Shown in pieces: positions 1 to 64,000 of a stretch of 64,000 nucleotides of DNA. The position numbers were made by a program, and so were the translations under genes. The number at the start of each line of letters is the position of its first letter. Within the stretch, counting starts at the first letter, position 1. The notes beneath the pieces were generated by a model. The model saw only the letters and a list, made by a program, of their open reading frames with translations. It ran no database searches and was not told the DNA's origin. The stretch is from the NCBI GenBank assembly GCA_947476065.1, contig CANJPG010000005.1, forward strand, positions 1-64,000, read 5' to 3'. Source of the DNA: Fidelibacterota bacterium. GTDB taxonomy: Bacteria > Pseudomonadota > Alphaproteobacteria > Rhodospirillales > Rhodospirillaceae.

Positions 1-2
1 GG

Positions 3-110
3 TTGGGAGATGTGCGGGGTGCGCTGCTGGACATCGAGGAGGCCATTCTGCGCGGCACGCCCCAGGCGGCGGCAGACAAGGTCATGCTATTAAAGCAGCT
101 GGCGCCTTAG
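3..110 (+). CDS. C-terminal fragment of an unidentified protein
   Basis: Only the last 35 codons are in the window, ending in TAG at 108-110. The readable tail starts LGDVRGALLDIEEAILRG and ends LLKQLAP. It is a helical, charged end that I cannot assign to a family. Its stop overlaps the stop of the converging gene on the minus strand (TAA at 107-109). The open frame runs to the window edge with no internal stop, and this tight convergent arrangement recurs elsewhere in the window, which supports it being a real gene end. Confidence 0.55.
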   Translation: MGDVRGALLDIEEAILRGTPQAAADKVMLLKQLAP

Positions 111-745
111 GCCTCAGCCTGCTCTGAGCGCCGTCCCCGGAACGTCGCAAGGCCCGCAAGCTTCTCCGCCCGATTGAGGGCGCGGTCCAGCGCCGCCATG
201 GTCTTGGCGAGGTCAGTGCTATCGTCCGTCATCCAGGCGCGCAGCGTAACGGCCAGCACCGCCTTGAAGCCTGGGCGGCGCACGAGGCCCACAAGGCCGC
301 TGCTGGAGATGCCGGCAGCTTCGAGCATGGCGGCCAACGAGCGCTCCAGGCGGCAAGCCGCCGCAAGGGCCGCCGCCGGGTCGCGCGAGACGCCGCTTAC
401 GACCGCGCGGGCTCCTTCGCGCTTTTCATTGAGGGCATCGAAACGGCGCATGACGATCTCAAACAGCCGGTCGCGCGTACTGTCGGCGGGGTCGATCCTC
501 TTCACCGGGCCCAGCGTGCGCGCATCGAGGTGCTTGAGGAAAGCGAGCAGCAGGCAGGTCTTGTTTGGAACATCGAGCAGGACTTCGCCCAGGCCCAAGC
601 CGGCGCGGGCGGCAACCGCTTCCATGGTCACATGGCTCCAGCCCATGGCGGCCGCTTCGTCGAGCCCGGCCGCAACGATGGGATCGAAGGGCAGCCCGGC
701 GCCGGCTTTTGGCGAAGACTTCTTGGCGGATTTCTTGGCAGCCAT
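107..745 (-). CDS. TetR-like / COQ9-family protein
   Basis: A 212-residue protein. After a basic Lys/Ala/Ser-rich start it has a TetR-like helix-turn-helix (about residues 20-60, VTMEAVAARAGLGLGEVLL), then an all-helical C-terminal domain with the RDRLFEIVMRRFDAL signature seen in alphaproteobacterial proteins annotated as TetR family or COQ9. COQ9 proteins assist ubiquinone biosynthesis; TetR proteins repress transcription, and sequence alone does not decide between them. I chose the ATG at 745 because GGGAGG sits 5 bases upstream; an ATG 45 bases further out lacks this. The neighbouring UbiK-like gene fits a quinone link, which is inference. Confidence 0.7.
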   Translation of the reverse strand: MAAKKSAKKSSPKAGAGLPFDPIVAAGLDEAAAMGWSHVTMEAVAARAGLGLGEVLLDVPNKTCLLLAFLKHLDARTLGPVKRIDPADSTRDRLFEIVMRRFDALNEKREGARAVVSGVSRDPAAALAAACRLERSLAAMLEAAGISSSGLVGLVRRPGFKAVLAVTLRAWMTDDSTDLAKTMAALDRALNRAEKLAGLATFRGRRSEQAEA

Positions 746-825
746 CACGACCTCCCGCACCTGGACTCTGTTGGCCGGCAATGGTTCCACCGGCGCGGCG
801 GCAAATCAAGCCACCGCTGCTTGCA

Positions 826-1644
826 CTATCCTGCCAATTCCTTCGAGCGCTTGGTGGCCGCCGCAACCGCCTTGGCCAGAAGCGGCTTGAAACCGTCGGA
901 CTCCATCAGCACGGCCAAGGCCGCCGCGGTGGTGCCGCCGGGGCTGGTGACGTTCTGGCGCAGCACGTCGGGGGCAATGTCGCTCTGTTCAAGCAAAGCG
1001 CCCGAACCCGCCACGGTCGCACGCGCGAGGCGGGCCGCGAGATCCGCCGGCAGGCCTGATGCAATGCCGGCATCGCGCAGGGCCTCGGCCAGCAGAAACA
1101 CATAGGCGGGGCCACTGCCGGAAACGGCGGTCACGGCATCCATCAAGGCTTCGTCCTTGATCCACTCCACCTGGCCCACGGCCGACATCAGTACTTCACA
1201 GACCCGCGCCTGCACGGCGCTGACAGGAGGCGCGGCGTACAGCACGCTTATGCCCTTGCCCACCGAGGCCGGCGTATTGGGCATGGCGCGCACAATGGCG
1301 CCGGTGCCGAGATGCTTTTCGAAATAAGCCGTGGTCTTGCCGGCGATGACCGACAGGAATACCGGATGCTGCGCGGTCAGGTGGGCATAGGCCGGCACGA
1401 CATCGTCGGCGATCTGGGGTTTGACGGCGAACAGCACCACATCGGGCCTAAAGTCGCGCGGCACATCTTTGACATGGGCGACACAGCTCAGCGCGCGATG
1501 TTTTTTGCACGGCATCACGGCGTCGCGCCCGGCAGGTTCGACCACCATGGCGTCGACCGGGTTCATGCCCTGCTTGAACCAGCCTTCAAGCAGCGCTCCG
1601 CCCATCTTGCCGCAGCCGACGAGGAGTATTGTGCCTTCGATCAT
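826..1644 (-). CDS. proC: pyrroline-5-carboxylate reductase
   Basis: 272 residues, the usual ProC length. The enzyme reduces 1-pyrroline-5-carboxylate to L-proline with NAD(P)H in the cytosol, the last step of proline synthesis. The N-terminus carries the Rossmann dinucleotide motif (ILLVGCGKMGGALLEGW), and the C-terminal half has the ProC signature around ALMDAVTAVSGSGPAYVF followed by the conserved VTSPGGTTAAAL substrate loop. It lies between the TetR/COQ9-like gene and the YbjN gene on the same strand, probably co-transcribed with them. No missing residues were noticed. Confidence 0.95.
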   Translation of the reverse strand: MIEGTILLVGCGKMGGALLEGWFKQGMNPVDAMVVEPAGRDAVMPCKKHRALSCVAHVKDVPRDFRPDVVLFAVKPQIADDVVPAYAHLTAQHPVFLSVIAGKTTAYFEKHLGTGAIVRAMPNTPASVGKGISVLYAAPPVSAVQARVCEVLMSAVGQVEWIKDEALMDAVTAVSGSGPAYVFLLAEALRDAGIASGLPADLAARLARATVAGSGALLEQSDIAPDVLRQNVTSPGGTTAAALAVLMESDGFKPLLAKAVAAATKRSKELAG

Positions 1645-1707
1645 GGCGCAACGATAGCACCGGGCCTTGCCGGTGCTAAGCGCGTTATATGACGATTTAA
1701 GCTGCGG

Positions 1708-2211
1708 CTAAGCTTCGCCAACCGTGTCGAGCAAAGAACTCGCAATCGCATCTTCGGCGGTGCGTCCGCCCCAGATCACGAACTGGAACGCCGGGTAGTA
1801 GCGTTCGCACTCGGCCATGGCCAGTTCCATCAGCTCGCCGATCGCCTCGGTATCAACGCGGTCGTTGAGGCGCACGGTGTGGCGGAACATCGGAATGCCC
1901 TCTTCCACCCAGATGGCGAAGTGGCCCATCCACAGCCGCTCGTTCAGCTTGGCGAGCAGCTCGTAGATCTGGCCCATGAGTTTGTTCTGCACGCGCATGT
2001 CGAGTGCGCAGGAGAAGTGCAAGGCGGAGAGGTCCTCGGACCAGGCGAAGAACATGCCGTAGTCGCACCAGCTTCCGGGTGCTTCGACGGCCAACTCGGT
2101 CTCGCAGCGGCGGTCATAGACCCACTCTTTGCCGGCGATGACTTCTTCGATGAGCTCGATGGGATTGGAAACAGGCGTCGTGGACGTGCGGCGGAGCGTA
2201 CTCGATTGCAT
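1708..2211 (-). CDS. YbjN domain-containing protein
   Basis: 167 residues matching the YbjN (T3SS-chaperone-like) family common in alphaproteobacteria. Recognisable stretches are NPIELIEEVIAGKEW near the start, the GSWCDYGMFFAWSEDLSALHFSC strand region and RHTVRLNDRVDTEAIGELMELA in the second half. No catalytic motif is seen and the molecular role is unknown; E. coli YbjN influences motility and stress responses. The gap upstream (2212-2409) is unusual, with five GANTC sites and a perfect DnaA box, so expression may follow the cell cycle. The start at 2211 has GGGGG about 9 bases upstream, which is weak. Confidence 0.85.
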   Translation of the reverse strand: MQSSTLRRTSTTPVSNPIELIEEVIAGKEWVYDRRCETELAVEAPGSWCDYGMFFAWSEDLSALHFSCALDMRVQNKLMGQIYELLAKLNERLWMGHFAIWVEEGIPMFRHTVRLNDRVDTEAIGELMELAMAECERYYPAFQFVIWGGRTAEDAIASSLLDTVGEA

Positions 2212-2250
2212 TCAAGGACCCCCGAAAATACCCCTGGGCCGACTTGGTTC

Positions 2251-2383
2251 GAGTCCCCTCAGAACATCGAACCGAGATTCAAGATATAGTAGGGCCGGGG
2301 GGCCCGCAACACAAAATCCTGAACGATTCCGCCGAGTCGCGGGTTTCGCGGGAAATGCGGTAAAAAAGCTGTGGATAAGAGTC
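2251..2383. promoter_or_regulatory. GANTC cluster with DnaA box upstream of YbjN gene
   Basis: Five CcrM-type GANTC sites lie in 133 bases: 2251-2255, 2276-2280, 2325-2329, 2334-2338 and 2379-2383. Two are spaced 9 bp start to start. By base composition about one site per 300 bp is expected. A perfect DnaA box (TGTGGATAA, 2370-2378) directly abuts the last site. A 16-bp block at 2328-2343 (TCCGCCGAGTCGCGGG) recurs upstream of ccrM at 29812-29827. The interval also has a 7-bp inverted repeat, GGTTCGA/TCGAACC, around 2247-2274. Function as a regulatory region is inferred. Confidence 0.5.
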
Positions 2384-2409
2384 CTCGGCCGCGGTTTTTC
2401 CGCGCCGGA

Positions 2410-2658
2410 CTACTTCTTCAGAAGCTTCTCGAGCTCTGCCACACGTGCGGCCAGCTTCTCCTGCTCGGCGCGCGCCGCAGACGCCATGGCCTGCACGACG
2501 TCGAACTCTTCGCGGCGCACGAAGTTGCCTTCGGCCATGAAGCGTTCAACACGGTCCCGCACTGCGGCCTCGATCTCCTGCTTCAGCCCGCCGAGCGCGC
2601 TAAGGGCGCCGCCGGCAACTTTGGCGATGTCGTCGAAAATCCGGTTTTGGCTTTGCAT
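2410..2658 (-). CDS. UbiK-like accessory factor (BMFP domain)
   Basis: 82 residues counted from the ATG at 2658, which has GGAGG 5 bases upstream; a longer frame to 2745 lacks a good ribosome site. The pattern is typical of the BMFP/UbiK family: a start MQSQNRIFDDIAKVAGGAL, an amphipathic middle, and a C-terminal coiled coil ending AELEKLLKK. E. coli UbiK is an accessory factor for aerobic ubiquinone biosynthesis and trimerises through the coiled coil. It precedes the YbjN and proC genes on the same strand with a 198-base gap, and diverges from hldD. Confidence 0.85.
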   Translation of the reverse strand: MQSQNRIFDDIAKVAGGALSALGGLKQEIEAAVRDRVERFMAEGNFVRREEFDVVQAMASAARAEQEKLAARVAELEKLLKK

Positions 2659-2783
2659 GCTGGCCTCCAGCGTTCGCGGTGTGGGCCTTAATATCGGCAT
2701 TCGCGGCCCATGATGCAAGTTGGCGGCAGCGCCCAAGTTAGGCATAACTACTCCCGCTCAATATCCGGGTCAGGGGTCACTAT

Positions 2784-3767
2784 ATGTACGTCGTCACGGG
2801 CGGCGCCGGATTCATCGGCTCGAACCTGCTCGCGACCCTGGAAGCGCGCGGTTTCGGCCCGCTGGCGGCCATCGACCTCTGCGACGATGCCCACAAGGTG
2901 CACAATATCGCCAAGCGCAAGCTGAGCCATGTCATCGCGCCCGAACAGACCTTCGACTTTTTGGATTTTCAAGCCCGCAACATCAAGGCCATCTTCCACC
3001 TCGGCGCCATCACCTCCACGACCGAGCGCGACCTCGTCAAACTGAACGAGACCAATGTACGCCTCAGCCGCGCGCTATGGGCTTGGTGCACACGCAAGGA
3101 AGTCCCGTTCATCTACGCCTCGTCGGCGGCGACCTACGGCGACGGCAGCGCGGGCTTTGACGACAACAACACCGTCGAGGCGCTCGCGCGTCTGAAGCCG
3201 CTCAATCCCTACGGCCAGAGCAAGCACACCTTCGATCTGCTGGTGGCTCAGGAAACCGCGACGGGCTCCTCGTCGCCGCCCAGCTGGGCCGGCCTCAAGT
3301 TTTTCAACGTCTACGGCGCCAATGAATTCCACAAAGGCTCCCAGGCCAGCCTCGTGCCGCAGATCTATCCCAAGGCCGCGGCGGGCGAGGCCTATCCGCT
3401 GTTCAAGTCGCACAATCCGCAATATACCGACGGCGGGCAGCTGCGCGACTTTGTCTTCGTCGATGACTGCTGCGACGTCATGCTGTGGCTGTTGGAGAAT
3501 CCGTCCAACGCCATCTTCAACCTCGGCACTGGCAAGGCGCGCAGCTTTTTGGACCTGGCCACCGCCGTCTACCGCGCGGCCGGGCGCAAGGCGCTCATCA
3601 CGTTCCGCGACACGCCGGAAGACATCCGCGGCCAATACCAGTATTTTACCCAGGCGCGCATGGACCGCCTGCGCATCGCCGGCTACGCCCAGCCGTTCAC
3701 CTCGCTCGAAGACGGCGTCGCCGCCACCGTACAGAAATATCTGTCGCAACCGGACCCTTATCGCTGA
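2784..3767 (+). CDS. hldD: ADP-L-glycero-D-manno-heptose 6-epimerase
   Basis: 327 residues, an extended short-chain dehydrogenase. The N-terminal NADP-binding motif is TGGAGFIGSNL and the catalytic Ser-Tyr-Lys triad is visible as YASSAATYG and NPYGQSKHTFD. Later blocks (FFNVYGANEFHKG, DGGQLRDFVFVDDC, NLGTGKARSFLDLA) are those of HldD/RfaD. It epimerises ADP-D,D-heptose to ADP-L,D-heptose for the LPS inner core. The frame starts at ATG 2784. Its stop TGA shares one base with the start of lgt, beginning a run of overlapping genes. Confidence 0.93.
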   Translation: MYVVTGGAGFIGSNLLATLEARGFGPLAAIDLCDDAHKVHNIAKRKLSHVIAPEQTFDFLDFQARNIKAIFHLGAITSTTERDLVKLNETNVRLSRALWAWCTRKEVPFIYASSAATYGDGSAGFDDNNTVEALARLKPLNPYGQSKHTFDLLVAQETATGSSSPPSWAGLKFFNVYGANEFHKGSQASLVPQIYPKAAAGEAYPLFKSHNPQYTDGGQLRDFVFVDDCCDVMLWLLENPSNAIFNLGTGKARSFLDLATAVYRAAGRKALITFRDTPEDIRGQYQYFTQARMDRLRIAGYAQPFTSLEDGVAATVQKYLSQPDPYR

Positions 3768-4570
3768 TGTTCGCACTTGTCTTTCCTGCCTTTGACCCAG
3801 TGATCTTCCAGCTCGGGCCCTTTGCCATCCGCTGGTATGCGCTGGCCTATATCGCGGGGCTGTTCGGCGGCATCTGGTATGCACGCTGGATGGTCAAGCA
3901 CATCCCGACGCTGATGACGCCGTCGCAGGTCGATGACTTTTTGCTCTGGGTGCTGGGCGGCGTGGTGCTCGGGGGACGTTTGGGTTACGTGCTATTTTAC
4001 AAGCCCGGTGAATATCTCGCCCATCCGCTGAACATCTTCAAAACCTGGGAAGGCGGCATGTCCTTCCACGGAGGCCTGCTCGGCGTGACGCTGGCGATCA
4101 TTCTGTTTGCCCGCCACATCAAGGTGAACAAGTGGTATGTCGCCGACCTGGTGGCCTGCGCGGCGCCGATTGGCTTGGCGCTCGGACGCATCGCCAATTT
4201 CGTCAACGGCGAGCTCTGGGGCCGCCCCGCGCCCGACGTGCCCTGGGCGATGGTCTTTCCCGGTGGCGGGCCTGAACCGCGCCACCCCAGCCAACTGTAT
4301 CAAGCGGCGCTGGAAGGCGTGCTGCTACTGATTGTGCTGCACTTCTTCTGGCGCAAAGAAAGCATCCGCACGCGCCCCGGCGTCCTGACAGGCGTGTTCT
4401 GGATCGGCTACGGCGTCGCGCGCATCTTCGGCGAACTCTTCCGCGAGCCGGATGCCTTCCTTGGCTTTCTCATCGGCGGCGCGACCATGGGCCAGCTCTT
4501 GTCGCTGCCCATGGTGCTGTTCGGTATCTTCTCCATCTGGCGCGCCCGGTGCGCGCCCGCGGTGGCATGA
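3767..4570 (+). CDS. lgt: prolipoprotein diacylglyceryl transferase
   Basis: 267 residues. It transfers diacylglycerol from phosphatidylglycerol to the lipobox cysteine of prelipoproteins in the inner membrane. Diagnostic features are the start IFQLGPFAIRWYALAYIAG, the GGMSFHGGLLG motif with the essential His, the Lgt signature GRIANFVNGELWGRP, and RHPSQLYQAALEG. About seven membrane segments are apparent. I placed the start at 3767 (TGATG overlap with hldD) because the protein then begins like other Lgt proteins; the open frame extends further upstream inside hldD. The lipoprotein gene two genes downstream is a plausible substrate. Confidence 0.95.
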   Translation: MFALVFPAFDPVIFQLGPFAIRWYALAYIAGLFGGIWYARWMVKHIPTLMTPSQVDDFLLWVLGGVVLGGRLGYVLFYKPGEYLAHPLNIFKTWEGGMSFHGGLLGVTLAIILFARHIKVNKWYVADLVACAAPIGLALGRIANFVNGELWGRPAPDVPWAMVFPGGGPEPRHPSQLYQAALEGVLLLIVLHFFWRKESIRTRPGVLTGVFWIGYGVARIFGELFREPDAFLGFLIGGATMGQLLSLPMVLFGIFSIWRARCAPAVA

Positions 4571-5610
4571 ACGAGCTGATATCGCGAATTCGCCGCGACG
4601 GCGCGATCTCCGTCGCTGCCTACATGGATGCCGTCGCCACGGCGTACTACGCCCAGGGCGACGTCTTCGGTGCCCGCGGCGATTTCATCACCGCGCCCGA
4701 AATCAGCCAGACCTTCGGCGAGCTGATCGGCCTGTGGTGTGCGGTAGTCTGGCAGAACATGGGCGCGCCCGCGTCTTTCCGCCTCGTTGAATGCGGGCCC
4801 GGGCGCGGCACCCTAATGGCCGACCTGCTGCGCGCCGCCGCCCGCGTGCCGGGGTTTGCCAAAGCCGCCGATATTCATCTGGTGGAACGCAGCCTCGCCT
4901 TACGCGCCCGCCAGCGCGATACGCTGAAGACGCAAAACATCGCCTGGCACGACGACATCGCCACTGTGCCACCGGGCCCCGTGATTCTCGTCGCCAACGA
5001 ATTCCTCGACGCCCTGCCGATCCGCCAGTTCGAGATGACCGATAGCGGTTGGATGGAACGTTTCGTCACGGTGGATGAAACGGGCACGCTGCGTTTCACA
5101 TTAAAGGCGGGAACGCCGGGTGCAGCGTCCGGCGTCGAGGCCGGCGCTGTTCTTGAAACGTCGCCGGCTATAACTGATTTTGTTTCAACACTCGCCGCAC
5201 GTATCGCCAGCAACGGCGGCGCGGCGCTTCTGATCGACTACGGCCACGAAAAAACAGCCCTCGGCGAAACGTTGCAGGCGGTGAAAAAACATCGCCCCTG
5301 TGGCGTCTTTGAAACGCCCGGTGAAGCGGATCTGACCGCCCATGTGGATTTTGCTGCCGTCGCCGCAGCCGCGGCCGGCCTGAAAGTCTACGGCCCCGTC
5401 GCCCAAGGCACCTGGCTCGCCCGCCTGGGCATCAAACTGCGCGGGCTGCAGCTGTCCAAGGGCAAGCCGCCCGCTGCCGTCGAGACCATCGCCGCCGGGG
5501 TTCGCCGCCTGACCGCCGCCGACGCCATGGGCGCGCTGTTTAAAGTCATCGCTCTTGCCCATCCTTCACTGGCCACGCCCGACGGTTTCCAGCAGGATGC
5601 GGCCCCATGA
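4567..5610 (+). CDS. MidA/NDUFAF7-like SAM-dependent methyltransferase
   Basis: 347 residues of the MidA (NDUFAF7) family of class I methyltransferases. The start overlaps the lgt stop as ATGA. Conserved blocks include GDFITAPEISQTFGELIGLW, the SAM loop LVECGPGRGTLMADLLRA, EFLDALPIRQFE and LIDYGHEK. The mitochondrial relative dimethylates an arginine of complex I subunit NDUFS2; the bacterial substrate is not established, so a role in complex I assembly is only a family-based guess. Its placement between lgt and pgeF is recurrent in alphaproteobacteria. Confidence 0.88.
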   Translation: MNELISRIRRDGAISVAAYMDAVATAYYAQGDVFGARGDFITAPEISQTFGELIGLWCAVVWQNMGAPASFRLVECGPGRGTLMADLLRAAARVPGFAKAADIHLVERSLALRARQRDTLKTQNIAWHDDIATVPPGPVILVANEFLDALPIRQFEMTDSGWMERFVTVDETGTLRFTLKAGTPGAASGVEAGAVLETSPAITDFVSTLAARIASNGGAALLIDYGHEKTALGETLQAVKKHRPCGVFETPGEADLTAHVDFAAVAAAAAGLKVYGPVAQGTWLARLGIKLRGLQLSKGKPPAAVETIAAGVRRLTAADAMGALFKVIALAHPSLATPDGFQQDAAP

Positions 5611-6392
5611 ACGAAGCCGTCGCCAACACCGTCGCCGTGCATGTCCCGGCCCTGAGCGCCTTAGCCAATGTGCGCCACGGCTTTTTCACCCGGGCCGGCG
5701 GCACCTCCCACGGGCTTTATGACTCTAACAATTGCGCCTTCGGCTCCGATGACGACCGTTCGTCCGTCAGCCGCAATCGTGATTCCTGCATGCGTCACTT
5801 GGGCGCCAAGGCCTTGGTCACCGTCAAACAACACCACACGGCAAACGTCGTCACTGTCACCACACCATGGACCTGGGAAGACGCGCCCATCGCCGATGCT
5901 CTGGTGACTGCGGAACCCCAAATCGCCATCGGCATTCTCACCGCCGACTGCGGTCCGGTGCTGTTCGCCGATGCCAAAGCCGGCGTCATTGGCGCGGCCC
6001 ACGCCGGCTGGCGCGGCGCTTTCGACGGCGTGTTGGAAAATACCGTGGCCGCCATGGCGACGCTCGGCGCAGACCCGGCCCGCATCGTCGCCGTCCTCGG
6101 CCCCTGTATCGCCCAAGCGTCATATGAAGTGGGGCCGGAGTTCATGGCCCGCTTCACCGACCGCGATCCGGCTTATGCACTTTACTTCACTGAGCCCAAG
6201 GCCAACGGCCACGTGCATTTTGATCTACCGGCCTTTGTCGGCGACCGTCTGCGCAGCGCCGGCGTTGGCACGGTGATTGTCGAAGGCAGCGACACCTGCA
6301 CGGCCGACACGCAGTTCTTCAGCTATCGCCGCTCGGTCTTGCGCAGCGAGCGCGATTACGGCCGCCAGCTCTCGGCGATTGTCTTGTCGTGA
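5607..6392 (+). CDS. pgeF: peptidoglycan editing factor / YfiH-type multicopper oxidase
   Basis: 261 residues of the PgeF (YfiH, DUF152) family. The metal-site motifs are all present: TADCGPVLFAD, AAHAGWRGAFDG and GPCIAQASYEV, followed by QFFSYRRS near the end. E. coli PgeF removes wrongly incorporated L-Ser from UDP-MurNAc; other members were described as laccase-like or purine nucleoside phosphorylases. The gene overlaps the upstream methyltransferase as ATGA and the downstream lipoprotein gene as GTGA. Confidence 0.92.
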   Translation: MNEAVANTVAVHVPALSALANVRHGFFTRAGGTSHGLYDSNNCAFGSDDDRSSVSRNRDSCMRHLGAKALVTVKQHHTANVVTVTTPWTWEDAPIADALVTAEPQIAIGILTADCGPVLFADAKAGVIGAAHAGWRGAFDGVLENTVAAMATLGADPARIVAVLGPCIAQASYEVGPEFMARFTDRDPAYALYFTEPKANGHVHFDLPAFVGDRLRSAGVGTVIVEGSDTCTADTQFFSYRRSVLRSERDYGRQLSAIVLS

Positions 6393-7285
6393 GAAAACTT
6401 TGCGCCATCGCTGTGGTCCTGTTGCTCGCCGCCTGCGGCGCGGTGCCGCAGCCCTTCCGCGACGGCCCCAAGGTCACCACCGACAATCCGCTGCTCGACG
6501 TGCCCACGGCGGTGGGTATCGCGGTGCTACCCGTGCGCGGCGCGCCGCAGCCGCTCGACACCCAGATCAGCACGGCGGTCGCACAAAGATTGCAGTCCTT
6601 CGAAATCCCCGCCGAGGCGGTGCCCAGCAACCTGGGTCTGGGCTTCACACTGGATTCCGAAGCTCGCGAAACCGGCGTCAGCGACCTCGACCGCGATGTC
6701 TCGGTGGTGATCACCTGGACCCTGCGCTCGCGGCGCGGCGCGGCTGTGCGCACCTACCGCCAGGTCATAAGCGTTCCCGCCAGCCAGTGGCAGGGCGGCG
6801 ACATGATGCTGGCCGGGCGCCTGGGCAATGAGGCTGCGCTCGCAATAGGCGATATGGTCAACGGCATTGCTCCGCCGGCGCAAGGGCCGGTGCTGCCGCC
6901 CGAGCCGGCACGCCCGAAGTTCCCCACGGTCTCCATCCTGCCGGTCGAAGGCGCCCCGGGCGACGGCCGCGAATCCCTGCGGCTGGCGGTCCTGCAGGCC
7001 CTCAGCACCAACGGCGTGACGCGCGACGACGCCAATCCGGAGGTCAAGCTGATGTGTGATTTCAAGATCACCACCTTCGAATCCAACCTGCAGAAGGTCG
7101 AGATCGTCTGGCGGGCGGTGGCGCGAGACGGCAAGGAGCTGGGCACGGTCCGGCTCGACAACACCATCCCCGTAGGCGCCCTCGACGGCGCCTGGGGCCC
7201 CACGGCCTTCGCCATCGCCGATGCCGCCCTCAACGATCTCCTGACCCTGCTGGCGAGCCAGGCCGCCGCGGCAGCGAAGCCTTAA
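6389..7285 (+). CDS. putative outer-membrane lipoprotein
   Basis: 298 residues of unknown function. A GTG start overlaps the pgeF stop. The N-terminus is a clear lipoprotein signal: a basic start, the hydrophobic run LCAIAVVLLLAACG with lipobox LAAC, then a Pro-rich linker. The rest reads as two related halves, each beginning with a strand like VGIAVLPVRGAP or VSILPVEGAP. The repeated I-LPV-GAP pattern suggests an internal duplication. I recognise no enzymatic motif. Lgt, encoded two genes upstream, would lipidate it. It ends the hldD-lgt operon. Confidence 0.8.
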   Translation: MRKLCAIAVVLLLAACGAVPQPFRDGPKVTTDNPLLDVPTAVGIAVLPVRGAPQPLDTQISTAVAQRLQSFEIPAEAVPSNLGLGFTLDSEARETGVSDLDRDVSVVITWTLRSRRGAAVRTYRQVISVPASQWQGGDMMLAGRLGNEAALAIGDMVNGIAPPAQGPVLPPEPARPKFPTVSILPVEGAPGDGRESLRLAVLQALSTNGVTRDDANPEVKLMCDFKITTFESNLQKVEIVWRAVARDGKELGTVRLDNTIPVGALDGAWGPTAFAIADAALNDLLTLLASQAAAAAKP

Positions 7286-7312
7286 GTGGCGGCTCGTCTC
7301 GTCCGCGCCGCC

Positions 7313-7321
7313 TGTGGATAA
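7313..7321 (-). promoter_or_regulatory. DnaA box upstream of prs
   Basis: A perfect 9-mer TGTGGATAA (reverse of TTATCCACA, the consensus DnaA box) lies 165 bases before the prs start, in the 200-base gap after the lipoprotein gene. DnaA acts as a transcription factor as well as an initiator in alphaproteobacteria. A GATACT -10-like element in GTTGATACTT (7393-7402) follows. The same 10-mer occurs just before HU at 43182-43191. The regulatory role is inferred. Confidence 0.35.
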
Positions 7322-7485
7322 AAATGTGCGCGAAAAATGAGCGGAAAATCCTCGCAAAATCTAGGCCGCGCCGGTTTACAGTCCCGTGACAGGTTGATAC
7401 TTTCCGCGCGCCTGAACCGCACTTACCTGCTGTCAGGCACCGGCTGAGGCCGGTGGGGACTCTCGCAAGGGGCGGCGAAAAATCC

Positions 7486-8418
7486 ATGAAAGTTCTGGCT
7501 GGCAACAGCAACAAACCGCTCTCTGAAGCCATTGTCGCCTGCCTGCATTTGCAGCTCACCAACGCCAGCATCAAGCGCTTCTCGGACATGGAGATCTTCG
7601 TCGAGATCCATGAGAACGTGCGCGGCGAGGATGTCTTCGTCATCCAGTCGACCTCCTACCCCGCCAACGACAACCTGATGGAACTCTTGATCACGCTGGA
7701 CGCTTTGCGCCGCGCCTCGGCCCGGCGCGTGACCGCGGTGATCCCCTATTACGGCTATGCCCGCCAGGACCGCAAAACCGGCGGCCGCACCCCAATCACC
7801 GCCAAGCTGGTCGCCAACCTCGTCACCCAAGCCGGTGCGGGCCGTGTGCTCAGCATGGATTTGCACTCGGGCCAGATTCAGGGCTTCTTCGACATTCCGC
7901 TCGACAATCTCTACTCGGCGCCGGTGTTCACCGACGACATGCAGCGGATCTATAAAGACCAGAAGCCCGTGATCGTCTCGCCCGACGTCGGCGGTGTGGT
8001 GCGCGCGCGCGCCGTCGCCAAACGCATCCATGCGGACCTGGCCATCATCGACAAGCGCCGTGAAAAAGCCGGCGTGTCGGAAGTCATGAACATCATCGGC
8101 GAAGTCAAAGACCGCCCCTGCATCCTGGTCGACGATATTGTCGACTCTGCCGGCACGCTGTGTAATGCCGCCGTCGCGCTGATGAACGAAGGGGCCAAGT
8201 CGGTGTCGGCCTACGTCACTCACGGGGTGCTCTCGGGTGGGGCTGTGGGCCGCGTCACCTCCTCGCCGCTCAAGGAGCTGGTGATCACCGACAGTATCCA
8301 GGCCACCGAAGCCGTGCGCCTGGCCGACAACATCCGCCAGCTGTCCATTGCACCCCTGATCGCCGAAGCCATCAAGCGAATCAGCCAGGAATCATCGGTT
8401 TCCAGCCTTTTCGAGTGA
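7486..8418 (+). CDS. prs: ribose-phosphate pyrophosphokinase
   Basis: 310 residues from the ATG at 7486 ([16 protein letters not shown]), the standard length; an upstream in-frame ATG would add 11 uncharacteristic residues. The enzyme makes PRPP from ribose-5-phosphate and ATP for nucleotide, His and Trp synthesis. Visible signatures are the flexible-loop region [17 protein letters not shown], the divalent-cation motif [18 protein letters not shown], and the PRPP loop [13 protein letters not shown]. It is monocistronic, with a DnaA box in its leader region. Confidence 0.97.
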
Positions 8419-8529
8419 TCCTATAGGCTTGGCTGCGCCACAATCCGCGCGCGCCGGCGGAATGGCCATCGACTTCGTCGGTTTTTTGCGCTTTTGTTGC
8501 GGGTACGGGGGACCGAAAGGAAGGCATAC

Positions 8530-9327
8530 GTGAAGTCTGTCTGGCGTCTTGCGGCGATCTTGGTCACCTGCTGCCTCTGCGCAGTCTCCCCGCCTTCATC
8601 GGCCGAAAACGTCGGCACGGTCCAGAGGGACAACGGCAGCGGCAATTTCTCGGCCTCCAGCCGCCAGGCCGACCTCGCCCGCCTGCGCGACTTCGTCTAC
8701 CCCAAGGGCTACTCCGACCAGCAGATCGTCACCCTCGAGAACGGCCAGGTGCCCGCCGACCTTCCAGTGAATGAATACGCCCGGCTGCATTGCGGCGAAT
8801 CAAACCGCTTCGTCCTGCACCCCTGCATCATCCGCTACGCCGACGGACCGAAGGCGGCTTTTTACGTCGTGCTGCAGGATGCCAATATGCGGTTCGGTGA
8901 TCTGGCGAGTGCGACGACCTACTACCGCGAGCGCATCGCCGATACCGCCAGCCATCTCGCCATGGAGATCGACGAGATGAACACCTTCGTCGATGATTTC
9001 TGCGCCAAGGTCGCCGCCGGCGAACGCCCCGGCGACATCCTGAGTGCGCGCGGCGGACGCCCACGCATCCACCACCCCATCGCGCCCATCGACGCGGCGG
9101 CCAAATATCAATTCTCGAATTTGTTTTCGTGGGACAAGTGCAAGGACTGTGTGGGCATCATCGCCATCAACCAGCCGGCCGAGCAGCCGCCGCCGTCCTG
9201 CGGCGCGCTCCGCAAACAGGGCGTGCCGCACATCACCTATTTTGTCGTCGACCGCGATACCAGCAAAGGCCACCGTTCGCTGGATGACGGGTTGAAGGAT
9301 TTTTCGCGCCTCGCAGCCAAACGCTAA
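8530..9327 (+). CDS. secreted Cys-containing protein of unknown function
   Basis: 265 residues from a GTG at 8530 with AGGAAG 6 bases upstream. An N-terminal signal peptide (VWRLAAILVTCCLCAVSPPSSA) predicts export. The mature part has six cysteines (in LHCGES, LHPCIIRY, DDFCAKV, DKCKDC and PPSCGAL), so disulfides are likely in the periplasm; the DsbD encoded at 38.5 kb could act on such proteins. No family was recognised. It sits alone between prs and a convergent HAD phosphatase whose stop overlaps its own by 3 bases. Confidence 0.7.
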   Translation: MKSVWRLAAILVTCCLCAVSPPSSAENVGTVQRDNGSGNFSASSRQADLARLRDFVYPKGYSDQQIVTLENGQVPADLPVNEYARLHCGESNRFVLHPCIIRYADGPKAAFYVVLQDANMRFGDLASATTYYRERIADTASHLAMEIDEMNTFVDDFCAKVAAGERPGDILSARGGRPRIHHPIAPIDAAAKYQFSNLFSWDKCKDCVGIIAINQPAEQPPPSCGALRKQGVPHITYFVVDRDTSKGHRSLDDGLKDFSRLAAKR

Positions 9328-10004
9328 GCGGCGTCGGCCACGTCCCAATCCACGACTGAAAGATTGTGCGCGGGCGCCACACGCCTGAGCTTGCTGTCCG
9401 GATTGACGGCCACGCCCTCGTGGGCCCAGCGCAAGAGGTCCAAATCCGAATGGTGGTCCGAGTAGGCAATCACGCGCGCCGATGCCGGCAGACTGCTGAA
9501 GTAGGCTTTGACCGCCGCCAGCTTGGCTTCGCCGTAGCAGTTGTCGCCCTCGACCTGGGCACACAGCCGGTCGCCCGCGTCCCAGACCGACGCCGTCGAG
9601 ATCACGTGATCGAAGCCCAGGCGCTCGGCGAAGACCTGGGCGTAGAAATCGAAGCTGGCGGTGGCCAGCACCAGGTGATCGCCGGCCGCGCGATGGCGTG
9701 CGATGGCAGCCCGGGCCCCCGGGCGAATCTGGGATTCCAGCCAACGGGTGGCGAAGCGATCGGTCCAGGCCTCGATCTGGGAACGCTGTGCCCCGGCGAT
9801 GGAGTAGCGCAACATCGTTTCCTTGAGTGCCGCCCGCGATACACGTCCGGCGTGATATTTGGCGAGTGTCGGCAGACCCTTGATGAAGTTCCACAGCATG
9901 GCTGGGCCCAGCGGGCGGGCGTTCAACAGGAAGGGGGTATAGGTGCCGAACCGGGTAATGGTGCGGTCCAGGTCAAATACAGCGGCAGCGGGGATCGACA
10001 ACAT
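9324..10004 (-). CDS. HAD-IB family phosphatase
   Basis: 226 residues of the SerB-like HAD subfamily IB. Motif I is VFDLDRTITRFGTY, with Asp nucleophile and Asp acid; motif II is LATASFDFY; motif III/IV covers EAKLAAVKAYF and YSDHHSDLDLLRWA. Such enzymes dephosphorylate phosphoserine, phosphoethanolamine/phosphocholine or lipid phosphates, and the substrate here is unknown. I used the ATG at 10004, with GAGG 8 bases upstream; an ATG 9 codons further out is possible. It converges on the secreted-protein gene and diverges from rplY. Confidence 0.82.
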   Translation of the reverse strand: MLSIPAAAVFDLDRTITRFGTYTPFLLNARPLGPAMLWNFIKGLPTLAKYHAGRVSRAALKETMLRYSIAGAQRSQIEAWTDRFATRWLESQIRPGARAAIARHRAAGDHLVLATASFDFYAQVFAERLGFDHVISTASVWDAGDRLCAQVEGDNCYGEAKLAAVKAYFSSLPASARVIAYSDHHSDLDLLRWAHEGVAVNPDSKLRRVAPAHNLSVVDWDVADAA

Positions 10005-10223
10005 ACTAAAAGCCTCAAGTTCCGGGCGCATATTGGCCGAACGCCCTGCCCCCCGCAAAGGCTTTGCTCGGCTTGCTTTAGCAGGGCGAACCGGTGTACA
10101 TGACCGCGTCCTTGCGAAACCGCAAGGTGGCGACGGCACCCCTGGAGGCCGCGCCGGCATTTCCCCGACACGTCTCAATCCAGACTGTAAGGGATATGCC
10201 ATTGACCTTAAAGGAGAAAATCG

Positions 10224-10958
10224 ATGCCTAAAACCAGCAGCTTGCAGGTACAGGGGCGCGATCGGGCAGGTAAGGGGGCAGCTCGGGCCACACGTCGCGG
10301 CGGGCTCGTCCCGGCCGTGATTTATGGCGGCAACCAAGATGCCACGCTGATCGCCCTCGAGCCCAAGATTCTTACGGCCCTGATGCACGACCCGGCCTTC
10401 AAAACCAATATTTTTGAAGTCGAAATCGGCGGCAAAAAGCAGCGCACCATGGCCATGGACGTCCAGCTCGACCCCGTGAGCGACAAGCCCATCCATGCCG
10501 ATTTCCGCCGCATTGAAAAAGACACCCTGGTCCGCGTGCCGGTGCCGGTGCGCTTCCACAACGAAGGCGCGTCGCCCGGCATCAAGGTTGGTGGCGTGCT
10601 AAACATCGTGCGCCACGACGTCGAAGTGCGGGCCCGTCCCGACGACCTGCCGGACCACATCGACGTGGACCTGACCGGTCTGAAGATCGGCGATTCGGTG
10701 CATATCAGCGCGGTCACTTTGCCCGCCGGCGTGAAGCCCACCATCGCCCGTGACTTCACGATCTGCACCATCGCGCCGCCGACGGTCATGACGGTCGAAG
10801 AAGAAACACCCGCCGCCGGCGCTGCCGCCGCGACGCCCGCCGAAGGAGCCGCTGCTCCTGCCGCTGGCGCTGCTGCTCCCGCAGCCGGTGCCGCCGCTGC
10901 CAAGGGCGCCGCTGCGCCCAAGGCCGCTGCTGCGGCTGCGCCTGCCAAGAAGAAGTAA
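10224..10958 (+). CDS. rplY: 50S ribosomal protein L25/Ctc
   Basis: 244 residues: an N-terminal 5S rRNA-binding L25 domain (RDRAGKGAARATRRGGLVPAVIYGG), the TL5/CTC C-terminal beta domain (about 100-190, VPVPVRFHNEGASPGIKVGGVLNIV), then an Ala/Pro-rich tail of roughly 55 residues with repeats such as PAAGAAA and a final KKK. Long Ala-rich tails are common in alphaproteobacterial L25. A strong AAAGGAG precedes the start. A 10-bp perfect hairpin separates it from pth, a common partner. Confidence 0.95.
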   Translation: MPKTSSLQVQGRDRAGKGAARATRRGGLVPAVIYGGNQDATLIALEPKILTALMHDPAFKTNIFEVEIGGKKQRTMAMDVQLDPVSDKPIHADFRRIEKDTLVRVPVPVRFHNEGASPGIKVGGVLNIVRHDVEVRARPDDLPDHIDVDLTGLKIGDSVHISAVTLPAGVKPTIARDFTICTIAPPTVMTVEEETPAAGAAAATPAEGAAAPAAGAAAPAAGAAAAKGAAAPKAAAAAAPAKKK

Positions 10959-10972
10959 GACGACGCTTCCGC

Positions 10973-11001
10973 CCGCTCACCCTGACCATCGGGGTGAGCG
11001 G
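10973..11001 (+). other. hairpin between rplY and pth
   Basis: A perfect 10-bp stem (CCGCTCACCC / GGGTGAGCGG) with a 9-base loop lies between rplY and pth. It is not followed by a T-run, so it is not a typical Rho-independent terminator. It may mark an mRNA processing or stability site that lets rplY be expressed more than pth. Confidence 0.5.
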
Positions 11002-11030
11002 CGCGCGAGGCATCGCAGGGGACTCCCGCC

Positions 11031-11663
11031 ATGCGGCTACTCGTTGGTTTGGGAAATCCCGGCAAACAATACGCCTTCAACCGGCACAACATCGGCTTCC
11101 TGGCCCTCGACGCCATCGCCGAGCAGTACCGTTTTTCGCCGTGGCGCGAGCGCTTTCAGGGCGTTATCGCCGAAGGCACAATCGGCGCCGAAAAGGTGCT
11201 GGCCCTCAAACCCGCAACCTACATGAATCTCTCCGGGCAATCCGTCGGCGAAGCCACGCGTTTTTTCAAGATCGCGCCGCCCGATGTATTTGTGCTGCAT
11301 GACGAGATCGAACTGGCGCCCGGTAAGGTCAAAGTCAAACAAGCCGGCGGCAGCGCCGGTCACAACGGCATAAAAAGCATTGATAGCCACATCGGCCCCG
11401 ATTACTGGCGCGTGCGCCTGGGGGTCGGACGACCCGACGGAAAATCGCAAGTCAAAGGCCACGTGCTCGAGAACTTCGCCAAAAGCGATCTCGACTGGCT
11501 TGGGCCCCTGCTGAATGCCGTGGCCGACGCCGCGCCCCTGCTGATGGTGGGCGACGAAAACAAATTCATGACCAAAATCGCGCTTCAGCTGAACCCGCCA
11601 CCGGAGAAGAAGGTTTCTGAAAAGCCGGTACGGAAAGAAGTGCCTCCAACGGAGACGAAGTAA
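11031..11663 (+). CDS. pth: peptidyl-tRNA hydrolase
   Basis: 210 residues, slightly longer than usual because of a charged C-terminal tail ([15 protein letters not shown]). It cleaves peptidyl-tRNAs released prematurely from ribosomes. The family signature is intact: [21 protein letters not shown], containing the catalytic His, then [23 protein letters not shown] and [11 protein letters not shown]. It lies between rplY and ychF, one base before the latter, in a classical rplY-pth-ychF translation operon. Confidence 0.96.
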
Positions 11664-11664
11664 G

Positions 11665-12768
11665 ATGGGTTTCAATTGCGGTATCGTCGGCCTGCCCAAC
11701 GTCGGCAAGTCCACGCTGTTCAACGCGCTGACGGCCACGGCGGCGGCACAGGCAGCCAACTTCCCCTTCTGCACCATCGAGCCCAACGTCGGGCGCGTCG
11801 CCGTGCCCGATGAGCGTCTGGATGTGCTGGCCAGGATCGGCAAGTCGCAGAAAATCATTCCGACACAGCTGGAGTTCGTCGATATCGCCGGCCTCGTGAG
11901 GGGTGCCAGCAAAGGCGAAGGGCTCGGCAACAAATTCCTCGCCAATATCCGCGAAGTTGATGCGGTGGTGCACGTGCTGCGCTGCTTCGAGGACGGCAAC
12001 GTCACCCACGTCGAGAACTCCATCGACCCGATCCGCGATGCCGAGACCGTCGAAACCGAACTCATGCTCTCCGACCTTGAAAGCCTGGAACGCCGCGCCG
12101 ATCAGGCGGCCAAGAAGGCCAAAGGCGGCGACAAGGAAACCAAGGAGATGCTCGCGGTGATGGAGCCGGTTCTGGAAGCCTTGCGCGCCGGCAAACAGGC
12201 ACGCACCGCCCGCCCCGAAGATCCCGCCGCCCGCAAGATCTTCAACGCCCTGCAGCTCTTGACCGGCAAGCCTGTGCTCTATGCTTGCAATGTCGAGGAA
12301 GGCAGCGCGGCTACCGGCAATGCGCTGTCGGCCAAGGTCGCCGCGCGTGCGAAGGCCGAAGGTGCGGGACATGTCGTCATCTCCGCGGCCATCGAGGCCG
12401 AAGTCTCCCAGCTGGGCGGCCCCGCAGAACAAAAAGAATTTCTGGAAAGCCTTGGCCTCAAAGAAACCGGCCTGACCCAGGTGATCCGTGCGGGCTACGA
12501 CCTCTTGGACCTCATCACCTATTTCACCGTCGGCCCCAAGGAAACCCGCGCCTGGACCATCCGGCGCGCAACCAAAGCCCCGCAAGCCGCCGCGGTCATC
12601 CACAATGACTTCGAGAAGGGCTTCATCCGCGCCGAGACCATCGCCTACAAGGACTTCGTGGCGCTGGGCGGTGAACAGGGTGCCAAGGACGCCGGCAAGG
12701 CGCGCTCGGAAGGCAAGGACTACGTCGTACAGGACGGAGATGTCCTGCACTTCCTGTTCAACGTCTAG
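11665..12768 (+). CDS. ychF: redox-regulated ATPase YchF
   Basis: 367 residues of the Obg-like YchF/OLA1 family. The P-loop is [15 protein letters not shown] and the G3 motif is [17 protein letters not shown]. The G4 motif reads NVEE rather than NKxD, the change that makes YchF prefer ATP. A coiled-coil insertion (about 130-200) and a C-terminal TGS domain are visible. YchF binds ribosomes and modulates translation under stress. It is the last gene of the rplY-pth-ychF operon, followed by a perfect terminator hairpin shared with petC. Confidence 0.96.
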
Positions 12769-12790
12769 CCTTCACCGCACTCCGAAAACA

Positions 12791-12820
12791 GAAACGCCGG
12801 CCCTCACAGGCCGGCGTTTC
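12791..12820. terminator. bidirectional terminator between ychF and petC
   Basis: A perfect 12-bp stem (GAAACGCCGGCC / GGCCGGCGTTTC) with a 6-base loop lies between the converging ychF and petC genes. Both flanks are short of long T-runs (TTTCATATTT on the plus side, TTTCTGTTTT on the minus side), but the stem stability and position fit termination in both directions. Confidence 0.75.
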
Positions 12821-12839
12821 ATATTTCAGTTCTCTGCTT

Positions 12840-13601
12840 CTAGTGCTTGATGTCTTTCCACAGGCGGCGTTTGGCGAGGAAGGCCAGCACCGCGAAGATC
12901 AGCGCGTACAAGGTCACGCGCACGCCGGTGGAATGGCGGGCTTCCAGCTTGGGCTCGGCGGCCCAATGCAGGAAAGCCGTCACGTCTTTGGCGATATGCG
13001 CGGCGTCGCTCGGCGCACCATCGGCGAACGTGACGATGCCGTCGGCGACCTGTTTGGCCATGCCGATCTGATGGCCGGGGAAGTACTTGTTGTAGCTAAG
13101 GCCCGGCGTCAGTTCCAAGCCGGCCGGCGGCTCTTCATAACCGAGCAGCAGGTGATAGACGTAGTCCGGACCGCCTTCGCGGGCCTTGGTCATCAGCGAC
13201 AGGTCAGGCGGCAGGGCGCCGCCGTTGGCGACACGTGCCAGCGCATCGTTGGGGAAGGGCTTCGGAACGTGATCCGAAGGCCGCGCCTTGCGCTTGAACA
13301 TTTCGCCGTCGTCGTTCGGGCCGTCCTCGACGTCGTACTGCGCCGCCAGGCTTTTGACCTGCTCTTCGCTGTAGCCGAGATCGGTGAAGTTGCGGAACGA
13401 GATGTACTGCAGCGAATGGCAGGCCGAGCAGACTTCCTTGTAGACCTGGAAGCCGCGCTGCAGCTGGGCTTTATCGAACGTGCCCATCACACCGTTGAAG
13501 CTCCACTCCTCCTTAGGAATGTGAATCTCCTCGGCAGCGTTGAGGACCGAGGGACCGGCGAGTGCGAATGCCGCAGTAGCGGCCAGAAGAAACTTTTTCA
13601 T
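12840..13601 (-). CDS. petC: cytochrome c1 subunit of bc1 complex
   Basis: 253 residues. A Sec signal (FLLAATAAFALAGPSVLNA) leads to a periplasmic haem domain with CSACH (about residue 60) and the axial Met region GHQIGMAKQ; a C-terminal membrane anchor (VTLYALIFAVLAFLAKRRLW) ends in a basic tail. The subunit passes electrons from the Rieske protein to cytochrome c. It is the third gene of the petABC operon, 4 bases after petB. Confidence 0.95.
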   Translation of the reverse strand: MKKFLLAATAAFALAGPSVLNAAEEIHIPKEEWSFNGVMGTFDKAQLQRGFQVYKEVCSACHSLQYISFRNFTDLGYSEEQVKSLAAQYDVEDGPNDDGEMFKRKARPSDHVPKPFPNDALARVANGGALPPDLSLMTKAREGGPDYVYHLLLGYEEPPAGLELTPGLSYNKYFPGHQIGMAKQVADGIVTFADGAPSDAAHIAKDVTAFLHWAAEPKLEARHSTGVRVTLYALIFAVLAFLAKRRLWKDIKH

Positions 13602-13605
13602 GGCG

Positions 13606-14826
13606 CTACTCCGCGGCTTTCAGGACGGGCTGGCTGATACTCGCCGGCAATGGCTTGGGTGTTTCCACCCAGCTCAAGACCGGCAGGACAACCAGCAGGT
13701 GGAAGAAGTACCAGAACGTGCCAACCTGGCTCAGGGTCGCCGGCAGGCCCTCAGGCAGCTGAGCGCCGCACCAGCCGAGCATCAGGGCGTTGGCCACAAA
13801 CAGCCAGAAGAACACGCGGTAGATCGGACGGAAGCTGGCCGAACGCACCGGGTGACGGTCGAGCCACGGCAGCACGAACATGATCAGAATCGCGCCGAAC
13901 ATGGCGACGACACCGAGCAGCTTGTTCGGGATGGCGCGCAGGATCGCGTAGAACGGCAGGTAGTACCATTCGGGCACGATGTGCGGCGGCGTGACCAGCG
14001 GATTGGCCTTCACGTAGTTGACCGGATCCCCCAGCGCGTTGGGGAACCAGAACACCGCGATGAAGTAGATCACCACGAACACGCCAAGGCCAAACACGTC
14101 CTTCATCACGTAGTAGGGGAAGAACGGGATCTTGTCGGCGGGTGTTGCGTCGATGCCCAAGGGGTTGTTGGCGCCCGGCACGTGCAGGGCCCAGATGTGC
14201 AGGAACACCAGGCCGACGATGACGAACGGCAGCAGGTAGTGCAGCGAGAAGAAGCGGTTCAGCGTCGGGTTGTCGACCGAGAAGCCGCCCCAGAGCAGGG
14301 TAACGATGCTGTCGCCGACGGCTGGAATGGCCGAGAACAGGCTGGTGATGACGGTAGCCCCCCAGAAGCTCATCTGGCCCCAGGGCAGAACGTAGCCGAG
14401 GAAGCCGGTCGCCATCATGACGAGGTAGATGAGGATGCCCATCCACCACAGCACTTCGCGCGGCGCCTTGTAGGAGCCGTAGTACATGCCGCGCAGGATA
14501 TGGATGTAGACGACGATGAAGAAGAAGCTGGCGCCGTTAGAGTGCATGTAGCGGATCAGCCAGCCGTGGTTTACGTCGCGCATAATGTGCTCGACGCTGT
14601 CGAAGGCCAGCGTGACATGCGGTGTGTAGTTCATGGCGAGGAAGATGCCGCTGAAGATCATCACGGCCAGCATGAACATGGCCAGCGAGCCGAAGTTCCA
14701 CCAGTAATTCAGGTTGCGCGGCACCGGGTACTTGGTGCCGAGGGAGTGATCAAGCCAGCTGACGAGGGGCAGACGCTCTTCGTGCCATTCGAAAGCTTTG
14801 CGCCAAACGCTTTTTTCCGTGCTCAT
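13606..14826 (-). CDS. petB: cytochrome b subunit of bc1 complex
   Basis: 406 residues with about eight membrane helices. Haem-ligand histidines lie in [10 protein letters not shown]-type and HSNGASFFF contexts in the first half and [10 protein letters not shown] and VFLHIWALH in the second. The quinol-oxidation loop motif PEWY is present ([13 protein letters not shown]). It carries the Qo and Qi sites and pumps protons through the Q cycle. It lies between the Rieske and cytochrome c1 genes. Confidence 0.97.
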
Positions 14827-14837
14827 GGTGCTGCCCC

Positions 14838-15395
14838 TTAACCGATAAGCACAGTTGTGTCGGTGAGAAACTTGTAGGGCGGCACATGCAGGTTAAGCGG
14901 TGCGGGTCCCTTACGGATGCGTCCCGAGGTGTCGTACTGGGAGCCGTGACAGGGGCAGAACCAGCCGCCGAACTCGCCGCGCGGCTCGGTGACTTTCACC
15001 CCTTGCGGAATGCAGCCCAGATGCGTGCAGCTACCCTCGATGACGAGGAACGCTTCCTTGCCCTTCTTGACGCGGGAGTCATCGGTCTGCGGATCGCGCA
15101 GCTCGGACAAATTTACTTTGCGCGCGGCGTCGATTTCTGCGGGCGTGCGGTGTGCAACGAACACCGGCTTGCCGCGCCAGACCACCGTCACGCGCTGGCC
15201 TTCGCCGATGCCGGAGATGTTGATCTCGGAGGTCGACAGCGCCAGGGTGTCGGCGGCCGGATTCATGCTGTGAATCAACGGCCAAACCATCATCACGCCG
15301 CCCACTGCGCCCATCGCCACCGTTGTATGTAACAAAAAGTCGCGCCGGGTCTCGCCCGCCGCGTCGGCAGCATGCGCATGTGCCGTGTTCGCCAT
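14838..15395 (-). CDS. petA: Rieske iron-sulfur subunit of bc1 complex
   Basis: 185 residues from the ATG at 15395, with AAGGA upstream; a longer frame has no family support. A twin-arginine signal anchor ([16 protein letters not shown] at 17-18) holds it to the membrane. The 2Fe-2S ligands are C123/H125 and C147/H150 in CTHLGC and CPCHGS, with the disulfide pair C128 and C149. It oxidises ubiquinol and passes electrons to cytochrome c1. First gene of petABC. Confidence 0.96.
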
Positions 15396-15649
15396 GATGT
15401 AATCCTTTTCTGTGACCCCCAGGAGTTCATGCCGCACCGCACAACCGGACGCCGCTTTCGCCGCGAGCAAAGTAGGGTTTTTGCTCTCAACAAAAGGGCT
15501 TAGCGGTAGACAAACCCTTGGTCCTTATTGCCCCGAAGACCGGCCCCAACCGGCGGAAGCATAAGGGTTTTCAGCGCCCGGGGTATAGAATAAAAAGCCT
15601 GCCTTGAAAAGGCCTACCGCACCCCCTTTTGCAGTCCTGGCATGACATT

Positions 15650-16123
15650 ATGAGGCTTGCCCTTTACCAGCCCGACATCCCCCAGAACGCCGGCGCCATG
15701 CTCAGGCTCGGCGCCTGTTTCCGGGTGCCGGTGGACATCATCGAACCCTGCGGTTTTCCCTTAGATGACAAGCGGTTGCGGCGTAGCGCCATGGATTACG
15801 GCGGGGCCTGCGACTTTCTGCGTCACGACTCCTGGGAGGCCTTTTTGGCCACGGTGCGGGCGCGAACCGGACAGCGCGTCGTGCTGTTATCCACAGCTTC
15901 GGCCGTTGCTTACACCGACTTCAGTTTCGGGCAGGACGATGTGCTGCTTTTGGGCCGGGAAAGCCACGGCGTTCCGGAGCACGTCCATGCCGCCGCCGAT
16001 GCCAGCGTGCGCATTCCTATTGCCGCGGAGATGCGGTCTTTGAACGTGGCGATCGCCGCGGCGATTGTGTTGGGTGAAGCCCTGCGTCAGCAGCGCAGGT
16101 TTGACGGACGCACGGTTCTCTAG
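15650..16123 (+). CDS. trmL: tRNA (cytidine(34)-2'-O)-methyltransferase
   Basis: 157 residues of the SPOUT superfamily. It methylates the ribose of the wobble base in tRNA-Leu isoacceptors. The start RLALYQPDIPQNAGAMLRL is typical, and the SAM-binding trefoil knot is LLLGRESHGVPEHVH with RSLNVAIAAAIVLGE. I used the ATG at 15650 rather than a TTG 21 bases upstream. A perfect DnaA box lies inside the gene (15887-15895). The stop overlaps that of the FkbM-type gene, tail to tail. Confidence 0.93.
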   Translation: MRLALYQPDIPQNAGAMLRLGACFRVPVDIIEPCGFPLDDKRLRRSAMDYGGACDFLRHDSWEAFLATVRARTGQRVVLLSTASAVAYTDFSFGQDDVLLLGRESHGVPEHVHAAADASVRIPIAAEMRSLNVAIAAAIVLGEALRQQRRFDGRTVL

Positions 16124-17214
16124 GCGCGCGCCGGTTGGGCGGCCGCCTGCTGTTGCAGCCACATCTGTTTGAGGAGATTGCGCTGAATGGCGCAGGTGTC
16201 GGGCACGCCGTTGCGCAGATACACCGAGTCCGGGATCTGCAAGGTGTCGATGAAAAAATCGAATGACCTGTCTGCATCGTTCTTGTGCTGCTCGAAGAAG
16301 GTCAGAATATCGAAGGTCCGTTTCAGCATGTAGGTGCTGTCCACATACTGCTGATAGTCGTTGCGTTCGGCCTTGATGAATTTGGCGATCATGACGGCAT
16401 AAGACGCCAGCCTGAAGCCCATGGCCACAAGGATGGCTTTCAACAGCACCGTCGTCGGCACCCAACGCATGTCGATATAGCCGCGGGCCGGACGTTCGTC
16501 AGTTGCCGCGAAGTTGAAGAAGTATTTGACGAAGAGGGCTTCGGCCGCCGTCAAGAAACCCATGCCCTTCATGCGGTTCATGGGATGCCACATCTGCGCA
16601 TTGAGAATATTGGCAAGCCGGAAGCCCTTAGGGCTCACCAGCGCCATCTGTTCGTCGAAGAGCGGCTGGCGATGATAGATCTCGGAAAATTCGACTTCGG
16701 TGACGAGGGCCAGCGCAGTGTCGAGATAGGGGCCGGCGCCGCGCAGAATGCCCAACTCCGCGCCCTGGGCGTCGCTGCTGATGATGTCCGGCGGCGGCAG
16801 GCCCAGCTCGTTGATGATCTGTTCGATCGACGAGGTCTGTACTGAAAGCGTTTTGACGATCTGCGTGGTGTCGTCCCAGCTCTGGCAGTGCGGATAGCCG
16901 GGGTCTTCGCTTTTCGCCATCGGCGAGGGCTTGAACAGACTGCTGCTCTTGGGCTGGTTGGTGACGTAAAAGTCCTTGGTGGTGCGCTTTTCATCGACGG
17001 CGCGGTTCACTTTGATTTTGATCTGCTGCGGGTTCTGTTCGCTGGTCTCGACCAGCACCGGCCGCGCGTCGTCACGGATTTCGAAGGTTACCAGCACACA
17101 GTTGGGGATCACTTCCAACACCGCGCCGATGGGTCCGACACCGTCGTCACCGCCGACGTGATACAGGACCAGATCGACCGGTCCGACTTTAGGCAGCTCG
17201 GGATGTGTGCTCAT
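16120..17214 (-). CDS. FkbM-family methyltransferase-like protein
   Basis: 364 residues from the ATG at 17214. The middle matches FkbM methyltransferases: a FYVTNQPKSSSLFKP block and SIEQIINELGLPPPDIISSDAQGAELGILRGAG, where FkbM proteins have the D-x-QG-E signature. The N-terminal SAM loop (YHVGGDDGVGPIGAVLEV) is atypical for the family. A C-terminal region of about 150 residues follows that I do not recognise, with a possible membrane-associated helix (TTVLLKAILVAMGFRLASYAVMI, interrupted by a basic residue). Such enzymes O-methylate sugars or glycolipids; the substrate is unknown. It is monocistronic behind a 334-base gap. Confidence 0.72.
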   Translation of the reverse strand: MSTHPELPKVGPVDLVLYHVGGDDGVGPIGAVLEVIPNCVLVTFEIRDDARPVLVETSEQNPQQIKIKVNRAVDEKRTTKDFYVTNQPKSSSLFKPSPMAKSEDPGYPHCQSWDDTTQIVKTLSVQTSSIEQIINELGLPPPDIISSDAQGAELGILRGAGPYLDTALALVTEVEFSEIYHRQPLFDEQMALVSPKGFRLANILNAQMWHPMNRMKGMGFLTAAEALFVKYFFNFAATDERPARGYIDMRWVPTTVLLKAILVAMGFRLASYAVMIAKFIKAERNDYQQYVDSTYMLKRTFDILTFFEQHKNDADRSFDFFIDTLQIPDSVYLRNGVPDTCAIQRNLLKQMWLQQQAAAQPARA

Positions 17215-17435
17215 AGGTCCGCCGTGATTGTTATGTGTTCGAATGGGCAGAGAAATTTGCACGCAGCGTGGATGCCCCATCGAAATGTGGGCCATAAAGT
17301 TCACCAATCCCTTAATTGCAAAACGGGAGCTTCGCAAACCTTAATGAATTGATTTTAAATGATATTTTTGTCAGCGCCGGCTACGCCCTACCTCAGCGTG
17401 TGACAATAAATTCATGCGCCTACCATGTTTCTGTA

Positions 17436-17588
17436 AGGGTGGCGGCATTACATTAGCAGTCATGGTCGGCGACCGGAGAGCAGATCCCCCTCCTCCCCTC
17501 GACCGACTTCTAAGATGTAAGGCCCTTTGCCCCCTCAGAGGCGCCTTATCAAGCAAACGGCTCCGGCACCCCTCCGGAGCCGTTTTTG
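17436..17588 (+). ncRNA. candidate sRNA with C-rich anti-SD loop (locus A)
   Basis: No protein gene reads rightwards here, yet a strong plus-strand terminator lies at 17555-17588. Upstream of it the C-rich stretch CCCCCTCCTCCCCTC (17486-17500) can sit in a loop closed by GTCGG (17465-17469) and CCGAC (17503-17507). CCTCC is complementary to Shine-Dalgarno sites. The layout matches loci at 29.6 and 57.0 kb. A weak promoter (GTGACA at 17400, CATGTT at 17424) sets the approximate 5' end. The 3' end overlaps the cca tail in antisense. Boundaries are inferred. Confidence 0.33.
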
Positions 17589-18808
17589 CTTTCCAGCACG
17601 GCGCGGAGATGCGCCAGAATTTCGGCCCGGCCCGGCGTGAAACCCGCGCCGATCCACCAGTGTTCACCCGCCGCCAACAGTTGGCCCACCACGGGCCCGG
17701 GCGGCACGCCGAGGGCCAGGACATCGGTGCCGGTGACGGGAAATGTCTTGGGCTCCCAAGAGGCCGCCGCTTCTAGCAACGCGCGCCACGGCGCCGGACT
17801 TGCCACAGCACCCGCCCGCGCCCAGGCCAGCAGCACACGCTCGCCCACCACCTTGGCGCCCAGCTCATAGAGCGCGCGGCGCAGCTGCAGCGGATCGGCG
17901 TGATCGTCGGGTAAGGGCTTGTCCCGCAGGAGCAGGACCAGACGATCACGCGCCGCATTGGACAGCTTGAGATGATCGGCGGCAGCCTCGGCCACTTCAG
18001 TGTCCGTCGGCAGTATCGCTGCCAGCCGCAACAGCCAATCGTCCGCGCCGTGCAGATCAAGCAGGCGTGCGAACACGGACGTATCGACGGCTTGCGGCAA
18101 AACTTCCGCGAGCACACCTGTTTCCTGCATCAGCTTCACGGCCGTCAGCGGCGCTGGCGCCGCGAGAAGCTTGGTCAACTCCTGCTGAAGGCGTTCGCCC
18201 GACAGGCGCCCAATCCCACCGACATGCCTGCGGCACGCTTCAAGCGTCGTCGCATCGAGCGGCACACGCCCGTACCAGGCAAAGAACCTGAACAGCCGCA
18301 GGATACGCAGATAGTCTTCCTGGATGCGGTCGCCGGCATCGCCGACGAATTTGACCCGCCCGGCATTCGCGTCATCCAGACCACCGTGATCGTCGAACAG
18401 CGTGCCGTCGGGACTGAGCGACATGGCGTTGAAGGTGAAGTCGCGCCGGCCTGCATCCTCGTGCCAGTCGGTGGTGAACTCCACCGCCGCATGGCGCCCA
18501 TCGCAGGCGGTGTCGCGGCGCAGCGTGGTGATCTCGAAGGTCGCGCCATCGACGACCGCCATCACCGTGCCATGTGTAATTCCGGTGGGGACGGCTTTGA
18601 TATGCGCGGCGGTCAGTCGTTCGGTGACGCGAACCGGCAGGTCAGGTGTCGCCAGATCGATCTCGGTGACCGGCAGATTCATAACCGCGTTGCGCACCGC
18701 GCCGCCGACAAAACGCACGTCAACCTCGCCCGAGCCAAGCGCAGCCAGCACGCGGCGCACGGGTGCGGCCGTCATCCATGGCTGAATGTCGAGACGATCC
18801 TGCGTCAC
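17549..18808 (-). CDS. cca: CCA tRNA nucleotidyltransferase
   Basis: 419 residues of the class II nucleotidyltransferase/poly(A) polymerase family. It adds or repairs the 3' CCA of tRNAs. The GG motif is VRFVGGAVRNAVMN (residues 32-44). The metal-binding D-x-D reads E49-I-D51, an unusual Asp-to-Glu change at the first position. Motif C (DFTFNAMSLSPDG), the RNA-binding helix EDYLRILRLFRFF and template region are present. An ATGA overlap joins it to the DUF6111 gene upstream. The final codons form the stem of a terminator on the other strand. Confidence 0.93.
   Translation of the reverse strand: MTQDRLDIQPWMTAAPVRRVLAALGSGEVDVRFVGGAVRNAVMNLPVTEIDLATPDLPVRVTERLTAAHIKAVPTGITHGTVMAVVDGATFEITTLRRDTACDGRHAAVEFTTDWHEDAGRRDFTFNAMSLSPDGTLFDDHGGLDDANAGRVKFVGDAGDRIQEDYLRILRLFRFFAWYGRVPLDATTLEACRRHVGGIGRLSGERLQQELTKLLAAPAPLTAVKLMQETGVLAEVLPQAVDTSVFARLLDLHGADDWLLRLAAILPTDTEVAEAAADHLKLSNAARDRLVLLLRDKPLPDDHADPLQLRRALYELGAKVVGERVLLAWARAGAVASPAPWRALLEAAASWEPKTFPVTGTDVLALGVPPGPVVGQLLAAGEHWWIGAGFTPGRAEILAHLRAVLESKNGSGGVPEPFA
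17555..17588 (+). terminator. Rho-independent terminator inside the cca 3' end
   Basis: A 9-bp perfect stem (CGGCTCCGG 17558-17566, CCGGAGCCG 17574-17582), extended by three A-T pairs, is followed by TTTTT on the plus strand. It overlaps the last codons of cca, which is on the opposite strand. It fits ending a rightward transcript from 17.4 kb. It might also help stop leftward cca transcription, where the T-run is shorter (TTTGCTT). Confidence 0.65.
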
Positions 18809-19092
18809 GGCTTTTTGGGTTCGAGGTGGCCGGGAATCATCTCGCCGTTTTCCAGATGCGGTGGCACATAGGTTTCATCGGGCGATCCGCCCCGCAGCAT
18901 CGCGGTCGCGCCCAGCACCGCGAAAGCGAAGACCGCGCCGGCAAACAAAAGCAGTGGCCACGGGCCTTGCTCGAGTTTCGGCGCTTCGCCGCCGTGGCGC
19001 GCGGCATGGGCCGTGCGGTACCACACCCAAGCGGCGTAGACGGCTGCCGGCATCAGAAACGGCACGATATATGTGAACACGATCCGTGACAT
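18805..19092 (-). CDS. DUF6111-like small membrane protein
   Basis: 95 residues from the ATG at 19092, with GGGAG 5 bases upstream. Two membrane segments (FTYIVPFLMPAAVYAAWVWY and LLLFAGAVFAFAVLGATAML) flank a short basic/acidic loop. The C-terminal GSPDETYVPPHLENGEMIPGHLE is the conserved tail of the alphaproteobacterial DUF6111 family. Function unknown. It overlaps cca as ATGA and follows the nudix gene by 26 bases, so it belongs to that operon. Confidence 0.8.
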   Translation of the reverse strand: MSRIVFTYIVPFLMPAAVYAAWVWYRTAHAARHGGEAPKLEQGPWPLLLFAGAVFAFAVLGATAMLRGGSPDETYVPPHLENGEMIPGHLEPKKP

Positions 19093-19118
19093 CGCCACTC
19101 CCGGTTTGGTGGGCCCGT

Positions 19119-19823
19119 TCAGGTGCCGGCGGTCAGCACGTCGTAGAGATTGATCAGCATACCCGCGGTGGCGCCCCAGATATAGCGATCACCGTAGGGC
19201 ATGGCGTAATAGCCCCGCACCACACCTTCGGCAATCTTGCGGCTGTGGCGCTGATGGTTGGCGGGATCGAGGAAGAAGGCCAGCGGCACTTCGAAAATAT
19301 CGGCGACTTCGACCGGGTCAGGCGTCAGATCGAAGGGCGGCGTGACGGCGCCCACCACCGGCGTCACGGCGAAATTGGTCACCGTCATGTAGGGATCGAG
19401 CTGGCCCAGGATTTCAATATGCGTTGGCGCCAGGCCAATTTCCTCGGCGGTCTCGCGCAACGCGCCCGCCGCAGCATCGGCATCGAAGGCTTCCAGCTTG
19501 CCGCCCGGAAACGAGATTTGGCCGGCATGGGCTTTCAGGTCGGCCGTGCGCTGGGTGAGCAGTACGGTGAAGCCGCCTTCGCGCTCGACCAAAGGCACCA
19601 GCACCGCGGCGGGAACGGGCGGCGTGTCCTGCGTGCGGGGCGGCCAGGGTGTGCCGGGCCGTAAGAAGGTGAACTTGGTTTCATCGACGGCAGCCAGGCC
19701 ACCCACTTGGGATAGATATTGTGCGGTTGCGTTATCGCCGGCGGCGCGGGGTTGACGCGGCGCGGCCAAGGACGCGCGCACTGCGGCACGACTTAAATTC
19801 GCTATTAAGGCTGGCGGCGTCAT
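19119..19823 (-). CDS. NUDIX hydrolase, probable CoA pyrophosphatase (NudL-like)
   Basis: 234 residues. The Nudix box is intact: GGKLEAFDADAAAGALRETAEEIG (G-x5-E-x7-REtaEEiG; residues after ISFP). The preceding LLTQRTADLKAHAGQISFPGG matches the CoA-pyrophosphatase (UPF0035) subgroup signature, which hydrolyses CoA to phosphopantetheine and 3',5'-ADP. It overlaps the DUF1285 gene as ATGA; the DUF1285-nudix-DUF6111-cca order recurs in alphaproteobacteria. Confidence 0.9.
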   Translation of the reverse strand: MTPPALIANLSRAAVRASLAAPRQPRAAGDNATAQYLSQVGGLAAVDETKFTFLRPGTPWPPRTQDTPPVPAAVLVPLVEREGGFTVLLTQRTADLKAHAGQISFPGGKLEAFDADAAAGALRETAEEIGLAPTHIEILGQLDPYMTVTNFAVTPVVGAVTPPFDLTPDPVEVADIFEVPLAFFLDPANHQRHSRKIAEGVVRGYYAMPYGDRYIWGATAGMLINLYDVLTAGT

Positions 19824-20404
19824 GGCTCTGGGATCGCGCCGGCCAGTGAGCCCAGCGGAAAGAATGTGCCGCTGCTCCAGACGCCAAAAGTGGCCTCCTC
19901 GCCGTCCCCAGCTTCACCTAAGTCCACCAGGTGATAGTAAACCGCGCGGTTTAAGCGGGCCTCGAGGCCCTTGCGCACATACATATAAGGCCGCGGCGCA
20001 CCGCTGGCCGAATCGTGCGCGACGCGCAGGGCGTGATTATCATCCAGCGGCACCACGTCATCCACATTTGTCCGCACACTAATTATTTGGTTGCGTCCTT
20101 GGCCCTCCACGATAAGTTCCACGCCGATAAAGGGAGCGTCTTCGACCTCGATCCGACCGTTTTCCACCGGCGTCGGCAGCCAGTAGATCCCGTCCGAATC
20201 GCGGCGCAAAACCGTGGAGAATAATTTTACAAGGGCGATGCGGCCGATCGGCGAGCCGCGGTAATACCAGGTTCCGTTGCGGTCGATGCGCATGCTAAAG
20301 TCGCCGCACAAATCTGGGAACGGAACCGTTAGGCCCTCGCCGGGAGTACCCGCCGCTGGCCGAGATTCTGCCTCACCGGTACTTGTTTGAGGTTCCGTCT
20401 GCAT
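19820..20404 (-). CDS. DUF1285 domain-containing protein
   Basis: 194 residues. After a disordered acidic/Pro start, the DUF1285 core begins at DFSMRIDRNGTWYYRGSPIGRIALVKLFSTVLRR, followed by YWLPTPVENGRIEVEDAPF. Structures of this family show a two-domain beta-rich fold with no known activity. The start at 20404 is the ATG nearest the domain; the frame is open further upstream. It heads the operon ending in cca and diverges from the MoxR gene with only 48 bases between. Confidence 0.85.
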   Translation of the reverse strand: MQTEPQTSTGEAESRPAAGTPGEGLTVPFPDLCGDFSMRIDRNGTWYYRGSPIGRIALVKLFSTVLRRDSDGIYWLPTPVENGRIEVEDAPFIGVELIVEGQGRNQIISVRTNVDDVVPLDDNHALRVAHDSASGAPRPYMYVRKGLEARLNRAVYYHLVDLGEAGDGEEATFGVWSSGTFFPLGSLAGAIPEP

Positions 20405-20452
20405 CGCAATCAACCGCGTAAGCCATTGAAATTCATAGCTGGAGCTTAGTCC

Positions 20453-21484
20453 GTGAGTGCAACAATAACACAATCGAGTGGCGGCGTGAGCCGGGGGGCC
20501 GAGAGTGGCGCCGTGGCGGATATGGAGCGGATCGCAAGCCTCGTGCAGCGGGCCAAGGACGCCGTTGAAGAGGTCGTCTACGGACAAGGCCTGGTTGTCG
20601 AGGAATGCCTGATCACGCTGCTGGCCGGCGGCCACGTGCTGCTGATCGGCGTGCCGGGCCTGGCCAAGACCAAACTCGTTCAGGCCCTCGGCACCGTGCT
20701 CGGCCTTGACGACAAGCGCGTGCAGTTCACGCCCGACCTTATGCCCGCTGACATTATCGGCTCGGAAGTGCTCGAGGAAGACGCCGAAGGCCGGCGCTTC
20801 TTCCGCTTCATCCAGGGCCCGGTGTTCTGCCAGTTGCTGATGGCCGACGAAATCAACCGCGCTTCCCCGCGTACCCAGTCGGCGCTTCTGCAGTCGATGC
20901 AGGAAGGCCACGTGTCCGTCGCCGGGCATCAACACCCGCTGCCGCATCCGTTCCACGTGCTCGCCACGCAGAACCCGGTCGAGCAGGAAGGCACCTATCC
21001 GCTGCCCGAAGCGCAGCTCGATCGCTTCCTGATGCAGGTCGATATCCACTACCCCAGCTTCGAAGCCGAACGTCAGATCATCGTGCGCACCACCAGCGCC
21101 GACATGCCGGTCGCCAAGCAGGTGCTCACCGCCGACGAACTGGTGGCCGCGCAGAAACTCGTGCGCCAGGTGCCGGTCGGCGAAAGCGTGATCAACGCCA
21201 TCCTCAAACTCGTGCGGTCAGGCCGTCCCGAGACCACCGACCTGCAGGAAGTCAAAGACCGCGTCGCCTGGGGCCCCGGCCCCCGCGCCTCGCAAGCGCT
21301 GATGCAGGCCACACGCGCCCGCGCCCTTCTGCAGGGTCGCCTGTCGCCGTCCATCGACGACGTGCTGGCGCTGGCCAAGCCGATCCTCCAGCACCGCATG
21401 GCGCTGAACTTCGGCGCGCGCGCCGACGGCCACACGCTCTCGGGCCTGATCGATCTCCTCTGCCAGCGCGTGGACGCCGGCTGA
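20453..21484 (+). CDS. MoxR-family AAA+ ATPase
   Basis: 343 residues from a GTG, with GGAG 8 bases upstream. Walker A is LLIGVPGLAKTKL (about 64-76), Walker B LMADEINRASPRTQSALLQSMQE, and sensor regions include LATQNPVEQEGTYPLPEAQLDRF. MoxR ATPases act as chaperones that activate partner proteins with vWA domains. The next gene encodes a DUF58 protein and then two large membrane proteins, the usual MoxR-DUF58-Bat arrangement. Confidence 0.93.
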   Translation: MSATITQSSGGVSRGAESGAVADMERIASLVQRAKDAVEEVVYGQGLVVEECLITLLAGGHVLLIGVPGLAKTKLVQALGTVLGLDDKRVQFTPDLMPADIIGSEVLEEDAEGRRFFRFIQGPVFCQLLMADEINRASPRTQSALLQSMQEGHVSVAGHQHPLPHPFHVLATQNPVEQEGTYPLPEAQLDRFLMQVDIHYPSFEAERQIIVRTTSADMPVAKQVLTADELVAAQKLVRQVPVGESVINAILKLVRSGRPETTDLQEVKDRVAWGPGPRASQALMQATRARALLQGRLSPSIDDVLALAKPILQHRMALNFGARADGHTLSGLIDLLCQRVDAG

Positions 21485-21523
21485 TTAGCCCGTCCCCAGC
21501 CTCACAGAAGGTGGTGAGCGCAT

Positions 21524-22447
21524 ATGAAAGCGGCCGACAAACGGGAAGAAAGCCATCGCCTGCGTATGCAGGCCGATGCCATTTCCGCGACGCTGCCGCC
21601 CTTGTTGGTGGCGGCACGGCGTATCGCGGCGTCTGTCACGCTCGGCAGCCACGGCCGTAGACGCGCGGGTGTCGGCGACAGCTTCTGGCAGTTCCGTCCC
21701 TATTCTAAAGACGATACACCCTCGGCCATCGACTGGCGCCAGTCGGGCAAGGTTGACATGGTCTTTGTGCGCGAGCGCGAATGGGTCGCCGCTCAGACCG
21801 CCGCGCTGTGGTGCGACGCCTCGCCTTCCATGCGCTACCGCTCGTCTCCAAAACTGCCGACCAAAGCCGAGCGCGCGGCGGTGATGATGCTGACGATCGC
21901 CGAACTTCTGGTCGATGCAGGCGAACGTATTCTGAGATTGTCGGGCGACGGCCGCCCACAGCGTGCGGCGGCTTCGGGCCGCCTGGCCGTCGCGCAGATG
22001 GCCGATGCGCTGGGCGCCGAGATGGTCGCCGAGGCCACCGTCGATGCGCCGGAGATGCCCACCTTCTCTAAAGGCCTGCCGCGTCATGCCACGCTGGTGC
22101 TGATCAGCGACTTCCTGGCGCCCTTGGATGACGTTGCCAATTCGATCCGGGCACTCGCCCGCCAAGGCCTGTCGGGCCACATGGTGCAGGTGCTGGACCC
22201 TGCTGAAGAGACCCTGCCCTTCAGCGGCCGCGTGCGCTTCGTTGGCCTGGAAAAAGAAGGTGCTACGGTCATCGACCGCGCCGAGGAAGCCCGCGCCGGT
22301 TATGTGCGCAAGCTGAACAGCCATCGCGACGGCCTGCGCGCCCTGGCCGCCTCCATCGGCTGGAGCTTTACCGTGCACCACACCGACCATTCGCCGCAGC
22401 CCGCCTTATCCGCGCTGCATAACGCCATCACCGGCTACAGACGTTGA
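21524..22447 (+). CDS. DUF58 / vWA-like protein
   Basis: 307 residues. The DUF58 signature FRPYSKDDTPSAIDWRQSGK is present, followed by a vWA-like fold with a MIDAS-like DASPSM (LWCDASPSMRYRS) and VLISDFLAPLDD. No membrane helix is evident, unlike longer DUF58 proteins. These proteins pair with MoxR ATPases in cell-envelope stress operons. It follows moxR by 39 bases and precedes the large membrane protein by 12. Confidence 0.9.
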   Translation: MKAADKREESHRLRMQADAISATLPPLLVAARRIAASVTLGSHGRRRAGVGDSFWQFRPYSKDDTPSAIDWRQSGKVDMVFVREREWVAAQTAALWCDASPSMRYRSSPKLPTKAERAAVMMLTIAELLVDAGERILRLSGDGRPQRAAASGRLAVAQMADALGAEMVAEATVDAPEMPTFSKGLPRHATLVLISDFLAPLDDVANSIRALARQGLSGHMVQVLDPAEETLPFSGRVRFVGLEKEGATVIDRAEEARAGYVRKLNSHRDGLRALAASIGWSFTVHHTDHSPQPALSALHNAITGYRR

Positions 22448-22459
22448 GATGAACCCAGC

Positions 22460-25273
22460 ATGTTGAGTCTCGGCTTCATCTCATTCGCGACACCCTGGGC
22501 GTTGGCTGCCGCCGCGGCTCTGCCGCTGGTCTGGCTGCTTCTGCGCCTGACGCCGCCCAGCGTACGCCAGATCAATTTCCCCGCTATTCGCCTGTTGTTC
22601 GGCCTCGACCCCACCAAGCGCTCCGCCGCCCATACGCCGCCGTGGCTCTTGCTGCTGCGTGTCGGCATTCTTTTACTGGCTTTGCTGGGCCTCGCCGATC
22701 CCATCCTCAATATTCGCCAGAGCGACGGCAGCGGTCCGTTGATCGTCGTCGTCGATAATGGCTGGGCGTCCGCCAATGCCTGGGAAGACCGCATCGCCTC
22801 GGTGCGTTCGCTGCTGGAAAGTGCCGACCGGCGCAATCAGCCGGCCGTGCTTGTCACCACCGCGCCCAGTGCGACAACGCCTGATGCGCTGCAGATGCTG
22901 CCGGCCCGCGAAGTGCTGTCGCGCGCGCTGCAGATCACGCCGCAGCCCTGGCCCACTGACCGCGCCGATGCGGCCACACGTTTGAAGGCTCTCAAGGTTA
23001 GCGGCGCGTCGGTCACCTGGGTCAGCGACGGCGTCGATACGCCGGGCGCCAAGGACCTCTCCGATGTGCTGGGTGACTTCGGCAAACTCACGGTGCTTGA
23101 GACCGATCCGTTGATATCGCCACTGGTGCAGATGCCGCCCGAGCGCAATTTCAACGCCAAGACCGCCGGCGCCGGCACCACCAACGGCATTGGCGTAAAA
23201 CTCATGCGCGTCGCCACGTCACAGAGCCCGCAGGTTGCCCACACCGTGCGTGCCATGGATTCTGAAGGCCAGGTGCTGTCGCGCACGTTGGTCAGCATTG
23301 CCAGCGGATCGAGCAGCGGCACGGCGACCATGGGCATTCCGAGTGAACTCGCCAATCGTATTACGCGCTTCGACGTCGAGGGAATCGCAAGTGCCGCAAC
23401 GACGATCCTCGCCGACGATCAGTGGCAGCGCCGCCCGGTTGGGATTGCGAGCGCCACCGCCGCAGGCATTTCCGTGCCCCTGCTTGAAGACGCCTACTAT
23501 CTGCGCGAAGCCTTGGCACCGTTCGCCGACGCCAGGAGCGGCGCGCTAGACGATTTGCTCAGCCGGCCTCTGGCCGTGCTGGTGATGGCGGGCGGCGGCA
23601 AGATTCTTGATGCCGAACTCAGCCGCGTTCAGGCCTGGGTCGAGAATGGCGGCCTCTTGGTGCGTTTCGCCGGGCCGCGGCTCGACGGCAATGTCGACAG
23701 CCTGCTGCCGGTGAAACTGCGCGCGGGCAGCCGCTCGTCGGGCGGGGCCATGTCGTGGAACGTGCCGGTTCCTCTGGCGCCCTTCCCCGAGAACTCGCCC
23801 TTCAAGGGCATGGTCGTGCCCGAAGATGTCACCATCACCTCACAAGTGCTCGCCGAGCCCTCCGCCGATCTGGTCAATAAGACCTGGGCGCGTTTGGGTG
23901 ACGGCACGCCGCTCGTCACGGCCGAGCGCCGCGGCCGCGGCTGGGTGGTGCTGTTCCATGTCACCGCCACGCCCGAGTGGTCGAAGCTGCCTTTGTCGGG
24001 CCTGTTCGTCGATATGCTGAAGCGCCTCGTCGATGTCAGCCAGGGCGTGCCCGCCGACGGCTCCAACGAAGTCGCCGGCGCCCTGGAGCCGCGCATGATC
24101 CTCGACGGCCGCGGCCGCCTGATGCAGCCCGGCCCCACCGTGGCGCCCGTGCCCGGCGCGCAGATCGCCGAGATCGAAGCCGGCCCAAAAGCCCCGCCGG
24201 GACTGTATGGCCCGCCGGGGGCGACCCGCGCGCTCAACCTGTCGGCCCACTTGCCCGAGCCCGAGGCGCTATCCGTGCCCATGTCAGCATCGCGTTTGAC
24301 GTTTGACTCCCTGTCGCGCGAGCGCAATTTCAAACCCTGGCTGCTGAGTGCCGCACTGCTGCTGCTGCTGTTCGACTTGGTCGTCAGCTTCGCGCTGCGC
24401 CGCCTGTTGCCGCAGACCATTCTCGCGCGCACCGCCGCCGTGCTGGCGTTGTTCTGCGTCGTCGCCCTGTCCCACCCGGTGCAGGCCGCCGACGCGCCGC
24501 CACCGCCGCCCGGCGTGAACGGTACTGTGCCCCCGCGCGACATCGATGCCGCCACGCGCGCCGCGGTGCTTGAAACCCGCCTCGCCTATGTAGTCACCGG
24601 TGTGGCCGATATCGACCGCATGACCGGCGCTGGCCTGACCGCGCTCACCCGTCTGCTCTTCGACCGCACCGCCGCCGAGCTGGCCGAACCCGCGCGCGTC
24701 GATCTCAATTCTCCCACCATCGCGTCGGAAGCCCTCAGCGCCTATCCGATCATCTACTGGCGCGTCACGGCCGCGGCCCCGATTCCGCCCGCGCGCGGAT
24801 TGTCGGCCATCAACACTTATCTACAGCGCGGCGGCATGGTGATCTTCGACGCCCCCGAGCAGGCCGGTGCTTTGGGTGGGGCCGGCGGCGGCATTCGCGA
24901 CCGCCTGGATGAAATTACCGCCAAGCTCGATCTCCCGGCGGTCGTCGAACTCAACGAAGACCATGTCCTGAACCGCGCGTTCTATCTGCTGCACGGTCTG
25001 CCCGGCCGCTACGCCGGCGTGCCGACCCTGGTCGAGCGCGAGACCAGCACCAACGACAGCGTCTCGGCGGTCATCATCGGCGGGGCCGACTGGGCCGCCG
25101 CTTGGGCGCGAGACAGCGACAACGTGCCGATGTACGCGGTCATTCCCGGCGGCGAGCAGCAGCGCGAGATGGCCTACCGCGCCGGCGTCAACATGGTGAT
25201 GTACGCCCTGACCGGAAACTACAAAGCCGACCAGGTGCACGTGCCCGCCATTCTGCAGCGCCTGAATCAGTGA
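22460..25273 (+). CDS. BatA-like membrane protein with C-terminal DUF4159
   Basis: 937 residues. The N-terminus is the BatA domain (FATPWALAAAAALPLVWLLLRLTPPSVRQINFPAI), with two membrane segments in the first 85 residues. A degenerate vWA-like region (VVVDNGWASANAWEDR) follows, then a glutamine-amidotransferase-like domain (VLVMAGGGKILDAELSRVQAWVENGGLLV). Membrane helices around 625-675 lead to DUF4159 (about 690-937: DRMTGAGLTALTRLLFDRTAAEL, GGMVIFDAPEQAG). Aerotolerance operon proteins of this type are linked to envelope stress; the mechanism is not established. Confidence 0.87.
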   Translation: MLSLGFISFATPWALAAAAALPLVWLLLRLTPPSVRQINFPAIRLLFGLDPTKRSAAHTPPWLLLLRVGILLLALLGLADPILNIRQSDGSGPLIVVVDNGWASANAWEDRIASVRSLLESADRRNQPAVLVTTAPSATTPDALQMLPAREVLSRALQITPQPWPTDRADAATRLKALKVSGASVTWVSDGVDTPGAKDLSDVLGDFGKLTVLETDPLISPLVQMPPERNFNAKTAGAGTTNGIGVKLMRVATSQSPQVAHTVRAMDSEGQVLSRTLVSIASGSSSGTATMGIPSELANRITRFDVEGIASAATTILADDQWQRRPVGIASATAAGISVPLLEDAYYLREALAPFADARSGALDDLLSRPLAVLVMAGGGKILDAELSRVQAWVENGGLLVRFAGPRLDGNVDSLLPVKLRAGSRSSGGAMSWNVPVPLAPFPENSPFKGMVVPEDVTITSQVLAEPSADLVNKTWARLGDGTPLVTAERRGRGWVVLFHVTATPEWSKLPLSGLFVDMLKRLVDVSQGVPADGSNEVAGALEPRMILDGRGRLMQPGPTVAPVPGAQIAEIEAGPKAPPGLYGPPGATRALNLSAHLPEPEALSVPMSASRLTFDSLSRERNFKPWLLSAALLLLLFDLVVSFALRRLLPQTILARTAAVLALFCVVALSHPVQAADAPPPPPGVNGTVPPRDIDAATRAAVLETRLAYVVTGVADIDRMTGAGLTALTRLLFDRTAAELAEPARVDLNSPTIASEALSAYPIIYWRVTAAAPIPPARGLSAINTYLQRGGMVIFDAPEQAGALGGAGGGIRDRLDEITAKLDLPAVVELNEDHVLNRAFYLLHGLPGRYAGVPTLVERETSTNDSVSAVIIGGADWAAAWARDSDNVPMYAVIPGGEQQREMAYRAGVNMVMYALTGNYKADQVHVPAILQRLNQ

Positions 25274-25283
25274 GTACGACCGA

Positions 25284-27371
25284 ATGACCGGCTTGACGTT
25301 CTCACCGCTGATCCCCGTACCCCTGCTGATCTTGATGTGCGTGATCGCCGCCGTTCTGGTGGGCTACGGCTTGTTCCATCGCGCGAAGGGCGCCTTGCTG
25401 CGCGCCTTGCCGATCCTGGCCCTGATCATCGCCATCGCCGATCCAGAACTGGTGCGCGAAAACCGCACCGACTTGAAAGACGTCGCCGTCATTGTCGTCG
25501 ATGAAAGTGCGAGCCAAAAGGTCGGCCAACGCGCCGCGCGCACCGAAAAGGCCCTGGCGAAGATCAATGAGGAGCTGTCTGCCAATCCCGATCTCGAAGT
25601 GCGCACGGTCTACGCCGGACGCAGCGATGCTTCGGGCGGCGCCGACGGCACCCGCCTGTTCGATGCCCTGTCGAGCGCCTTGAGCGACGTGCCGCAGCAG
25701 CGCCTGGCCGGCTCGATCCTGATTTCCGACGGCCAGATTCACGATGCCATCGCGCCTGAGCGCGCAACGCAGAACCATGCTGCGTATATGAATGCGCCGG
25801 TGCATCTGCTGATCAGCGGCGAACGTAAGGAATTCGACCGCCGCATCCGCCTCGAAAGCGCGCCTGACTTCGGCCTGGTCGGCCAGACCGCCACCGTGCG
25901 CCTGCGCGCCGAAGACACCACGGCCGCGGCGGGCACGTTGCTGCCGGTCACCATCAAGCGCAACGGCGGCAACATCCAGAGCATGAGCCTGCCTGCCGGC
26001 ACCACCACCGACGTGCAGCTGAAGATCGACAACAGCGGCGCCAACATCTACGAAATCGAGATCGCGGCCGGTAACGGCGAGATCTCCACCGCCAACAACC
26101 GCACGCTCGTTTCCATCAACGGCGTGCGCGACCGTATGCGCGTTCTGCTGATTTCCGGCCAGCCCCATGTCGGCGAACGCGCCTGGCGCAACCTGTTGAA
26201 GTCCGACCCCAACGTCGATCTCATCCACTTCACCATCCTGCGCCCCCTGACCAAGGACGACGGCACGCCGCTCAACGAACTGGCCCTGATCGCCTTTCCG
26301 ATCCGCGAACTGTTCGAAGAGCAGCTCAAGGAATTCGATCTGGTCATCTTCGACCGCTACAGCCAAAAGGGCCTGGTGCCGATCCAGTACATGAACAACG
26401 TTGCGAACTACGTGCGCAACGGCGGCGCGGTGATGCTGGCGGTCGGTCCCGAATACGCCGACAGTTACTCGCTGTTCGGCCAGCCGTTGCAGGGCATTTT
26501 GCCCGCCGAGCCCACGGGCCGCGTGTTCAACGGCGCCTTCCGTCCGCATCTGAGCGAAGTCGGCCAGCGTCATCCGGTGACGGCGGCCCTTGAAGGCGCC
26601 GTCGGCCGCAACGGCACGGACCCCAGCTGGGGCCGCTGGCTGCGCCAGGTGCAGATCGCCAATCCCGCCGGCGAAGCCGTGCTGATGGGTCAGGAGAAAG
26701 AGCCGCTGCTGGTGCTCAACCACGTCGGCAAGGGCCGCGTCGCGCTGCTGCTCAGCGACACCATCTGGCTGTGGGGCAAGGGCTTTGACGGCGGCGGTCC
26801 CCAGACCGAGTTGCTGCGCCGCGTCGCCCACTGGCTGATGAAAGAACCCGAGCTGGAAGAAGAAGCCCTCAGCGCCGAAGTCCACGACGGCGGCCTCGTC
26901 ATCAACCGGCGCAGCTTGCAGGCGCAGGAAGTGCCGGTGAAGATCACGCTGCCCGACGGCACCGAGCAGACCGTGACGCCGAAGCCCACTGCCGGCGGCG
27001 CCTTCACCGCGCGCCTCGATATCACCGAGCCCGGCCTTTACACGCTGACCGATGGCAAGATGACGACCATCACCGCTGCCGGCAATCCCAACCCGCTCGA
27101 AAGCTTCGACGTCGTCGCGACCGCCGACAAGGTCGGCCCGCTCGCGGAAGCCAGCGGCGGCGGCGTTTATTGGCTGGAAGACGCGGTCGCGCCTGCAATT
27201 CGGCGCGTTGTGCCGGGACGCGCCGCCCACGGCGCTACCTGGATGGGCTTGAAGGCCAACAAGCAAGTGGCCGTAACCGGGGTCACACAAACCCCACTGT
27301 CCCCCGTTGCCTTGATTCTCCTGCTTGTCATGGCGGGGGCGATGTTGGCATGGTGGCGTGAAGGAAAGTAG
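25284..27371 (+). CDS. large membrane protein with vWA- and GATase-like domains
   Basis: 695 residues. Two N-terminal membrane segments (LLILMCVIAAVLVGYGLF and LLRALPILALIIAIADPEL) precede a vWA-like domain opening with VIVVDESASQK. An Ig-like region comes next, then a class I glutamine-amidotransferase-like fold (RMRVLLISGQPHVGERAWRNLL, NYVRNGGAVMLAVGPEYAD). It ends in a single C-terminal helix (LSPVALILLLVMAGAMLAWW). The amidotransferase fold lacks an obvious Cys-His-Glu triad and is probably structural. It is the last gene of the MoxR-DUF58-Bat operon. Confidence 0.82.
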   Translation: MTGLTFSPLIPVPLLILMCVIAAVLVGYGLFHRAKGALLRALPILALIIAIADPELVRENRTDLKDVAVIVVDESASQKVGQRAARTEKALAKINEELSANPDLEVRTVYAGRSDASGGADGTRLFDALSSALSDVPQQRLAGSILISDGQIHDAIAPERATQNHAAYMNAPVHLLISGERKEFDRRIRLESAPDFGLVGQTATVRLRAEDTTAAAGTLLPVTIKRNGGNIQSMSLPAGTTTDVQLKIDNSGANIYEIEIAAGNGEISTANNRTLVSINGVRDRMRVLLISGQPHVGERAWRNLLKSDPNVDLIHFTILRPLTKDDGTPLNELALIAFPIRELFEEQLKEFDLVIFDRYSQKGLVPIQYMNNVANYVRNGGAVMLAVGPEYADSYSLFGQPLQGILPAEPTGRVFNGAFRPHLSEVGQRHPVTAALEGAVGRNGTDPSWGRWLRQVQIANPAGEAVLMGQEKEPLLVLNHVGKGRVALLLSDTIWLWGKGFDGGGPQTELLRRVAHWLMKEPELEEEALSAEVHDGGLVINRRSLQAQEVPVKITLPDGTEQTVTPKPTAGGAFTARLDITEPGLYTLTDGKMTTITAAGNPNPLESFDVVATADKVGPLAEASGGGVYWLEDAVAPAIRRVVPGRAAHGATWMGLKANKQVAVTGVTQTPLSPVALILLLVMAGAMLAWWREGK

Positions 27372-27406
27372 GACTTCAGGCCCGCTTCTTCACCCTAAGG
27401 TGCGTT

Positions 27407-28381
27407 GTGCAAGTATCCGCATCATCGGCCGCGGAAACCAGCCGGCTGGGCAAACTGGCCGAATATCAGATTCTGGATACACCGCCCGAGCGGGTGTTCG
27501 ACGAAATCACCCAGGTCGCCGCCAAGCTGATCGGCGTGCCGATCTCGCTGGTCTCGCTCATCGACCGCGACCGCCAGTGGTTCAAGGCGCGCTACGGCCT
27601 CAACGCCATTGAGACGCCGCGCGAACACGCTTTCTGCGCCCATGCCATCAAAAGTGATGACGTCTACGTCGTGCCCGACGCCACGCAGAACCCGCTTTTC
27701 GCCGAGAATCCATTGGTAACCGGTCTGCCCGATATCCGCTTCTACGCCGGCGCGCCGTTGATCACCTCGGACAATTTCCGCCTCGGCACGCTGTGTGTCA
27801 TCGATACCAAGCCCCACGACGGACTGTCGGAAGATGCCGAGAAAGTCCTGACGCTGCTGGCCCGCATGGTGGTCAACGCCCTCGAGGCCCGCCGCCATAC
27901 CATGCGCGCGCAGCATCAGATCCGCATGATGACGCGCTTGACCGAAGCCACCGTGGCCGTCGCCCAGGCTAAAAGCATCGATGAACTGGGGCGTGTGCTG
28001 ACGGAAAACGCGCGCAGCCTGGTGGTGCCCGATGCCGCCAGTCTGCACATCACACGCGCCGACGACACGCCTTTTAAAGCCATCGCCACACGCAGCGGCG
28101 CGGCAGCCGACGCCGTCGCATGGCAAGCGCGCGGCGACATTCTCAAGACGCGCGGGTCACTGGTCGCCGCGACGCTGAAGGACATCCCGGCCGCGAAGGC
28201 AGGGGATGATATCAAGGGCTCATGGATGGGTGTTCTAATCGGCCTGGACGCCGATAGGCCTGTGGGCCACTTCCAGGTCTGGCGTCAAAGTACGACGTCA
28301 TTCACCGAGCTGGAAACCGCGATGCTGACGGATTTGTCGCGCGTCGCCTCGGCGGTCGCCGAACGCCTGGCGTCACATTGA
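27407..28381 (+). CDS. GAF-domain sensor protein
   Basis: 324 residues from a GTG. The first half is a GAF domain (residues 15-165): LAEYQILDTPPERVFDEITQVAAKLIGVPISLVSLIDRDRQWFKA, with the conserved FCAHAI and GAPLITSDNFRLGTLCVID. The second half, after a helical linker, resembles a divergent GAF fold (ELGRVLTENARSLVVPDAASLHI). There is no kinase, GGDEF or HTH output domain, so it probably senses a small ligand and acts through a partner. It is 35 bases after the Bat-like operon and converges on ccrM. Confidence 0.85.
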   Translation: MQVSASSAAETSRLGKLAEYQILDTPPERVFDEITQVAAKLIGVPISLVSLIDRDRQWFKARYGLNAIETPREHAFCAHAIKSDDVYVVPDATQNPLFAENPLVTGLPDIRFYAGAPLITSDNFRLGTLCVIDTKPHDGLSEDAEKVLTLLARMVVNALEARRHTMRAQHQIRMMTRLTEATVAVAQAKSIDELGRVLTENARSLVVPDAASLHITRADDTPFKAIATRSGAAADAVAWQARGDILKTRGSLVAATLKDIPAAKAGDDIKGSWMGVLIGLDADRPVGHFQVWRQSTTSFTELETAMLTDLSRVASAVAERLASH

Positions 28382-28396
28382 GTTAGCGAAGCTGAT

Positions 28397-29697
<1,301 letters not shown>

Positions 29698-29735
29698 TTG
29701 CGCCATCCTCGGGACAGCGGGGCTCCTGATAGGAA

Positions 29736-29890
29736 GAATCATAAGAATCAAAGCCTTACGATTGTTTAATGAGATGCGCAATGAAGTCTGTGGATAACCC
29801 CAGATGTTGAGTCCGCCGAGTCGCGGGACTCCACCCCTAGCGGTCGGGGGAGGCGGTCTGAAATTTTCTGCAGAAATATTTCGGCGAGTC
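29736..29890. promoter_or_regulatory. phased GANTC array upstream of ccrM
   Basis: Six GANTC sites in 155 bases: 29736, 29745, 29809, 29818, 29827 and 29886. Sites at 29736/29745 and at 29809/29818/29827 are spaced exactly 9 bp (GANTC-N4-GANTC). A DnaA box lies between the two sub-arrays. Base composition predicts about 0.5 sites. Caulobacter ccrM is itself controlled through GANTC methylation at its promoter, so this region is the likely ccrM control region. No canonical CtrA site was found. Confidence 0.55.
29789..29797 (-). promoter_or_regulatory. DnaA box in ccrM upstream region
   Basis: A perfect TGTGGATAA (reverse of TTATCCACA) lies 280 bases before the ccrM start and 12 bases from a triple GANTC array. 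The neighbouring 16-bp block at 29812-29827 is shared with the YbjN upstream region, which also has a DnaA box. A DnaA role in ccrM control is inferred. Confidence 0.4.
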
Positions 29891-30544
29891 TCAGATCAAT
29901 TCGATCTGAATCGCCTCGGATTGGAGGCGATTGCGCACCGGCGCGAAAGACCGGCGGTGGTGGGGCGTGACGCCGAGCCGCACGATGGCCTCGCAATGCT
30001 GGGCAGTGCCGTAGCCCATATTGCTCTCCCAGCCATAGCCGGGATGGGCTTCGGCAAGCGCCGTCATCTGCCGGTCGCGCGTAACTTTGGCGATGATCGA
30101 CGCCGCGGCAATGGACAGGCTCTTGCCGTCGCCTTCGATGATGGTCTCGACGGTGCAGGACAACGGCGGCGCGCGATTGCCGTCCACCAGCGCCACGGTC
30201 ACTAAGCGGCCCAGGGCGTGGACGGCCCGGCCCATGGCGCGGAAGGTGGCCTGGAGAATATTGAAGCTGTCGATTTCCCGCACATCGGCCTGGCCGACGC
30301 CAATCACCGCAGCACCACATCCCACGAGGATGCCGTAGAGTTCCTCGCGCCGCGCCGCCGTCAGCTTCTTGGAATCATCAAGCCCCTGACGCAGTTCCTT
30401 CGGTGTCTTTTTGTAATCCAGGATCACGGCGGCCGCGACGACGGGGCCGGCGAGCGGCCCGCGCCCTGCTTCATCGACGCCGGCGACGATGGCCTCGGGC
30501 AGGTGCTTCAAAACCACGCGTTCGAATTTGAAACTCGGCGGCAT
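29891..30544 (-). CDS. rnhB: ribonuclease HII
   Basis: 217 residues. It cleaves RNA in RNA-DNA hybrids and removes single ribonucleotides from DNA. The DEAGRGPLAGPVVAAAVIL motif holds the first catalytic Asp-Glu pair; further carboxylates lie in VALVDGN and ASIIAKVTRDR. The start at 30544 makes a TAATG overlap with the upstream peroxiredoxin gene; an ATG 24 bases further out is less likely. It is the last gene of the run from the membrane protein at 33.8 kb. Confidence 0.94.
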   Translation of the reverse strand: MPPSFKFERVVLKHLPEAIVAGVDEAGRGPLAGPVVAAAVILDYKKTPKELRQGLDDSKKLTAARREELYGILVGCGAAVIGVGQADVREIDSFNILQATFRAMGRAVHALGRLVTVALVDGNRAPPLSCTVETIIEGDGKSLSIAAASIIAKVTRDRQMTALAEAHPGYGWESNMGYGTAQHCEAIVRLGVTPHHRRSFAPVRNRLQSEAIQIELI

Positions 30545-31074
30545 TATGACTTGTGTTCTGCACGCCACTTCTTCACTGCGTCCATGGTATTGGCGACGTG
30601 CTGGTCGGGATCCATGGCGGTGTAGGAATAGAGGATGTTTCCGTCGGGCGCGATCACGAAGGATGTACGGTTGGCGTAGGAGAACAAGAGGTTGGCGTCG
30701 TAGGCCTTGATGATCTTGCCGTCGTCGGCGCCCACGGGGAATTTGTTCTGGCAGGCCTCGACCGAAAACTTGTTCAGGGTTTCGATCTTGTCTTTCGAGA
30801 TGCCGATGACCGTCGCCCCCAGCACGTTGAAGTCGTCCATGGCTTCAGCAAACATATGGGCTTCGACCGTGCAGCCGTTGGTGAAGGCCTTGGGATAGAA
30901 ATAAAGCACCACCGGGCCGTTCTTCAGGGCCTCGGCCAGCGAGAAGGTGAACTCCTTGCCGCCCAGGGAGGCTTGGGTGGTAAAGGTCGGTGCAGTCGCG
31001 CCGTTCTTGAGGGCTGCCTCGGCCGGCACGGCGAACAGGGCGGCAATCAAAGCGTAGAGAAACTTGCGCTTCAT
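30544..31074 (-). CDS. exported peroxiredoxin (AhpC/TSA, BCP-like)
   Basis: 176 residues. A signal peptide (KRKFLYALIAALFAVPAEA) predicts periplasmic export, unlike ordinary cytosolic BCP. The peroxidatic Cys is C68 in YPKAFTNGCTVEAH; the usual Thr-Pro-Gly-Cys reads Thr-Asn-Gly-Cys. A second Cys, C108 (VEACQNKF), could resolve it. The arginine of the active site appears at NRTSFVIAPDG. It would reduce peroxides in the periplasm, perhaps recharged by the DsbD system. It overlaps moaB as ATGA and rnhB as TAATG. Confidence 0.88.
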   Translation of the reverse strand: MKRKFLYALIAALFAVPAEAALKNGATAPTFTTQASLGGKEFTFSLAEALKNGPVVLYFYPKAFTNGCTVEAHMFAEAMDDFNVLGATVIGISKDKIETLNKFSVEACQNKFPVGADDGKIIKAYDANLLFSYANRTSFVIAPDGNILYSYTAMDPDQHVANTMDAVKKWRAEHKS

Positions 31075-31604
31075 TTCAGATGCTCCTTCAGCCTAGGCAT
31101 GAGTTCGACAAAATTGCAGGGCGTGTGGCGGCTATCGAGCTGGAACTTGAGGATCTCGTCCCAACCGTCTTTCACCGCACCCGTAGATCCGGGTAACGCG
31201 AAGAGATAGGTGCCGTTGGCAACACCCGCCGTGGCGCGCGACTGCACCGTCGACGTGCCGATGCTTTTCAGGCTGATCCAGCGGAACAACTCGCCAAAGC
31301 CGGGGATTTCCTTTTCGCAGACCTGCTTGAAGGCTTCCGGCGTCACATCGCGTCCGGTGACACCCGTACCGCCCGAAGTGATGATGCAGTCGACATTGGG
31401 ATCGGCGATCCACTGCTTGAGTTTTGCGGCGATCAAGGCCACGTCGTCCTTCATGATGAGGCGCACGGCCAGCTTATGACCAACGCCGGTCAGGCGCGCG
31501 ACCAGGGCGTCGCCCGAGGTGTCGGTATCCGGCGTGCGCGTGTCGGAGACGGTCATCACCGCGATATTGATCGGAACGAAGGTCCGGCTTTCGTCGATAC
31601 CCAT
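31071..31604 (-). CDS. moaB: molybdenum cofactor biosynthesis protein B
   Basis: 177 residues of the MoaB/Mog family. It binds molybdopterin and, in some organisms, adenylylates it during Moco synthesis. The start FVPINIAVMTVSDTRTPDTDTSG and the nucleotide/MPT loop CIITSGGTGVTGRDVTPEA are diagnostic, and ALPGSTGAVKDGWDEIL closes the fold. The start at 31604 has TTTAGGA upstream; the frame is open further into the UDG gene. No other Moco gene is nearby. Confidence 0.9.
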   Translation of the reverse strand: MGIDESRTFVPINIAVMTVSDTRTPDTDTSGDALVARLTGVGHKLAVRLIMKDDVALIAAKLKQWIADPNVDCIITSGGTGVTGRDVTPEAFKQVCEKEIPGFGELFRWISLKSIGTSTVQSRATAGVANGTYLFALPGSTGAVKDGWDEILKFQLDSRHTPCNFVELMPRLKEHLK

Positions 31605-31612
31605 GAGAATTC

Positions 31613-32422
31613 CTAAACCGGCGCGCTGCCATTGAGTTTTTGGCGGATCGCCAGCAGGTCGCGCCAGGCATAGCGCTTCTGTTGCGGCGAGCGTAGCAGA
31701 TAAGCCGGATGGAACAGCGCCGTGGTCGGCACCGGCCGCGACAGACCCGGCGTCGCATATTCGAACCACTGGCCGCGCAACTTGGTGATGCCTTGGGCCT
31801 TGGCCAGCAGCGTCTTGGCCGAGAGGCCGCCGACGCAGACCAGCACCGCCGGGTCCACCAGTTCGATGTGGCGCATCACGAAGGGCAGGCAGGCGGCGAT
31901 TTCCTCGTCGTTGGGCGCGCGGTTGCCGGGTGGCCGCCAGAAGACGATGTTGGTGATATAGGCGTTCTCGGCGCGCGTGAGACCAATGGACGCCAGCATG
32001 CGGTCGAGCAGCTTGCCCGACACGCCGACAAAGGGCAGGCCCTGCCGGTCTTCGTCGCCGCCGGGCGCTTCACCGATGAACATGATGCGCGCCTTGGGAT
32101 TACCGTCGGCAAAGACCGTGCGGCTGGCGAACTGCTTCAGCCCGCAGCCGTCGAAAGCCTCGACCGCCGCCTTCAGTTCCTCGACCGTCTGCGCTGCCTG
32201 GGCCAAGTGCGTGGCGCCGGCATCGCCGGCTGGAAAAGCGATAGGGGCCGGCGCGGGACGCTCTGCGATCACCGGCTGAGCGGCGCGCTCGACTGTGGGC
32301 GCGGGCGCGGCTTTGGCGACAATATTGTACCGATCCACCGGCTGATCACCGATGGTCTCATCGACGCCGGAATCGACATACCAGCGCAACAGGGCCGCGG
32401 GATCGGAGGCGAGATTGTCCAT
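31613..32422 (-). CDS. uracil-DNA glycosylase superfamily protein (family 4-like)
   Basis: 269 residues. The UDG fold motifs are [25 protein letters not shown] (motif A), [17 protein letters not shown] and [11 protein letters not shown] (motif B). Family 4 enzymes bind 4Fe-4S through four cysteines. Here only C93 (DGCGLKQFA) and C178 (AACLPF) are retained; the CxxC partner is lost and the third position is W162, so a canonical cluster is doubtful. The N-terminal 75 residues are a Pro/Ala linker region. It removes uracil from DNA if active. Confidence 0.85.
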
Positions 32423-32423
32423 C

Positions 32424-33482
32424 TTAAATCAGGCGCCGGGCTGTGAGTTCATCCTTGAGGTAAGCATAGTATATCGGCGCGGCGATGAGTCCGGGAATCC
32501 CAAACGCCGCTTCCATCACCAGCATCGCCGTCAGCAGTTCCCAGGCGCGGGCCCTGATCCTGGAGCCGATGATGCGCGCATTCACGAAGTATTCCAGCTT
32601 GTGGATGATCACAAGGAAAGCCAGCGAGCCCGCTGCAACCACCGGCGAGTAGCTGAAGCTGACCACAACGATGACGGTATTCGACATCAGGTTGCCGAGG
32701 ATCGGGATCAGGCCCACAAAGAACGTCACCGCGATCATCGTCTTGACCAGCGGCAGATGAACGCCAAGGGCCGGCAGGATTACGGCGAGATAGATCGCTG
32801 TGAGCACAGTGTTCAGCGCCGAGATGCGGATTTGCGAAAACACCACGTTGCGGAAAGCGCCGCTCAGCACGATCACGCGTGCCAACAGGGCGCGGGACAA
32901 TGGGCGCATCTCGTCGTCGCCGACACCGCGATAGAAGGCGACGATGCCGCCAATGATCAGGCCGAGCAGCGTGTGGAACAACAGCTTGCCGAAGTCCTGG
33001 CCGAAGGCGCCCAGTTGCCCCGCATGTTCACGCAGCCACTTCGCGGCGGCGGCCTCGAGATCCTGCATGCTGGCCGGAATGTAGTTGTGGGCCCAGGCCG
33101 GCGTGCGCTCGCGGGCCGTGCTGATGACGTCGGCCATCTGCTGGAGGAGCGCGACCACACTCTCCGACCCGCCGGTCAGCAATGAGATGGACTGAATCAC
33201 GCCGAGGGCCGCGGCCACCCCGATGATGGAGGCAAAAAGGATCAGCACCAGCGCCTTGCCGGTACGCCGCGTCAGGCCCAGGGCCCTGAACATCGGCGCC
33301 GCCGATTGCACGAGCAGGTAAATGAACAGGCCCGCCAGCAGCGCCGACAGCAGTCCAAGCTTCAGCGCGCCGACCAGGGCCAGGCCCATCAAGATCAGCG
33401 ACGCGATCTCCATGCGCTGGGTGTCGGCGGGCAGTCCGACAGGCGGCGGCTGCAAGACGGGCGGCTCGGTGTTGGTCGACAT
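32424..33482 (-). CDS. AI-2E family transporter-like membrane protein
   Basis: 352 residues with about seven to eight membrane helices in the PerM/TqsA topology: paired N-terminal helices ([30 protein letters not shown]), a soluble central segment, then a cluster containing [17 protein letters not shown] and the C-terminal [17 protein letters not shown], which is the family signature. Members export autoinducer-2 or act as Na+/H+ antiporters; most are of unknown substrate. Its stop lies one base upstream of the UDG start. Confidence 0.88.
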
Positions 33483-33532
33483 CGCCTAGAGATAACGCCC
33501 CGCGTGGCCGCAATCAAACCGCGCGACGGCGA

Positions 33533-33838
33533 TCAGGGTGCCTTGCCGGCAAGGTGCTCGGCGGCTTCGTGGGCGGTCAGGATGCGCTCGGCGGCCACGG
33601 CCTTTTTGTAGAACCAGATGCTGAACCACAGCACCACCGGCACGCTGGCGGCGCCGGCCAGCTGCATGAGGATGATCACGTTGTTCTCGCCCCAGCGCAC
33701 CGGCAGGATGCCCAGGGCTTCCATCATTTCCTCGAACAGGCGGATGACGCCGAAGCCGGCCACGGCGATCAGCACGCCCAAGGTGCTGGCGAACAGGATC
33801 GTGGTCAGCAGCGCGATAACAACGGGGTTCTTGCTCAA
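33533..33838 (-). CDS. small two-helix membrane protein
   Basis: 101 residues. Two hydrophobic segments (VVIALLTTILFASTLGVLIAVAGFGVI and NNVIILMQLAGAASVPVVLWFSIWFY) are joined by an acidic loop. A cytoplasmic tail ends AHEAAEHLAGKAP. No family was recognised. It is 50 bases upstream of the AI-2E-type gene on the same strand and probably heads that operon; on the other side it diverges from the ETF-QO gene. Confidence 0.65.
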   Translation of the reverse strand: MSKNPVVIALLTTILFASTLGVLIAVAGFGVIRLFEEMMEALGILPVRWGENNVIILMQLAGAASVPVVLWFSIWFYKKAVAAERILTAHEAAEHLAGKAP

Positions 33839-34018
33839 GCAGGGTGTCCTTAAAGGCGGAAAGGCCGTTAACCCGGAAGGCCAAGCGGTCCGGGCGGGTG
33901 TTTCTGCCCCAGACGGGCACGCCAGGCAAGGGCGGCGCGGCCCAAATCATCGAAGCCCTTGGATTAACCTGGCTCCCGGGAGTATATCTAAGCCATTGTC
34001 AGGGCGGGGATTTGTCGG

Positions 34019-35677
34019 ATGAGCGAACGCGAGGCAATGGAATTCGACGTGGTGGTCGTCGGCGCCGGCCCCGCCGGGCTGTCTGCCGCCATCCGCCTGA
34101 AACAGCTGGCCGCCGCCAATGACCACGACATCACCGTCTGCGTCATCGAAAAAGGCTCCGAGGTCGGCGCGCATATTCTGTCGGGCGCCGTCATCGACCC
34201 CATCGCCCTCAACGAGCTGATCCCCGACTGGAAGGAAAAGGGCGCCCCCCTCAACACCCCCGTCACCGACGACCGCTTCCTGTACCTCACCGAGACCGGC
34301 TCGCTGCGCGTGCCCAACGTCGTCATGCCGCCTTTGATGAACAACCACGGCAACTACATCATCAGCCTCGGCAACCTGTGCCGCTGGCTCGCCACCCAAG
34401 CCGAGAGCATGGGCATCGAGATCTATCCTGGCTTTGCCGCCGCCGAAGTACTCTATGACGAAAAGGGCGCCGTGCGCGGTGTGGCCACCGGCGACATGGG
34501 CGTGGGCCGTGATGGCGAGAAAACCGATCACTTCGAGCCCGGCATCGAACTGCACGCCAAGTACACATTGATCGCTGAGGGCGTGCGCGGCTCGCTCGCG
34601 AAACTGCTGATCGCGAAATACGATCTCGCCAAGGATTCTGATGTACCGAAGTTCGGCATCGGCATCAAAGAGCTGTGGGAAATCGATCCGGCCAAGCACA
34701 AGGCCGGCATGGTGATGCACACCATGGGCTGGCCGCTCGACAGCTCCACCGGCGGCGGCTCCTTCGTCTATCACCTGGAAAACAACCAGGTGGCCATCGG
34801 CTTCGTGCTGCACCTCAACTACAAAAACCCTTATTTATCGCCCTTCGACGAGTTCCAGCGCTTCAAGCACCATCCCGCCATTCAGCCAATGCTCGAAGGT
34901 GGCCGGCGCATTTCTTACGGCGCCCGCGCGATTACTGAGGGTGGTTTCCAGTCGGTGCCCAAGCTCACTTTCCCGGGCGGCGCGCTGATCGGATGTTCTG
35001 CGGGCTTCGTCAACCTGCCGCGCATCAAGGGCAGCCACAACGCCATGAAGTCGGGCATGCTCGCCGCCGAAGCTGCCTTCGCAGCCGTCAAAGCAGGCCG
35101 GACCCACGATGAACTTGTCGACTACGGCACAGCTTACAAGCAAAGCTGGATCTACAAGGACCTCAAGCGCGTTCGCAACGTGAAGCCGCTCTGGAGCAAG
35201 CTCGGCTTGCACATGGGCCTGGCGATCGGCGGCCTCGACATGTGGATGAACCAACTGGGCATCGGCCTGCCGTTCACCTTGAGCCACGGCAAAACCGACG
35301 ACGCGACGCTGCTGCCCGCATCAAAAGCCAAGCCCATCGCTTATCCCAAGCCCGACGGCAAAATCTCCTTCGACAAGCTGTCCTCGGTGTTCATCTCGAA
35401 CACCAACCACGAGGAAAACCAGCCGATCCATTTGAAACTCACCGACCCGTCCATCCCCATCGCGGTCAACCTGCCCTTGTGGGCCGAGCCCGCCCAGCGC
35501 TACTGCCCAGCCGGGGTTTATGAGGTTGTGGACAACGAGGCCGGGGGCGGAAAACGCTTTCAAATCAACGCGCAGAACTGCGTCCACTGCAAGACCTGCG
35601 ACATCAAGGACCCCAGCCGTAACATCACCTGGACCGTGCCCCAGGGCGGCGGCGGCCCGAACTATCCAAATATGTAA
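34019..35677 (+). CDS. electron transfer flavoprotein-ubiquinone oxidoreductase
   Basis: 552 residues. It carries electrons from ETF to the quinone pool during fatty- and amino-acid oxidation. An N-terminal FAD motif (VVVGAGPAGLSAAIRL), the ubiquinone-region GGFQSVPKLTFPGGALIGCSAGF, and a C-terminal 4Fe-4S ferredoxin-like module (RYCPAGVYE, NAQNCVHCKTCDIKDPSRNITW, PQGGGGPNYPNM) are all present. It is a single polypeptide of normal length. The reduced quinol would be reoxidised by the petABC complex encoded earlier in the window. Confidence 0.96.
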   Translation: MSEREAMEFDVVVVGAGPAGLSAAIRLKQLAAANDHDITVCVIEKGSEVGAHILSGAVIDPIALNELIPDWKEKGAPLNTPVTDDRFLYLTETGSLRVPNVVMPPLMNNHGNYIISLGNLCRWLATQAESMGIEIYPGFAAAEVLYDEKGAVRGVATGDMGVGRDGEKTDHFEPGIELHAKYTLIAEGVRGSLAKLLIAKYDLAKDSDVPKFGIGIKELWEIDPAKHKAGMVMHTMGWPLDSSTGGGSFVYHLENNQVAIGFVLHLNYKNPYLSPFDEFQRFKHHPAIQPMLEGGRRISYGARAITEGGFQSVPKLTFPGGALIGCSAGFVNLPRIKGSHNAMKSGMLAAEAAFAAVKAGRTHDELVDYGTAYKQSWIYKDLKRVRNVKPLWSKLGLHMGLAIGGLDMWMNQLGIGLPFTLSHGKTDDATLLPASKAKPIAYPKPDGKISFDKLSSVFISNTNHEENQPIHLKLTDPSIPIAVNLPLWAEPAQRYCPAGVYEVVDNEAGGGKRFQINAQNCVHCKTCDIKDPSRNITWTVPQGGGGPNYPNM

Positions 35678-35804
35678 TCCGCGCAGCAGCGGCCCCGGGA
35701 GGAAACCGTTTCCGGCCCGTGCTTTAGGCGGTTAAACTCGCTGTCAGCAGACTACATTGGCGCGCTGGGCCTTTCCGCGCGACCCTAAAGGAAACCATCC
35801 GGCT

Positions 35805-37595
35805 ATGACCGAACCTCAGGATTCGTCTTCGATCACAAATCTGGTGAAGCCCATGGGCTGGCCCCTGGCGCTGTTCATCGGCGCGGCCGTCGCGGCCGCC
35901 ATCGGCGCGGCCATCGGCGGATTGAACACCAAGGCCCTGGCCGTCAGCGGCGAAGCGCCCAAGCCGATCGCCACCACTGCGCCGTCGCCGCCGCAGCCCA
36001 AGTCGGCGGGCCTGGCTGCAGCCTTCCTCGCCGGCCGCCATGCGGAAGTGAATGCCGAGCCCGACACCGCGGTCGATTTCTACAACCGCGTCACCGAACT
36101 CGATCCGCAGAACCTGGCCCTTTTGCAGAACACCTATTTCCTAGCCGCCCAAAGCGGCGACTTCGCCATCGCCGTTCCGGCCGCGCGCAAGGCCTTCGAG
36201 ACCACGCCCCGCCGCGGCATGGCTGCCGTGATCATCGCCATGGATCACATCAAGAAGGGCGAATACGCCAAGGCGATGCCGTATCTCGAAAAGCCGCAAG
36301 GCCAGACGATGAACAGCTTCGCCCTGCCGGTCATGCGCGCCTGGGCCGTCGCCGCGACGCAACCGGTGGAAGCAGCCCTTGAGGAGCTGACGCCCCTCAA
36401 GAACTTCCAGGACACCGCCGTCCTGTGGGACGTCATGAGCGGCATGATCAATGAGTTCTACGGCCGCAAGGATCAGGCCCTGTCGCATTACGACGCCCTG
36501 GCCATGCGCATCGAGATCGAGCGCTTCTCGACCTTGCGCCAGGTGGCCGAAGGCTTTCACCGCCTCGGCCAGGACGAAAAACTCAAAGGTCTGTTCGCCA
36601 GTTTCATGAAAAGCCACGCACCGTCGCCGACCCTGGATGCCTACATGGCGGCGGTGCCGTCCATGCCCAAGCCCAAGGTCACCGTTGTGTTCGGCATGGC
36701 CGAGGCGACGTTCGGCGCCGCCGAACTTCTGCTGATGAACGATCCCAACGAACTGCGCGCCCAAGTGGCCACGGCCTATGCCCAGACCGCGCTGTTCCTC
36801 AATCCCGACATGGATATCACGCGCCGTTTCATCGGCAGCACGCTGGCCGCCCGCGGCCGCTACGCCGAATCCAACGACGTGCTGACCAAGCTGAAAAAGA
36901 CCGCCCCCGGTTATCTCGACGTGCAGATGCAGCTGGCCGACAATTACGTCCGCATGCACCGCGAGAAGGATGCGCTGGCGATCCTGCAGGACCTGATCAA
37001 GGAAAAGCCGCAGTGGAAAGACGCCCATGTCGCCGTCGGCGACATCCTGCGTACTGAAAAGAAATACGGCGAGGCGGTTGCGGCCTACGACAACGCTCTC
37101 AAGTTCTCCGGCGACGACAAGGCCGAGAACTGGGCTATCCTGTATTCGCGCGGCATCGCGCTCGAGCGCGACAAGAAGTGGGACGCGGCCGAGAAGGATT
37201 TCCGCAAGGCCCTGGAACTGCGCCCCGATGATCCGAACGTGCTTAACTACCTGGGCTACTCGTACCTCGACCGCGGCGTGAAGCTGCCCGAGGCGCGCAA
37301 GCTGATCGAAGGCGCCTACAAGCAGCGCCCCAACGACGGCTACATCATTGATAGTTTCGGGTGGGCTCTGTTCATGAACGGCGAATACGATCTAGCCGTG
37401 CAGAACCTTGAGAAGGCGGTTGAGTCCACGCCGTCGGACGGCACGATCAACGAACACCTTGGTGACGCCTATTGGAAAGTGGGCCGGCGCAACGAGGCGC
37501 GCTTCCAGTGGCAGCGGGCCTTGAGCTTCGAGATGGAGGAGCCGCAGCGCGCCTCCATCCGCACCAAGCTTGAGCGCGGCCTCGCCAGCAAGTAG
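35805..37595 (+). CDS. membrane-anchored TPR protein
   Basis: 596 residues from the ATG at 35805. A single N-terminal membrane helix (PLALFIGAAVAAAIGAAIGG) places the rest on the periplasmic side. From about residue 60 to the end it is built of tetratricopeptide repeats, clearest in the C-terminal half (WAILYSRGIALERDKKWDAAEKDFRKALELRPDDPNVLNYLGYSYLDRG). Such proteins are scaffolds in envelope assembly or secretion. It is followed 37 bases later by ispE. Confidence 0.85.
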   Translation: MTEPQDSSSITNLVKPMGWPLALFIGAAVAAAIGAAIGGLNTKALAVSGEAPKPIATTAPSPPQPKSAGLAAAFLAGRHAEVNAEPDTAVDFYNRVTELDPQNLALLQNTYFLAAQSGDFAIAVPAARKAFETTPRRGMAAVIIAMDHIKKGEYAKAMPYLEKPQGQTMNSFALPVMRAWAVAATQPVEAALEELTPLKNFQDTAVLWDVMSGMINEFYGRKDQALSHYDALAMRIEIERFSTLRQVAEGFHRLGQDEKLKGLFASFMKSHAPSPTLDAYMAAVPSMPKPKVTVVFGMAEATFGAAELLLMNDPNELRAQVATAYAQTALFLNPDMDITRRFIGSTLAARGRYAESNDVLTKLKKTAPGYLDVQMQLADNYVRMHREKDALAILQDLIKEKPQWKDAHVAVGDILRTEKKYGEAVAAYDNALKFSGDDKAENWAILYSRGIALERDKKWDAAEKDFRKALELRPDDPNVLNYLGYSYLDRGVKLPEARKLIEGAYKQRPNDGYIIDSFGWALFMNGEYDLAVQNLEKAVESTPSDGTINEHLGDAYWKVGRRNEARFQWQRALSFEMEEPQRASIRTKLERGLASK

Positions 37596-37632
37596 CTGCA
37601 CAGTCCCCATCCTCTGTTCCTAGGTTGCGGCC

Positions 37633-38499
37633 ATGCCTGCGATCACCATTCCCGCGCCCGCCAAAATCAATCTCAGCCTGCACGTCTGCGGCAAGCGGGC
37701 CGACGGCTATCACCTGCTCGACTCTCTCGTGGTCTTCGCCGGTGTCGGCGATGTCATTACCGTTGCGCCCGCTGATACGCTGACGCTGGCCATCACCGGG
37801 CCCTTCGGCGCGGCCCTCAGCACCGAGTCTGACAACCTTGTCCTCCGTGCGGCGCGCCTGTTGGCCGAGACCCACAAGATCACGGCGGGGGCGACAATCA
37901 CGCTCGAGAAAAACCTGCCCGTGGCCTCTGGCATCGGCGGCGGCTCGGCCGACGCTGCAGCGACCCTCAAGGCCTGCGCTAAGCTGTGGGGCGTCAAGCT
38001 CAAGGGCCTGAGCAATCAAACCATCGCCACCAAGCTCGGCGCCGACGTGCCGGTCTGCCTGAAGGGTCTGCCCGCCTTCATGAGCGGCATCGGCGAGATC
38101 GTCGCCCCGGCGCCGGCCCTGCCTGAGGCTTGGCTGGTGTTGGCCAACCCTGGCGTGCCCCTGGCCACCAGGGCGGTCTTTGAGGCCCTGCGCGGCCGCT
38201 CGTCGGAGCCTATGGAGCGCGGGCGGTTCGCGGGCCTGACCAGCGTTTGGGCCCTGTCGCAGGCCCTAGGGCTAACCCGCAACGACCTGACACTCCCAGC
38301 CACCAAACTGCAGCCGGTGATCGGCACGGTGATCAAAGGCCTGCAGGGCACCGGCGCCATGATCGCCCGCATGTGCGGTAGCGGCCCCACCTGCTTTGGC
38401 CTGTTTGCCGAGGAAGCCGCCGCGCAAAGGGCCGCAAAGTCCCTGGCAACGCTCAATCCCGGCTGGTGGACCGCGGCGGCACCCATCCTCAAGGGTTAA
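37633..38499 (+). CDS. ispE: 4-diphosphocytidyl-2-C-methyl-D-erythritol kinase
   Basis: 288 residues of the GHMP kinase family. It phosphorylates CDP-ME in the MEP isoprenoid pathway, which feeds ubiquinone and undecaprenyl synthesis. The start PAPAKINLSLHVCGKRADGYHLLDSLVVF, the ATP loop LPVASGIGGGSADAAATL and the C-terminal GSGPTCFGLF are the three GHMP motifs. Full length. It lies between the TPR protein and the DsbD gene, same strand. Confidence 0.96.
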   Translation: MPAITIPAPAKINLSLHVCGKRADGYHLLDSLVVFAGVGDVITVAPADTLTLAITGPFGAALSTESDNLVLRAARLLAETHKITAGATITLEKNLPVASGIGGGSADAAATLKACAKLWGVKLKGLSNQTIATKLGADVPVCLKGLPAFMSGIGEIVAPAPALPEAWLVLANPGVPLATRAVFEALRGRSSEPMERGRFAGLTSVWALSQALGLTRNDLTLPATKLQPVIGTVIKGLQGTGAMIARMCGSGPTCFGLFAEEAAAQRAAKSLATLNPGWWTAAAPILKG

Positions 38500-38556
38500 A
38501 ACCAGCCCTCGGAAATGTGAGTTGATTCACCCCGGCCCTGGCCTATGTTCGCCGCC

Positions 38557-40614
38557 ATGAAACGCCTTATCGCCCTTCTGACCTTATGTGCTGCGGTTTC
38601 CTTTGGCCTTGCGGCCAAGGCCGACAGCGTTGTGCAAACCGAGCAGGTCCGCGCCGAGCTGGCCGCGGAACAGACCAGCGTCGAACCTGGTCAGAGCCTG
38701 TGGATCGCGCTCTCGTTCACCATCAAGCCCAAGTGGCACACCTACTGGAGCACGCCCGGTGATTCGGGCCAGGGCGTCGATCTGAAATGGACGCTGCCCG
38801 AGGGCGTGACGGCAGGGCCGCTGCAGTACCCGGCCCCCGAACGCATCGCCTACGGCGAGTTCATGAACTTCGGCTACAGCGACAAAGTCACGATGCTCAC
38901 CGAGCTGAAGGTCGCCCCCACTGCCGCCGTCGGCCCCGTGACCCTGGAAGCCGCCGGCTTCTGGCTTGTCTGCGCCGACATCTGCATTCCCCAGGACGCG
39001 AACTTCACTCTGCCCATCACCATCGGCCCCGCCACCTCGGGCATGAGCACGACCGCAGCGGCAACCATCGCCGCAGCCAAGGCGCAACTGCCCCAGCCCG
39101 CGCCGTGGCCTGTCTCCTTCAAGCGCGCCGGCAAGACCCTGGTGCTGAGCGCCGGTCCCGATGTTGGTGCGAAAATCTCCGAAGCCTCATTCTTTCCCAC
39201 CGACGAAGGCGTGCTCGCCAATGCAGCGCCCCAGGTGCAGCGTCTGGATAAAGGCACGCTCAATCTCACCATGACCGCCGGCAAAGCTTCACCGACGAAC
39301 GTCGCCGGCGTGCTGGTGATCGAGAACGCGGGCCAGCGAACAGGTTATACGGTCAGCGCGCCGGTCGCTGTGGGTGCGGCTGAACCGGCGCCCTTTGAAC
39401 TGGCGCCGTTGCTGCTGGCGATGGGCTTCGCGTTCTTGGGCGGCATCGTGCTCAACGTCATGCCCTGCGTGCTGCCGGTGCTGGTGATGAAAGCCATGAG
39501 CTTCATCTCCCGCGGCACCGTCGATGCCGGCGCCCTGCGCCGTGACGGCATGGCCTATACCGCCGGCGTGATGGTGACCTTCGGCGCCCTCGTCGGTTTG
39601 CTGCTGGCCCTGCGCGCCGCCGGTGATGCGGTGGGCTGGGGTTTCCAATTGCAGTCGCCAGTTTTTGTCGCGGTGCTGGCCTATGTGATGCTGGCCCTCG
39701 CACTCAATCTCTCCGGTGTGTTCAACATCGGCGGCAGCGTCATGGGTGTCGGCCAGGAGCTGACCTCGCGCGGCGGCGTCAGCGGTTCGTTCTTCACCGG
39801 CCTGCTCGCGGTTGTCGTCGCCACCCCCTGCACCGCGCCCTTCATGGGAACCGCGATTGGCTTCGCGCTGACGCAATCGCCGCTGGAAGCCATCCTGATC
39901 TTTGAAGGACTCGCGTTGGGCCTTGCCACGCCCTACCTCGTCATCACCTTTGCCCCCGGTGTCGCGCGCAAACTGCCGCGCCCGGGCGTGTGGATGGACC
40001 GCGTCAAACAGGTGCTCGCCTTCCCGCTGTATGGAGCGGCCGCCTGGCTGGTCTGGGTTCTCGCCCAGCAGTTGGATTCTCCGGCCCTGGCCGAAGCCAT
40101 GGCCGCCATTGTCCTGGTGGGTTTCATCGCCTGGCTGTGGGGCACCGCGCAGCAATCAAGCGGCCGGGGCCGGGGCGTGGCCCTGGTGACCGCCGCCGTG
40201 GCGTTTGTCGCCACTGTCGCGCTGACTGCCGGCCTGCACGGCGAAGTCGCACCGACCGCCACGCAATCGGCGAGCAGCATCAGCGAGCCCTATTCCGACG
40301 CCCGCCTCGCCGCCCTGCGCGCCGAAGGCCGCCCGGTGTTCGTGAACTTCACCGCCGCCTGGTGCATCACCTGCAAAGTGAACGAGCGCATCGCCTTGTC
40401 AAAAGCCGACGTCGAGGCGGCCTTCAAAACCGCCAACGTCGCCTATCTCAAGGGCGACTGGACCAACCGCAACGCCGAGATCAGCGCCGCCCTGCGGGCC
40501 GTGGGCCGCGACGGCGTGCCCTTGTACCTGTTCTACGGGCCCAAGGCCGCCGAGCCCGTGATCCTGCCCCAGGTGCTGACCCCCGCAACGGTCATTGCCG
40601 CCATTACGAAATAG
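38557..40614 (+). CDS. DsbD-type thiol:disulfide interchange protein
   Basis: 685 residues. A signal peptide (RLIALLTLCAAVSFGLAAKA) leads to an N-terminal DsbD-alpha-like periplasmic domain containing CADICIPQD. Then comes an eight-helix CcdA-like core with the two conserved prolyl-cysteine motifs MPCVLPVL and ATPCTAPFMG, and a C-terminal thioredoxin domain with WCITCK. It transfers electrons from cytosolic thioredoxin to periplasmic proteins. Likely clients are secreted Cys proteins and cytochrome maturation. An ATG 12 bases upstream is an alternative start. Confidence 0.92.
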   Translation: MKRLIALLTLCAAVSFGLAAKADSVVQTEQVRAELAAEQTSVEPGQSLWIALSFTIKPKWHTYWSTPGDSGQGVDLKWTLPEGVTAGPLQYPAPERIAYGEFMNFGYSDKVTMLTELKVAPTAAVGPVTLEAAGFWLVCADICIPQDANFTLPITIGPATSGMSTTAAATIAAAKAQLPQPAPWPVSFKRAGKTLVLSAGPDVGAKISEASFFPTDEGVLANAAPQVQRLDKGTLNLTMTAGKASPTNVAGVLVIENAGQRTGYTVSAPVAVGAAEPAPFELAPLLLAMGFAFLGGIVLNVMPCVLPVLVMKAMSFISRGTVDAGALRRDGMAYTAGVMVTFGALVGLLLALRAAGDAVGWGFQLQSPVFVAVLAYVMLALALNLSGVFNIGGSVMGVGQELTSRGGVSGSFFTGLLAVVVATPCTAPFMGTAIGFALTQSPLEAILIFEGLALGLATPYLVITFAPGVARKLPRPGVWMDRVKQVLAFPLYGAAAWLVWVLAQQLDSPALAEAMAAIVLVGFIAWLWGTAQQSSGRGRGVALVTAAVAFVATVALTAGLHGEVAPTATQSASSISEPYSDARLAALRAEGRPVFVNFTAAWCITCKVNERIALSKADVEAAFKTANVAYLKGDWTNRNAEISAALRAVGRDGVPLYLFYGPKAAEPVILPQVLTPATVIAAITK

Positions 40615-40729
40615 CCTGACGACGAATAATGGCGGCTGAGTCCCAATAAAGGGCGCAACTCCACGGCTTTTTCTCCGTTGCGGGCTGCAGGCAATTTCCC
40701 TAATGTCCGCGCGCCTCTGAGAGGCCTGC

Positions 40730-40803
40730 TGGGGCGTCGCCAAGCGGTAAGGCAGCGGTTTTTGGTACCGCCACCCCTGGTTCGAATCCAGGCGCCCCAG
40801 CCA
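40730..40803 (+). tRNA. tRNA-Gln (TTG)
   Basis: 74 nucleotides with encoded CCA. The acceptor stem TGGGGCG (40730-40736) pairs with CGCCCCA (40793-40799), and discriminator G is followed by CCA. The anticodon arm is GCGGT-TTTTGGT-ACCGC-like with anticodon TTG. The T-arm CCTGG-TTCGAAT-CCAGG is perfect. It is the only tRNA seen in the window and stands alone after the DsbD gene. Confidence 0.97.
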
Positions 40804-40805
40804 TC

Positions 40806-41060
40806 TCATTCCAACCGAGAAATGTTCCCGTCGGCGTATGGCGCCGGTGCGTGACGCGTGGCGCCGAAACCTTCGGCGATCCATTCCAGGATCTCGTGGC
40901 CGAGGTAATCGTCCTCGCTGTTGAAGTGATACTCAGATCGCCCTTGGGAGCAGCCTCCAGCGGCTTGTCGTAAAGCTGGCTGGGGGAAAACCCCCGCGCC
41001 CAAAAGCATGACAACTGCGAGAATCGCCGCCTGAAATCGATACCAATCACACCCAGCCAT
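40806..41060 (-). CDS. small exported or membrane-anchored hypothetical protein
   Basis: 84 residues. The ATG at 41060 is preceded by GGAGGG with a 9-base spacer, better than many real genes here. The N-terminal segment (FQAAILAVVMLLGAGVFP) is a signal or anchor helix. The rest is hydrophilic and acidic (YHFNSEDDYLGHEILEWIAEG). No relatives are recognised. It diverges from the ABC ATPase gene and ends next to tRNA-Gln. Its reality rests on the ribosome site and signal-like start only. Confidence 0.45.
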   Translation of the reverse strand: MAGCDWYRFQAAILAVVMLLGAGVFPQPALRQAAGGCSQGRSEYHFNSEDDYLGHEILEWIAEGFGATRHAPAPYADGNISRLE

Positions 41061-41182
41061 ATTGGTCTTCCCTCCAAGGCGTCCCTGTTACTATCGTGAC
41101 AATAACTTGGCTGTAGAGGACTAGAAGGCATCGCAATACGGTTCAGCCCATCACACTTCTGATATAGCGAGCACAGCCTTTT

Positions 41183-42847
41183 ATGACCCAGCCCCGGCTC
41201 TCCATCTCCCATCTATCCCTCGCCTTTGTCGGCTTCGACTCGACCGTCGCCGCCCTGAAGGACGTGTCGATCACGGTCGCGGCCGGCGAGATCGTGGGGC
41301 TGGTGGGTGAGTCAGGCTCGGGCAAGTCGGTCACCGCCATGAGCATCTTGAAGCTCCTGCCGGATGCCAAAACCGCATACCAAGGCGCTATCAGTGTGCT
41401 GGGCCATGATGTGCTGACGGCTAGCTCTCGCGAGCTGCAAGCCATGCGCGGCGGCGAAGTGGCGATGATTTTCCAGGAACCCATGACCGCGCTCAATCCG
41501 GTCTTGCGAGCCGGCCAGCAGATCACCGACGTCATCCTGCGCCACCGCGACATGTCCCGCGCCGCCGCCGAGACCTTGGCACTCGGGTTGCTCAAGGACC
41601 TGCATATCTCCGATCCCGCCCGGGTCATGCAAAGCTATCCCCATGAATTATCTGGCGGCATGCGGCAGCGCGTGATGATCGCCATGGCCTTTTCATGCCA
41701 GCCCAAACTGATCATCGCCGACGAACCGACGACCGCGCTTGATGTCACGGTGCAGGCGCAGATTCTCTCGCTGCTCAAGGAACGCGCCGGGGCAACCCGG
41801 ACCTCGGTACTACTCATCAGCCACGACCTGGCCGTCGTCGCCCGGCTCTGCGACCGGGTTTACGTGATGTACCGGGGCGAAATCGTCGAACAGGGCGCCA
41901 CCGCCGATGTCATCCGCCGGCCGCAGCATGCCTATACGCGGGCCCTTCTGAACGCCTTGCCTGAAGGCAAGGCGCCGAAATCGCGGCTCGAGACCGTGGC
42001 CGCCACCATGCGCGGCGAAACCGCGGCGCCGGTGTCGGCCATACAAAGATCAACACCGACAACCGGCGGCGTTCTCTTTGAAGCCCAGCATGTCACTGTG
42101 CGGTATCCACGCGGCTTTGATGTTCTGGGACGCGTCACCGGCCTGCACACCGCCGTCGATGACGTGTCGTTGCACCTCGCCGAAGGCGAAACGCTGAGCC
42201 TTGTCGGCGAATCCGGCAGCGGCAAAACGTCCTTTGCGCAGACGCTGGTCGGTTTGGCATCCTTCACCGGCAGGCTCATCTATAAGGGCCGCGATCTCGC
42301 CGCCCAGGATGCGGCCACGCGGCGCGAGATCCAGATCGTTTTCCAGGACCCGCAAAGCTCGCTCGATCCGCGCTGGCCGGCCTGGCGCATTGTCACCGAG
42401 CCCCTCACCGTCGCCGGCGTCAAAAACAAAGCTGAACTGCGGGAACAGTCCGCCGCGTTGTTTCGCAGCGTAGGCCTTGATCCCGCCAGCATGGACCGCC
42501 TGCCGCACGCTTTCTCCGGTGGGCAGCGTCAAAGGCTCGCCATCGCCCGAGCCTTTTCGGTGCAGCCGCGCCTGTTGGTGCTCGATGAGCCGACCTCGGC
42601 GCTGGACGTTTCCGTGCAGGCGCAGATCTTGAACCTGCTGCTGGACCTGCAGGATCAGCACGGTCTCAGTTACCTGTTCATCTCCCACAACGTCAGTGTC
42701 GTCCGCCACATCTCCGACCGGGTGGCGGTGATGCACGAGGGTAAAGTGGTCGAAGAGGGCACCGCCTCCGATGTGCTGAATTATCCACAGCATGCCTATA
42801 CCCGGACATTAATGGAGGCCGTGCCGACCCTGGCGGCAGGCCCATAA
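41183..42847 (+). CDS. double ABC ATPase of peptide/nickel type (YejF/GsiA-like)
   Basis: 554 residues, a fusion of two ATP-binding domains. The first has Walker [14 protein letters not shown], signature [15 protein letters not shown] and Walker [13 protein letters not shown]. The second has [27 protein letters not shown] and [12 protein letters not shown]. Oligopeptide-binding C-terminal extensions follow each. It energises import of oligopeptides or related solutes. No permease genes adjoin it; the matching binding protein type is found 18 kb away at 60.5-62.1 kb. A perfect DnaA box sits near its 3' end (42781-42789). Confidence 0.92.
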
Positions 42848-43217
42848 CTGGCGAAAGTTACACTGCAATGCAGCAGAAAGCCTTGAAAACCGGTCCTTGG
42901 ATGCGCCGGACATGCCACTTAGGCCCGTAGATTCACGATTCAATTCAACAACTTATCAATGGCTCTTAAGCCGCGCTGTGATTTTTCCGCGCGATTTATA
43001 CACAGGCCAAAATCGGCGCGACGTGCAGAATCACCCGTCAAATTGGGGCTTTGTTGCAGGCCAAGCGGCCGGCGAAAAAATGCCCTGATGCAAGAAATAT
43101 CGAAAAAGTAGGCCTAAAACGCATTTTTCGACGCTGCGGCGCTTGCGTCCGGCAAGCCATTGTGATTCTCTCCGCAGCGCAGTTGATACTTCATTCTTCG
43201 AGAAAAGGACCGAAACA
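42848..43217. promoter_or_regulatory. HU upstream region with four GANTC sites
   Basis: This 370-base gap contains no credible gene. It holds GANTC sites at 42930, 42937, 43028 and 43164; the first two form GATTCACGATTC, a 12-mer repeated at 56968-56979. CTGCAATGCAG (42863-42873) is a palindrome of the TGC type bound by PhaR in other alphaproteobacteria. Near HU a -10-like GATACT (43185-43190) is preceded by TTGTGA (43160-43165), which overlaps the last GANTC site. Confidence 0.45.
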
Positions 43218-43517
43218 ATGGCCACAGCAGCCGCAAAACAAACCGTCGTTACCCTGAAGCATCTCGCCGCCGAACTCGGCGAAAAGCATGAGCTCTCCAA
43301 GAAGGTCTCGACCGAGCTCCTCACGGACCTCGTCGCCCTGATCGCCAAGAACCTGAAGAAGGGCAACAAGCTGCGCCTGACAGGCCTCGGCATTCTGCAG
43401 GTCCGCAAGCGCCCCGCGCGCATGGGCCGCAACCCGGCCACCGGCGAAGCCATCAAGATCAAAGCCAGCAAGAAGGTCGCCTTCCGCGCTGCGAAGGACT
43501 TGAAGGAAGCCGTCTAA
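43218..43517 (+). CDS. HU-family DNA-binding protein
   Basis: 99 residues from the ATG at 43218, with AAAGGA upstream. The fold is HU/IHF: helical N-terminus (LKHLAAELGEKHELSKKVSTELLTDLV), beta arm region GLGILQVRKRPARMGRNPATGEAIKI with the conserved RxGRNPxTGE, and a C-terminal KKVAFRAAKDLKEAV. It bends and compacts DNA. Two hairpins follow as terminators. The gap in front carries four GANTC sites, so it may be cell-cycle controlled. Confidence 0.95.
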   Translation: MATAAAKQTVVTLKHLAAELGEKHELSKKVSTELLTDLVALIAKNLKKGNKLRLTGLGILQVRKRPARMGRNPATGEAIKIKASKKVAFRAAKDLKEAV

Positions 43518-43526
43518 TTTAGACAA

Positions 43527-43586
43527 AACGCCGGGGAAGCCCGCGCGAGGGTTCTTGACCCCGCGGCTTCCCCGGCGTTGCTTTTT
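43527..43586 (+). terminator. HU terminator
   Basis: A perfect 15-bp stem (AACGCCGGGGAAGCC, 43527-43541, with GGCTTCCCCGGCGTT, 43565-43579) is followed by GCTTTTT. It starts 10 bases after the HU stop and is the main terminator of that gene. Confidence 0.9.
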
Positions 43587-43596
43587 GAGAATTAAA

Positions 43597-43623
43597 AGAC
43601 CCGCAGATCCAGCGGGTTTTTTT
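43597..43623. terminator. bidirectional terminator between HU and bdhA
   Basis: Stem CCCGC (43600-43604) / GCGGG (43612-43616), followed by seven T on the plus strand. On the minus strand the same stem is followed by TCTTTTAATT. It lies between the converging HU and bdhA genes and probably serves both. Confidence 0.75.
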
Positions 43624-43627
43624 ATGC

Positions 43628-44410
43628 CTACTGCATAAACCAGCCGTGGCTGACGACCAGCGACTGTCCCGTGAGGGCATTGGTCTCGAACGCAGCGAAG
43701 AACAGCGTGGCCGCGGCCACATCTTCAACAGTCGTGAACTCGCCATTGACGGTGTTCTTCAGCATCACGTTCTTGATGACTTCGTTTTCCGTAATGCCGA
43801 GAGTCTTGGCCTGCTCGGGGATTTGTTTTTCCACCAGCGGTGTCCGCACAAAGCCCGGGCAGACGACATTGGCGCGCACGCCATGGGCGGCACCTTCTTT
43901 GGCGACGACTTTGGCCAGGCCGATCAGGCCGTGCTTGGCGGTAACGTAAGGCGCTTTCAGCAGCGAGGCTTCCTTCGAATGCACCGAGCCCATGTAAATG
44001 ATCGCGCCGCCCTTGCCCTGTTTGTACATGAAGCGCAATGCCGCGCGGGTGGTGAGGAACGCGCCGTCGAGATGGATGGCCAGCATCTTCTTCCACTGGC
44101 CGAAGTCGAAGTCCTCCATGGGGGCTACGATCTGCACGCCGGCGTTGGACACCAGGATGTCGATGCTGCCGAAGTGGGCGGCAATCTGGGCCATGCCGGT
44201 ATCGACCTGGGCTTCGTTGGTGACGTCCATGGCGACACCCAGGGCCATCTTGCCGCTGGGGTCCAATTCCTTGGCGGTGGCTTGCGCGCCTTCAAGATTG
44301 AGATCGGCGATGGCGACCTTCGCACCTTCACGGATGAAGGTTGCCGCGATGCCTTTGCCGAGACCGCTGGCGGCGCCGGTGATCACGGCGACCTTGTTCT
44401 TCACGGACAT
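43628..44410 (-). CDS. bdhA: 3-hydroxybutyrate dehydrogenase
   Basis: 260 residues, a classical short-chain dehydrogenase. NAD motif [15 protein letters not shown] motif [16 protein letters not shown], catalytic Ser region [10 protein letters not shown] and Tyr-Lys in [13 protein letters not shown]. The end [11 protein letters not shown] is characteristic of D-3-hydroxybutyrate dehydrogenase. It interconverts 3-hydroxybutyrate and acetoacetate, the step after PHB depolymerisation; phaZ lies 0.9 kb away. A GGGGAG ribosome site precedes the start. Confidence 0.92.
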
Positions 44411-44420
44411 GGAGTCTCCC

Positions 44421-44462
44421 CTTAAAATTCCGCAGCTTTAAAATTCCGCCGCTTAAAACTCG
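44421..44462. repeat. short tandem repeat between bdhA and GST gene
   Basis: Two and a half imperfect copies of a 15-16 base unit (CTTTAAAATTCCGCCG) run from just upstream of bdhA into the last codons of the GST gene. The first copy reads CTTAAAATTCCGCAG and the last is cut to CTTAAAACTCGG. It looks like local slippage or duplication rather than a mobile element. Confidence 0.65.
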
Positions 44463-45109
44463 GCATCCACTTCTTCGAGCTCGTCGGGCTCGAGTTTGGC
44501 GGCCTCCACCCAGTCGGCCATGGCTGGCAAGCGCATGATGGCACGGCAATAGGCCGCGCTGACATCGTCGATCATCACGCCGTAGGTGAGAAAGCGTGTG
44601 CACACCGGCGCATACATTGCGTCCGCCATGGTCAGATCGCGGCCCAAGAGAAAGGGTCCACCGTACTGGTGGATGCAGTCCTGCCAGATGGCAAAGACCC
44701 GCGCGATGTCGGGCTTGGCGCCGGCCCAGGTTTTGAAGTTGGGGTAGTGGGCCTTGATGTTCATGGGCAGCGCCGAGCGCAAATTATAAAAGCCCGCGTG
44801 CATCTCGCCGCAAATGGACCGGCAATGGGCCCGGATTACCCGGTCAGCGGGTAACAGGCCGGCGGCGGGGCGCAGCTCGGCCAGGTATTCGGCAATGGAC
44901 AGGGTATCCCAGATCTTGGCGCCGTCATGCTCCAGGCGAGGCACCAGCACCGAGGGCGATAGGAGCAAGAGTTCGGCCCGGTTGGTGGGGTCGTCGATAG
45001 AGACCGTTTTAACGTCGACGTCGAGGCCGGCCATTTTGCATAGGAGCCATGCCCGCAGCGACCAGGAGGAATAATTCCTGCTGGAAATGGTTAAAGTGGC
45101 CGCATCCAT
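44453..45109 (-). CDS. glutathione S-transferase-like protein
   Basis: 218 residues from the ATG at 45109. The thioredoxin-like N-terminal domain starts LTISSRNYSSWSLRAWLLCKMAGLDV, with the SSWSLR active-site Ser typical of the YfcF-like group, and LVPRLEHDGAKIWDTLSIAEYLAEL binds glutathione. A helical C-terminal domain follows (GRDLTMADAMYAPV). Substrate unknown. It precedes bdhA on the same strand, with a tandem repeat spanning its stop. Confidence 0.88.
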   Translation of the reverse strand: MDAATLTISSRNYSSWSLRAWLLCKMAGLDVDVKTVSIDDPTNRAELLLLSPSVLVPRLEHDGAKIWDTLSIAEYLAELRPAAGLLPADRVIRAHCRSICGEMHAGFYNLRSALPMNIKAHYPNFKTWAGAKPDIARVFAIWQDCIHQYGGPFLLGRDLTMADAMYAPVCTRFLTYGVMIDDVSAAYCRAIMRLPAMADWVEAAKLEPDELEEVDAEF

Positions 45110-45265
45110 GGCCTTGCCCCCTTCGGCAACTATGTAGGCCCGGTCGCCAAACCTGCGGTTTCCGGGTATCGCTAAACGATCATCTCGCAATGCAGCATAG
45201 ATTGCACTAGGTTTCTGGAACTGGAACGAGACACTTAAACTGAGCCGTTATTCGCTGGGGTTCGT

Positions 45266-46480
45266 TTGCTGTATTCCGCCTACCAATGGCAGTCCGATTT
45301 ACTTGAGCCGCTCCGCAAGACTGCGGACCAGGCGCGCGTCCTGTTAAAGCCCCTGCGGGAATTTCCGGGCTTCGGCGGACTGGCCTATCTCGACGCGGTC
45401 TGGGAGATGATCTCGCGCTTCAAGCTCACCCATCATCGCCCGCCTTACAACATTAACCACGTCACTGTCGGCAACCGCGAAGTCGCCGTCACCGAACGCG
45501 CGCACCTCAGCACGCCCTTCGGGACGCTGCTGCATTTCAAGAAGGACGTCGAGACCGCCCAGCCGAAGGTGCTGGTGGTCGCGCCCTTGTCGGGCCACTT
45601 CGCCACGCTGCTGCGCGGCACCGTGCTAACGATGCTGCCCGATCACGAGGTCTACCTCACCGATTGGCACAACGCGCGTGACATCCCGGTGGAAGCCGGA
45701 CGCTTCGGCTTTGACGAATACATCGAACACATCATCCAGTTCATCGAGGCCATCGGCCCCGATACGCACATGATCGCCGTCTGTCAGCCTTGCGTGCACG
45801 CTCTTGCCGCAGTGGCAATCATGGCCGAAGACAAACATCCGATGCAGCCGCTCAGCATGACACTGATGGCCGGTCCGGTGGATACACGCGTCAATCCGAC
45901 CAAAGTGAATTGCCTGGCCAACGAAAAGTCCATGGACTGGTTCGAGGGCAACCTGATCTCGACCGTGCCGGCCTGCCACAAAGGCGGCGGACGCAAGGTC
46001 TATCCGGGCTTCATCCAATTGTCGGCCTTTGTGTCGATGAACAGCCAGCGCCATACCAAGGCCCACCGCGACCTGTTCATGCACATGCTCACGGGCGATG
46101 AGGAAAAAGCCGACGCCATCCGCATTTTCTACGACGAGTACTTCGCCGTGTTGGACCTGACCGCCGAATTCTATCTCGAGACCGTGGACAAGGTGTTCCA
46201 GAAGGCAGAGCTGGCCAAAGGCGAGCTGACGTATCGCGGGCGAACGGTGAACACCGCTGCCATCAAGCGCACCGCGCTCCTGACGGTCGAAGGTGAACGC
46301 GACGACATCTGCGCGCCGGGCCAGACCGTGGCGGCGCACGATCTATGCACCGGATTGCGGCCCTATATGAAACGCCACCACCTGCAGGCGGGCGTCGGCC
46401 ACTACGGCGTCTTCAGCGGCCGGCGCTGGGAAAACCAGATCTATCCCATCGTGCGCAATCTAATCCTGTCGATGGCCTAG
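45266..46480 (+). CDS. phaZ: intracellular polyhydroxyalkanoate depolymerase
   Basis: 404 residues from a TTG start giving MLYSAYQWQSDLLEPLR, which matches the usual MLY start of this family. The active-site region AVCQPCVHALAAVA has the cysteine nucleophile of PhaZ1-type enzymes (C173 or C176) instead of a lipase Ser. HFATLLRGTVLTMLPDHEVYLTDWHNARDIP is also typical. It degrades stored PHB to 3-hydroxybutyrate oligomers, which BdhA would oxidise. It diverges from the GST-bdhA pair. Confidence 0.93.
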   Translation: MLYSAYQWQSDLLEPLRKTADQARVLLKPLREFPGFGGLAYLDAVWEMISRFKLTHHRPPYNINHVTVGNREVAVTERAHLSTPFGTLLHFKKDVETAQPKVLVVAPLSGHFATLLRGTVLTMLPDHEVYLTDWHNARDIPVEAGRFGFDEYIEHIIQFIEAIGPDTHMIAVCQPCVHALAAVAIMAEDKHPMQPLSMTLMAGPVDTRVNPTKVNCLANEKSMDWFEGNLISTVPACHKGGGRKVYPGFIQLSAFVSMNSQRHTKAHRDLFMHMLTGDEEKADAIRIFYDEYFAVLDLTAEFYLETVDKVFQKAELAKGELTYRGRTVNTAAIKRTALLTVEGERDDICAPGQTVAAHDLCTGLRPYMKRHHLQAGVGHYGVFSGRRWENQIYPIVRNLILSMA

Positions 46481-46527
46481 CGCCCGTCCTGTTGGCCTTT
46501 GCGCAAAACACCGGCTATACCGCCCCT

Positions 46528-47283
46528 ATGAATAAACCCGTCAGTATCAAGACCGCCGTTGCCGCGGCCTTCGGTGCCGCCGCCGGAACCTACGACGCCG
46601 GCGCCGATCTGCAGCGCGAGGTTGCAACCAAGCTGGCCGCCGAGATCACTGGACTCGCGCTGCCGGCGCGCCCGCGCATTCTCGAAATCGGCTGCGGCAC
46701 GGGCTTTCTCAGCCGGGCGCTGGCCGGTCTCAACCCGGGCGAACTGGTCTTAAGCGACATCGCACCCGAAATGCTGCTCCGCTGCCGCGAAAGCCTGGGC
46801 GAGACGCCGGCCCGCTTTGTGATGATGGACGGCGAAGCGCCGGGTGCCGCGGGCCGCAACTTCGATCTGGTCTGCGCGAGCCTGGTCTTTCAGTGGTTCA
46901 CCGATCTAAAGCGGGCCCTCGGGCGCCTGTCGGGCCTCTTGGCCCCTGGCGGCCATCTGGTCTTCTCGACCCTGGCCGCCGACAGCTTTTGCGAATGGCG
47001 CGCGGCCCACGACACGCTTGGCCTCGCGGCGGGCACAGGACCCTATCCAACCACACAGGCCTTGGCCGATATGCTGCCCGGCATGACGGTGACCGACGAA
47101 CGCATCACGCGCCACTACGCGGACGGGCACAGCTTTCTCAATCAATTGAAACAGATCGGCGCCCAGGGCGCCCTCGACGACTACCGGCCCTTGAGTGCCG
47201 GCGCCTTGCGGCGTGTGTTGCGGCGTTTCGAGACCGGCATCGACGTGACCTATCACGTCGCCACCGCCGTCTACACCGCCTAG
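46528..47283 (+). CDS. bioC: malonyl-ACP O-methyltransferase
   Basis: 251 residues from the ATG at 46528. It methylates malonyl-ACP to start pimelate synthesis for biotin. The start IKTAVAAAFGAAAGTYDAGADLQ matches BioC (F..AA..Y...A..Q), and the SAM motif is RILEIGCGTGFLSRAL. LSDIAPEML and LVCASLVFQWFTDLKRAL follow. Its stop overlaps that of bioA tail to tail (CTAG). It lies 47 bases after phaZ and completes the biotin set in this window. Confidence 0.88.
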   Translation: MNKPVSIKTAVAAAFGAAAGTYDAGADLQREVATKLAAEITGLALPARPRILEIGCGTGFLSRALAGLNPGELVLSDIAPEMLLRCRESLGETPARFVMMDGEAPGAAGRNFDLVCASLVFQWFTDLKRALGRLSGLLAPGGHLVFSTLAADSFCEWRAAHDTLGLAAGTGPYPTTQALADMLPGMTVTDERITRHYADGHSFLNQLKQIGAQGALDDYRPLSAGALRRVLRRFETGIDVTYHVATAVYTA

Positions 47284-48554
47284 GCGTCCTTCAGCACCGC
47301 AACGACGGTCTGCGTCAGCTTGGCCATGTCTTCATCGCCGATGGTCAGGGCCGGCGTGAGATAGACGATCCTATTGAAGGGCCGCACCCAGACGCCGGAG
47401 TCGATGAAGCGCTGCTTCAAGGCATTCATGTCGTCGATTTTGTTCAGCTCGACGACGCCGATGGCCCCCATGACCCGCACATCCTTGACGCCGACGATGT
47501 CGCGGCACGGAGCGAGGCCGGCTTCCAGCGATTCGGAAATCGCCATGGCCTGGGCTAGGCGCGGCTCCAGTTCAAAGAGATCGAGCGAGGCATTGGCCGC
47601 CGCGCAGGCCAGCGGATTGGCCATGAAGGTGGGGCCGTGCATCAGCGCGTGTTCGGGCCTGTCGGACCAGAAGGCGTCGAAAACCTTTTTGCGCGCGACC
47701 GTTGCCGCGAGGGCCATGGTGCCGCCGGTAAGCGCTTTGGACAGGGTGATGATGTCGGGCACGATGCCGGCCCCATCGCAGGCGAACATGGTGCCGGTGC
47801 GCCCGAAGCCGGTGAAGATTTCGTCGCAGATCAACAGCAAACCATAACGGTCGGCCGCCGCACGAATGTGCTGCAGGACTTCGGCGCCATGGAACAGCAT
47901 GCCGCCCGCACCCTGCACCAACGGCTCAACCACGATGCCCGCCAGCGTATCGGCATGGCGTTCCAGGAATGCATCGAAAGCCATGATGCTGTCCTCATCG
48001 CGCGGCAGATCGACGACGTGATGTTTGGGCAGGAGGCCCTTGAACAGCGCGTGCATGCCCTCGTCGGGATCGCTGACGGCCATGGTGGCAATGGTGTCGC
48101 CGTGATAACCGCCTTTGAACGCGAGGAAACTGTGGCGCGTGCGTACGCCCTGGTTCAGCCAGTATTGCGTCGCCATCTTGAGCGCCACTTCGACCGCCAC
48201 CGAGCCTGAGTCGGAGAAGAACACATGATCCAGGTCGCCGGGCAGCAGTTTCGCCAAACGCGCGGCCAGGGTCAGCGCCGGCTTGTGCACCAGGCCTGCG
48301 AACATCACATGGGACATCAGATCGAGCTGGCTGGAAACGGCGGCGCGGATATGCGGATTGCCGTAGCCGTGGCAGGCAGTCCACCACGAGGCGATGCCGT
48401 CGATCAGCTCGCGGCCATCGGCGAGAACGATGCGCGTGCCATGAGTATGCGACACCGCCAAGGGCGGTGCGGCGGTCTTCATCTGCGTATAGGGCAGCCA
48501 GATGTGGGGAAAGCCGGACTCGTACCAATCGGGCGCGAGCGGGGGATTTTCCAT
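47280..48554 (-). CDS. bioA: adenosylmethionine-8-amino-7-oxononanoate aminotransferase
   Basis: 424 residues. It converts KAPA to DAPA with SAM as amino donor and PLP as cofactor. The start HIWLPYTQMKTAAPPLAV is typical of BioA. The substrate-site motif SWWTACHGYGNPH, the Asp of LLICDEIFTGFGRTG and the PLP lysine in LSKALTGGTMALA are present. Its ATG overlaps the bioB stop, so bioB-bioA form an operon reading leftwards. Confidence 0.95.
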   Translation of the reverse strand: MENPPLAPDWYESGFPHIWLPYTQMKTAAPPLAVSHTHGTRIVLADGRELIDGIASWWTACHGYGNPHIRAAVSSQLDLMSHVMFAGLVHKPALTLAARLAKLLPGDLDHVFFSDSGSVAVEVALKMATQYWLNQGVRTRHSFLAFKGGYHGDTIATMAVSDPDEGMHALFKGLLPKHHVVDLPRDEDSIMAFDAFLERHADTLAGIVVEPLVQGAGGMLFHGAEVLQHIRAAADRYGLLLICDEIFTGFGRTGTMFACDGAGIVPDIITLSKALTGGTMALAATVARKKVFDAFWSDRPEHALMHGPTFMANPLACAAANASLDLFELEPRLAQAMAISESLEAGLAPCRDIVGVKDVRVMGAIGVVELNKIDDMNALKQRFIDSGVWVRPFNRIVYLTPALTIGDEDMAKLTQTVVAVLKDA

Positions 48555-49552
48555 CACGCGGGCATCGGAACCATGCCGAGACGCGCGAACAGCGCTTGGT
48601 CGTGATCCTCGCCCGGGTTGGGCGTGGTCAGCAGTTTGGCTCCGTAGAAAATCGAGTTGGCGCCGGCGAGGAAACACAAGGCCTGGATTTCGTCGGACAT
48701 CTCTTCGCGGCCCGCCGACAGGCGCACCATGGAGCGCGGCATGGTGATGCGGGCGACGGCGATGGTGCGCACGAAGTCGAACTGGTCGAGCTTGGCCGCA
48801 CCCTTGAGCGGCGTGCCTTCCACCTGGACCAGCATGTTGATCGGCACGCTTTCCGGATGTGCCGGCAGCGTCGCCAGTGCAGTGATCATGCCGACGCGGT
48901 CTTCTTCCGCCTCGCCCATGCCGACGATGCCGCCGCAGCAGACATTGATTCCTGCCTCCCGTACGCAGGACAATGTATTGAGGCGGTCGGCGTAAATGCG
49001 CGTCGAGATGATGTTGCCGTAGAACTCCGGCGACGTGTCGAGGTTGTGGTTGTAGTAGTCGAGGCCCGAGCGCTTCAGGCGCGCGGCCTGTTCCGTGGTC
49101 AGCATGCCGAGGGTGGCGCAGGACTCAAGGCCCATAGCCTTCACGCCCTCGACCATGGCGCAGACGGTGTCCAGATCGCGGTCCTTGGGCGAGCGCCAGG
49201 CGGCCCCCATGCAAAAGCGCGTCGCGCCGTTGGCCTTGGCGGCGCGGGCTTCGGCCAGCACCTTCTCGACTTCCATCAACTTCTCGGCCGGCAGACCCGT
49301 ATCGTGGTGGGCGCTCTGGGGACAATAGCCGCAATCCTCGGGACAGCCGCCGGTCTTGATCGACAGCAGTGTGGAGACCTGGACCTCGCGCGGGTCGAAG
49401 TTCATGCGATGGATGGTCTGGGCCTGGAACATCAGCTCGGGGAACGGCAGCGCGAACAGCGCGCGTACCTCTTCCCGGGTCCAATCGGAGCGCACGGCGC
49501 CCGGATTGATAAGCTTGCTGAACTGCTGAGAGGCCTCGACGGTCGATGACAT
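48554..49552 (-). CDS. bioB: biotin synthase
   Basis: 332 residues from the ATG at 49552. It is a radical SAM enzyme that inserts sulfur into dethiobiotin. The 4Fe-4S motif is C70-x3-C74-x2-C77 ([16 protein letters not shown]), and [13 protein letters not shown] and [15 protein letters not shown] carry 2Fe-2S cluster ligands. It is the first gene of the leftward bio operon, facing bioF across 101 bases. Confidence 0.97.
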
Positions 49553-49653
49553 ATTACAGTATGCCTTTGCGGTGAAACTGCGGCTTGAACCACGTTGGGC
49601 GTAAAGATACATCCGCCGGGCGTCAAGGTGGAAGGGCCACGGGAAGGCCATAG
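49553..49653. promoter_or_regulatory. divergent bioB-bioF promoter region
   Basis: The 101 bases between the two divergent bio operons must hold both promoters. A possible BioR-like half-match is GTAAAGATAC (49601-49610; reverse GTATCTTTAC, 7 of 10 to TTATCTATAA). This is weak, and no perfect operator for BioR or BirA was seen. Confidence 0.3.
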
Positions 49654-50808
49654 ATGTCTAGTCTCGATACATACGCCGCCAAAAAGCTCGCTGCGCTCGA
49701 AGCGCGGCACCTGCGCCGGACGCTTGTCGAGACGGCGCGCGAGGACGGCATCTGGGTGCAGCGCGCCGGACGCAAATTGCTATCGTTTTCCTGCAACGAT
49801 TATCTCAACCTGTCACAGCATCCCAATGTCCAAGACGCGGCCATCGCCGCCATCCGCGAACATGGCGCCGGGGCCGGGGCCTCGCGGCTGGTGACCGGCA
49901 ACCACCCACTGTACGCAGCACTTGAAACCCGCCTCGCGCGCCTCAAGCAGACTGAAGCCGCTTGTGTGTTCGGTTCAGGATACTTGGCAAACTTGGGAAT
50001 CATCTCGACGCTCATCGGGCGCAACGATCTGGTGTTGGTGGACGAGTTGTCCCATTCCTGCATCCTGGCAGGGGCTGCCCTCAGCGGCGGCAAGATGCTG
50101 ACCTTCCGACATAATAATATCGAGGACGCACGCGCGCTGCTGACACAGCATCGTGCCAGTCACCGCCATGTGCTCATCGCCACCGACGGCGTATTTTCCA
50201 TGGACGGGGATCTCGCGCCCTTGCATGAGCTCGCTGCACTCTCTCAGGAACACGACGCCTGGCTGCTGTCGGACGACGCCCACGGCATCGGCGTTGTCGG
50301 CGGCGGGCGCGGCTCCGGCTTCGCGCGCGGCGGCAAAGCCGACATTCCGCTGCAGATGGGCACGTTGTCGAAAGCCGTGGGCGGTTACGGCGGCTATCTC
50401 TGCGCCTCGCAATTCGTCATCGACCTGATCAAAACCCGCGCGCGGACCTTTGTGTATTCGACGGCCCTACCGCCGCCCACGGTCGCCGCCGCCATCGCCG
50501 CCCTCGACATTATCGAACAGGACGCGGCCCTCACGGCCAAACCCTTGCAGAAAGCCAAGGCCTTCACGTCGCGCCTCAACCTGCGCGAAGCTGAAAGCGC
50601 CATCGTGCCGATTGTGCTGGGGGATACGGAAACCACATTGAACGCCTCGAGGATGCTCGAAGACGAAGGTTTCCTGGTCAGCGCCATTCGTCCGCCGACG
50701 GTGCCGAATGGCACCTCACGATTGCGGCTCACCTTCACCGCCGCCCATCCCGATGCCGAAATCGCGCGCCTCGCCGCGATCATCGGCGAACGCCTGTTGG
50801 TGCACTGA
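49654..50808 (+). CDS. bioF: 8-amino-7-oxononanoate synthase
   Basis: 384 residues, an alpha-oxoamine synthase. It condenses pimeloyl-ACP with alanine. Recognisable parts are [46 protein letters not shown] with the PLP Asp, and the PLP lysine in [16 protein letters not shown]. The start has GGAAGG upstream. Its stop shares one base with the bioD start (TGATG). Confidence 0.96.
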
Positions 50809-51482
50809 TGCCCGCATTTTTCGTCACCGCCACCGGCACCGACATCGGCAAAACCTTCGTCACCGCCGGCCTGGTCAAGATCCTGCGCCAGCGCCGCCAG
50901 CAAGTTGCGGCCATCAAGCCCGTCGCCAGCGGCTACGACCCCGCGACCGCCGCTGCCAGTGACGCCGGACAATTGCTGGCGGCCATGGGCCAGCCGGTCA
51001 CTGACGAGACGATTGCCGCCATCAGCCCCTGGAGATACACAGCCCCGCTGTCGCCCGACATGGCGGCAGCCCGCGAAGGCCGCGCCGTGGACTACGCCGC
51101 TCTGCTCGCATTCACCAAAGCCGCCGTTGCGCAGACGCCCGGCGTTCTCTTTGTCGAAGGCATCGGCGGCGTGATGGTGCCGCTCGACCCCACGCACACG
51201 ACATTGGATTGGATGGCGGAGATGAAACTGCCGCTGATCCTGGTGACCGGCAGCTACCTCGGCACCATCAGCCACACCTTGACGGCGGTGAACGCGGTCA
51301 CCCAGCGCGGGCTTCGGCTGGCGGCGCTGGTGGTCAATGAAACGCCCGGCAGCACTGTCGCGCATTTTGAAACCGCGCAGAACCTGGCCGCGCGCGTCAA
51401 TACGCCGGTGGTGACCCTCCCGCGCGACGCGGTGACGGGGCACGCCGGCTTTGCGGCGCTCGAAGCCCTGGTTTCCGGTTGA
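50808..51482 (+). CDS. bioD: dethiobiotin synthetase
   Basis: 224 residues. The P-loop FVTATGTDIGKTFVTAGL and the KPVASGY substrate-binding motif are intact, with FVEGIGGVMVPLD. It closes the ureido ring of dethiobiotin from DAPA, CO2 and ATP. It overlaps bioF by one base and ends directly before the converging DUF3775 gene. With bioC, A, B and F it makes the pathway complete except for a pimeloyl-ACP esterase, none being seen here. Confidence 0.95.
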   Translation: MPAFFVTATGTDIGKTFVTAGLVKILRQRRQQVAAIKPVASGYDPATAAASDAGQLLAAMGQPVTDETIAAISPWRYTAPLSPDMAAAREGRAVDYAALLAFTKAAVAQTPGVLFVEGIGGVMVPLDPTHTTLDWMAEMKLPLILVTGSYLGTISHTLTAVNAVTQRGLRLAALVVNETPGSTVAHFETAQNLAARVNTPVVTLPRDAVTGHAGFAALEALVSG

Positions 51483-51887
51483 TTATTCGGCGTCTTCGCA
51501 GGACAGGCCCAGTTCGCTGAGGCCTTCTTCCAGCTCGTCGGCCAGCAGCGGCTGGCTGAGCAGATACCGCGCCACGCGCTTGGGATGCTCTTCGTGGGCG
51601 ATCTCGACGGCTTCGTCCCAGTCTTCGGCGGTATAGGTGCCGCGGCCGATCCAGGCCAGGGCCACGAGGTCGGCCTGCTCGTCGTCGTTCAGGCTGTCGA
51701 TGAAGGCCTTGAGGTCTTCATACTCGGCGTTGTCGGCGTCACCGCCCTCGTCTTCTTCCGGCAGTTCCTCGCGCACGACGTCGTCGCCGGCGTGGTGACC
51801 GGGCTCATCCTCGATGGGATCGAGATCGGCCATCACCTCGCGGGCGCGATTGATGACGTAGCAGACGGTTTCCAGGGCGATATCCAT
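51483..51887 (-). CDS. DUF3775 domain-containing protein
   Basis: 134 residues from the ATG at 51887 with GAGGAAG upstream. It is strongly acidic. The DUF3775 core is MDIALETVCYVINRAREVMADLD followed by LKAFIDSLNDDEQADLVALAWIGRGTYTAEDWDEAV; the end LLADELEEGLSELGLSCEDAE is also family-like. The function is unknown. Its stop lies immediately after the bioD stop on the other strand. It follows the phosphodiesterase gene by 13 bases and is probably co-transcribed with it. Confidence 0.85.
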   Translation of the reverse strand: MDIALETVCYVINRAREVMADLDPIEDEPGHHAGDDVVREELPEEDEGGDADNAEYEDLKAFIDSLNDDEQADLVALAWIGRGTYTAEDWDEAVEIAHEEHPKRVARYLLSQPLLADELEEGLSELGLSCEDAE

Positions 51888-51900
51888 AGCTTCCTCACTC

Positions 51901-52899
51901 TCACTTCGGCATTGGATATGATTCACCGAAGGCTTTCAACGCCAGATCGGGCGTATCCGTAAACACCCCATCGACGCCCAATTGCGCGAACTGGCAGTAC
52001 TCTTTGCCCGCATCGCCCGCATAAGTCACAGGCAGGAACTGTATCTCCGGGCGGAAGGTATAGGGATGCACCAGGAGGCCGGCCTGGTGAGCGCGGGCCA
52101 CCAGATCGGTAGGCGGTCCGGTGCGGCCCTTGGCATCGACCGGCACGATCAGGCTTTTGGCGGGCCCGATGCCCTCGGCGAAACGCGCGATGGCGCCCAG
52201 GCTTTCGTCGGTGGTCTCCGGGCTGCCCTCGGCCAGCAGGTAAATCACCGGCACGGCCGTGCCCTCGCCCATGCGCCACACGCTGTCGGCCTCGAAGGAT
52301 TCCAGGAACACCGGCGAGCCGGGGCGGTCCAGGGCCCAGGCTGTGAGGATCGACAACAGCGGCTCCTCCATCGGGAGTCCCATGGCGCGGAAGTAGCTGG
52401 GGTGCTTGGTCTCGATATAGACGCCGATGGTCCGCCCGGTCTCGCGCTGTTTAGCGGCGCGCAAAGTGAGGATCTCGGCGATGGTCGGGATATGGAAATG
52501 GCTGTTGTTTGACTGATCGCGGAACGCCAAGCGCTCCTTGGCGCGCACGGTCGAAAGCTCATCCAGGTTGAAGTGCTCGCTGAACCAACCCTCCACCATG
52601 CGCCCGTCGATAGTCTTGGTCGTCTTGCGGTTGGGAAAGCGCAGTGCGATGTCGGTGGTGTCGCTCAGCTCGTTCTCATGGCGGGCAACGAGGTAGCCGT
52701 CCTTGGTGACGACGAGGTCGGCCTCGATGTAGTCGGCCCCCTGATCGATGGCGCGAGCGTAGCTCTCAAGGGTATGTTCGGGCAGATAGCCGCTTGCGCC
52801 GCGATGGGCGATCACCAGCGGACGTGCCGGCTCCGCAGCGGAGACGTTGCCGGCGCAGACAGCAGCCATAATAAGAATGGACGGGATGAGACGCGGCAC
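51901..52899 (-). CDS. periplasmic glycerophosphodiester phosphodiesterase
   Basis: 332 residues from a GTG at 52899, with GGAG 7 bases upstream. The signal peptide LIPSILIMAAVCAGNVSAA predicts a periplasmic enzyme like E. coli GlpQ. The catalytic block IAHRGASGYLPEHTLESYARAIDQGADYIEADLVVTKDG carries the His-Arg and Glu-Asp pairs, PEHT replacing the usual PENT. It releases glycerol-3-phosphate from glycerophosphodiesters. The Ca-binding and C-terminal VFTDTPDLAL regions are present. Confidence 0.93.
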   Translation of the reverse strand: MPRLIPSILIMAAVCAGNVSAAEPARPLVIAHRGASGYLPEHTLESYARAIDQGADYIEADLVVTKDGYLVARHENELSDTTDIALRFPNRKTTKTIDGRMVEGWFSEHFNLDELSTVRAKERLAFRDQSNNSHFHIPTIAEILTLRAAKQRETGRTIGVYIETKHPSYFRAMGLPMEEPLLSILTAWALDRPGSPVFLESFEADSVWRMGEGTAVPVIYLLAEGSPETTDESLGAIARFAEGIGPAKSLIVPVDAKGRTGPPTDLVARAHQAGLLVHPYTFRPEIQFLPVTYAGDAGKEYCQFAQLGVDGVFTDTPDLALKAFGESYPMPK

Positions 52900-52998
52900 C
52901 GGCTTTCTCCATAGCGACCCCGGATTTTGCCACAGAGACCGGCGCTGTGAAGATGGCTTGGCGCACTTAGCCGCAGCTGTCACACAAAATAGGCAAAG

Positions 52999-53043
52999 AA
53001 AAAGGCCGCTCGACCCAAATAAATGGGGCCCGAAAGCGGCCTT
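52999..53043 (-). terminator. nrdAB terminator
   Basis: Read on the minus strand, GGCCGCT and AGCGGCC (53035-53041 and 53004-53010) form a stem with an inner CCC/GGG stem, followed by TTTTTC. It lies 20 bases after the nrdB stop and would end the nrdA-nrdB message. Confidence 0.8.
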
Positions 53044-53063
53044 CCCCAACGATCTGGCGGCGA

Positions 53064-54110
53064 CTACTCCGCGGCGACGCTCTCGCCGTTGGTCTTGCGG
53101 GTCTGCATCATCTTGTCGAAGTGCGACCACACACCCTCGACGCCGTGCCATTGGCCGCGCGTGGCGGCTTTGGAGTACTCGGTGGCGCGGGCTTCAAAGA
53201 AGTTCGCGTGCTCGACACCGTTCAAAATCTGCTGCAGCCAGGGCAGCGGGTGTTCCTTGATGTTGTAGACGGCAGGTAAGCCGAGCTGCGACAGGCGCCA
53301 GTCGGCGACGTAGCGGATGTAGGACTGGATGTCCTTGGGCGTCATGCCGTTGACCGGGCCCATGTCGAAGGCAAGATCAATGAACTTGTCTTCGAGGCTG
53401 ACCACTGTCTTGCAGCAATCGACGATGTCGTCCTTCACGCCTTGGGTCAGGCAATTGGTTTCACGCGCGAAGGTGTGGAACAGCTTGATGATGGCTTCGC
53501 AGTGCAGGCTTTCATCGCGCACGGACCACGAGACGATCTGGCCCATGCCCTTCATCTTGTTCTGGCGCGGGAAGTTGAGCAGCATGGCGAAAGAAGCGAA
53601 CAGCTGCAGGCCTTCGGTGAAGCCGCCGAACATGGCCAGCGTACGGGCGATGTCGGCGGGCGTATCGACGCCGAACTTCTGCATGTAGCTGTGTTTGTCG
53701 GCCATCTCCTTGTACTGCATGAAGGCGCCGAACTCGCTCTCGGGCATGCCGATGGTCTCAAGCAGCAGGGCATAGGCCGCGATATGGATGGTTTCCATAT
53801 TCGAAAAGGCCGCGAGCATCATCTTGATTTCGGTCGGCTTGAAGACGCGGGCGTAGCGCTCCATGTAGTTGTCGTTCACCTCAATGTCCGACTGGGTGAA
53901 GAAGCGGAAAATCTGCGACAACAGACTGCGCTCGGCGTCGGTGAGCTTGCCGGCCCAATCCTTGCAGTCTTCGCCCAACGGCACTTCTTCGGGCATCCAA
54001 TGGATCTGCTGCTGGCGCTTCCAATAATCGTGGGCCCACGGATAGCGGAACGGCTTATAGCCGAGGCTGGGCGTCATGAGGCCGGGAAGTGTCGGCGTGA
54101 TAATGTTCAT
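53064..54110 (-). CDS. nrdB: ribonucleotide reductase class Ia, beta subunit
   Basis: 348 residues from the ATG at 54110. The diiron ligands appear as D75, E106, H109, E166, E200 and H203 in SDIEVND, METIHIAAY, FTEGLQLF and VRDESLHCE; the radical tyrosine is Y113. This retained Tyr and spacing mark class Ia. No ATP-cone is fused to it. The C-terminal tail (KTNGESVAAE) is the region that docks on NrdA. It lies 40 bases after nrdA. Confidence 0.96.
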   Translation of the reverse strand: MNIITPTLPGLMTPSLGYKPFRYPWAHDYWKRQQQIHWMPEEVPLGEDCKDWAGKLTDAERSLLSQIFRFFTQSDIEVNDNYMERYARVFKPTEIKMMLAAFSNMETIHIAAYALLLETIGMPESEFGAFMQYKEMADKHSYMQKFGVDTPADIARTLAMFGGFTEGLQLFASFAMLLNFPRQNKMKGMGQIVSWSVRDESLHCEAIIKLFHTFARETNCLTQGVKDDIVDCCKTVVSLEDKFIDLAFDMGPVNGMTPKDIQSYIRYVADWRLSQLGLPAVYNIKEHPLPWLQQILNGVEHANFFEARATEYSKAATRGQWHGVEGVWSHFDKMMQTRKTNGESVAAE

Positions 54111-54150
54111 ATGCGTCGTCCTGTCAGCGGTCTGCGGCGGCACTTAGGCT

Positions 54151-56046
54151 CTACTGGCAGGCCAGGCATTCCTCGTAGTCGGTGCGGTCGCCGCCCAGGG
54201 GCTTTTCCGGCCACTGACGGGTGTTGTCTGCTTCGACGCCGGCAAAGGCGGCGCGCTGCACCGACTTGGAGCGAAGGTAATAAAGGCTCTTCACGCCCGA
54301 TTCCCAGGCGCGCCAATGCAGCATCATCAGGTCCCACTTATCCACGTCCGAGGGGATAAACAGGTTGATGGACTGGCCCTGGCAGATATACGGCGAACGG
54401 TCGGCTGAAAACTCGACCACCCAACGCTGATCAATTTCAAAGGCGGTCTTGAACACGTCCTTCTCTTCTTGCGAAAGACCGTTCAGGTGCTGCACCGAGC
54501 CTTCATGCTCGAGGATCGAATTCCAGGTGGCAGGATTGTCGAGGCCTTTTTCCGCCAGGACTTTACCGAGATAGGGGTTCTTCACCGAGAATGAGCCCGA
54601 CAAGGTTTTGTGCGTATACACATTGGCCGGGATCGGCTCGACGCACGGCGACGCACCGCCGCAGATGATGCTGATGGAGGCCGTCGGCGCGATGGCGAGC
54701 TTATGCGAGAAGCGCGCCATGACGCCGGTTTCGGCGGCGTCGGGGCAGGGCCCGCGCTCCTCGGCCAGCTGCACCGAGGCCGCATCGGCGGCGCGGCGGA
54801 TGTGCTTGAACATCTTGATGTTCCAGGACTTGGCCATGGCCGACTCAAAGGGCACGCCCTTGGCCTGCAGGAACGAATGATAACCCATGATGCCGAGGCC
54901 CACCGAACGCTCGCGGATGGCCGAATACTTGGCGCGGTCCATGGAGGCCGGCGCGCGGTCGATGAAGTCCTGCAACACGTTGTCGAGGAAGCGCATGACG
55001 TCGGGGATGAACTGCTCGTCGGTGTTCCACTCGTCCCAGGTCTCGACATTGAGCGAGGACAGGCAGCACACGGCGGTGCGGTCCACGCCTTTGTGATCGG
55101 GGCCGGTGTGCAGCATGATTTCGCTGCAGAGGTTCGAGGTGGTGACCTTCAAGCCCAGGTCACGCTGATGCTTGGGCATCTGGCGGTTGATGGTGTCGCC
55201 GAAGATCAGATAGGGCTCGCCGGTGTTCAGGCGGGTCTCGAGGATCTTCTGCCACAGCTCGCGGGCATTGACCGTCTTCATCACTTCGCCGGTCTTGGGG
55301 CTGCGCAGGCCAAAGGAGGCGTCGGCGCGCACGGCTTCCATGAATTCATCGGTGATGTTGAGGCCGTGGTGCAGGTTCAGGCTTTTGCGGTTGAAATCGC
55401 CCGAGGGTTTGCGGATTTCCAGGAACTCTTCGATTTCCGGGTGATGCACGTCGAGGTACACGGCGGCCGAGCCGCGGCGAAGCGAGCCTTGCGAAATGGC
55501 CAGCGTGAGTGAATCCATCACGCGCACGAAAGGAATGATGCCCGAGGTGTGGCCGCAGTTCTTCACCTTCTCGCCGATGGAGCGCACCTTGCCCCAGTAG
55601 GTGCCGATGCCGCCGCCGTTGGAGGCCAGCCAGACGTTCTCGGTCCAGGTGCCGACAATGCCGCCGAGGTCGTCGTTGACGGCGTTGAGAAAGCAGGAGA
55701 TCGGCAGGCCGCGCTCCGCCCCACCATTCGACAGAACGGGCGTCGCGGGCATGAACCACAGGCGCGACATGTAGTCGTAGATGCGCTGGGCGTGTTCGAT
55801 GTTGTCGCTGTAGACCTTGGCGACGCGGGCGAACATGTCCTGGTAGGACTCACCCGGGAGCAAGTAACGGTCTTCGAGAGTCGCTTTGCCGAAGTCGGTC
55901 AAAAGGGCGTCGCGCGAGCGGTCGATGCGAATCGACGGCACAACTTCCAGAGCAGCGTCACGCTGCGGTTTGGGCGTTGAAAGTGGCTGGGGGGTAGTGG
56001 TGAGCGGCGTGGCGATGGCGGCGTTAGCGTCTACAGCGTAATTCAT
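54151..56046 (-). CDS. nrdA: ribonucleotide reductase class Ia, alpha subunit
   Basis: 631 residues from the ATG at 56046, with GAGG upstream. It reduces ribonucleoside diphosphates. Active-site cysteines are C118 (LPISCFLN), C307 with E309 (TSNLCSEIML) and one of C327/C328; the C-terminal shuttle pair is C627/C630 (EECLACQ). The N-terminus lacks the roughly 90-residue ATP-cone of E. coli NrdA, so dATP inhibition at that site is not expected. It is first in nrdA-nrdB, with NrdR-like boxes 310-360 bases upstream. Confidence 0.96.
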   Translation of the reverse strand: MNYAVDANAAIATPLTTTPQPLSTPKPQRDAALEVVPSIRIDRSRDALLTDFGKATLEDRYLLPGESYQDMFARVAKVYSDNIEHAQRIYDYMSRLWFMPATPVLSNGGAERGLPISCFLNAVNDDLGGIVGTWTENVWLASNGGGIGTYWGKVRSIGEKVKNCGHTSGIIPFVRVMDSLTLAISQGSLRRGSAAVYLDVHHPEIEEFLEIRKPSGDFNRKSLNLHHGLNITDEFMEAVRADASFGLRSPKTGEVMKTVNARELWQKILETRLNTGEPYLIFGDTINRQMPKHQRDLGLKVTTSNLCSEIMLHTGPDHKGVDRTAVCCLSSLNVETWDEWNTDEQFIPDVMRFLDNVLQDFIDRAPASMDRAKYSAIRERSVGLGIMGYHSFLQAKGVPFESAMAKSWNIKMFKHIRRAADAASVQLAEERGPCPDAAETGVMARFSHKLAIAPTASISIICGGASPCVEPIPANVYTHKTLSGSFSVKNPYLGKVLAEKGLDNPATWNSILEHEGSVQHLNGLSQEEKDVFKTAFEIDQRWVVEFSADRSPYICQGQSINLFIPSDVDKWDLMMLHWRAWESGVKSLYYLRSKSVQRAAFAGVEADNTRQWPEKPLGGDRTDYEECLACQ

Positions 56047-56357
56047 ATTTTCCTCTTCCCCTCGAAACCAAAAATCCCCCGCGTCAGCCATCGCGAGCTT
56101 TTGGGGTCCGAAAGGAGTGAATCAGGCTCTGTCCCTAGGAAGGTGCCCTTGAAAATCAAGGGCTTACCCTCACTCGAGTCTGCGGCAGGTGTAGCTTGCC
56201 GCGGCCTTGTTCTAGATGGTTATCGGTCGCGGGTTTTCCCGCGTACCCTCTCCAGCCCCTCGGTCCGTAGCCCCAGATTGTGTAGACCTGGGACATCCGC
56301 GATACGACATATGGTGTTCTTGTCGGGCCTTGCCGTCAACGGAACGAATTCACTTAT

Positions 56358-56404
56358 TCACAACATTTAGCGCTTGACGGGCGGAGCGAAACTATATCTA
56401 GCAG
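56358..56404. promoter_or_regulatory. pair of NrdR-box-like sites upstream of nrdA
   Basis: Two 16-base sites, 56358-56373 (TCACAACATTTAGCGC) and 56389-56404 (AAACTATATCTAGCAG), are separated by 15 bases, the three-helical-turn spacing typical of NrdR operators. By hand they match about 11 and 12 of 16 positions of the recalled consensus. NrdR represses ribonucleotide reductase genes. The gap 56047-56650 has no protein gene I can support and also holds two GANTC sites (56119, 56176). Confidence 0.45.
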
Positions 56405-56650
56405 TTCTTAAGGGGCGGACTCAGGTTCTTCGCACAATGCATTGATTTCAATCGCGAAAAAAATGTGACGCGGAGGTTACAGTCGGCAGCGTTTTTTGAG
56501 CGCTTTCGTGCGATTTGGCGGTTTTCCGCCACCTTTCAACTATGCAGCCGCGGCAATGCTGTGTTGCACAATTCCCCTTTGCCCGGACCGGCGACCTGCC
56601 TCATACAGCCGCCAAGCACCCACCTGACACAGGACTACGAGGGGACCGCC

Positions 56651-56875
56651 ATGGTGACGCTGACCGACGACCAACGCGGATTGATCGACTACCTAGCCGA
56701 CAAGGTGCACGAACTGACGGCCTCCGCCACGGGAACCACGGGCGTCGAGGCGACCGACCTCATGCGGGAAGCCCAAGAGCTGACGGCGATCCGCGGCAGC
56801 ATCATCGACCGCGCCCATGCGGCCGAAAATGCCGCCCAGCTGCAATTACCGCTCGAATTGAGGAAGGCTGCCTAA
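56651..56875 (+). CDS. small helical protein of unknown function
   Basis: 74 residues from the ATG at 56651, with GAGGGG 6 bases upstream and a strong terminator after it, so it is a well-formed single-gene unit. The sequence is helical and acidic (LTDDQRGLIDYLADKVHELTASATG, then LMREAQELTAIRGSIIDRAHAAENA). There is no signal or membrane segment. I do not recognise a family. It diverges from nrdA across about 600 bases. Confidence 0.65.
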   Translation: MVTLTDDQRGLIDYLADKVHELTASATGTTGVEATDLMREAQELTAIRGSIIDRAHAAENAAQLQLPLELRKAA

Positions 56876-56905
56876 CAACCAAGAACTCGACAACGAGTCT
56901 TGAAG

Positions 56906-56932
56906 AACCCGGCCCTCGCGGCCGGGTTTTTT
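56906..56932 (+). terminator. terminator of the 74-residue protein gene
   Basis: Perfect 9-bp stem AACCCGGCC / GGCCGGGTT with a 5-base loop, then TTTTTT. It lies 30 bases after the stop codon. Confidence 0.92.
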
Positions 56933-56967
56933 ATTGTCCGCGCTTTAGAGGCGCGGAAATTAAGAAA

Positions 56968-56979
56968 GATTCACGATTC
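56968..56979. promoter_or_regulatory. double GANTC element before the 57-kb sRNA
   Basis: GATTCACGATTC has two GANTC sites two bases apart, followed directly by GTTAAC (56980-56985). The same 12-mer lies upstream of HU at 42930-42941. It sits some 20-30 bases before the presumed sRNA start. A CcrM/GcrA-type control is inferred. Confidence 0.4.
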
Positions 56980-56999
56980 GTTAACGGCTCCCGGGAAAG

Positions 57000-57101
57000 A
57001 TGCGGCTACGGATTTAACGCTGGGGCATTTCTCCTCCCTCCCCACCCCACAACCCCAGCAAACTCAGCGGCGGATCTTTTAGATCCGCCGCCTTTCTTTT
57101 T
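57000..57101 (+). ncRNA. candidate sRNA with C-rich anti-SD loop (locus C)
   Basis: This is the clearest of three similar loci. GCTGGGG (57019-57025) and CCCCAGC (57053-57059) form a perfect 7-bp stem around a 27-base C-rich loop containing CTCCTCCCTCC, which is complementary to Shine-Dalgarno sites. A terminator follows at 57068-57101. Bases 57035-57056 are identical to 29617-29638. No protein gene reads into the terminator because the upstream gene already ends at 56932. The architecture resembles alphaproteobacterial CUCCUCCC-loop sRNAs. The 5' end is approximate. Confidence 0.45.
57068..57101 (+). terminator. terminator of sRNA locus C (copy 1)
   Basis: Perfect 9-bp stem CGGCGGATC (57068-57076) / GATCCGCCG (57082-57090) with a TTTTA loop, then CCTTTCTTTTT. 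It has a decayed tandem copy just downstream. Confidence 0.85.
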
Positions 57102-57102
57102 A

Positions 57103-57148
57103 GGGCGCGCAGCGCCCGGCGGATCTTTTAGATCCTCGGCCTTTCTTT
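57103..57148 (+). repeat. decayed tandem copy of the terminator
   Basis: A second copy of the CGGCGGATCTTTTAGATCC unit at 57117-57135 is followed again by CTTTCTTT, but its 3' arm reads GATCCTCGG, so only five pairs remain near the loop. Between the copies GGGCGC/GCGCCC (57103-57108, 57112-57117) forms another hairpin. This is a local duplication of a terminator. Confidence 0.75.
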
Positions 57149-57162
57149 GCTATAAGCGACCC

Positions 57163-57669
57163 ATGATTTATTTCGCCTACGGCGCCAATCTCAATCTGCG
57201 CGGCATGAAGCGCCGCTGTCCGAAAGCCCGGCCGCTGATGGCTGCAACTCTGCCGGGCTATCGGTTCGAGTTCCGCACCTTTGCGACTATTGTCGCCGAT
57301 GCACAGGCGGAAGTGCCGGGCGCGTTGTATGAGCTGACGCCGGCCTGCTGGCGCGCGCTCGACGGCTATGAAGGGCCCGAATACAAAAAGATCACTGTGA
57401 CGGTGAACACCGCCGAAGGCCCGCGCGAGGCCACTGCCTACATCATGGCGAGCGGCAAACGCGCGGCGCCGTCTATGGCCTACTGCGGCGACATCGCGCG
57501 CGGCTACAGCGATTGGAAGCTGGACGCCAAGCTGTTGCAGCGGGCGCGCTACGCCACGCTGTTTCCCGATAAGCCCGAGAGAGTGAGGCAAGAATCTACG
57601 CGGCCAGGCCCTGCACCGCCAGGATTCGCGAGGCCCGGAGTCACTAGGCCGGTGAAGGAGACGCCGTAA
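57163..57669 (+). CDS. gamma-glutamylcyclotransferase (AIG2-like)
   Basis: 168 residues. The fold signature is IYFAYGANLNLRGMKRRCP, with the substrate-binding Tyr-Gly-x-Asn loop, and the catalytic Glu lies in GYEGPEYKKITVTV. It turns gamma-glutamyl peptides into 5-oxoproline. The Pro/Arg-rich tail (ESTRPGPAPPGFARPGVTR) is not part of the domain and overlaps the flippase gene by 26 bases. No Shine-Dalgarno precedes the ATG. A TATAAG -10 element ends 6 bases before it, suggesting a leaderless message. Confidence 0.85.
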   Translation: MIYFAYGANLNLRGMKRRCPKARPLMAATLPGYRFEFRTFATIVADAQAEVPGALYELTPACWRALDGYEGPEYKKITVTVNTAEGPREATAYIMASGKRAAPSMAYCGDIARGYSDWKLDAKLLQRARYATLFPDKPERVRQESTRPGPAPPGFARPGVTRPVKETP

Positions 57670-58996
57670 CGCGCCGGCGCAGCTGGGTCGCGGTGAACAG
57701 CGTCATGGCGCATAGGCTTGCCGCCGCCGTTGCCAGCGAGGCGATGGCTGCCCCCGTCGGGCCATAGGTGCGCGTCAGCAGAATCAGCGTCGGCAGATAG
57801 ACGCCAACGATCACCACAGTCTCGATGCGCAGCGCAATGCTGGGCCGGCCCATGGCATAGAGCGCGGGTTCCATAGGAAAGCCGCACAGCGTCAGGCCCG
57901 CCGTTGCCACCAAGAGGATCAAGGGAATATAGGCCTCGATGAAGGTCGCGCCGAAGAAGGTGCTGATGAACAGGTGCCCCGCGAACAGCGAGATCACCAG
58001 CATCGCCGCACCACCCGAGGCCGCCACGGCGGCACCTCTTAGAATCAGCGCCTTGAAATCCTGCCAGTCGCCGCGGCTGCCGATGCGCGCGAACTCGGGG
58101 TAGATCGACTGGTTGAGCAGCTCGGCGGGCTTGGAGATGGCGGTGGCCACATCGCGGCCGATCTTGAACAGGCCGGCCGCAGCAGGCCCCGCCAAGGCGC
58201 CCACCAAAATCGTGCTCATCTGCGCGGTGACGATCTGCAGCGAGGAATGCAGGTTTGAGAAGATCGAGAACTTCCAGATGCCGCCGTGGGGCGCCGTGAT
58301 GCCCTCCAGTGACAGCGTCATACCTTTGAGCCAGCCGCGGCGGTAAGCTTCGCGCCAGCCGATGAACACCAGCACCGCGCCGCCGGCCACGCTGGCGACG
58401 AACCAGGCCGCGAGATAGGCCCACAGCGGCGCATCCAGCATCACGGCAATGCTGACGCCGATCAGCCGGCAGAGCGGCGTGACCACCGCTTGGCCCGCGA
58501 GCAGCGCAAAACGGTCGAACAGGCGCAAGAGGCCCGTGGGGGTAGCTAGCACCGTGAACAGCAATTGCAGGCTGAAGATCTGGGCATAGCCGATGACCTC
58601 GGCGCTCCAGCCGATATAAGGGCCGACCAGAGGTGCGGCGATGAAGCCGATGGCGGCGCCGGCGAACACGCCGGCAATATCGAGCAGCGTGGTGAACTTG
58701 ATCAGCGCCTGGAAGGCCGCCGTGTTCTTGTTCTCCATGCAGATGGCGCCATAACGGATCACCGCCTGCCACGACTGGAAGGTGGCCAGCGCCATGATGA
58801 CTTGAATATAGGTGGTCAGCAGCACGAAGACGCCGAACTGCTCGAGGCCAAGGCCGCGCGCCGACAGGCTGAGCATGGCCAGGCCGAACAGCCCGTTAGT
58901 CGCGCGGCCCGAGAGCAACAGCGTTGCGTTCTTGAAGATGCGCCGTAAGGTGCCGTCGGCGAACCAGTGCCGGACGGTATGGATGATCTTGCTCAT
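57644..58996 (-). CDS. polysaccharide flippase-like membrane protein
   Basis: 450 residues with about twelve membrane helices, matching the oligosaccharide flippase (Wzx/MATE-like) superfamily. The N-terminal FKNATLLLSGRATNGLFGLAMLSLSARGLGLEQFGVFVLLTTYIQ is typical. It would move lipid-linked sugars across the inner membrane for O-antigen or exopolysaccharide. No glycosyltransferase genes adjoin it. Its 3' end overlaps the cyclotransferase gene convergently by 26 bases. Confidence 0.87.
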   Translation of the reverse strand: MSKIIHTVRHWFADGTLRRIFKNATLLLSGRATNGLFGLAMLSLSARGLGLEQFGVFVLLTTYIQVIMALATFQSWQAVIRYGAICMENKNTAAFQALIKFTTLLDIAGVFAGAAIGFIAAPLVGPYIGWSAEVIGYAQIFSLQLLFTVLATPTGLLRLFDRFALLAGQAVVTPLCRLIGVSIAVMLDAPLWAYLAAWFVASVAGGAVLVFIGWREAYRRGWLKGMTLSLEGITAPHGGIWKFSIFSNLHSSLQIVTAQMSTILVGALAGPAAAGLFKIGRDVATAISKPAELLNQSIYPEFARIGSRGDWQDFKALILRGAAVAASGGAAMLVISLFAGHLFISTFFGATFIEAYIPLILLVATAGLTLCGFPMEPALYAMGRPSIALRIETVVIVGVYLPTLILLTRTYGPTGAAIASLATAAASLCAMTLFTATQLRRRVTASPSPA

Positions 58997-59128
58997 GCTG
59001 CTTCCAACATGGCGATCGCCGCGGCGAATGCGGAGGACAAACTCATTAAAAAGCCGACGCGCCCCAAAAAAACATAAATGCCGTGAAGACCGATGCCGCG
59101 CCTAACGACGCAACCCCCTGCTCTCCCC

Positions 59129-59179
59129 CGGCGTTCTTGCGGTATTAATGCTATACTGCGACGCTGACGTCAGCATTAA
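59129..59179 (+). promoter_or_regulatory. extended -10 promoter with nested palindromes
   Basis: TG-C-TATACT (59149-59157) is a good extended -10 element. At the expected transcription start lies the 12-bp perfect palindrome GCTGACGTCAGC (59163-59174). TTAATGCT (59145-59152) and AGCATTAA (59172-59179) form an outer inverted repeat that embraces the -10. This looks like an operator that would block the promoter of the small membrane protein gene. Confidence 0.4.
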
Positions 59180-59211
59180 ACGATGACGCGGCGCGTGAAA
59201 CCTGCGCTCAC

Positions 59212-59445
59212 GTGACACAAACCAGCATGACCGCCTATTACCCGCTGCTGACACTGGCTTCGATCCTGGTCTTTGCGGGACTGGGGCGATATCTCGCCAA
59301 GGCGCGCAACCGGAACGGGTTGATATGGGCCGTCGCGGCCGCCCTTCTACCGCCGGTATTGATTATTTTGCTGCTGCTGCGCCCGCTGACCGCCGAAGAA
59401 GCCGCGGAAAATGCCGGCGAAGACACCGACGAGGCGAAAGCCTAA
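59212..59445 (+). CDS. small membrane protein
   Basis: 77 residues from GTG 59212; an ATG at 59227 is an equally good start, and neither has a clear ribosome site. Two hydrophobic segments (LLTLASILVFAGLGRYLA and LIWAVAAALLPPVLIILLLL) flank a short basic loop, and the tail is acidic (EEAAENAGEDTDEAKA). Function unknown. A promoter with palindromic operator-like repeats lies 30-70 bases upstream. It converges on acuI. Confidence 0.6.
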   Translation: MTQTSMTAYYPLLTLASILVFAGLGRYLAKARNRNGLIWAVAAALLPPVLIILLLLRPLTAEEAAENAGEDTDEAKA

Positions 59446-59465
59446 ATCTCCCTCAGGCCTTCACT

Positions 59466-60461
59466 TTACGCTTTCACGTCGATCACGACACGCCCACGGG
59501 TTTTGCCGCGCAGGATTTTCTCGGCCAGCGCCAGGATATTCGTCAGCGGTTCGATTTCGGTCATGGCGTCGAGTTTGGCGCGGTCGAGATCGGTTGCCAG
59601 GCGCTTCCACGCCGTCTCTCGCCAGCCCGCCGGGATCTCGAAGTAATTGATGCCCAGCAGTTTCACGCCGCGCAGGATGAACGGCATCACCGTCGTCGGC
59701 AGGTCGGTGCCGCCGGCAAGGCCACAGGCGGCAATCGCGCCTTGCGGCTTGGTCTGCGCCAGCACGGTTGCGAGAGTCCGGCCGCCGACGCTGTCCACAC
59801 CGCCGGCCCAGCGTGCGGCCTCCAGCGGCTTGGGTTGCCGATCAAGATCGGCGCGCGTGATGATCTCAGTGGCGCCCAACATCTTCAGATAGTCGTGCAT
59901 CTCGGCGCGTCCGCTGGCGGCGACGACGCGATAGCCGAGTTTGGCGAGGATGGCCACCGCCACACTGCCGACGCCGCCGGCCGCCCCGGTGACGACAATC
60001 TCGCCGCTGGCTGGCGTCAGCCCCACTTGCTCGAGCGCCATGACGCAGATCATCGCGGTGTAGCCGGCCGTGCCGATGGCCATGGCCTGCTTTTCACTGA
60101 AGGCCGCCGGCAGCTTGACGATGAGGTCGGCCTTGACGCGCATGAAGGCGCTGTAGCCGCCCCACATGGTTTCCGACAAACCGCCGCCGATGACCACCAC
60201 CTTGTCGCCGGCCTTGAAGCGCGCGTCTTTGGAGTCAACCACTGTGCCGGCGATATCGATGCCGGGCACCATGGGGAAATTGCGCACGACGCCCCGGCCT
60301 TTGCCGGTGACCGCCAGGCCGTCCTTGTAGTTGAGGCTGGAGTAGCTGATCTCGATCAGCACGTTCTCGTCGGGCAGGTCGGCCTGGGTCAGCTCCTTGA
60401 AGCCGGCGATGTACTGGCCGTCGGCCTGGTTGACGACAAAGGCGCGGAAGGTCTTGTCCAT
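59466..60461 (-). CDS. acrylyl-CoA reductase-like oxidoreductase (AcuI/YhdH)
   Basis: 331 residues, a zinc-free medium-chain dehydrogenase. The start FRAFVVNQADGQYIAGFKELTQADLP and SSLNYKDGLAVTGKG are those of the AcuI/YhdH family, and VTGAAGGVGSVAVAILAKLGY is the NADPH motif. These enzymes reduce acrylyl-CoA to propionyl-CoA and detoxify acrylyl-CoA from DMSP or 3-hydroxypropionate metabolism. The start at 60461 is 3 bases past the binding-protein stop, so the two are co-transcribed. Confidence 0.9.
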   Translation of the reverse strand: MDKTFRAFVVNQADGQYIAGFKELTQADLPDENVLIEISYSSLNYKDGLAVTGKGRGVVRNFPMVPGIDIAGTVVDSKDARFKAGDKVVVIGGGLSETMWGGYSAFMRVKADLIVKLPAAFSEKQAMAIGTAGYTAMICVMALEQVGLTPASGEIVVTGAAGGVGSVAVAILAKLGYRVVAASGRAEMHDYLKMLGATEIITRADLDRQPKPLEAARWAGGVDSVGGRTLATVLAQTKPQGAIAACGLAGGTDLPTTVMPFILRGVKLLGINYFEIPAGWRETAWKRLATDLDRAKLDAMTEIEPLTNILALAEKILRGKTRGRVVIDVKA

Positions 60462-60463
60462 GG

Positions 60464-62071
60464 TCACTTCACCACGCTGAGATATCGGCTCAAATGGGTG
60501 TCGATGGCATTGGCGCGCCAACCCACGACACGCTGCGAGACCATATTCTTGGTGACGCCGTAATACAGCGGGATGACGGGCTGATCGCGCATCAGCTGTT
60601 CCTCGGCCTTGTGCAGGAGATCGGCCCGCGCGCCGGCATTTTCCATGGCGGCCGCTTGCGCAAGCAGGCTGTCATAGGCCGGGTTGTGATAGCGCGCGTA
60701 ATTGGAGCGCGTGCTGGCGGAATCGAGCACATATAAAAAGCTCGAGGCATCGTTGAAGTCCGCCTGCCACCCGGCGAAAGCGATGTCGAAGTTGCCCTGG
60801 CGCATATTGGCGAAGTGCACTTTGCCCTCGGTATTGATCAGCGTGGTTTCGATGCCGACGCGTTTCCACATGCTGGCGATGATGACCGCGATGCGCCTGA
60901 GATCGAGATTGGACGAATGGTTGTAGGTCACCTGCAAGGTCTTGCCGAGGCCATAGCCGGCGGCGCTCAGCAGCTGGTTGGCTTCCGCGAGGCGCGCGTC
61001 ACTTGATTTATCCGCGAAGTCCGCAAAGGCCGGCTGATAGCCGGCAACAGTGGGCGGCACGAAACTGAAAGCGGGCTGCTCGCCGCCGCGCAGCACTTTG
61101 GTCGTCAGCACATCGCGGTCGATGGCAAGCGACAGAGCCCGGCGCACACGCTGGTCAGCAAGTTTGACGACAGAGGTGTTCACCGCGAGGTAATAGGTCA
61201 GCAGCGTCTGGGACAGGCGCGTCTCCACCGGCAGGTCGGTGCGCAGGCGATCCAGCTGCGCCAGCGGCACGTCGATCTGCGTATCGAGCTCACCGGCGCG
61301 AAAGCGCGCGAGGCCCGAGGTCAAGTCTTCGGTCGGCAGGTAGATGACGCGCGCGAGCTTGACGGCGGCCGCGTCGTGATAGCGCGGATTTTGAACCAGC
61401 GTGACGTCCTCATGGGGCCGCCAGCTTTCCAGCATGAAGGCGCCGCTGGCCACCGCGTTGCCCGGTTGAATCCAGTCGTCGCCCTTTTGCGCGACCACAT
61501 GGCGGGGAATGATGCCGGCGTAAGCATTGGCGAGGATCTGTGGCAGATAGGCCGCCGGCGCGTCGAGATCGAGGATCACCGTCGCCGCATCGGGCGCACT
61601 CACGCCCAGCGCCTCAACCGCCGCCGCACCGGTATTCACCGCGCGGCCGGACTTCAGCACATACAACAGGGCAGCGAAGGGCGCGGCGGTCTTGGGGTCC
61701 ATCAGGCGGCGGAAGGAGAACACCACATCGTCGGCGGTCAGCGGCGCGCCATCGGACCAAGTGAGCCTGGGGCGCAGCCGGAAGGTGTAACGCTTGCCGT
61801 CGGGTGTCACGGTCCAGGATTCGGCGAGGCCCGGCCCCGGCTGGCCTTCAGGGCCGTAAGCCACGAGACCTTCGAAAAGGTCACTGACGATAGCCATCTC
61901 ATAGGTGGTGTTGATCTTGTGGGGATCGAGGCTCGCCGGCTCATAGCGGTTGCCCCGGCGCAGCGTGCCGTCGGCTGCCGCAACAGCCATGCCGCTGCGC
62001 AACAGTGCGAGCGAACTGCATCCAAGTAGCGCCAAGCGACGGGAGAGCGTCAGCATGGCGCGATCATTCAT
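60464..62071 (-). CDS. peptide ABC transporter substrate-binding protein (family 5)
   Basis: 535 residues. The start carries a signal peptide (RRLALLGCSSLALLRSGMAVAAA) containing a Cys but no clear lipobox, so a soluble periplasmic form is likely. The SBP_bac_5 fold is recognised by RGNRYEPASLDPHKINTTYEMAIVSDLFEGLV and LAESWTVTPDGKRYTFRLRP. It binds oligopeptides or related compounds. The ABC ATPase at 41-43 kb could be its partner, but no permeases are nearby. It is upstream of acuI in one operon. Confidence 0.92.
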   Translation of the reverse strand: MNDRAMLTLSRRLALLGCSSLALLRSGMAVAAADGTLRRGNRYEPASLDPHKINTTYEMAIVSDLFEGLVAYGPEGQPGPGLAESWTVTPDGKRYTFRLRPRLTWSDGAPLTADDVVFSFRRLMDPKTAAPFAALLYVLKSGRAVNTGAAAVEALGVSAPDAATVILDLDAPAAYLPQILANAYAGIIPRHVVAQKGDDWIQPGNAVASGAFMLESWRPHEDVTLVQNPRYHDAAAVKLARVIYLPTEDLTSGLARFRAGELDTQIDVPLAQLDRLRTDLPVETRLSQTLLTYYLAVNTSVVKLADQRVRRALSLAIDRDVLTTKVLRGGEQPAFSFVPPTVAGYQPAFADFADKSSDARLAEANQLLSAAGYGLGKTLQVTYNHSSNLDLRRIAVIIASMWKRVGIETTLINTEGKVHFANMRQGNFDIAFAGWQADFNDASSFLYVLDSASTRSNYARYHNPAYDSLLAQAAAMENAGARADLLHKAEEQLMRDQPVIPLYYGVTKNMVSQRVVGWRANAIDTHLSRYLSVVK

Positions 62072-62130
62072 CGCCCAGCGAAGTTAAGCAAGGCTCAGGT
62101 GGCGATAGAAGCGTGCGTTGAGGCCTGGGA

Positions 62131-62219
62131 CCTGGGAATTAATCCCAGGACGACGGTGGCGCATTTTGCGACGGCTTCACACTCCGCCGTCATCCTGTGA
62201 CTTGCCCCCAGGATCCAGG
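62131..62219. repeat. two REP-like palindromic elements
   Basis: CCTGGGAATTAATCCCAGG (62131-62149) is a near-perfect palindrome. At 62188-62219 an element starting CGTCATCCTGTGACTTG and ending CCCCAGGATCCAGG resembles the short palindromic repeats scattered between genes in many alphaproteobacteria. The two look like opposite-facing copies of one unit. They fill the 155-base gap between malic enzyme and the binding-protein gene and may act as a transcription-ending or mRNA-stabilising structure. Confidence 0.5.
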
Positions 62220-62226
62220 AGGAGTC

Positions 62227-64000
62227 TCACCCCTTCTGCATCTGCGCATCAATCACGGCAATCGCCGCGAGGTTGACAAGTCCACGCGCGGTCACGGAGG
62301 GCGTGGTGATGTGAGCAGGTTTGCCGATGCCAAGCAGGATGGGCCCCACCGGCAGTCCATGGGCCAGTGAGCGGACAAGATTGAGTGAGATGTTGGCGGC
62401 CTCGAGCGTCGGCATCACCAATAAGTTCGCAGCACCCTTCAAGCGCGAGTTGGGGAAAATCCTGAGGCGCAGGGCTTCGTCGAGGGCGACGTCGGCCTGC
62501 ATTTCGCCCTCGACCTCGAGGTCGGGATGCTCTTCCATCAGGATGCGCAGCGCGCGGCGCATTTTGCGCGAGGCCGGCGTCGAGCGTGCGCCGAAGTTCG
62601 AGGTGGCGATCAGCGCCACCTTCGGTGTGATGCCAAAGTCGCGCACCTTCTGGGCGGCGCGGGCGGTTTCCTGGGCGATCTCCTCGGCGCTGGGGTCTTC
62701 GGTGACGAAGGCGTCGCAGAGAAACACCGGGCCGTCGTCGAGCACCAGCAGACTCAACGCCGACGTGCGGTGCGCGCCAGGCGCCAGACCCAGGATGTCG
62801 GTGAGGTATTTCAGGTGCCAGTGATATTCGCCGTAAGAGCCGCAGATCATGGCGTCGGCGTCGCCCCGGGCCACCATCAGGGCGGCGATGACCGTGGAGT
62901 TTGTACGCACCACCGTGCGGGCAGTATCGGGCGCAACGCCTTTGCGCTCCATCAGCTGGTGATAGTTGCGCCAGTAGTCGCCGTAGCGCGCGTCGTCCTC
63001 GGGGTTGACCACCTCGAAGTCTTTGCCGGGCGAGAAGCCCAAGCCCAGCTTCCGCACGCGCTGTGAAATCACGCCGGGGCGGCCGATGAGGATGGGCCTC
63101 GCAATACCATCGTCCAGCACAGCTTTCACCGCGAACAGCACGCGTTCGTCTTCGCCCTCGGCAAAGGCGACGCGCTTGGGATTGGCGCGGGCCTGGTCGA
63201 AAACGGGCTTCATGACAAAGGCCGAGCGGTAGACGAACTGCTGCAGCTTCTCGCGGTACAGCTCGAGGTCGGCGATGGGGCGCGTGGCGACGCCTGAGTC
63301 CATTGCGGCCTTCGCAACGGCGGGCGCGATCTCGGACACCAGGCGCGGGTCGAAGGGCTTGGGGATCAGGTAGTCGGGGCCGAAGCGCATCTTGTCGCCG
63401 CCGTAAGCCGCAGCCGCCACATCGGAGACCGCGCCGCGCGCGAGTTTAGCAATGGCCTCGACGCAGGCGATCTTCATGGCGTCGTTGATGGTGGTCGCAC
63501 CCACGTCAAGCGCGCCGCGGAAGATGTAGGGGAAGCACAGAACGTTGTTCACCTGGTTCGGGAAGTCGGAACGGCCCGTGGCGATGATGGCGTCAGGTGC
63601 GGCTTCGCGCGCGAGGTTAGGCAGGATCTCGGGCTCGGGATTGGCGAGCGCCAGGATGAAGGGCTTCTTGGCCATGCCGCGCACCATGTCTTGGGTCAGC
63701 ACGCCAGGCGCCGAGAGGCCCAGGAACACGTCGGCCCCGGGCATAGCCTCGGCCAGCGTGCGCGCCTTGGTGGCGGAGGCGTATTCCTCTTTCTGCGCGG
63801 TCACGTCCTCGTTGCGGCCTTTGAACACCACGCCCAGATGATCGCAGAGGATGACGTTCTCGCGCTTCAGGCCGAGATCGACGAGCTGATTCAAACAGGC
63901 GATGCCCGCCGCGCCGCCGCCGGTCGACACAAGTTTCACATCGGCGATGTTCTTGCCCAAGAGACTGAGACCGTTAATCACCGCCGCCGCGACGACGATG
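62227..64000 (-). CDS. maeB: NADP-dependent malic enzyme with phosphotransacetylase-like domain (5' end outside window)
   Basis: The last 591 codons are present and the frame stays open to the edge, where IVVAAAVINGL matches the region after the malic catalytic motif. The NADP-binding part has VKLVSTGGGAAGIACLNQLVDLG. From about 230 residues into the visible part the PTA-like C-terminal domain begins (FDQARANPKRVAFAEGEDERVL, ICGSYGEYHWHLKYL, LLVMPTLEAANISLNLVRSLAHG). It decarboxylates malate to pyruvate; the PTA-like domain is usually regulatory (acetyl-CoA). Confidence 0.95.
   Translation of the reverse strand, partial: IVVAAAVINGLSLLGKNIADVKLVSTGGGAAGIACLNQLVDLGLKRENVILCDHLGVVFKGRNEDVTAQKEEYASATKARTLAEAMPGADVFLGLSAPGVLTQDMVRGMAKKPFILALANPEPEILPNLAREAAPDAIIATGRSDFPNQVNNVLCFPYIFRGALDVGATTINDAMKIACVEAIAKLARGAVSDVAAAAYGGDKMRFGPDYLIPKPFDPRLVSEIAPAVAKAAMDSGVATRPIADLELYREKLQQFVYRSAFVMKPVFDQARANPKRVAFAEGEDERVLFAVKAVLDDGIARPILIGRPGVISQRVRKLGLGFSPGKDFEVVNPEDDARYGDYWRNYHQLMERKGVAPDTARTVVRTNSTVIAALMVARGDADAMICGSYGEYHWHLKYLTDILGLAPGAHRTSALSLLVLDDGPVFLCDAFVTEDPSAEEIAQETARAAQKVRDFGITPKVALIATSNFGARSTPASRKMRRALRILMEEHPDLEVEGEMQADVALDEALRLRIFPNSRLKGAANLLVMPTLEAANISLNLVRSLAHGLPVGPILLGIGKPAHITTPSVTARGLVNLAAIAVIDAQMQKG

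Follow-up and report, generated by a model that had tools for sequence, protein, structure and literature searches.

Which role can be assigned to a C-rich hairpin that stands in front of a cyclotransferase gene, and why do 22 of its bases recur within the same 64,000-nucleotide stretch of DNA (the window), where 57035-57056 is exactly identical to 29617-29638, as first noted? The original prediction took the hairpin and the terminator behind it for a separate small RNA (sRNA) gene that belongs to a three-member family.

The sRNA gene and its conservation

The hairpin and its neighbours are arranged as follows:

56651..56875, + strand: upstream neighbour, a 74-aa protein of no known family with its own terminator (56906-56932)
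56960..56985, + strand: conserved promoter-like block TTAAGAAAGATTCACGATTCGTTAAC, with TTAA, GATTC (56968-56972), GATTC (56975-56979) and TTAAC
57015..57100, + strand: sRNA gene body, delimited by the match to covariance model R1 (104.3 bits), conserved structure and fold z-score
57019..57059, + strand: putative target-recognition hairpin, 7-bp stem and 27-base C-rich loop (57026-57052)
57067..57101, + strand: intrinsic terminator, 11-bp stem (57067-57091), TTT loop and T-rich tail
57163..57669, + strand: downstream neighbour, gamma-glutamyl cyclotransferase (AIG2-like), 168 aa, Pfam PF06094

In agreement with the original reading, the small upstream gene owns the terminator at 56906-56932, which is read in the sequence and was scored by the scan in a 5-bp version, and the gene behind the sRNA matches gamma-glutamyl cyclotransferase (PF06094). 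The hairpin also has the perfect stem described for it (GCTGGGG, 57019-57025, with CCCCAGC, 57053-57059), and its loop holds CTCCTCCCTCC. The terminator with its T-rich tail is present, but the stem comprises 11 bp and not 9. A simple terminator scan of 56400-57700 found three terminators at 2.0 expected, which is unremarkable by itself; the fold of the sRNA is more stable than all of 200 shuffled sequences (z -4.94). The transcript probably starts some 5-15 bases upstream of 57015, and its predicted length is about 85-100 nt. A partial second copy of the sRNA terminator (GGCGGATCTTTTAGATCC...) is seen just 3' of the sRNA, at 57118-57147, and comparable terminator repeats were found by eye in G013, G016, G005 and G008.

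In the block at 56960-56985, which is also seen in the loci of relatives, two TTAA boxes flank a pair of GANTC (CcrM) sites. Within the 64-kb window, the TTAA..GANTC..TTAA arrangement occurs only here, and no sigma-70-type consensus promoter was found in 56400-57700 (0.4 expected). A GANTC site followed by TTAA within 14 bases precedes 25 of 28 hairpins, where G015 was counted via a wrong site, its true block being visible further upstream. The pattern was missed in G066, G095 and G022, and the promoter region of G066 is cut by the end of the contig. Several copies (G026, G014, G006, G002, G012) have a single GANTC only. In the window genome, in G026 and in the group G002/G005/G006/G012, the first GATTC is located 43-51 bases before the hairpin.

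The original prediction had made the standing of the element depend on its conservation in close relatives. It is conserved: a DNA search of 61 genomes (the window's own and 60 relatives) detected it in 17, and the 17-copy covariance model gave matches of at least 42 bits in 28 of 73 family genomes. The 17-copy alignment forms two helices with 18 pairs, and 96.4% of the cells pair. Eight of the 18 pairs have changed on both sides, which one of 500 shuffles reached, and the covariation score of the alignment was reached by none of 500. Within the recognition stem, pairs vary as GC:12 AU:5 and GC:16 AU:1, while six of the 11 terminator pairs show changes on both sides. With an E value of at most 1e-8, the same model matched eight of 248 genomes sampled from the order, all eight of them inside the family; this confinement to the family marks the element as a structured RNA that is conserved in a narrow clade. 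Among named genomes, a pattern scan gave 21 stretches, fourteen of which bear labels such as Rhodospirillaceae, Caenispirillum, Candidatus Marinimicrobia, Alphaproteobacteria or uncultured bacterium, with the lakes Baikal and Erken appearing in two of the labels; the other seven are labelled Streptomyces, cyanobacterium, Puniceicoccales or Rhodopirellula.

Five weaker model matches (G024:C7 with 43 bits, G004:C8 with 40 bits, G065:C14, G073:C1 and G035:C221) were considered as paralogues and rejected, as they lack the CCCTCCCC loop and are mainly terminator hairpins. Since such hairpins score up to 43 bits, about 40 bits can be reached without the target-recognition part. Besides these five, four other weak matches were inspected individually, and one of them, G064:C3, is a true copy in damaged form. 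The 42-bit match of G022 was retained for two reasons: it has the loop, and over 86 bases its DNA shares 79% identity with the copy of genus g2.

Compensatory structure, the conserved upstream block and the own terminator hence lend good support to the separate small RNA gene that had been proposed. The region 57015-57100 is a conserved, stand-alone structured RNA gene with its own terminator and with predicted expression.

An Rfam scan of the 64-kb window at gathering scores returned a single tRNA and nothing else. Membership in the suhB/alpha-r14 type, as originally suggested, was not confirmed. suhB (mmgR) is an alphaproteobacterial sRNA ending in a terminator, and in this respect the RNA described here is alike; its model score, however, stays below the threshold, with 16.9 bits at 57018-57105 against a gathering score of 41 for suhB/mmgR (RF00519), as does that of alpha-r14 (RF02344), with 15.6 bits against 58.8. 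CcsR1 (RF02791; 14.6 bits against 65.3) and the best sub-threshold matches, Xoo2 (23.3 of 45 bits) and sX11 (20.7 of 70), were likewise rejected. We take the Rfam families ar14 and CcsR1 to be linked to the RNAs SmelA075 and SmelA099. The CcsR1 loop motif CCUCCUCCC is found in none of the 17 aligned copies, the invariant part of which is CCCUCCCC; the copy of G012, which is outside this alignment, does contain CCUCCUCCC. A suhB/mmgR search of the own genome, in which 150 of 295 candidates were scored, gave weak matches at G000:C42:14513-14580 (31 bits) and G000:C54:2636-2705 (29.7 bits), and the sRNA locus was not among the matches.

In nine of the first 17 copies (G001, G003, G004, G007, G009, G011, G013, G015, G016), a reading frame of 55-78 codons is located between the promoter block and the hairpin, and in eight of these nine it opens with MxRTE. 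Pfam, at a threshold of 0.001, assigned no family to the 74-aa protein of the window and none to the small frames of three relatives (best value 0.19). In the nine frame-bearing relatives, the RNA may form the 3' part of an mRNA. No such frame is present in the window genome, G010 and G014, which have kept block and hairpin and share a supported CcrM clade with G001, G009, G011, G015 and G016. The absence of the frame within one CcrM clade, with block and hairpin retained, suggests that the RNA and not the peptide is the selected unit; the CcrM tree gives no count of the losses of the small frame.

The ccrM leader as predicted partner of the loop

The second copy of the 22 bases is located upstream of a gene on the opposite strand:

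28397..29509, - strand: ccrM, GANTC adenine DNA methyltransferase, 370 aa, ATG at 29509 (translation, NF050803, Pfam)
29538..29564, - strand: ccrM leader hairpin, 12 bp, GC-rich, with a pyrimidine tail, between G-rich element and start codon
29617..29638, - strand: predicted target site, G-rich element GGGGTTGTGGGGTGGGGAGGGA, exact complement of sRNA 57035-57056
29736..29769, - strand: ccrM promoter region, with TTAA-N7-TAA (29769-29756), which we take to be CtrA-like, and GANTC at 29749-29745 and 29740-29736

The encoded protein is identified as CcrM by NCBIfam NF050803, with 634 bits over 347 residues, a score below the strict cut-off of 830, and by the Pfam domains N6_N4_Mtase and RAMA. The distance from the G-rich element to the ccrM start codon is about 110-130 nt in the window genome and 70-249 nt across the 15 leaders that were folded, and the promoter region lies upstream of the element. 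Conserved blocks run from the GANTC-bearing promoter region to the start codon, which suggests that the G-rich element is part of the 5' leader. A strict TTAA-N7-TAA pattern precedes ccrM in just 9 of 22 leaders and was therefore left out as an argument. The leader hairpin at 29538-29564 could be an attenuator. Similar hairpins were seen by eye in several close relatives, and in the leader of G003 a run of eight T follows a GC-rich hairpin.

A 26-base consensus with up to three mismatches finds these two places in the window only and nothing in 100 shuffles, while no enrichment is seen for the short motif CTCCCTCCCC by itself (2 occurrences at up to one mismatch, 5.45 expected). In the own genome, the 16-base G-rich core has exact matches in the ccrM leader and in the sRNA gene only; ten further matches all carry three mismatches, and a reversed-pattern control gave 11. 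The three-member family fell away, as the 17-copy model finds a single full copy in the window (104.3 bits) and no third member. The third model match in the window is the terminator palindrome read backwards, and at 29601-29681 the model reaches 23 bits with 6 of 18 pairs non-standard. As the 29617 copy lies on the antisense strand of the ccrM leader, and as sRNA and leader have co-evolved, it is better explained as a target. The supposed family thus appears to consist of a regulator and its target, a variant of known sRNA regulation.

Two related sRNAs would exist if the + strand at 29601-29700 was also transcribed, as an RNA antisense to the ccrM leader with its own terminator, which we consider most unlikely. 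In seven genomes, the strand antisense to the ccrM leader does score 22.1-28.5 bits with the model, and a T-run follows the 29617 copy on the + strand. This T-run is, however, the A-run of the sense strand between conserved leader parts, and neither a terminator nor a promoter was scored on the + strand in 29480-29820. The 23 bits compare with 104 bits for the sRNA, and up to 43 bits are reached by terminator hairpins without the C-rich loop. With its non-standard pairs and no scored signals on the + strand, an antisense RNA at 29600-29700 was rejected as unsupported.

To evaluate the co-occurrence of the two parts, 48 ccrM leaders from the 73 family genomes were used, from 30 loci returned by the search and 25 that were chosen, partly for their model matches. 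The remaining family genomes contributed no leader, some for want of usable upstream sequence; G004 was dropped as the region upstream of its ccrM is cut off, and G007 and G067 have no full leader. The core GGTGGGGAGGG is found in 22 of the 48 leaders, and no ccrM locus examined carries its reverse complement on the sense strand. The sRNA is present in 19 of the 22 core-positive genomes and absent in 20 of the 26 core-negative ones (Fisher p 1.3e-5, uncorrected for relatedness). The core-positive genomes without a strong sRNA match are G008, where the contig leaves 119 bases in front of the cyclotransferase gene, G017, which is 76% complete and has no cyclotransferase match, and G064, which carries a damaged copy with hairpin and terminator on different contigs. 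In the hairpin of G064, a CTTCT repeat has expanded in the loop and the CCCCAC part is lost; the core of its ccrM leader is intact. Hairpin and terminator each adjoin the same inverted-repeat end (26 of 27 bases alike), an arrangement that an inserted element would leave.

The six core-negative genomes with an sRNA are five of genus g2 (G019, G091, G092, G095, G096) and G022. The leader of genus g2 keeps just (A)TCGTGGGG, which by eye pairs over 8-10 bases with the 3' part of the loop, while in the ccrM leader of G022 no convincing partner for the sRNA was found. By eye, the diverged sRNA copies of g2 and G022 are mostly located in other gene neighbourhoods. G094, with no detectable sRNA, has a broken TCGTGGGG part (GTGTGG), and in G093, also with none, this part is intact. 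In G020, the cyclotransferase gene and, as judged by eye, the same upstream gene are present without an sRNA in between, and the ccrM leader is without the core.

The shared sequence could also be a DNA element at two promoters, either a protein-binding site or a G-quadruplex, with no RNA pairing involved. A sense-strand G-quadruplex pattern is indeed seen in 10 of the 22 leaders. It is absent from the other 12, which is why the G-quadruplex reading was rejected, whereas all 22 keep the core complementary to the sRNA. Moreover, one of the copies is the loop of an RNA hairpin with covarying stems before a terminator, and relative to transcription, the two loci have the sequence in opposite orientations wherever a leader carries the core. 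We give hardly any credence to an explanation at the DNA level.

The trans-pairing tests comprised 19 of the 25 genomes with both parts, as the core register is missing in genus g2 and G022. In re-dealing and shuffle tests, which correct for relatedness in part only, a fixed register on the core gave 367 of 475 paired cells compared to a mean of 340 with re-dealt leaders (0 of 20000 reach this value), and 29 cells changed on both sides compared to 12.8 (0 of 20000). For nine subgroup representatives, 172 cells paired against 160.5 (30 of 20000). Counted by position, changes on both sides are not striking (10 against 7.6; 1356 of 20000). As the core (CCCTCCCCAC) hardly varies, it is mainly the sequence 3' of the core that contributes to the covariation. 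Five bases past the core, the pair is C-G in 11 of the 19 genomes, U-A in 4 (a four-genome group) and A-U in 1 (G015), and the base is unpaired in 3; G015 belongs to a supported CcrM clade in which the seven other members that have both parts show C-G. The lengths of the second C-run and the G-run move together (4/4, 3/3, 1/2), with the exception of G035, where the match is broken (C4 against G3). Mismatches in the pairing of sRNA and leader occur in G026, G010 and G011. With G-U allowed, contiguous pairing extends over 20-24 bases in 5, 13-16 bases in 10, and 10-11 bases in 4 of the 19 genomes.

In 25 genomes, the duplex energy of the loop is -39.3 kcal/mol with the own leaders and -36.9 kcal/mol with foreign ones. 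Since raw energies depend strongly on the leader, row- and column-centred energies were used for the permutation test, which gave p 5e-5 in all three groupings, the minimum possible with 20000 draws. When all 48 bases of the sRNA segment are used, own and foreign leaders differ less clearly, with p 0.006 inside g1 and 0.02-0.03 in the other groupings. Before centring, leaders from the group of the window genome form good duplexes with the sRNAs of all groups, and groups c, g7 and g18 (g18 being a single genome) have a better partner than their own leader. Overall, pairing between the sRNA and the ccrM leader is well supported; by sequence alone, the RNA has a conserved pairing with an mRNA encoded elsewhere, as a trans-acting sRNA does.

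Proposed action on ccrM

The RNA is probably a trans-acting sRNA dedicated to the ccrM mRNA, the C-rich loop of which would pair with the complementary G-rich element in the 5' leader and act as a repressor. We infer with moderate confidence that pairing in the cell would repress the ccrM mRNA, either by cleavage of the duplex or by blocking a standby site. In the window genome, the perfect 22-bp duplex could be a substrate of RNase III. Cleavage would fit best with a duplex of >20 bp as in this genome; with contiguous pairing over 20-24 bases in 5 of the 19 genomes, the case for RNase III applies to a minority. As to blocking, the site GGGGAGG is similar to a ribosome standby site (Shine-Dalgarno-like). 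Folding of 15 leaders revealed no consistent shift in the accessibility of the ribosome site when the element was blocked.

EcpR1 of Sinorhizobium meliloti is said to target dnaA and gcrA. Like the predicted sRNA it is a trans-sRNA modulating cell-cycle genes, and in the main text of the EcpR1 paper ccrM appears in the reference list only (PMC4414408). In its manner of action, the sRNA is most similar to CcnA of Caulobacter crescentus, a cell-cycle sRNA described as binding GGGG in the 5' UTRs of ctrA and gcrA with the CCCC of its Loop A (PMC8959179). In both cases a C-rich loop would act on the G-rich leader of a cell-cycle regulator, a comparison drawn from the description of CcnA. CcnA differs in the targets described, ctrA and gcrA and not ccrM, in the location of its gene at the replication origin, and in the four-base core that its description stresses, compared to 10-24 contiguous pairs here (PMC8959179). 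GsrN of Caulobacter likewise pairs a C-rich loop with a G-rich mRNA leader, but is described as a general-stress sRNA with many targets that has seven bases complementary to katG and is activating (PMC5869019). The CCUCCUCCC-loop RNAs SmelA075 and SmelA099 share C-rich, anti-Shine-Dalgarno-like loops with the sRNA; they are reported to contain three and four similar hairpins per RNA, whereas a single hairpin with one dedicated partner is found here (PMC3927594). An sRNA acting on the messenger of a DNA methyltransferase is described in Brucella, where BASI74 concerns a cytosine-N4 enzyme and not CcrM (PMC6146029).

Two of these systems bear on the main alternative, in which pairing of the sRNA would activate or protect the ccrM leader, by opening the leader hairpin that binds the element to an upstream C-rich arm. 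The element is mostly paired inside the predicted leader folds (mean unpaired probability 0.17-0.39 in 15 genomes), GsrN is reported to enhance katG expression through a C-rich loop on a G-rich leader (PMC5869019), and CcnA has been proposed to free the ribosome site of ctrA (PMC8959179). The predicted accessibility of the ribosome site on binding, however, goes up in e.g. G012 and G013 and down in G000, G015 and G024, and we regard activation as rather unlikely, though worth keeping in mind.

The ccrM messenger might also be a sponge, titrating an sRNA that mainly targets other mRNAs at G-rich or Shine-Dalgarno sites. Many Shine-Dalgarno sites would be possible partners for a CCUCC-type loop, and the Caulobacter sponge CrfA is described as masking the C-rich sRNAs SisA-D (PMC12559287). 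A sponge is nonetheless improbable, as no other near-complement of the 16-base core was found in the genome and as the loop tracks the ccrM leader also outside its Shine-Dalgarno-like core. The general pairing of the CCTCC loop with Shine-Dalgarno sites that the original prediction had put forward is superfluous, since the single dedicated long partner suffices to explain the loop.

Returning to a repressive sRNA, the GANTC sites in its promoter region raise the possibility that CcrM methylation could tune the sRNA and thereby close a feedback on CcrM synthesis. CcrM would methylate GANTC in the sRNA promoter, the sRNA would then shut the ccrM mRNA off, and the burst of enzyme would be limited. 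A scenario is conceivable in which a dedicated pair and a feedback loop from CcrM and GANTC via the sRNA to ccrM go together with an sRNA that was once the 3' part of an mRNA for a small protein and became independent when the reading frame was lost, or with the opposite course of events, but we propose this combination tentatively and lean against all of its parts holding jointly.

Among the open-access papers listed by the literature searches, none reported an sRNA acting on ccrM; targets of Caulobacter ncRNAs are predicted in PMC5988900, and ccrM is absent from Table 2 of that work. As the pairing is long and has a single partner, the prediction is directly testable.

CcrM is a global cell-cycle methyltransferase in alphaproteobacteria, and the brief period of its synthesis is put down to transcription driven by CtrA and to proteolysis by Lon. 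A dedicated sRNA, if true, would add a post-transcriptional layer to the control of CcrM and, if the sRNA promoter reads GANTC methylation, a direct feedback from the methylation state to the methyltransferase.
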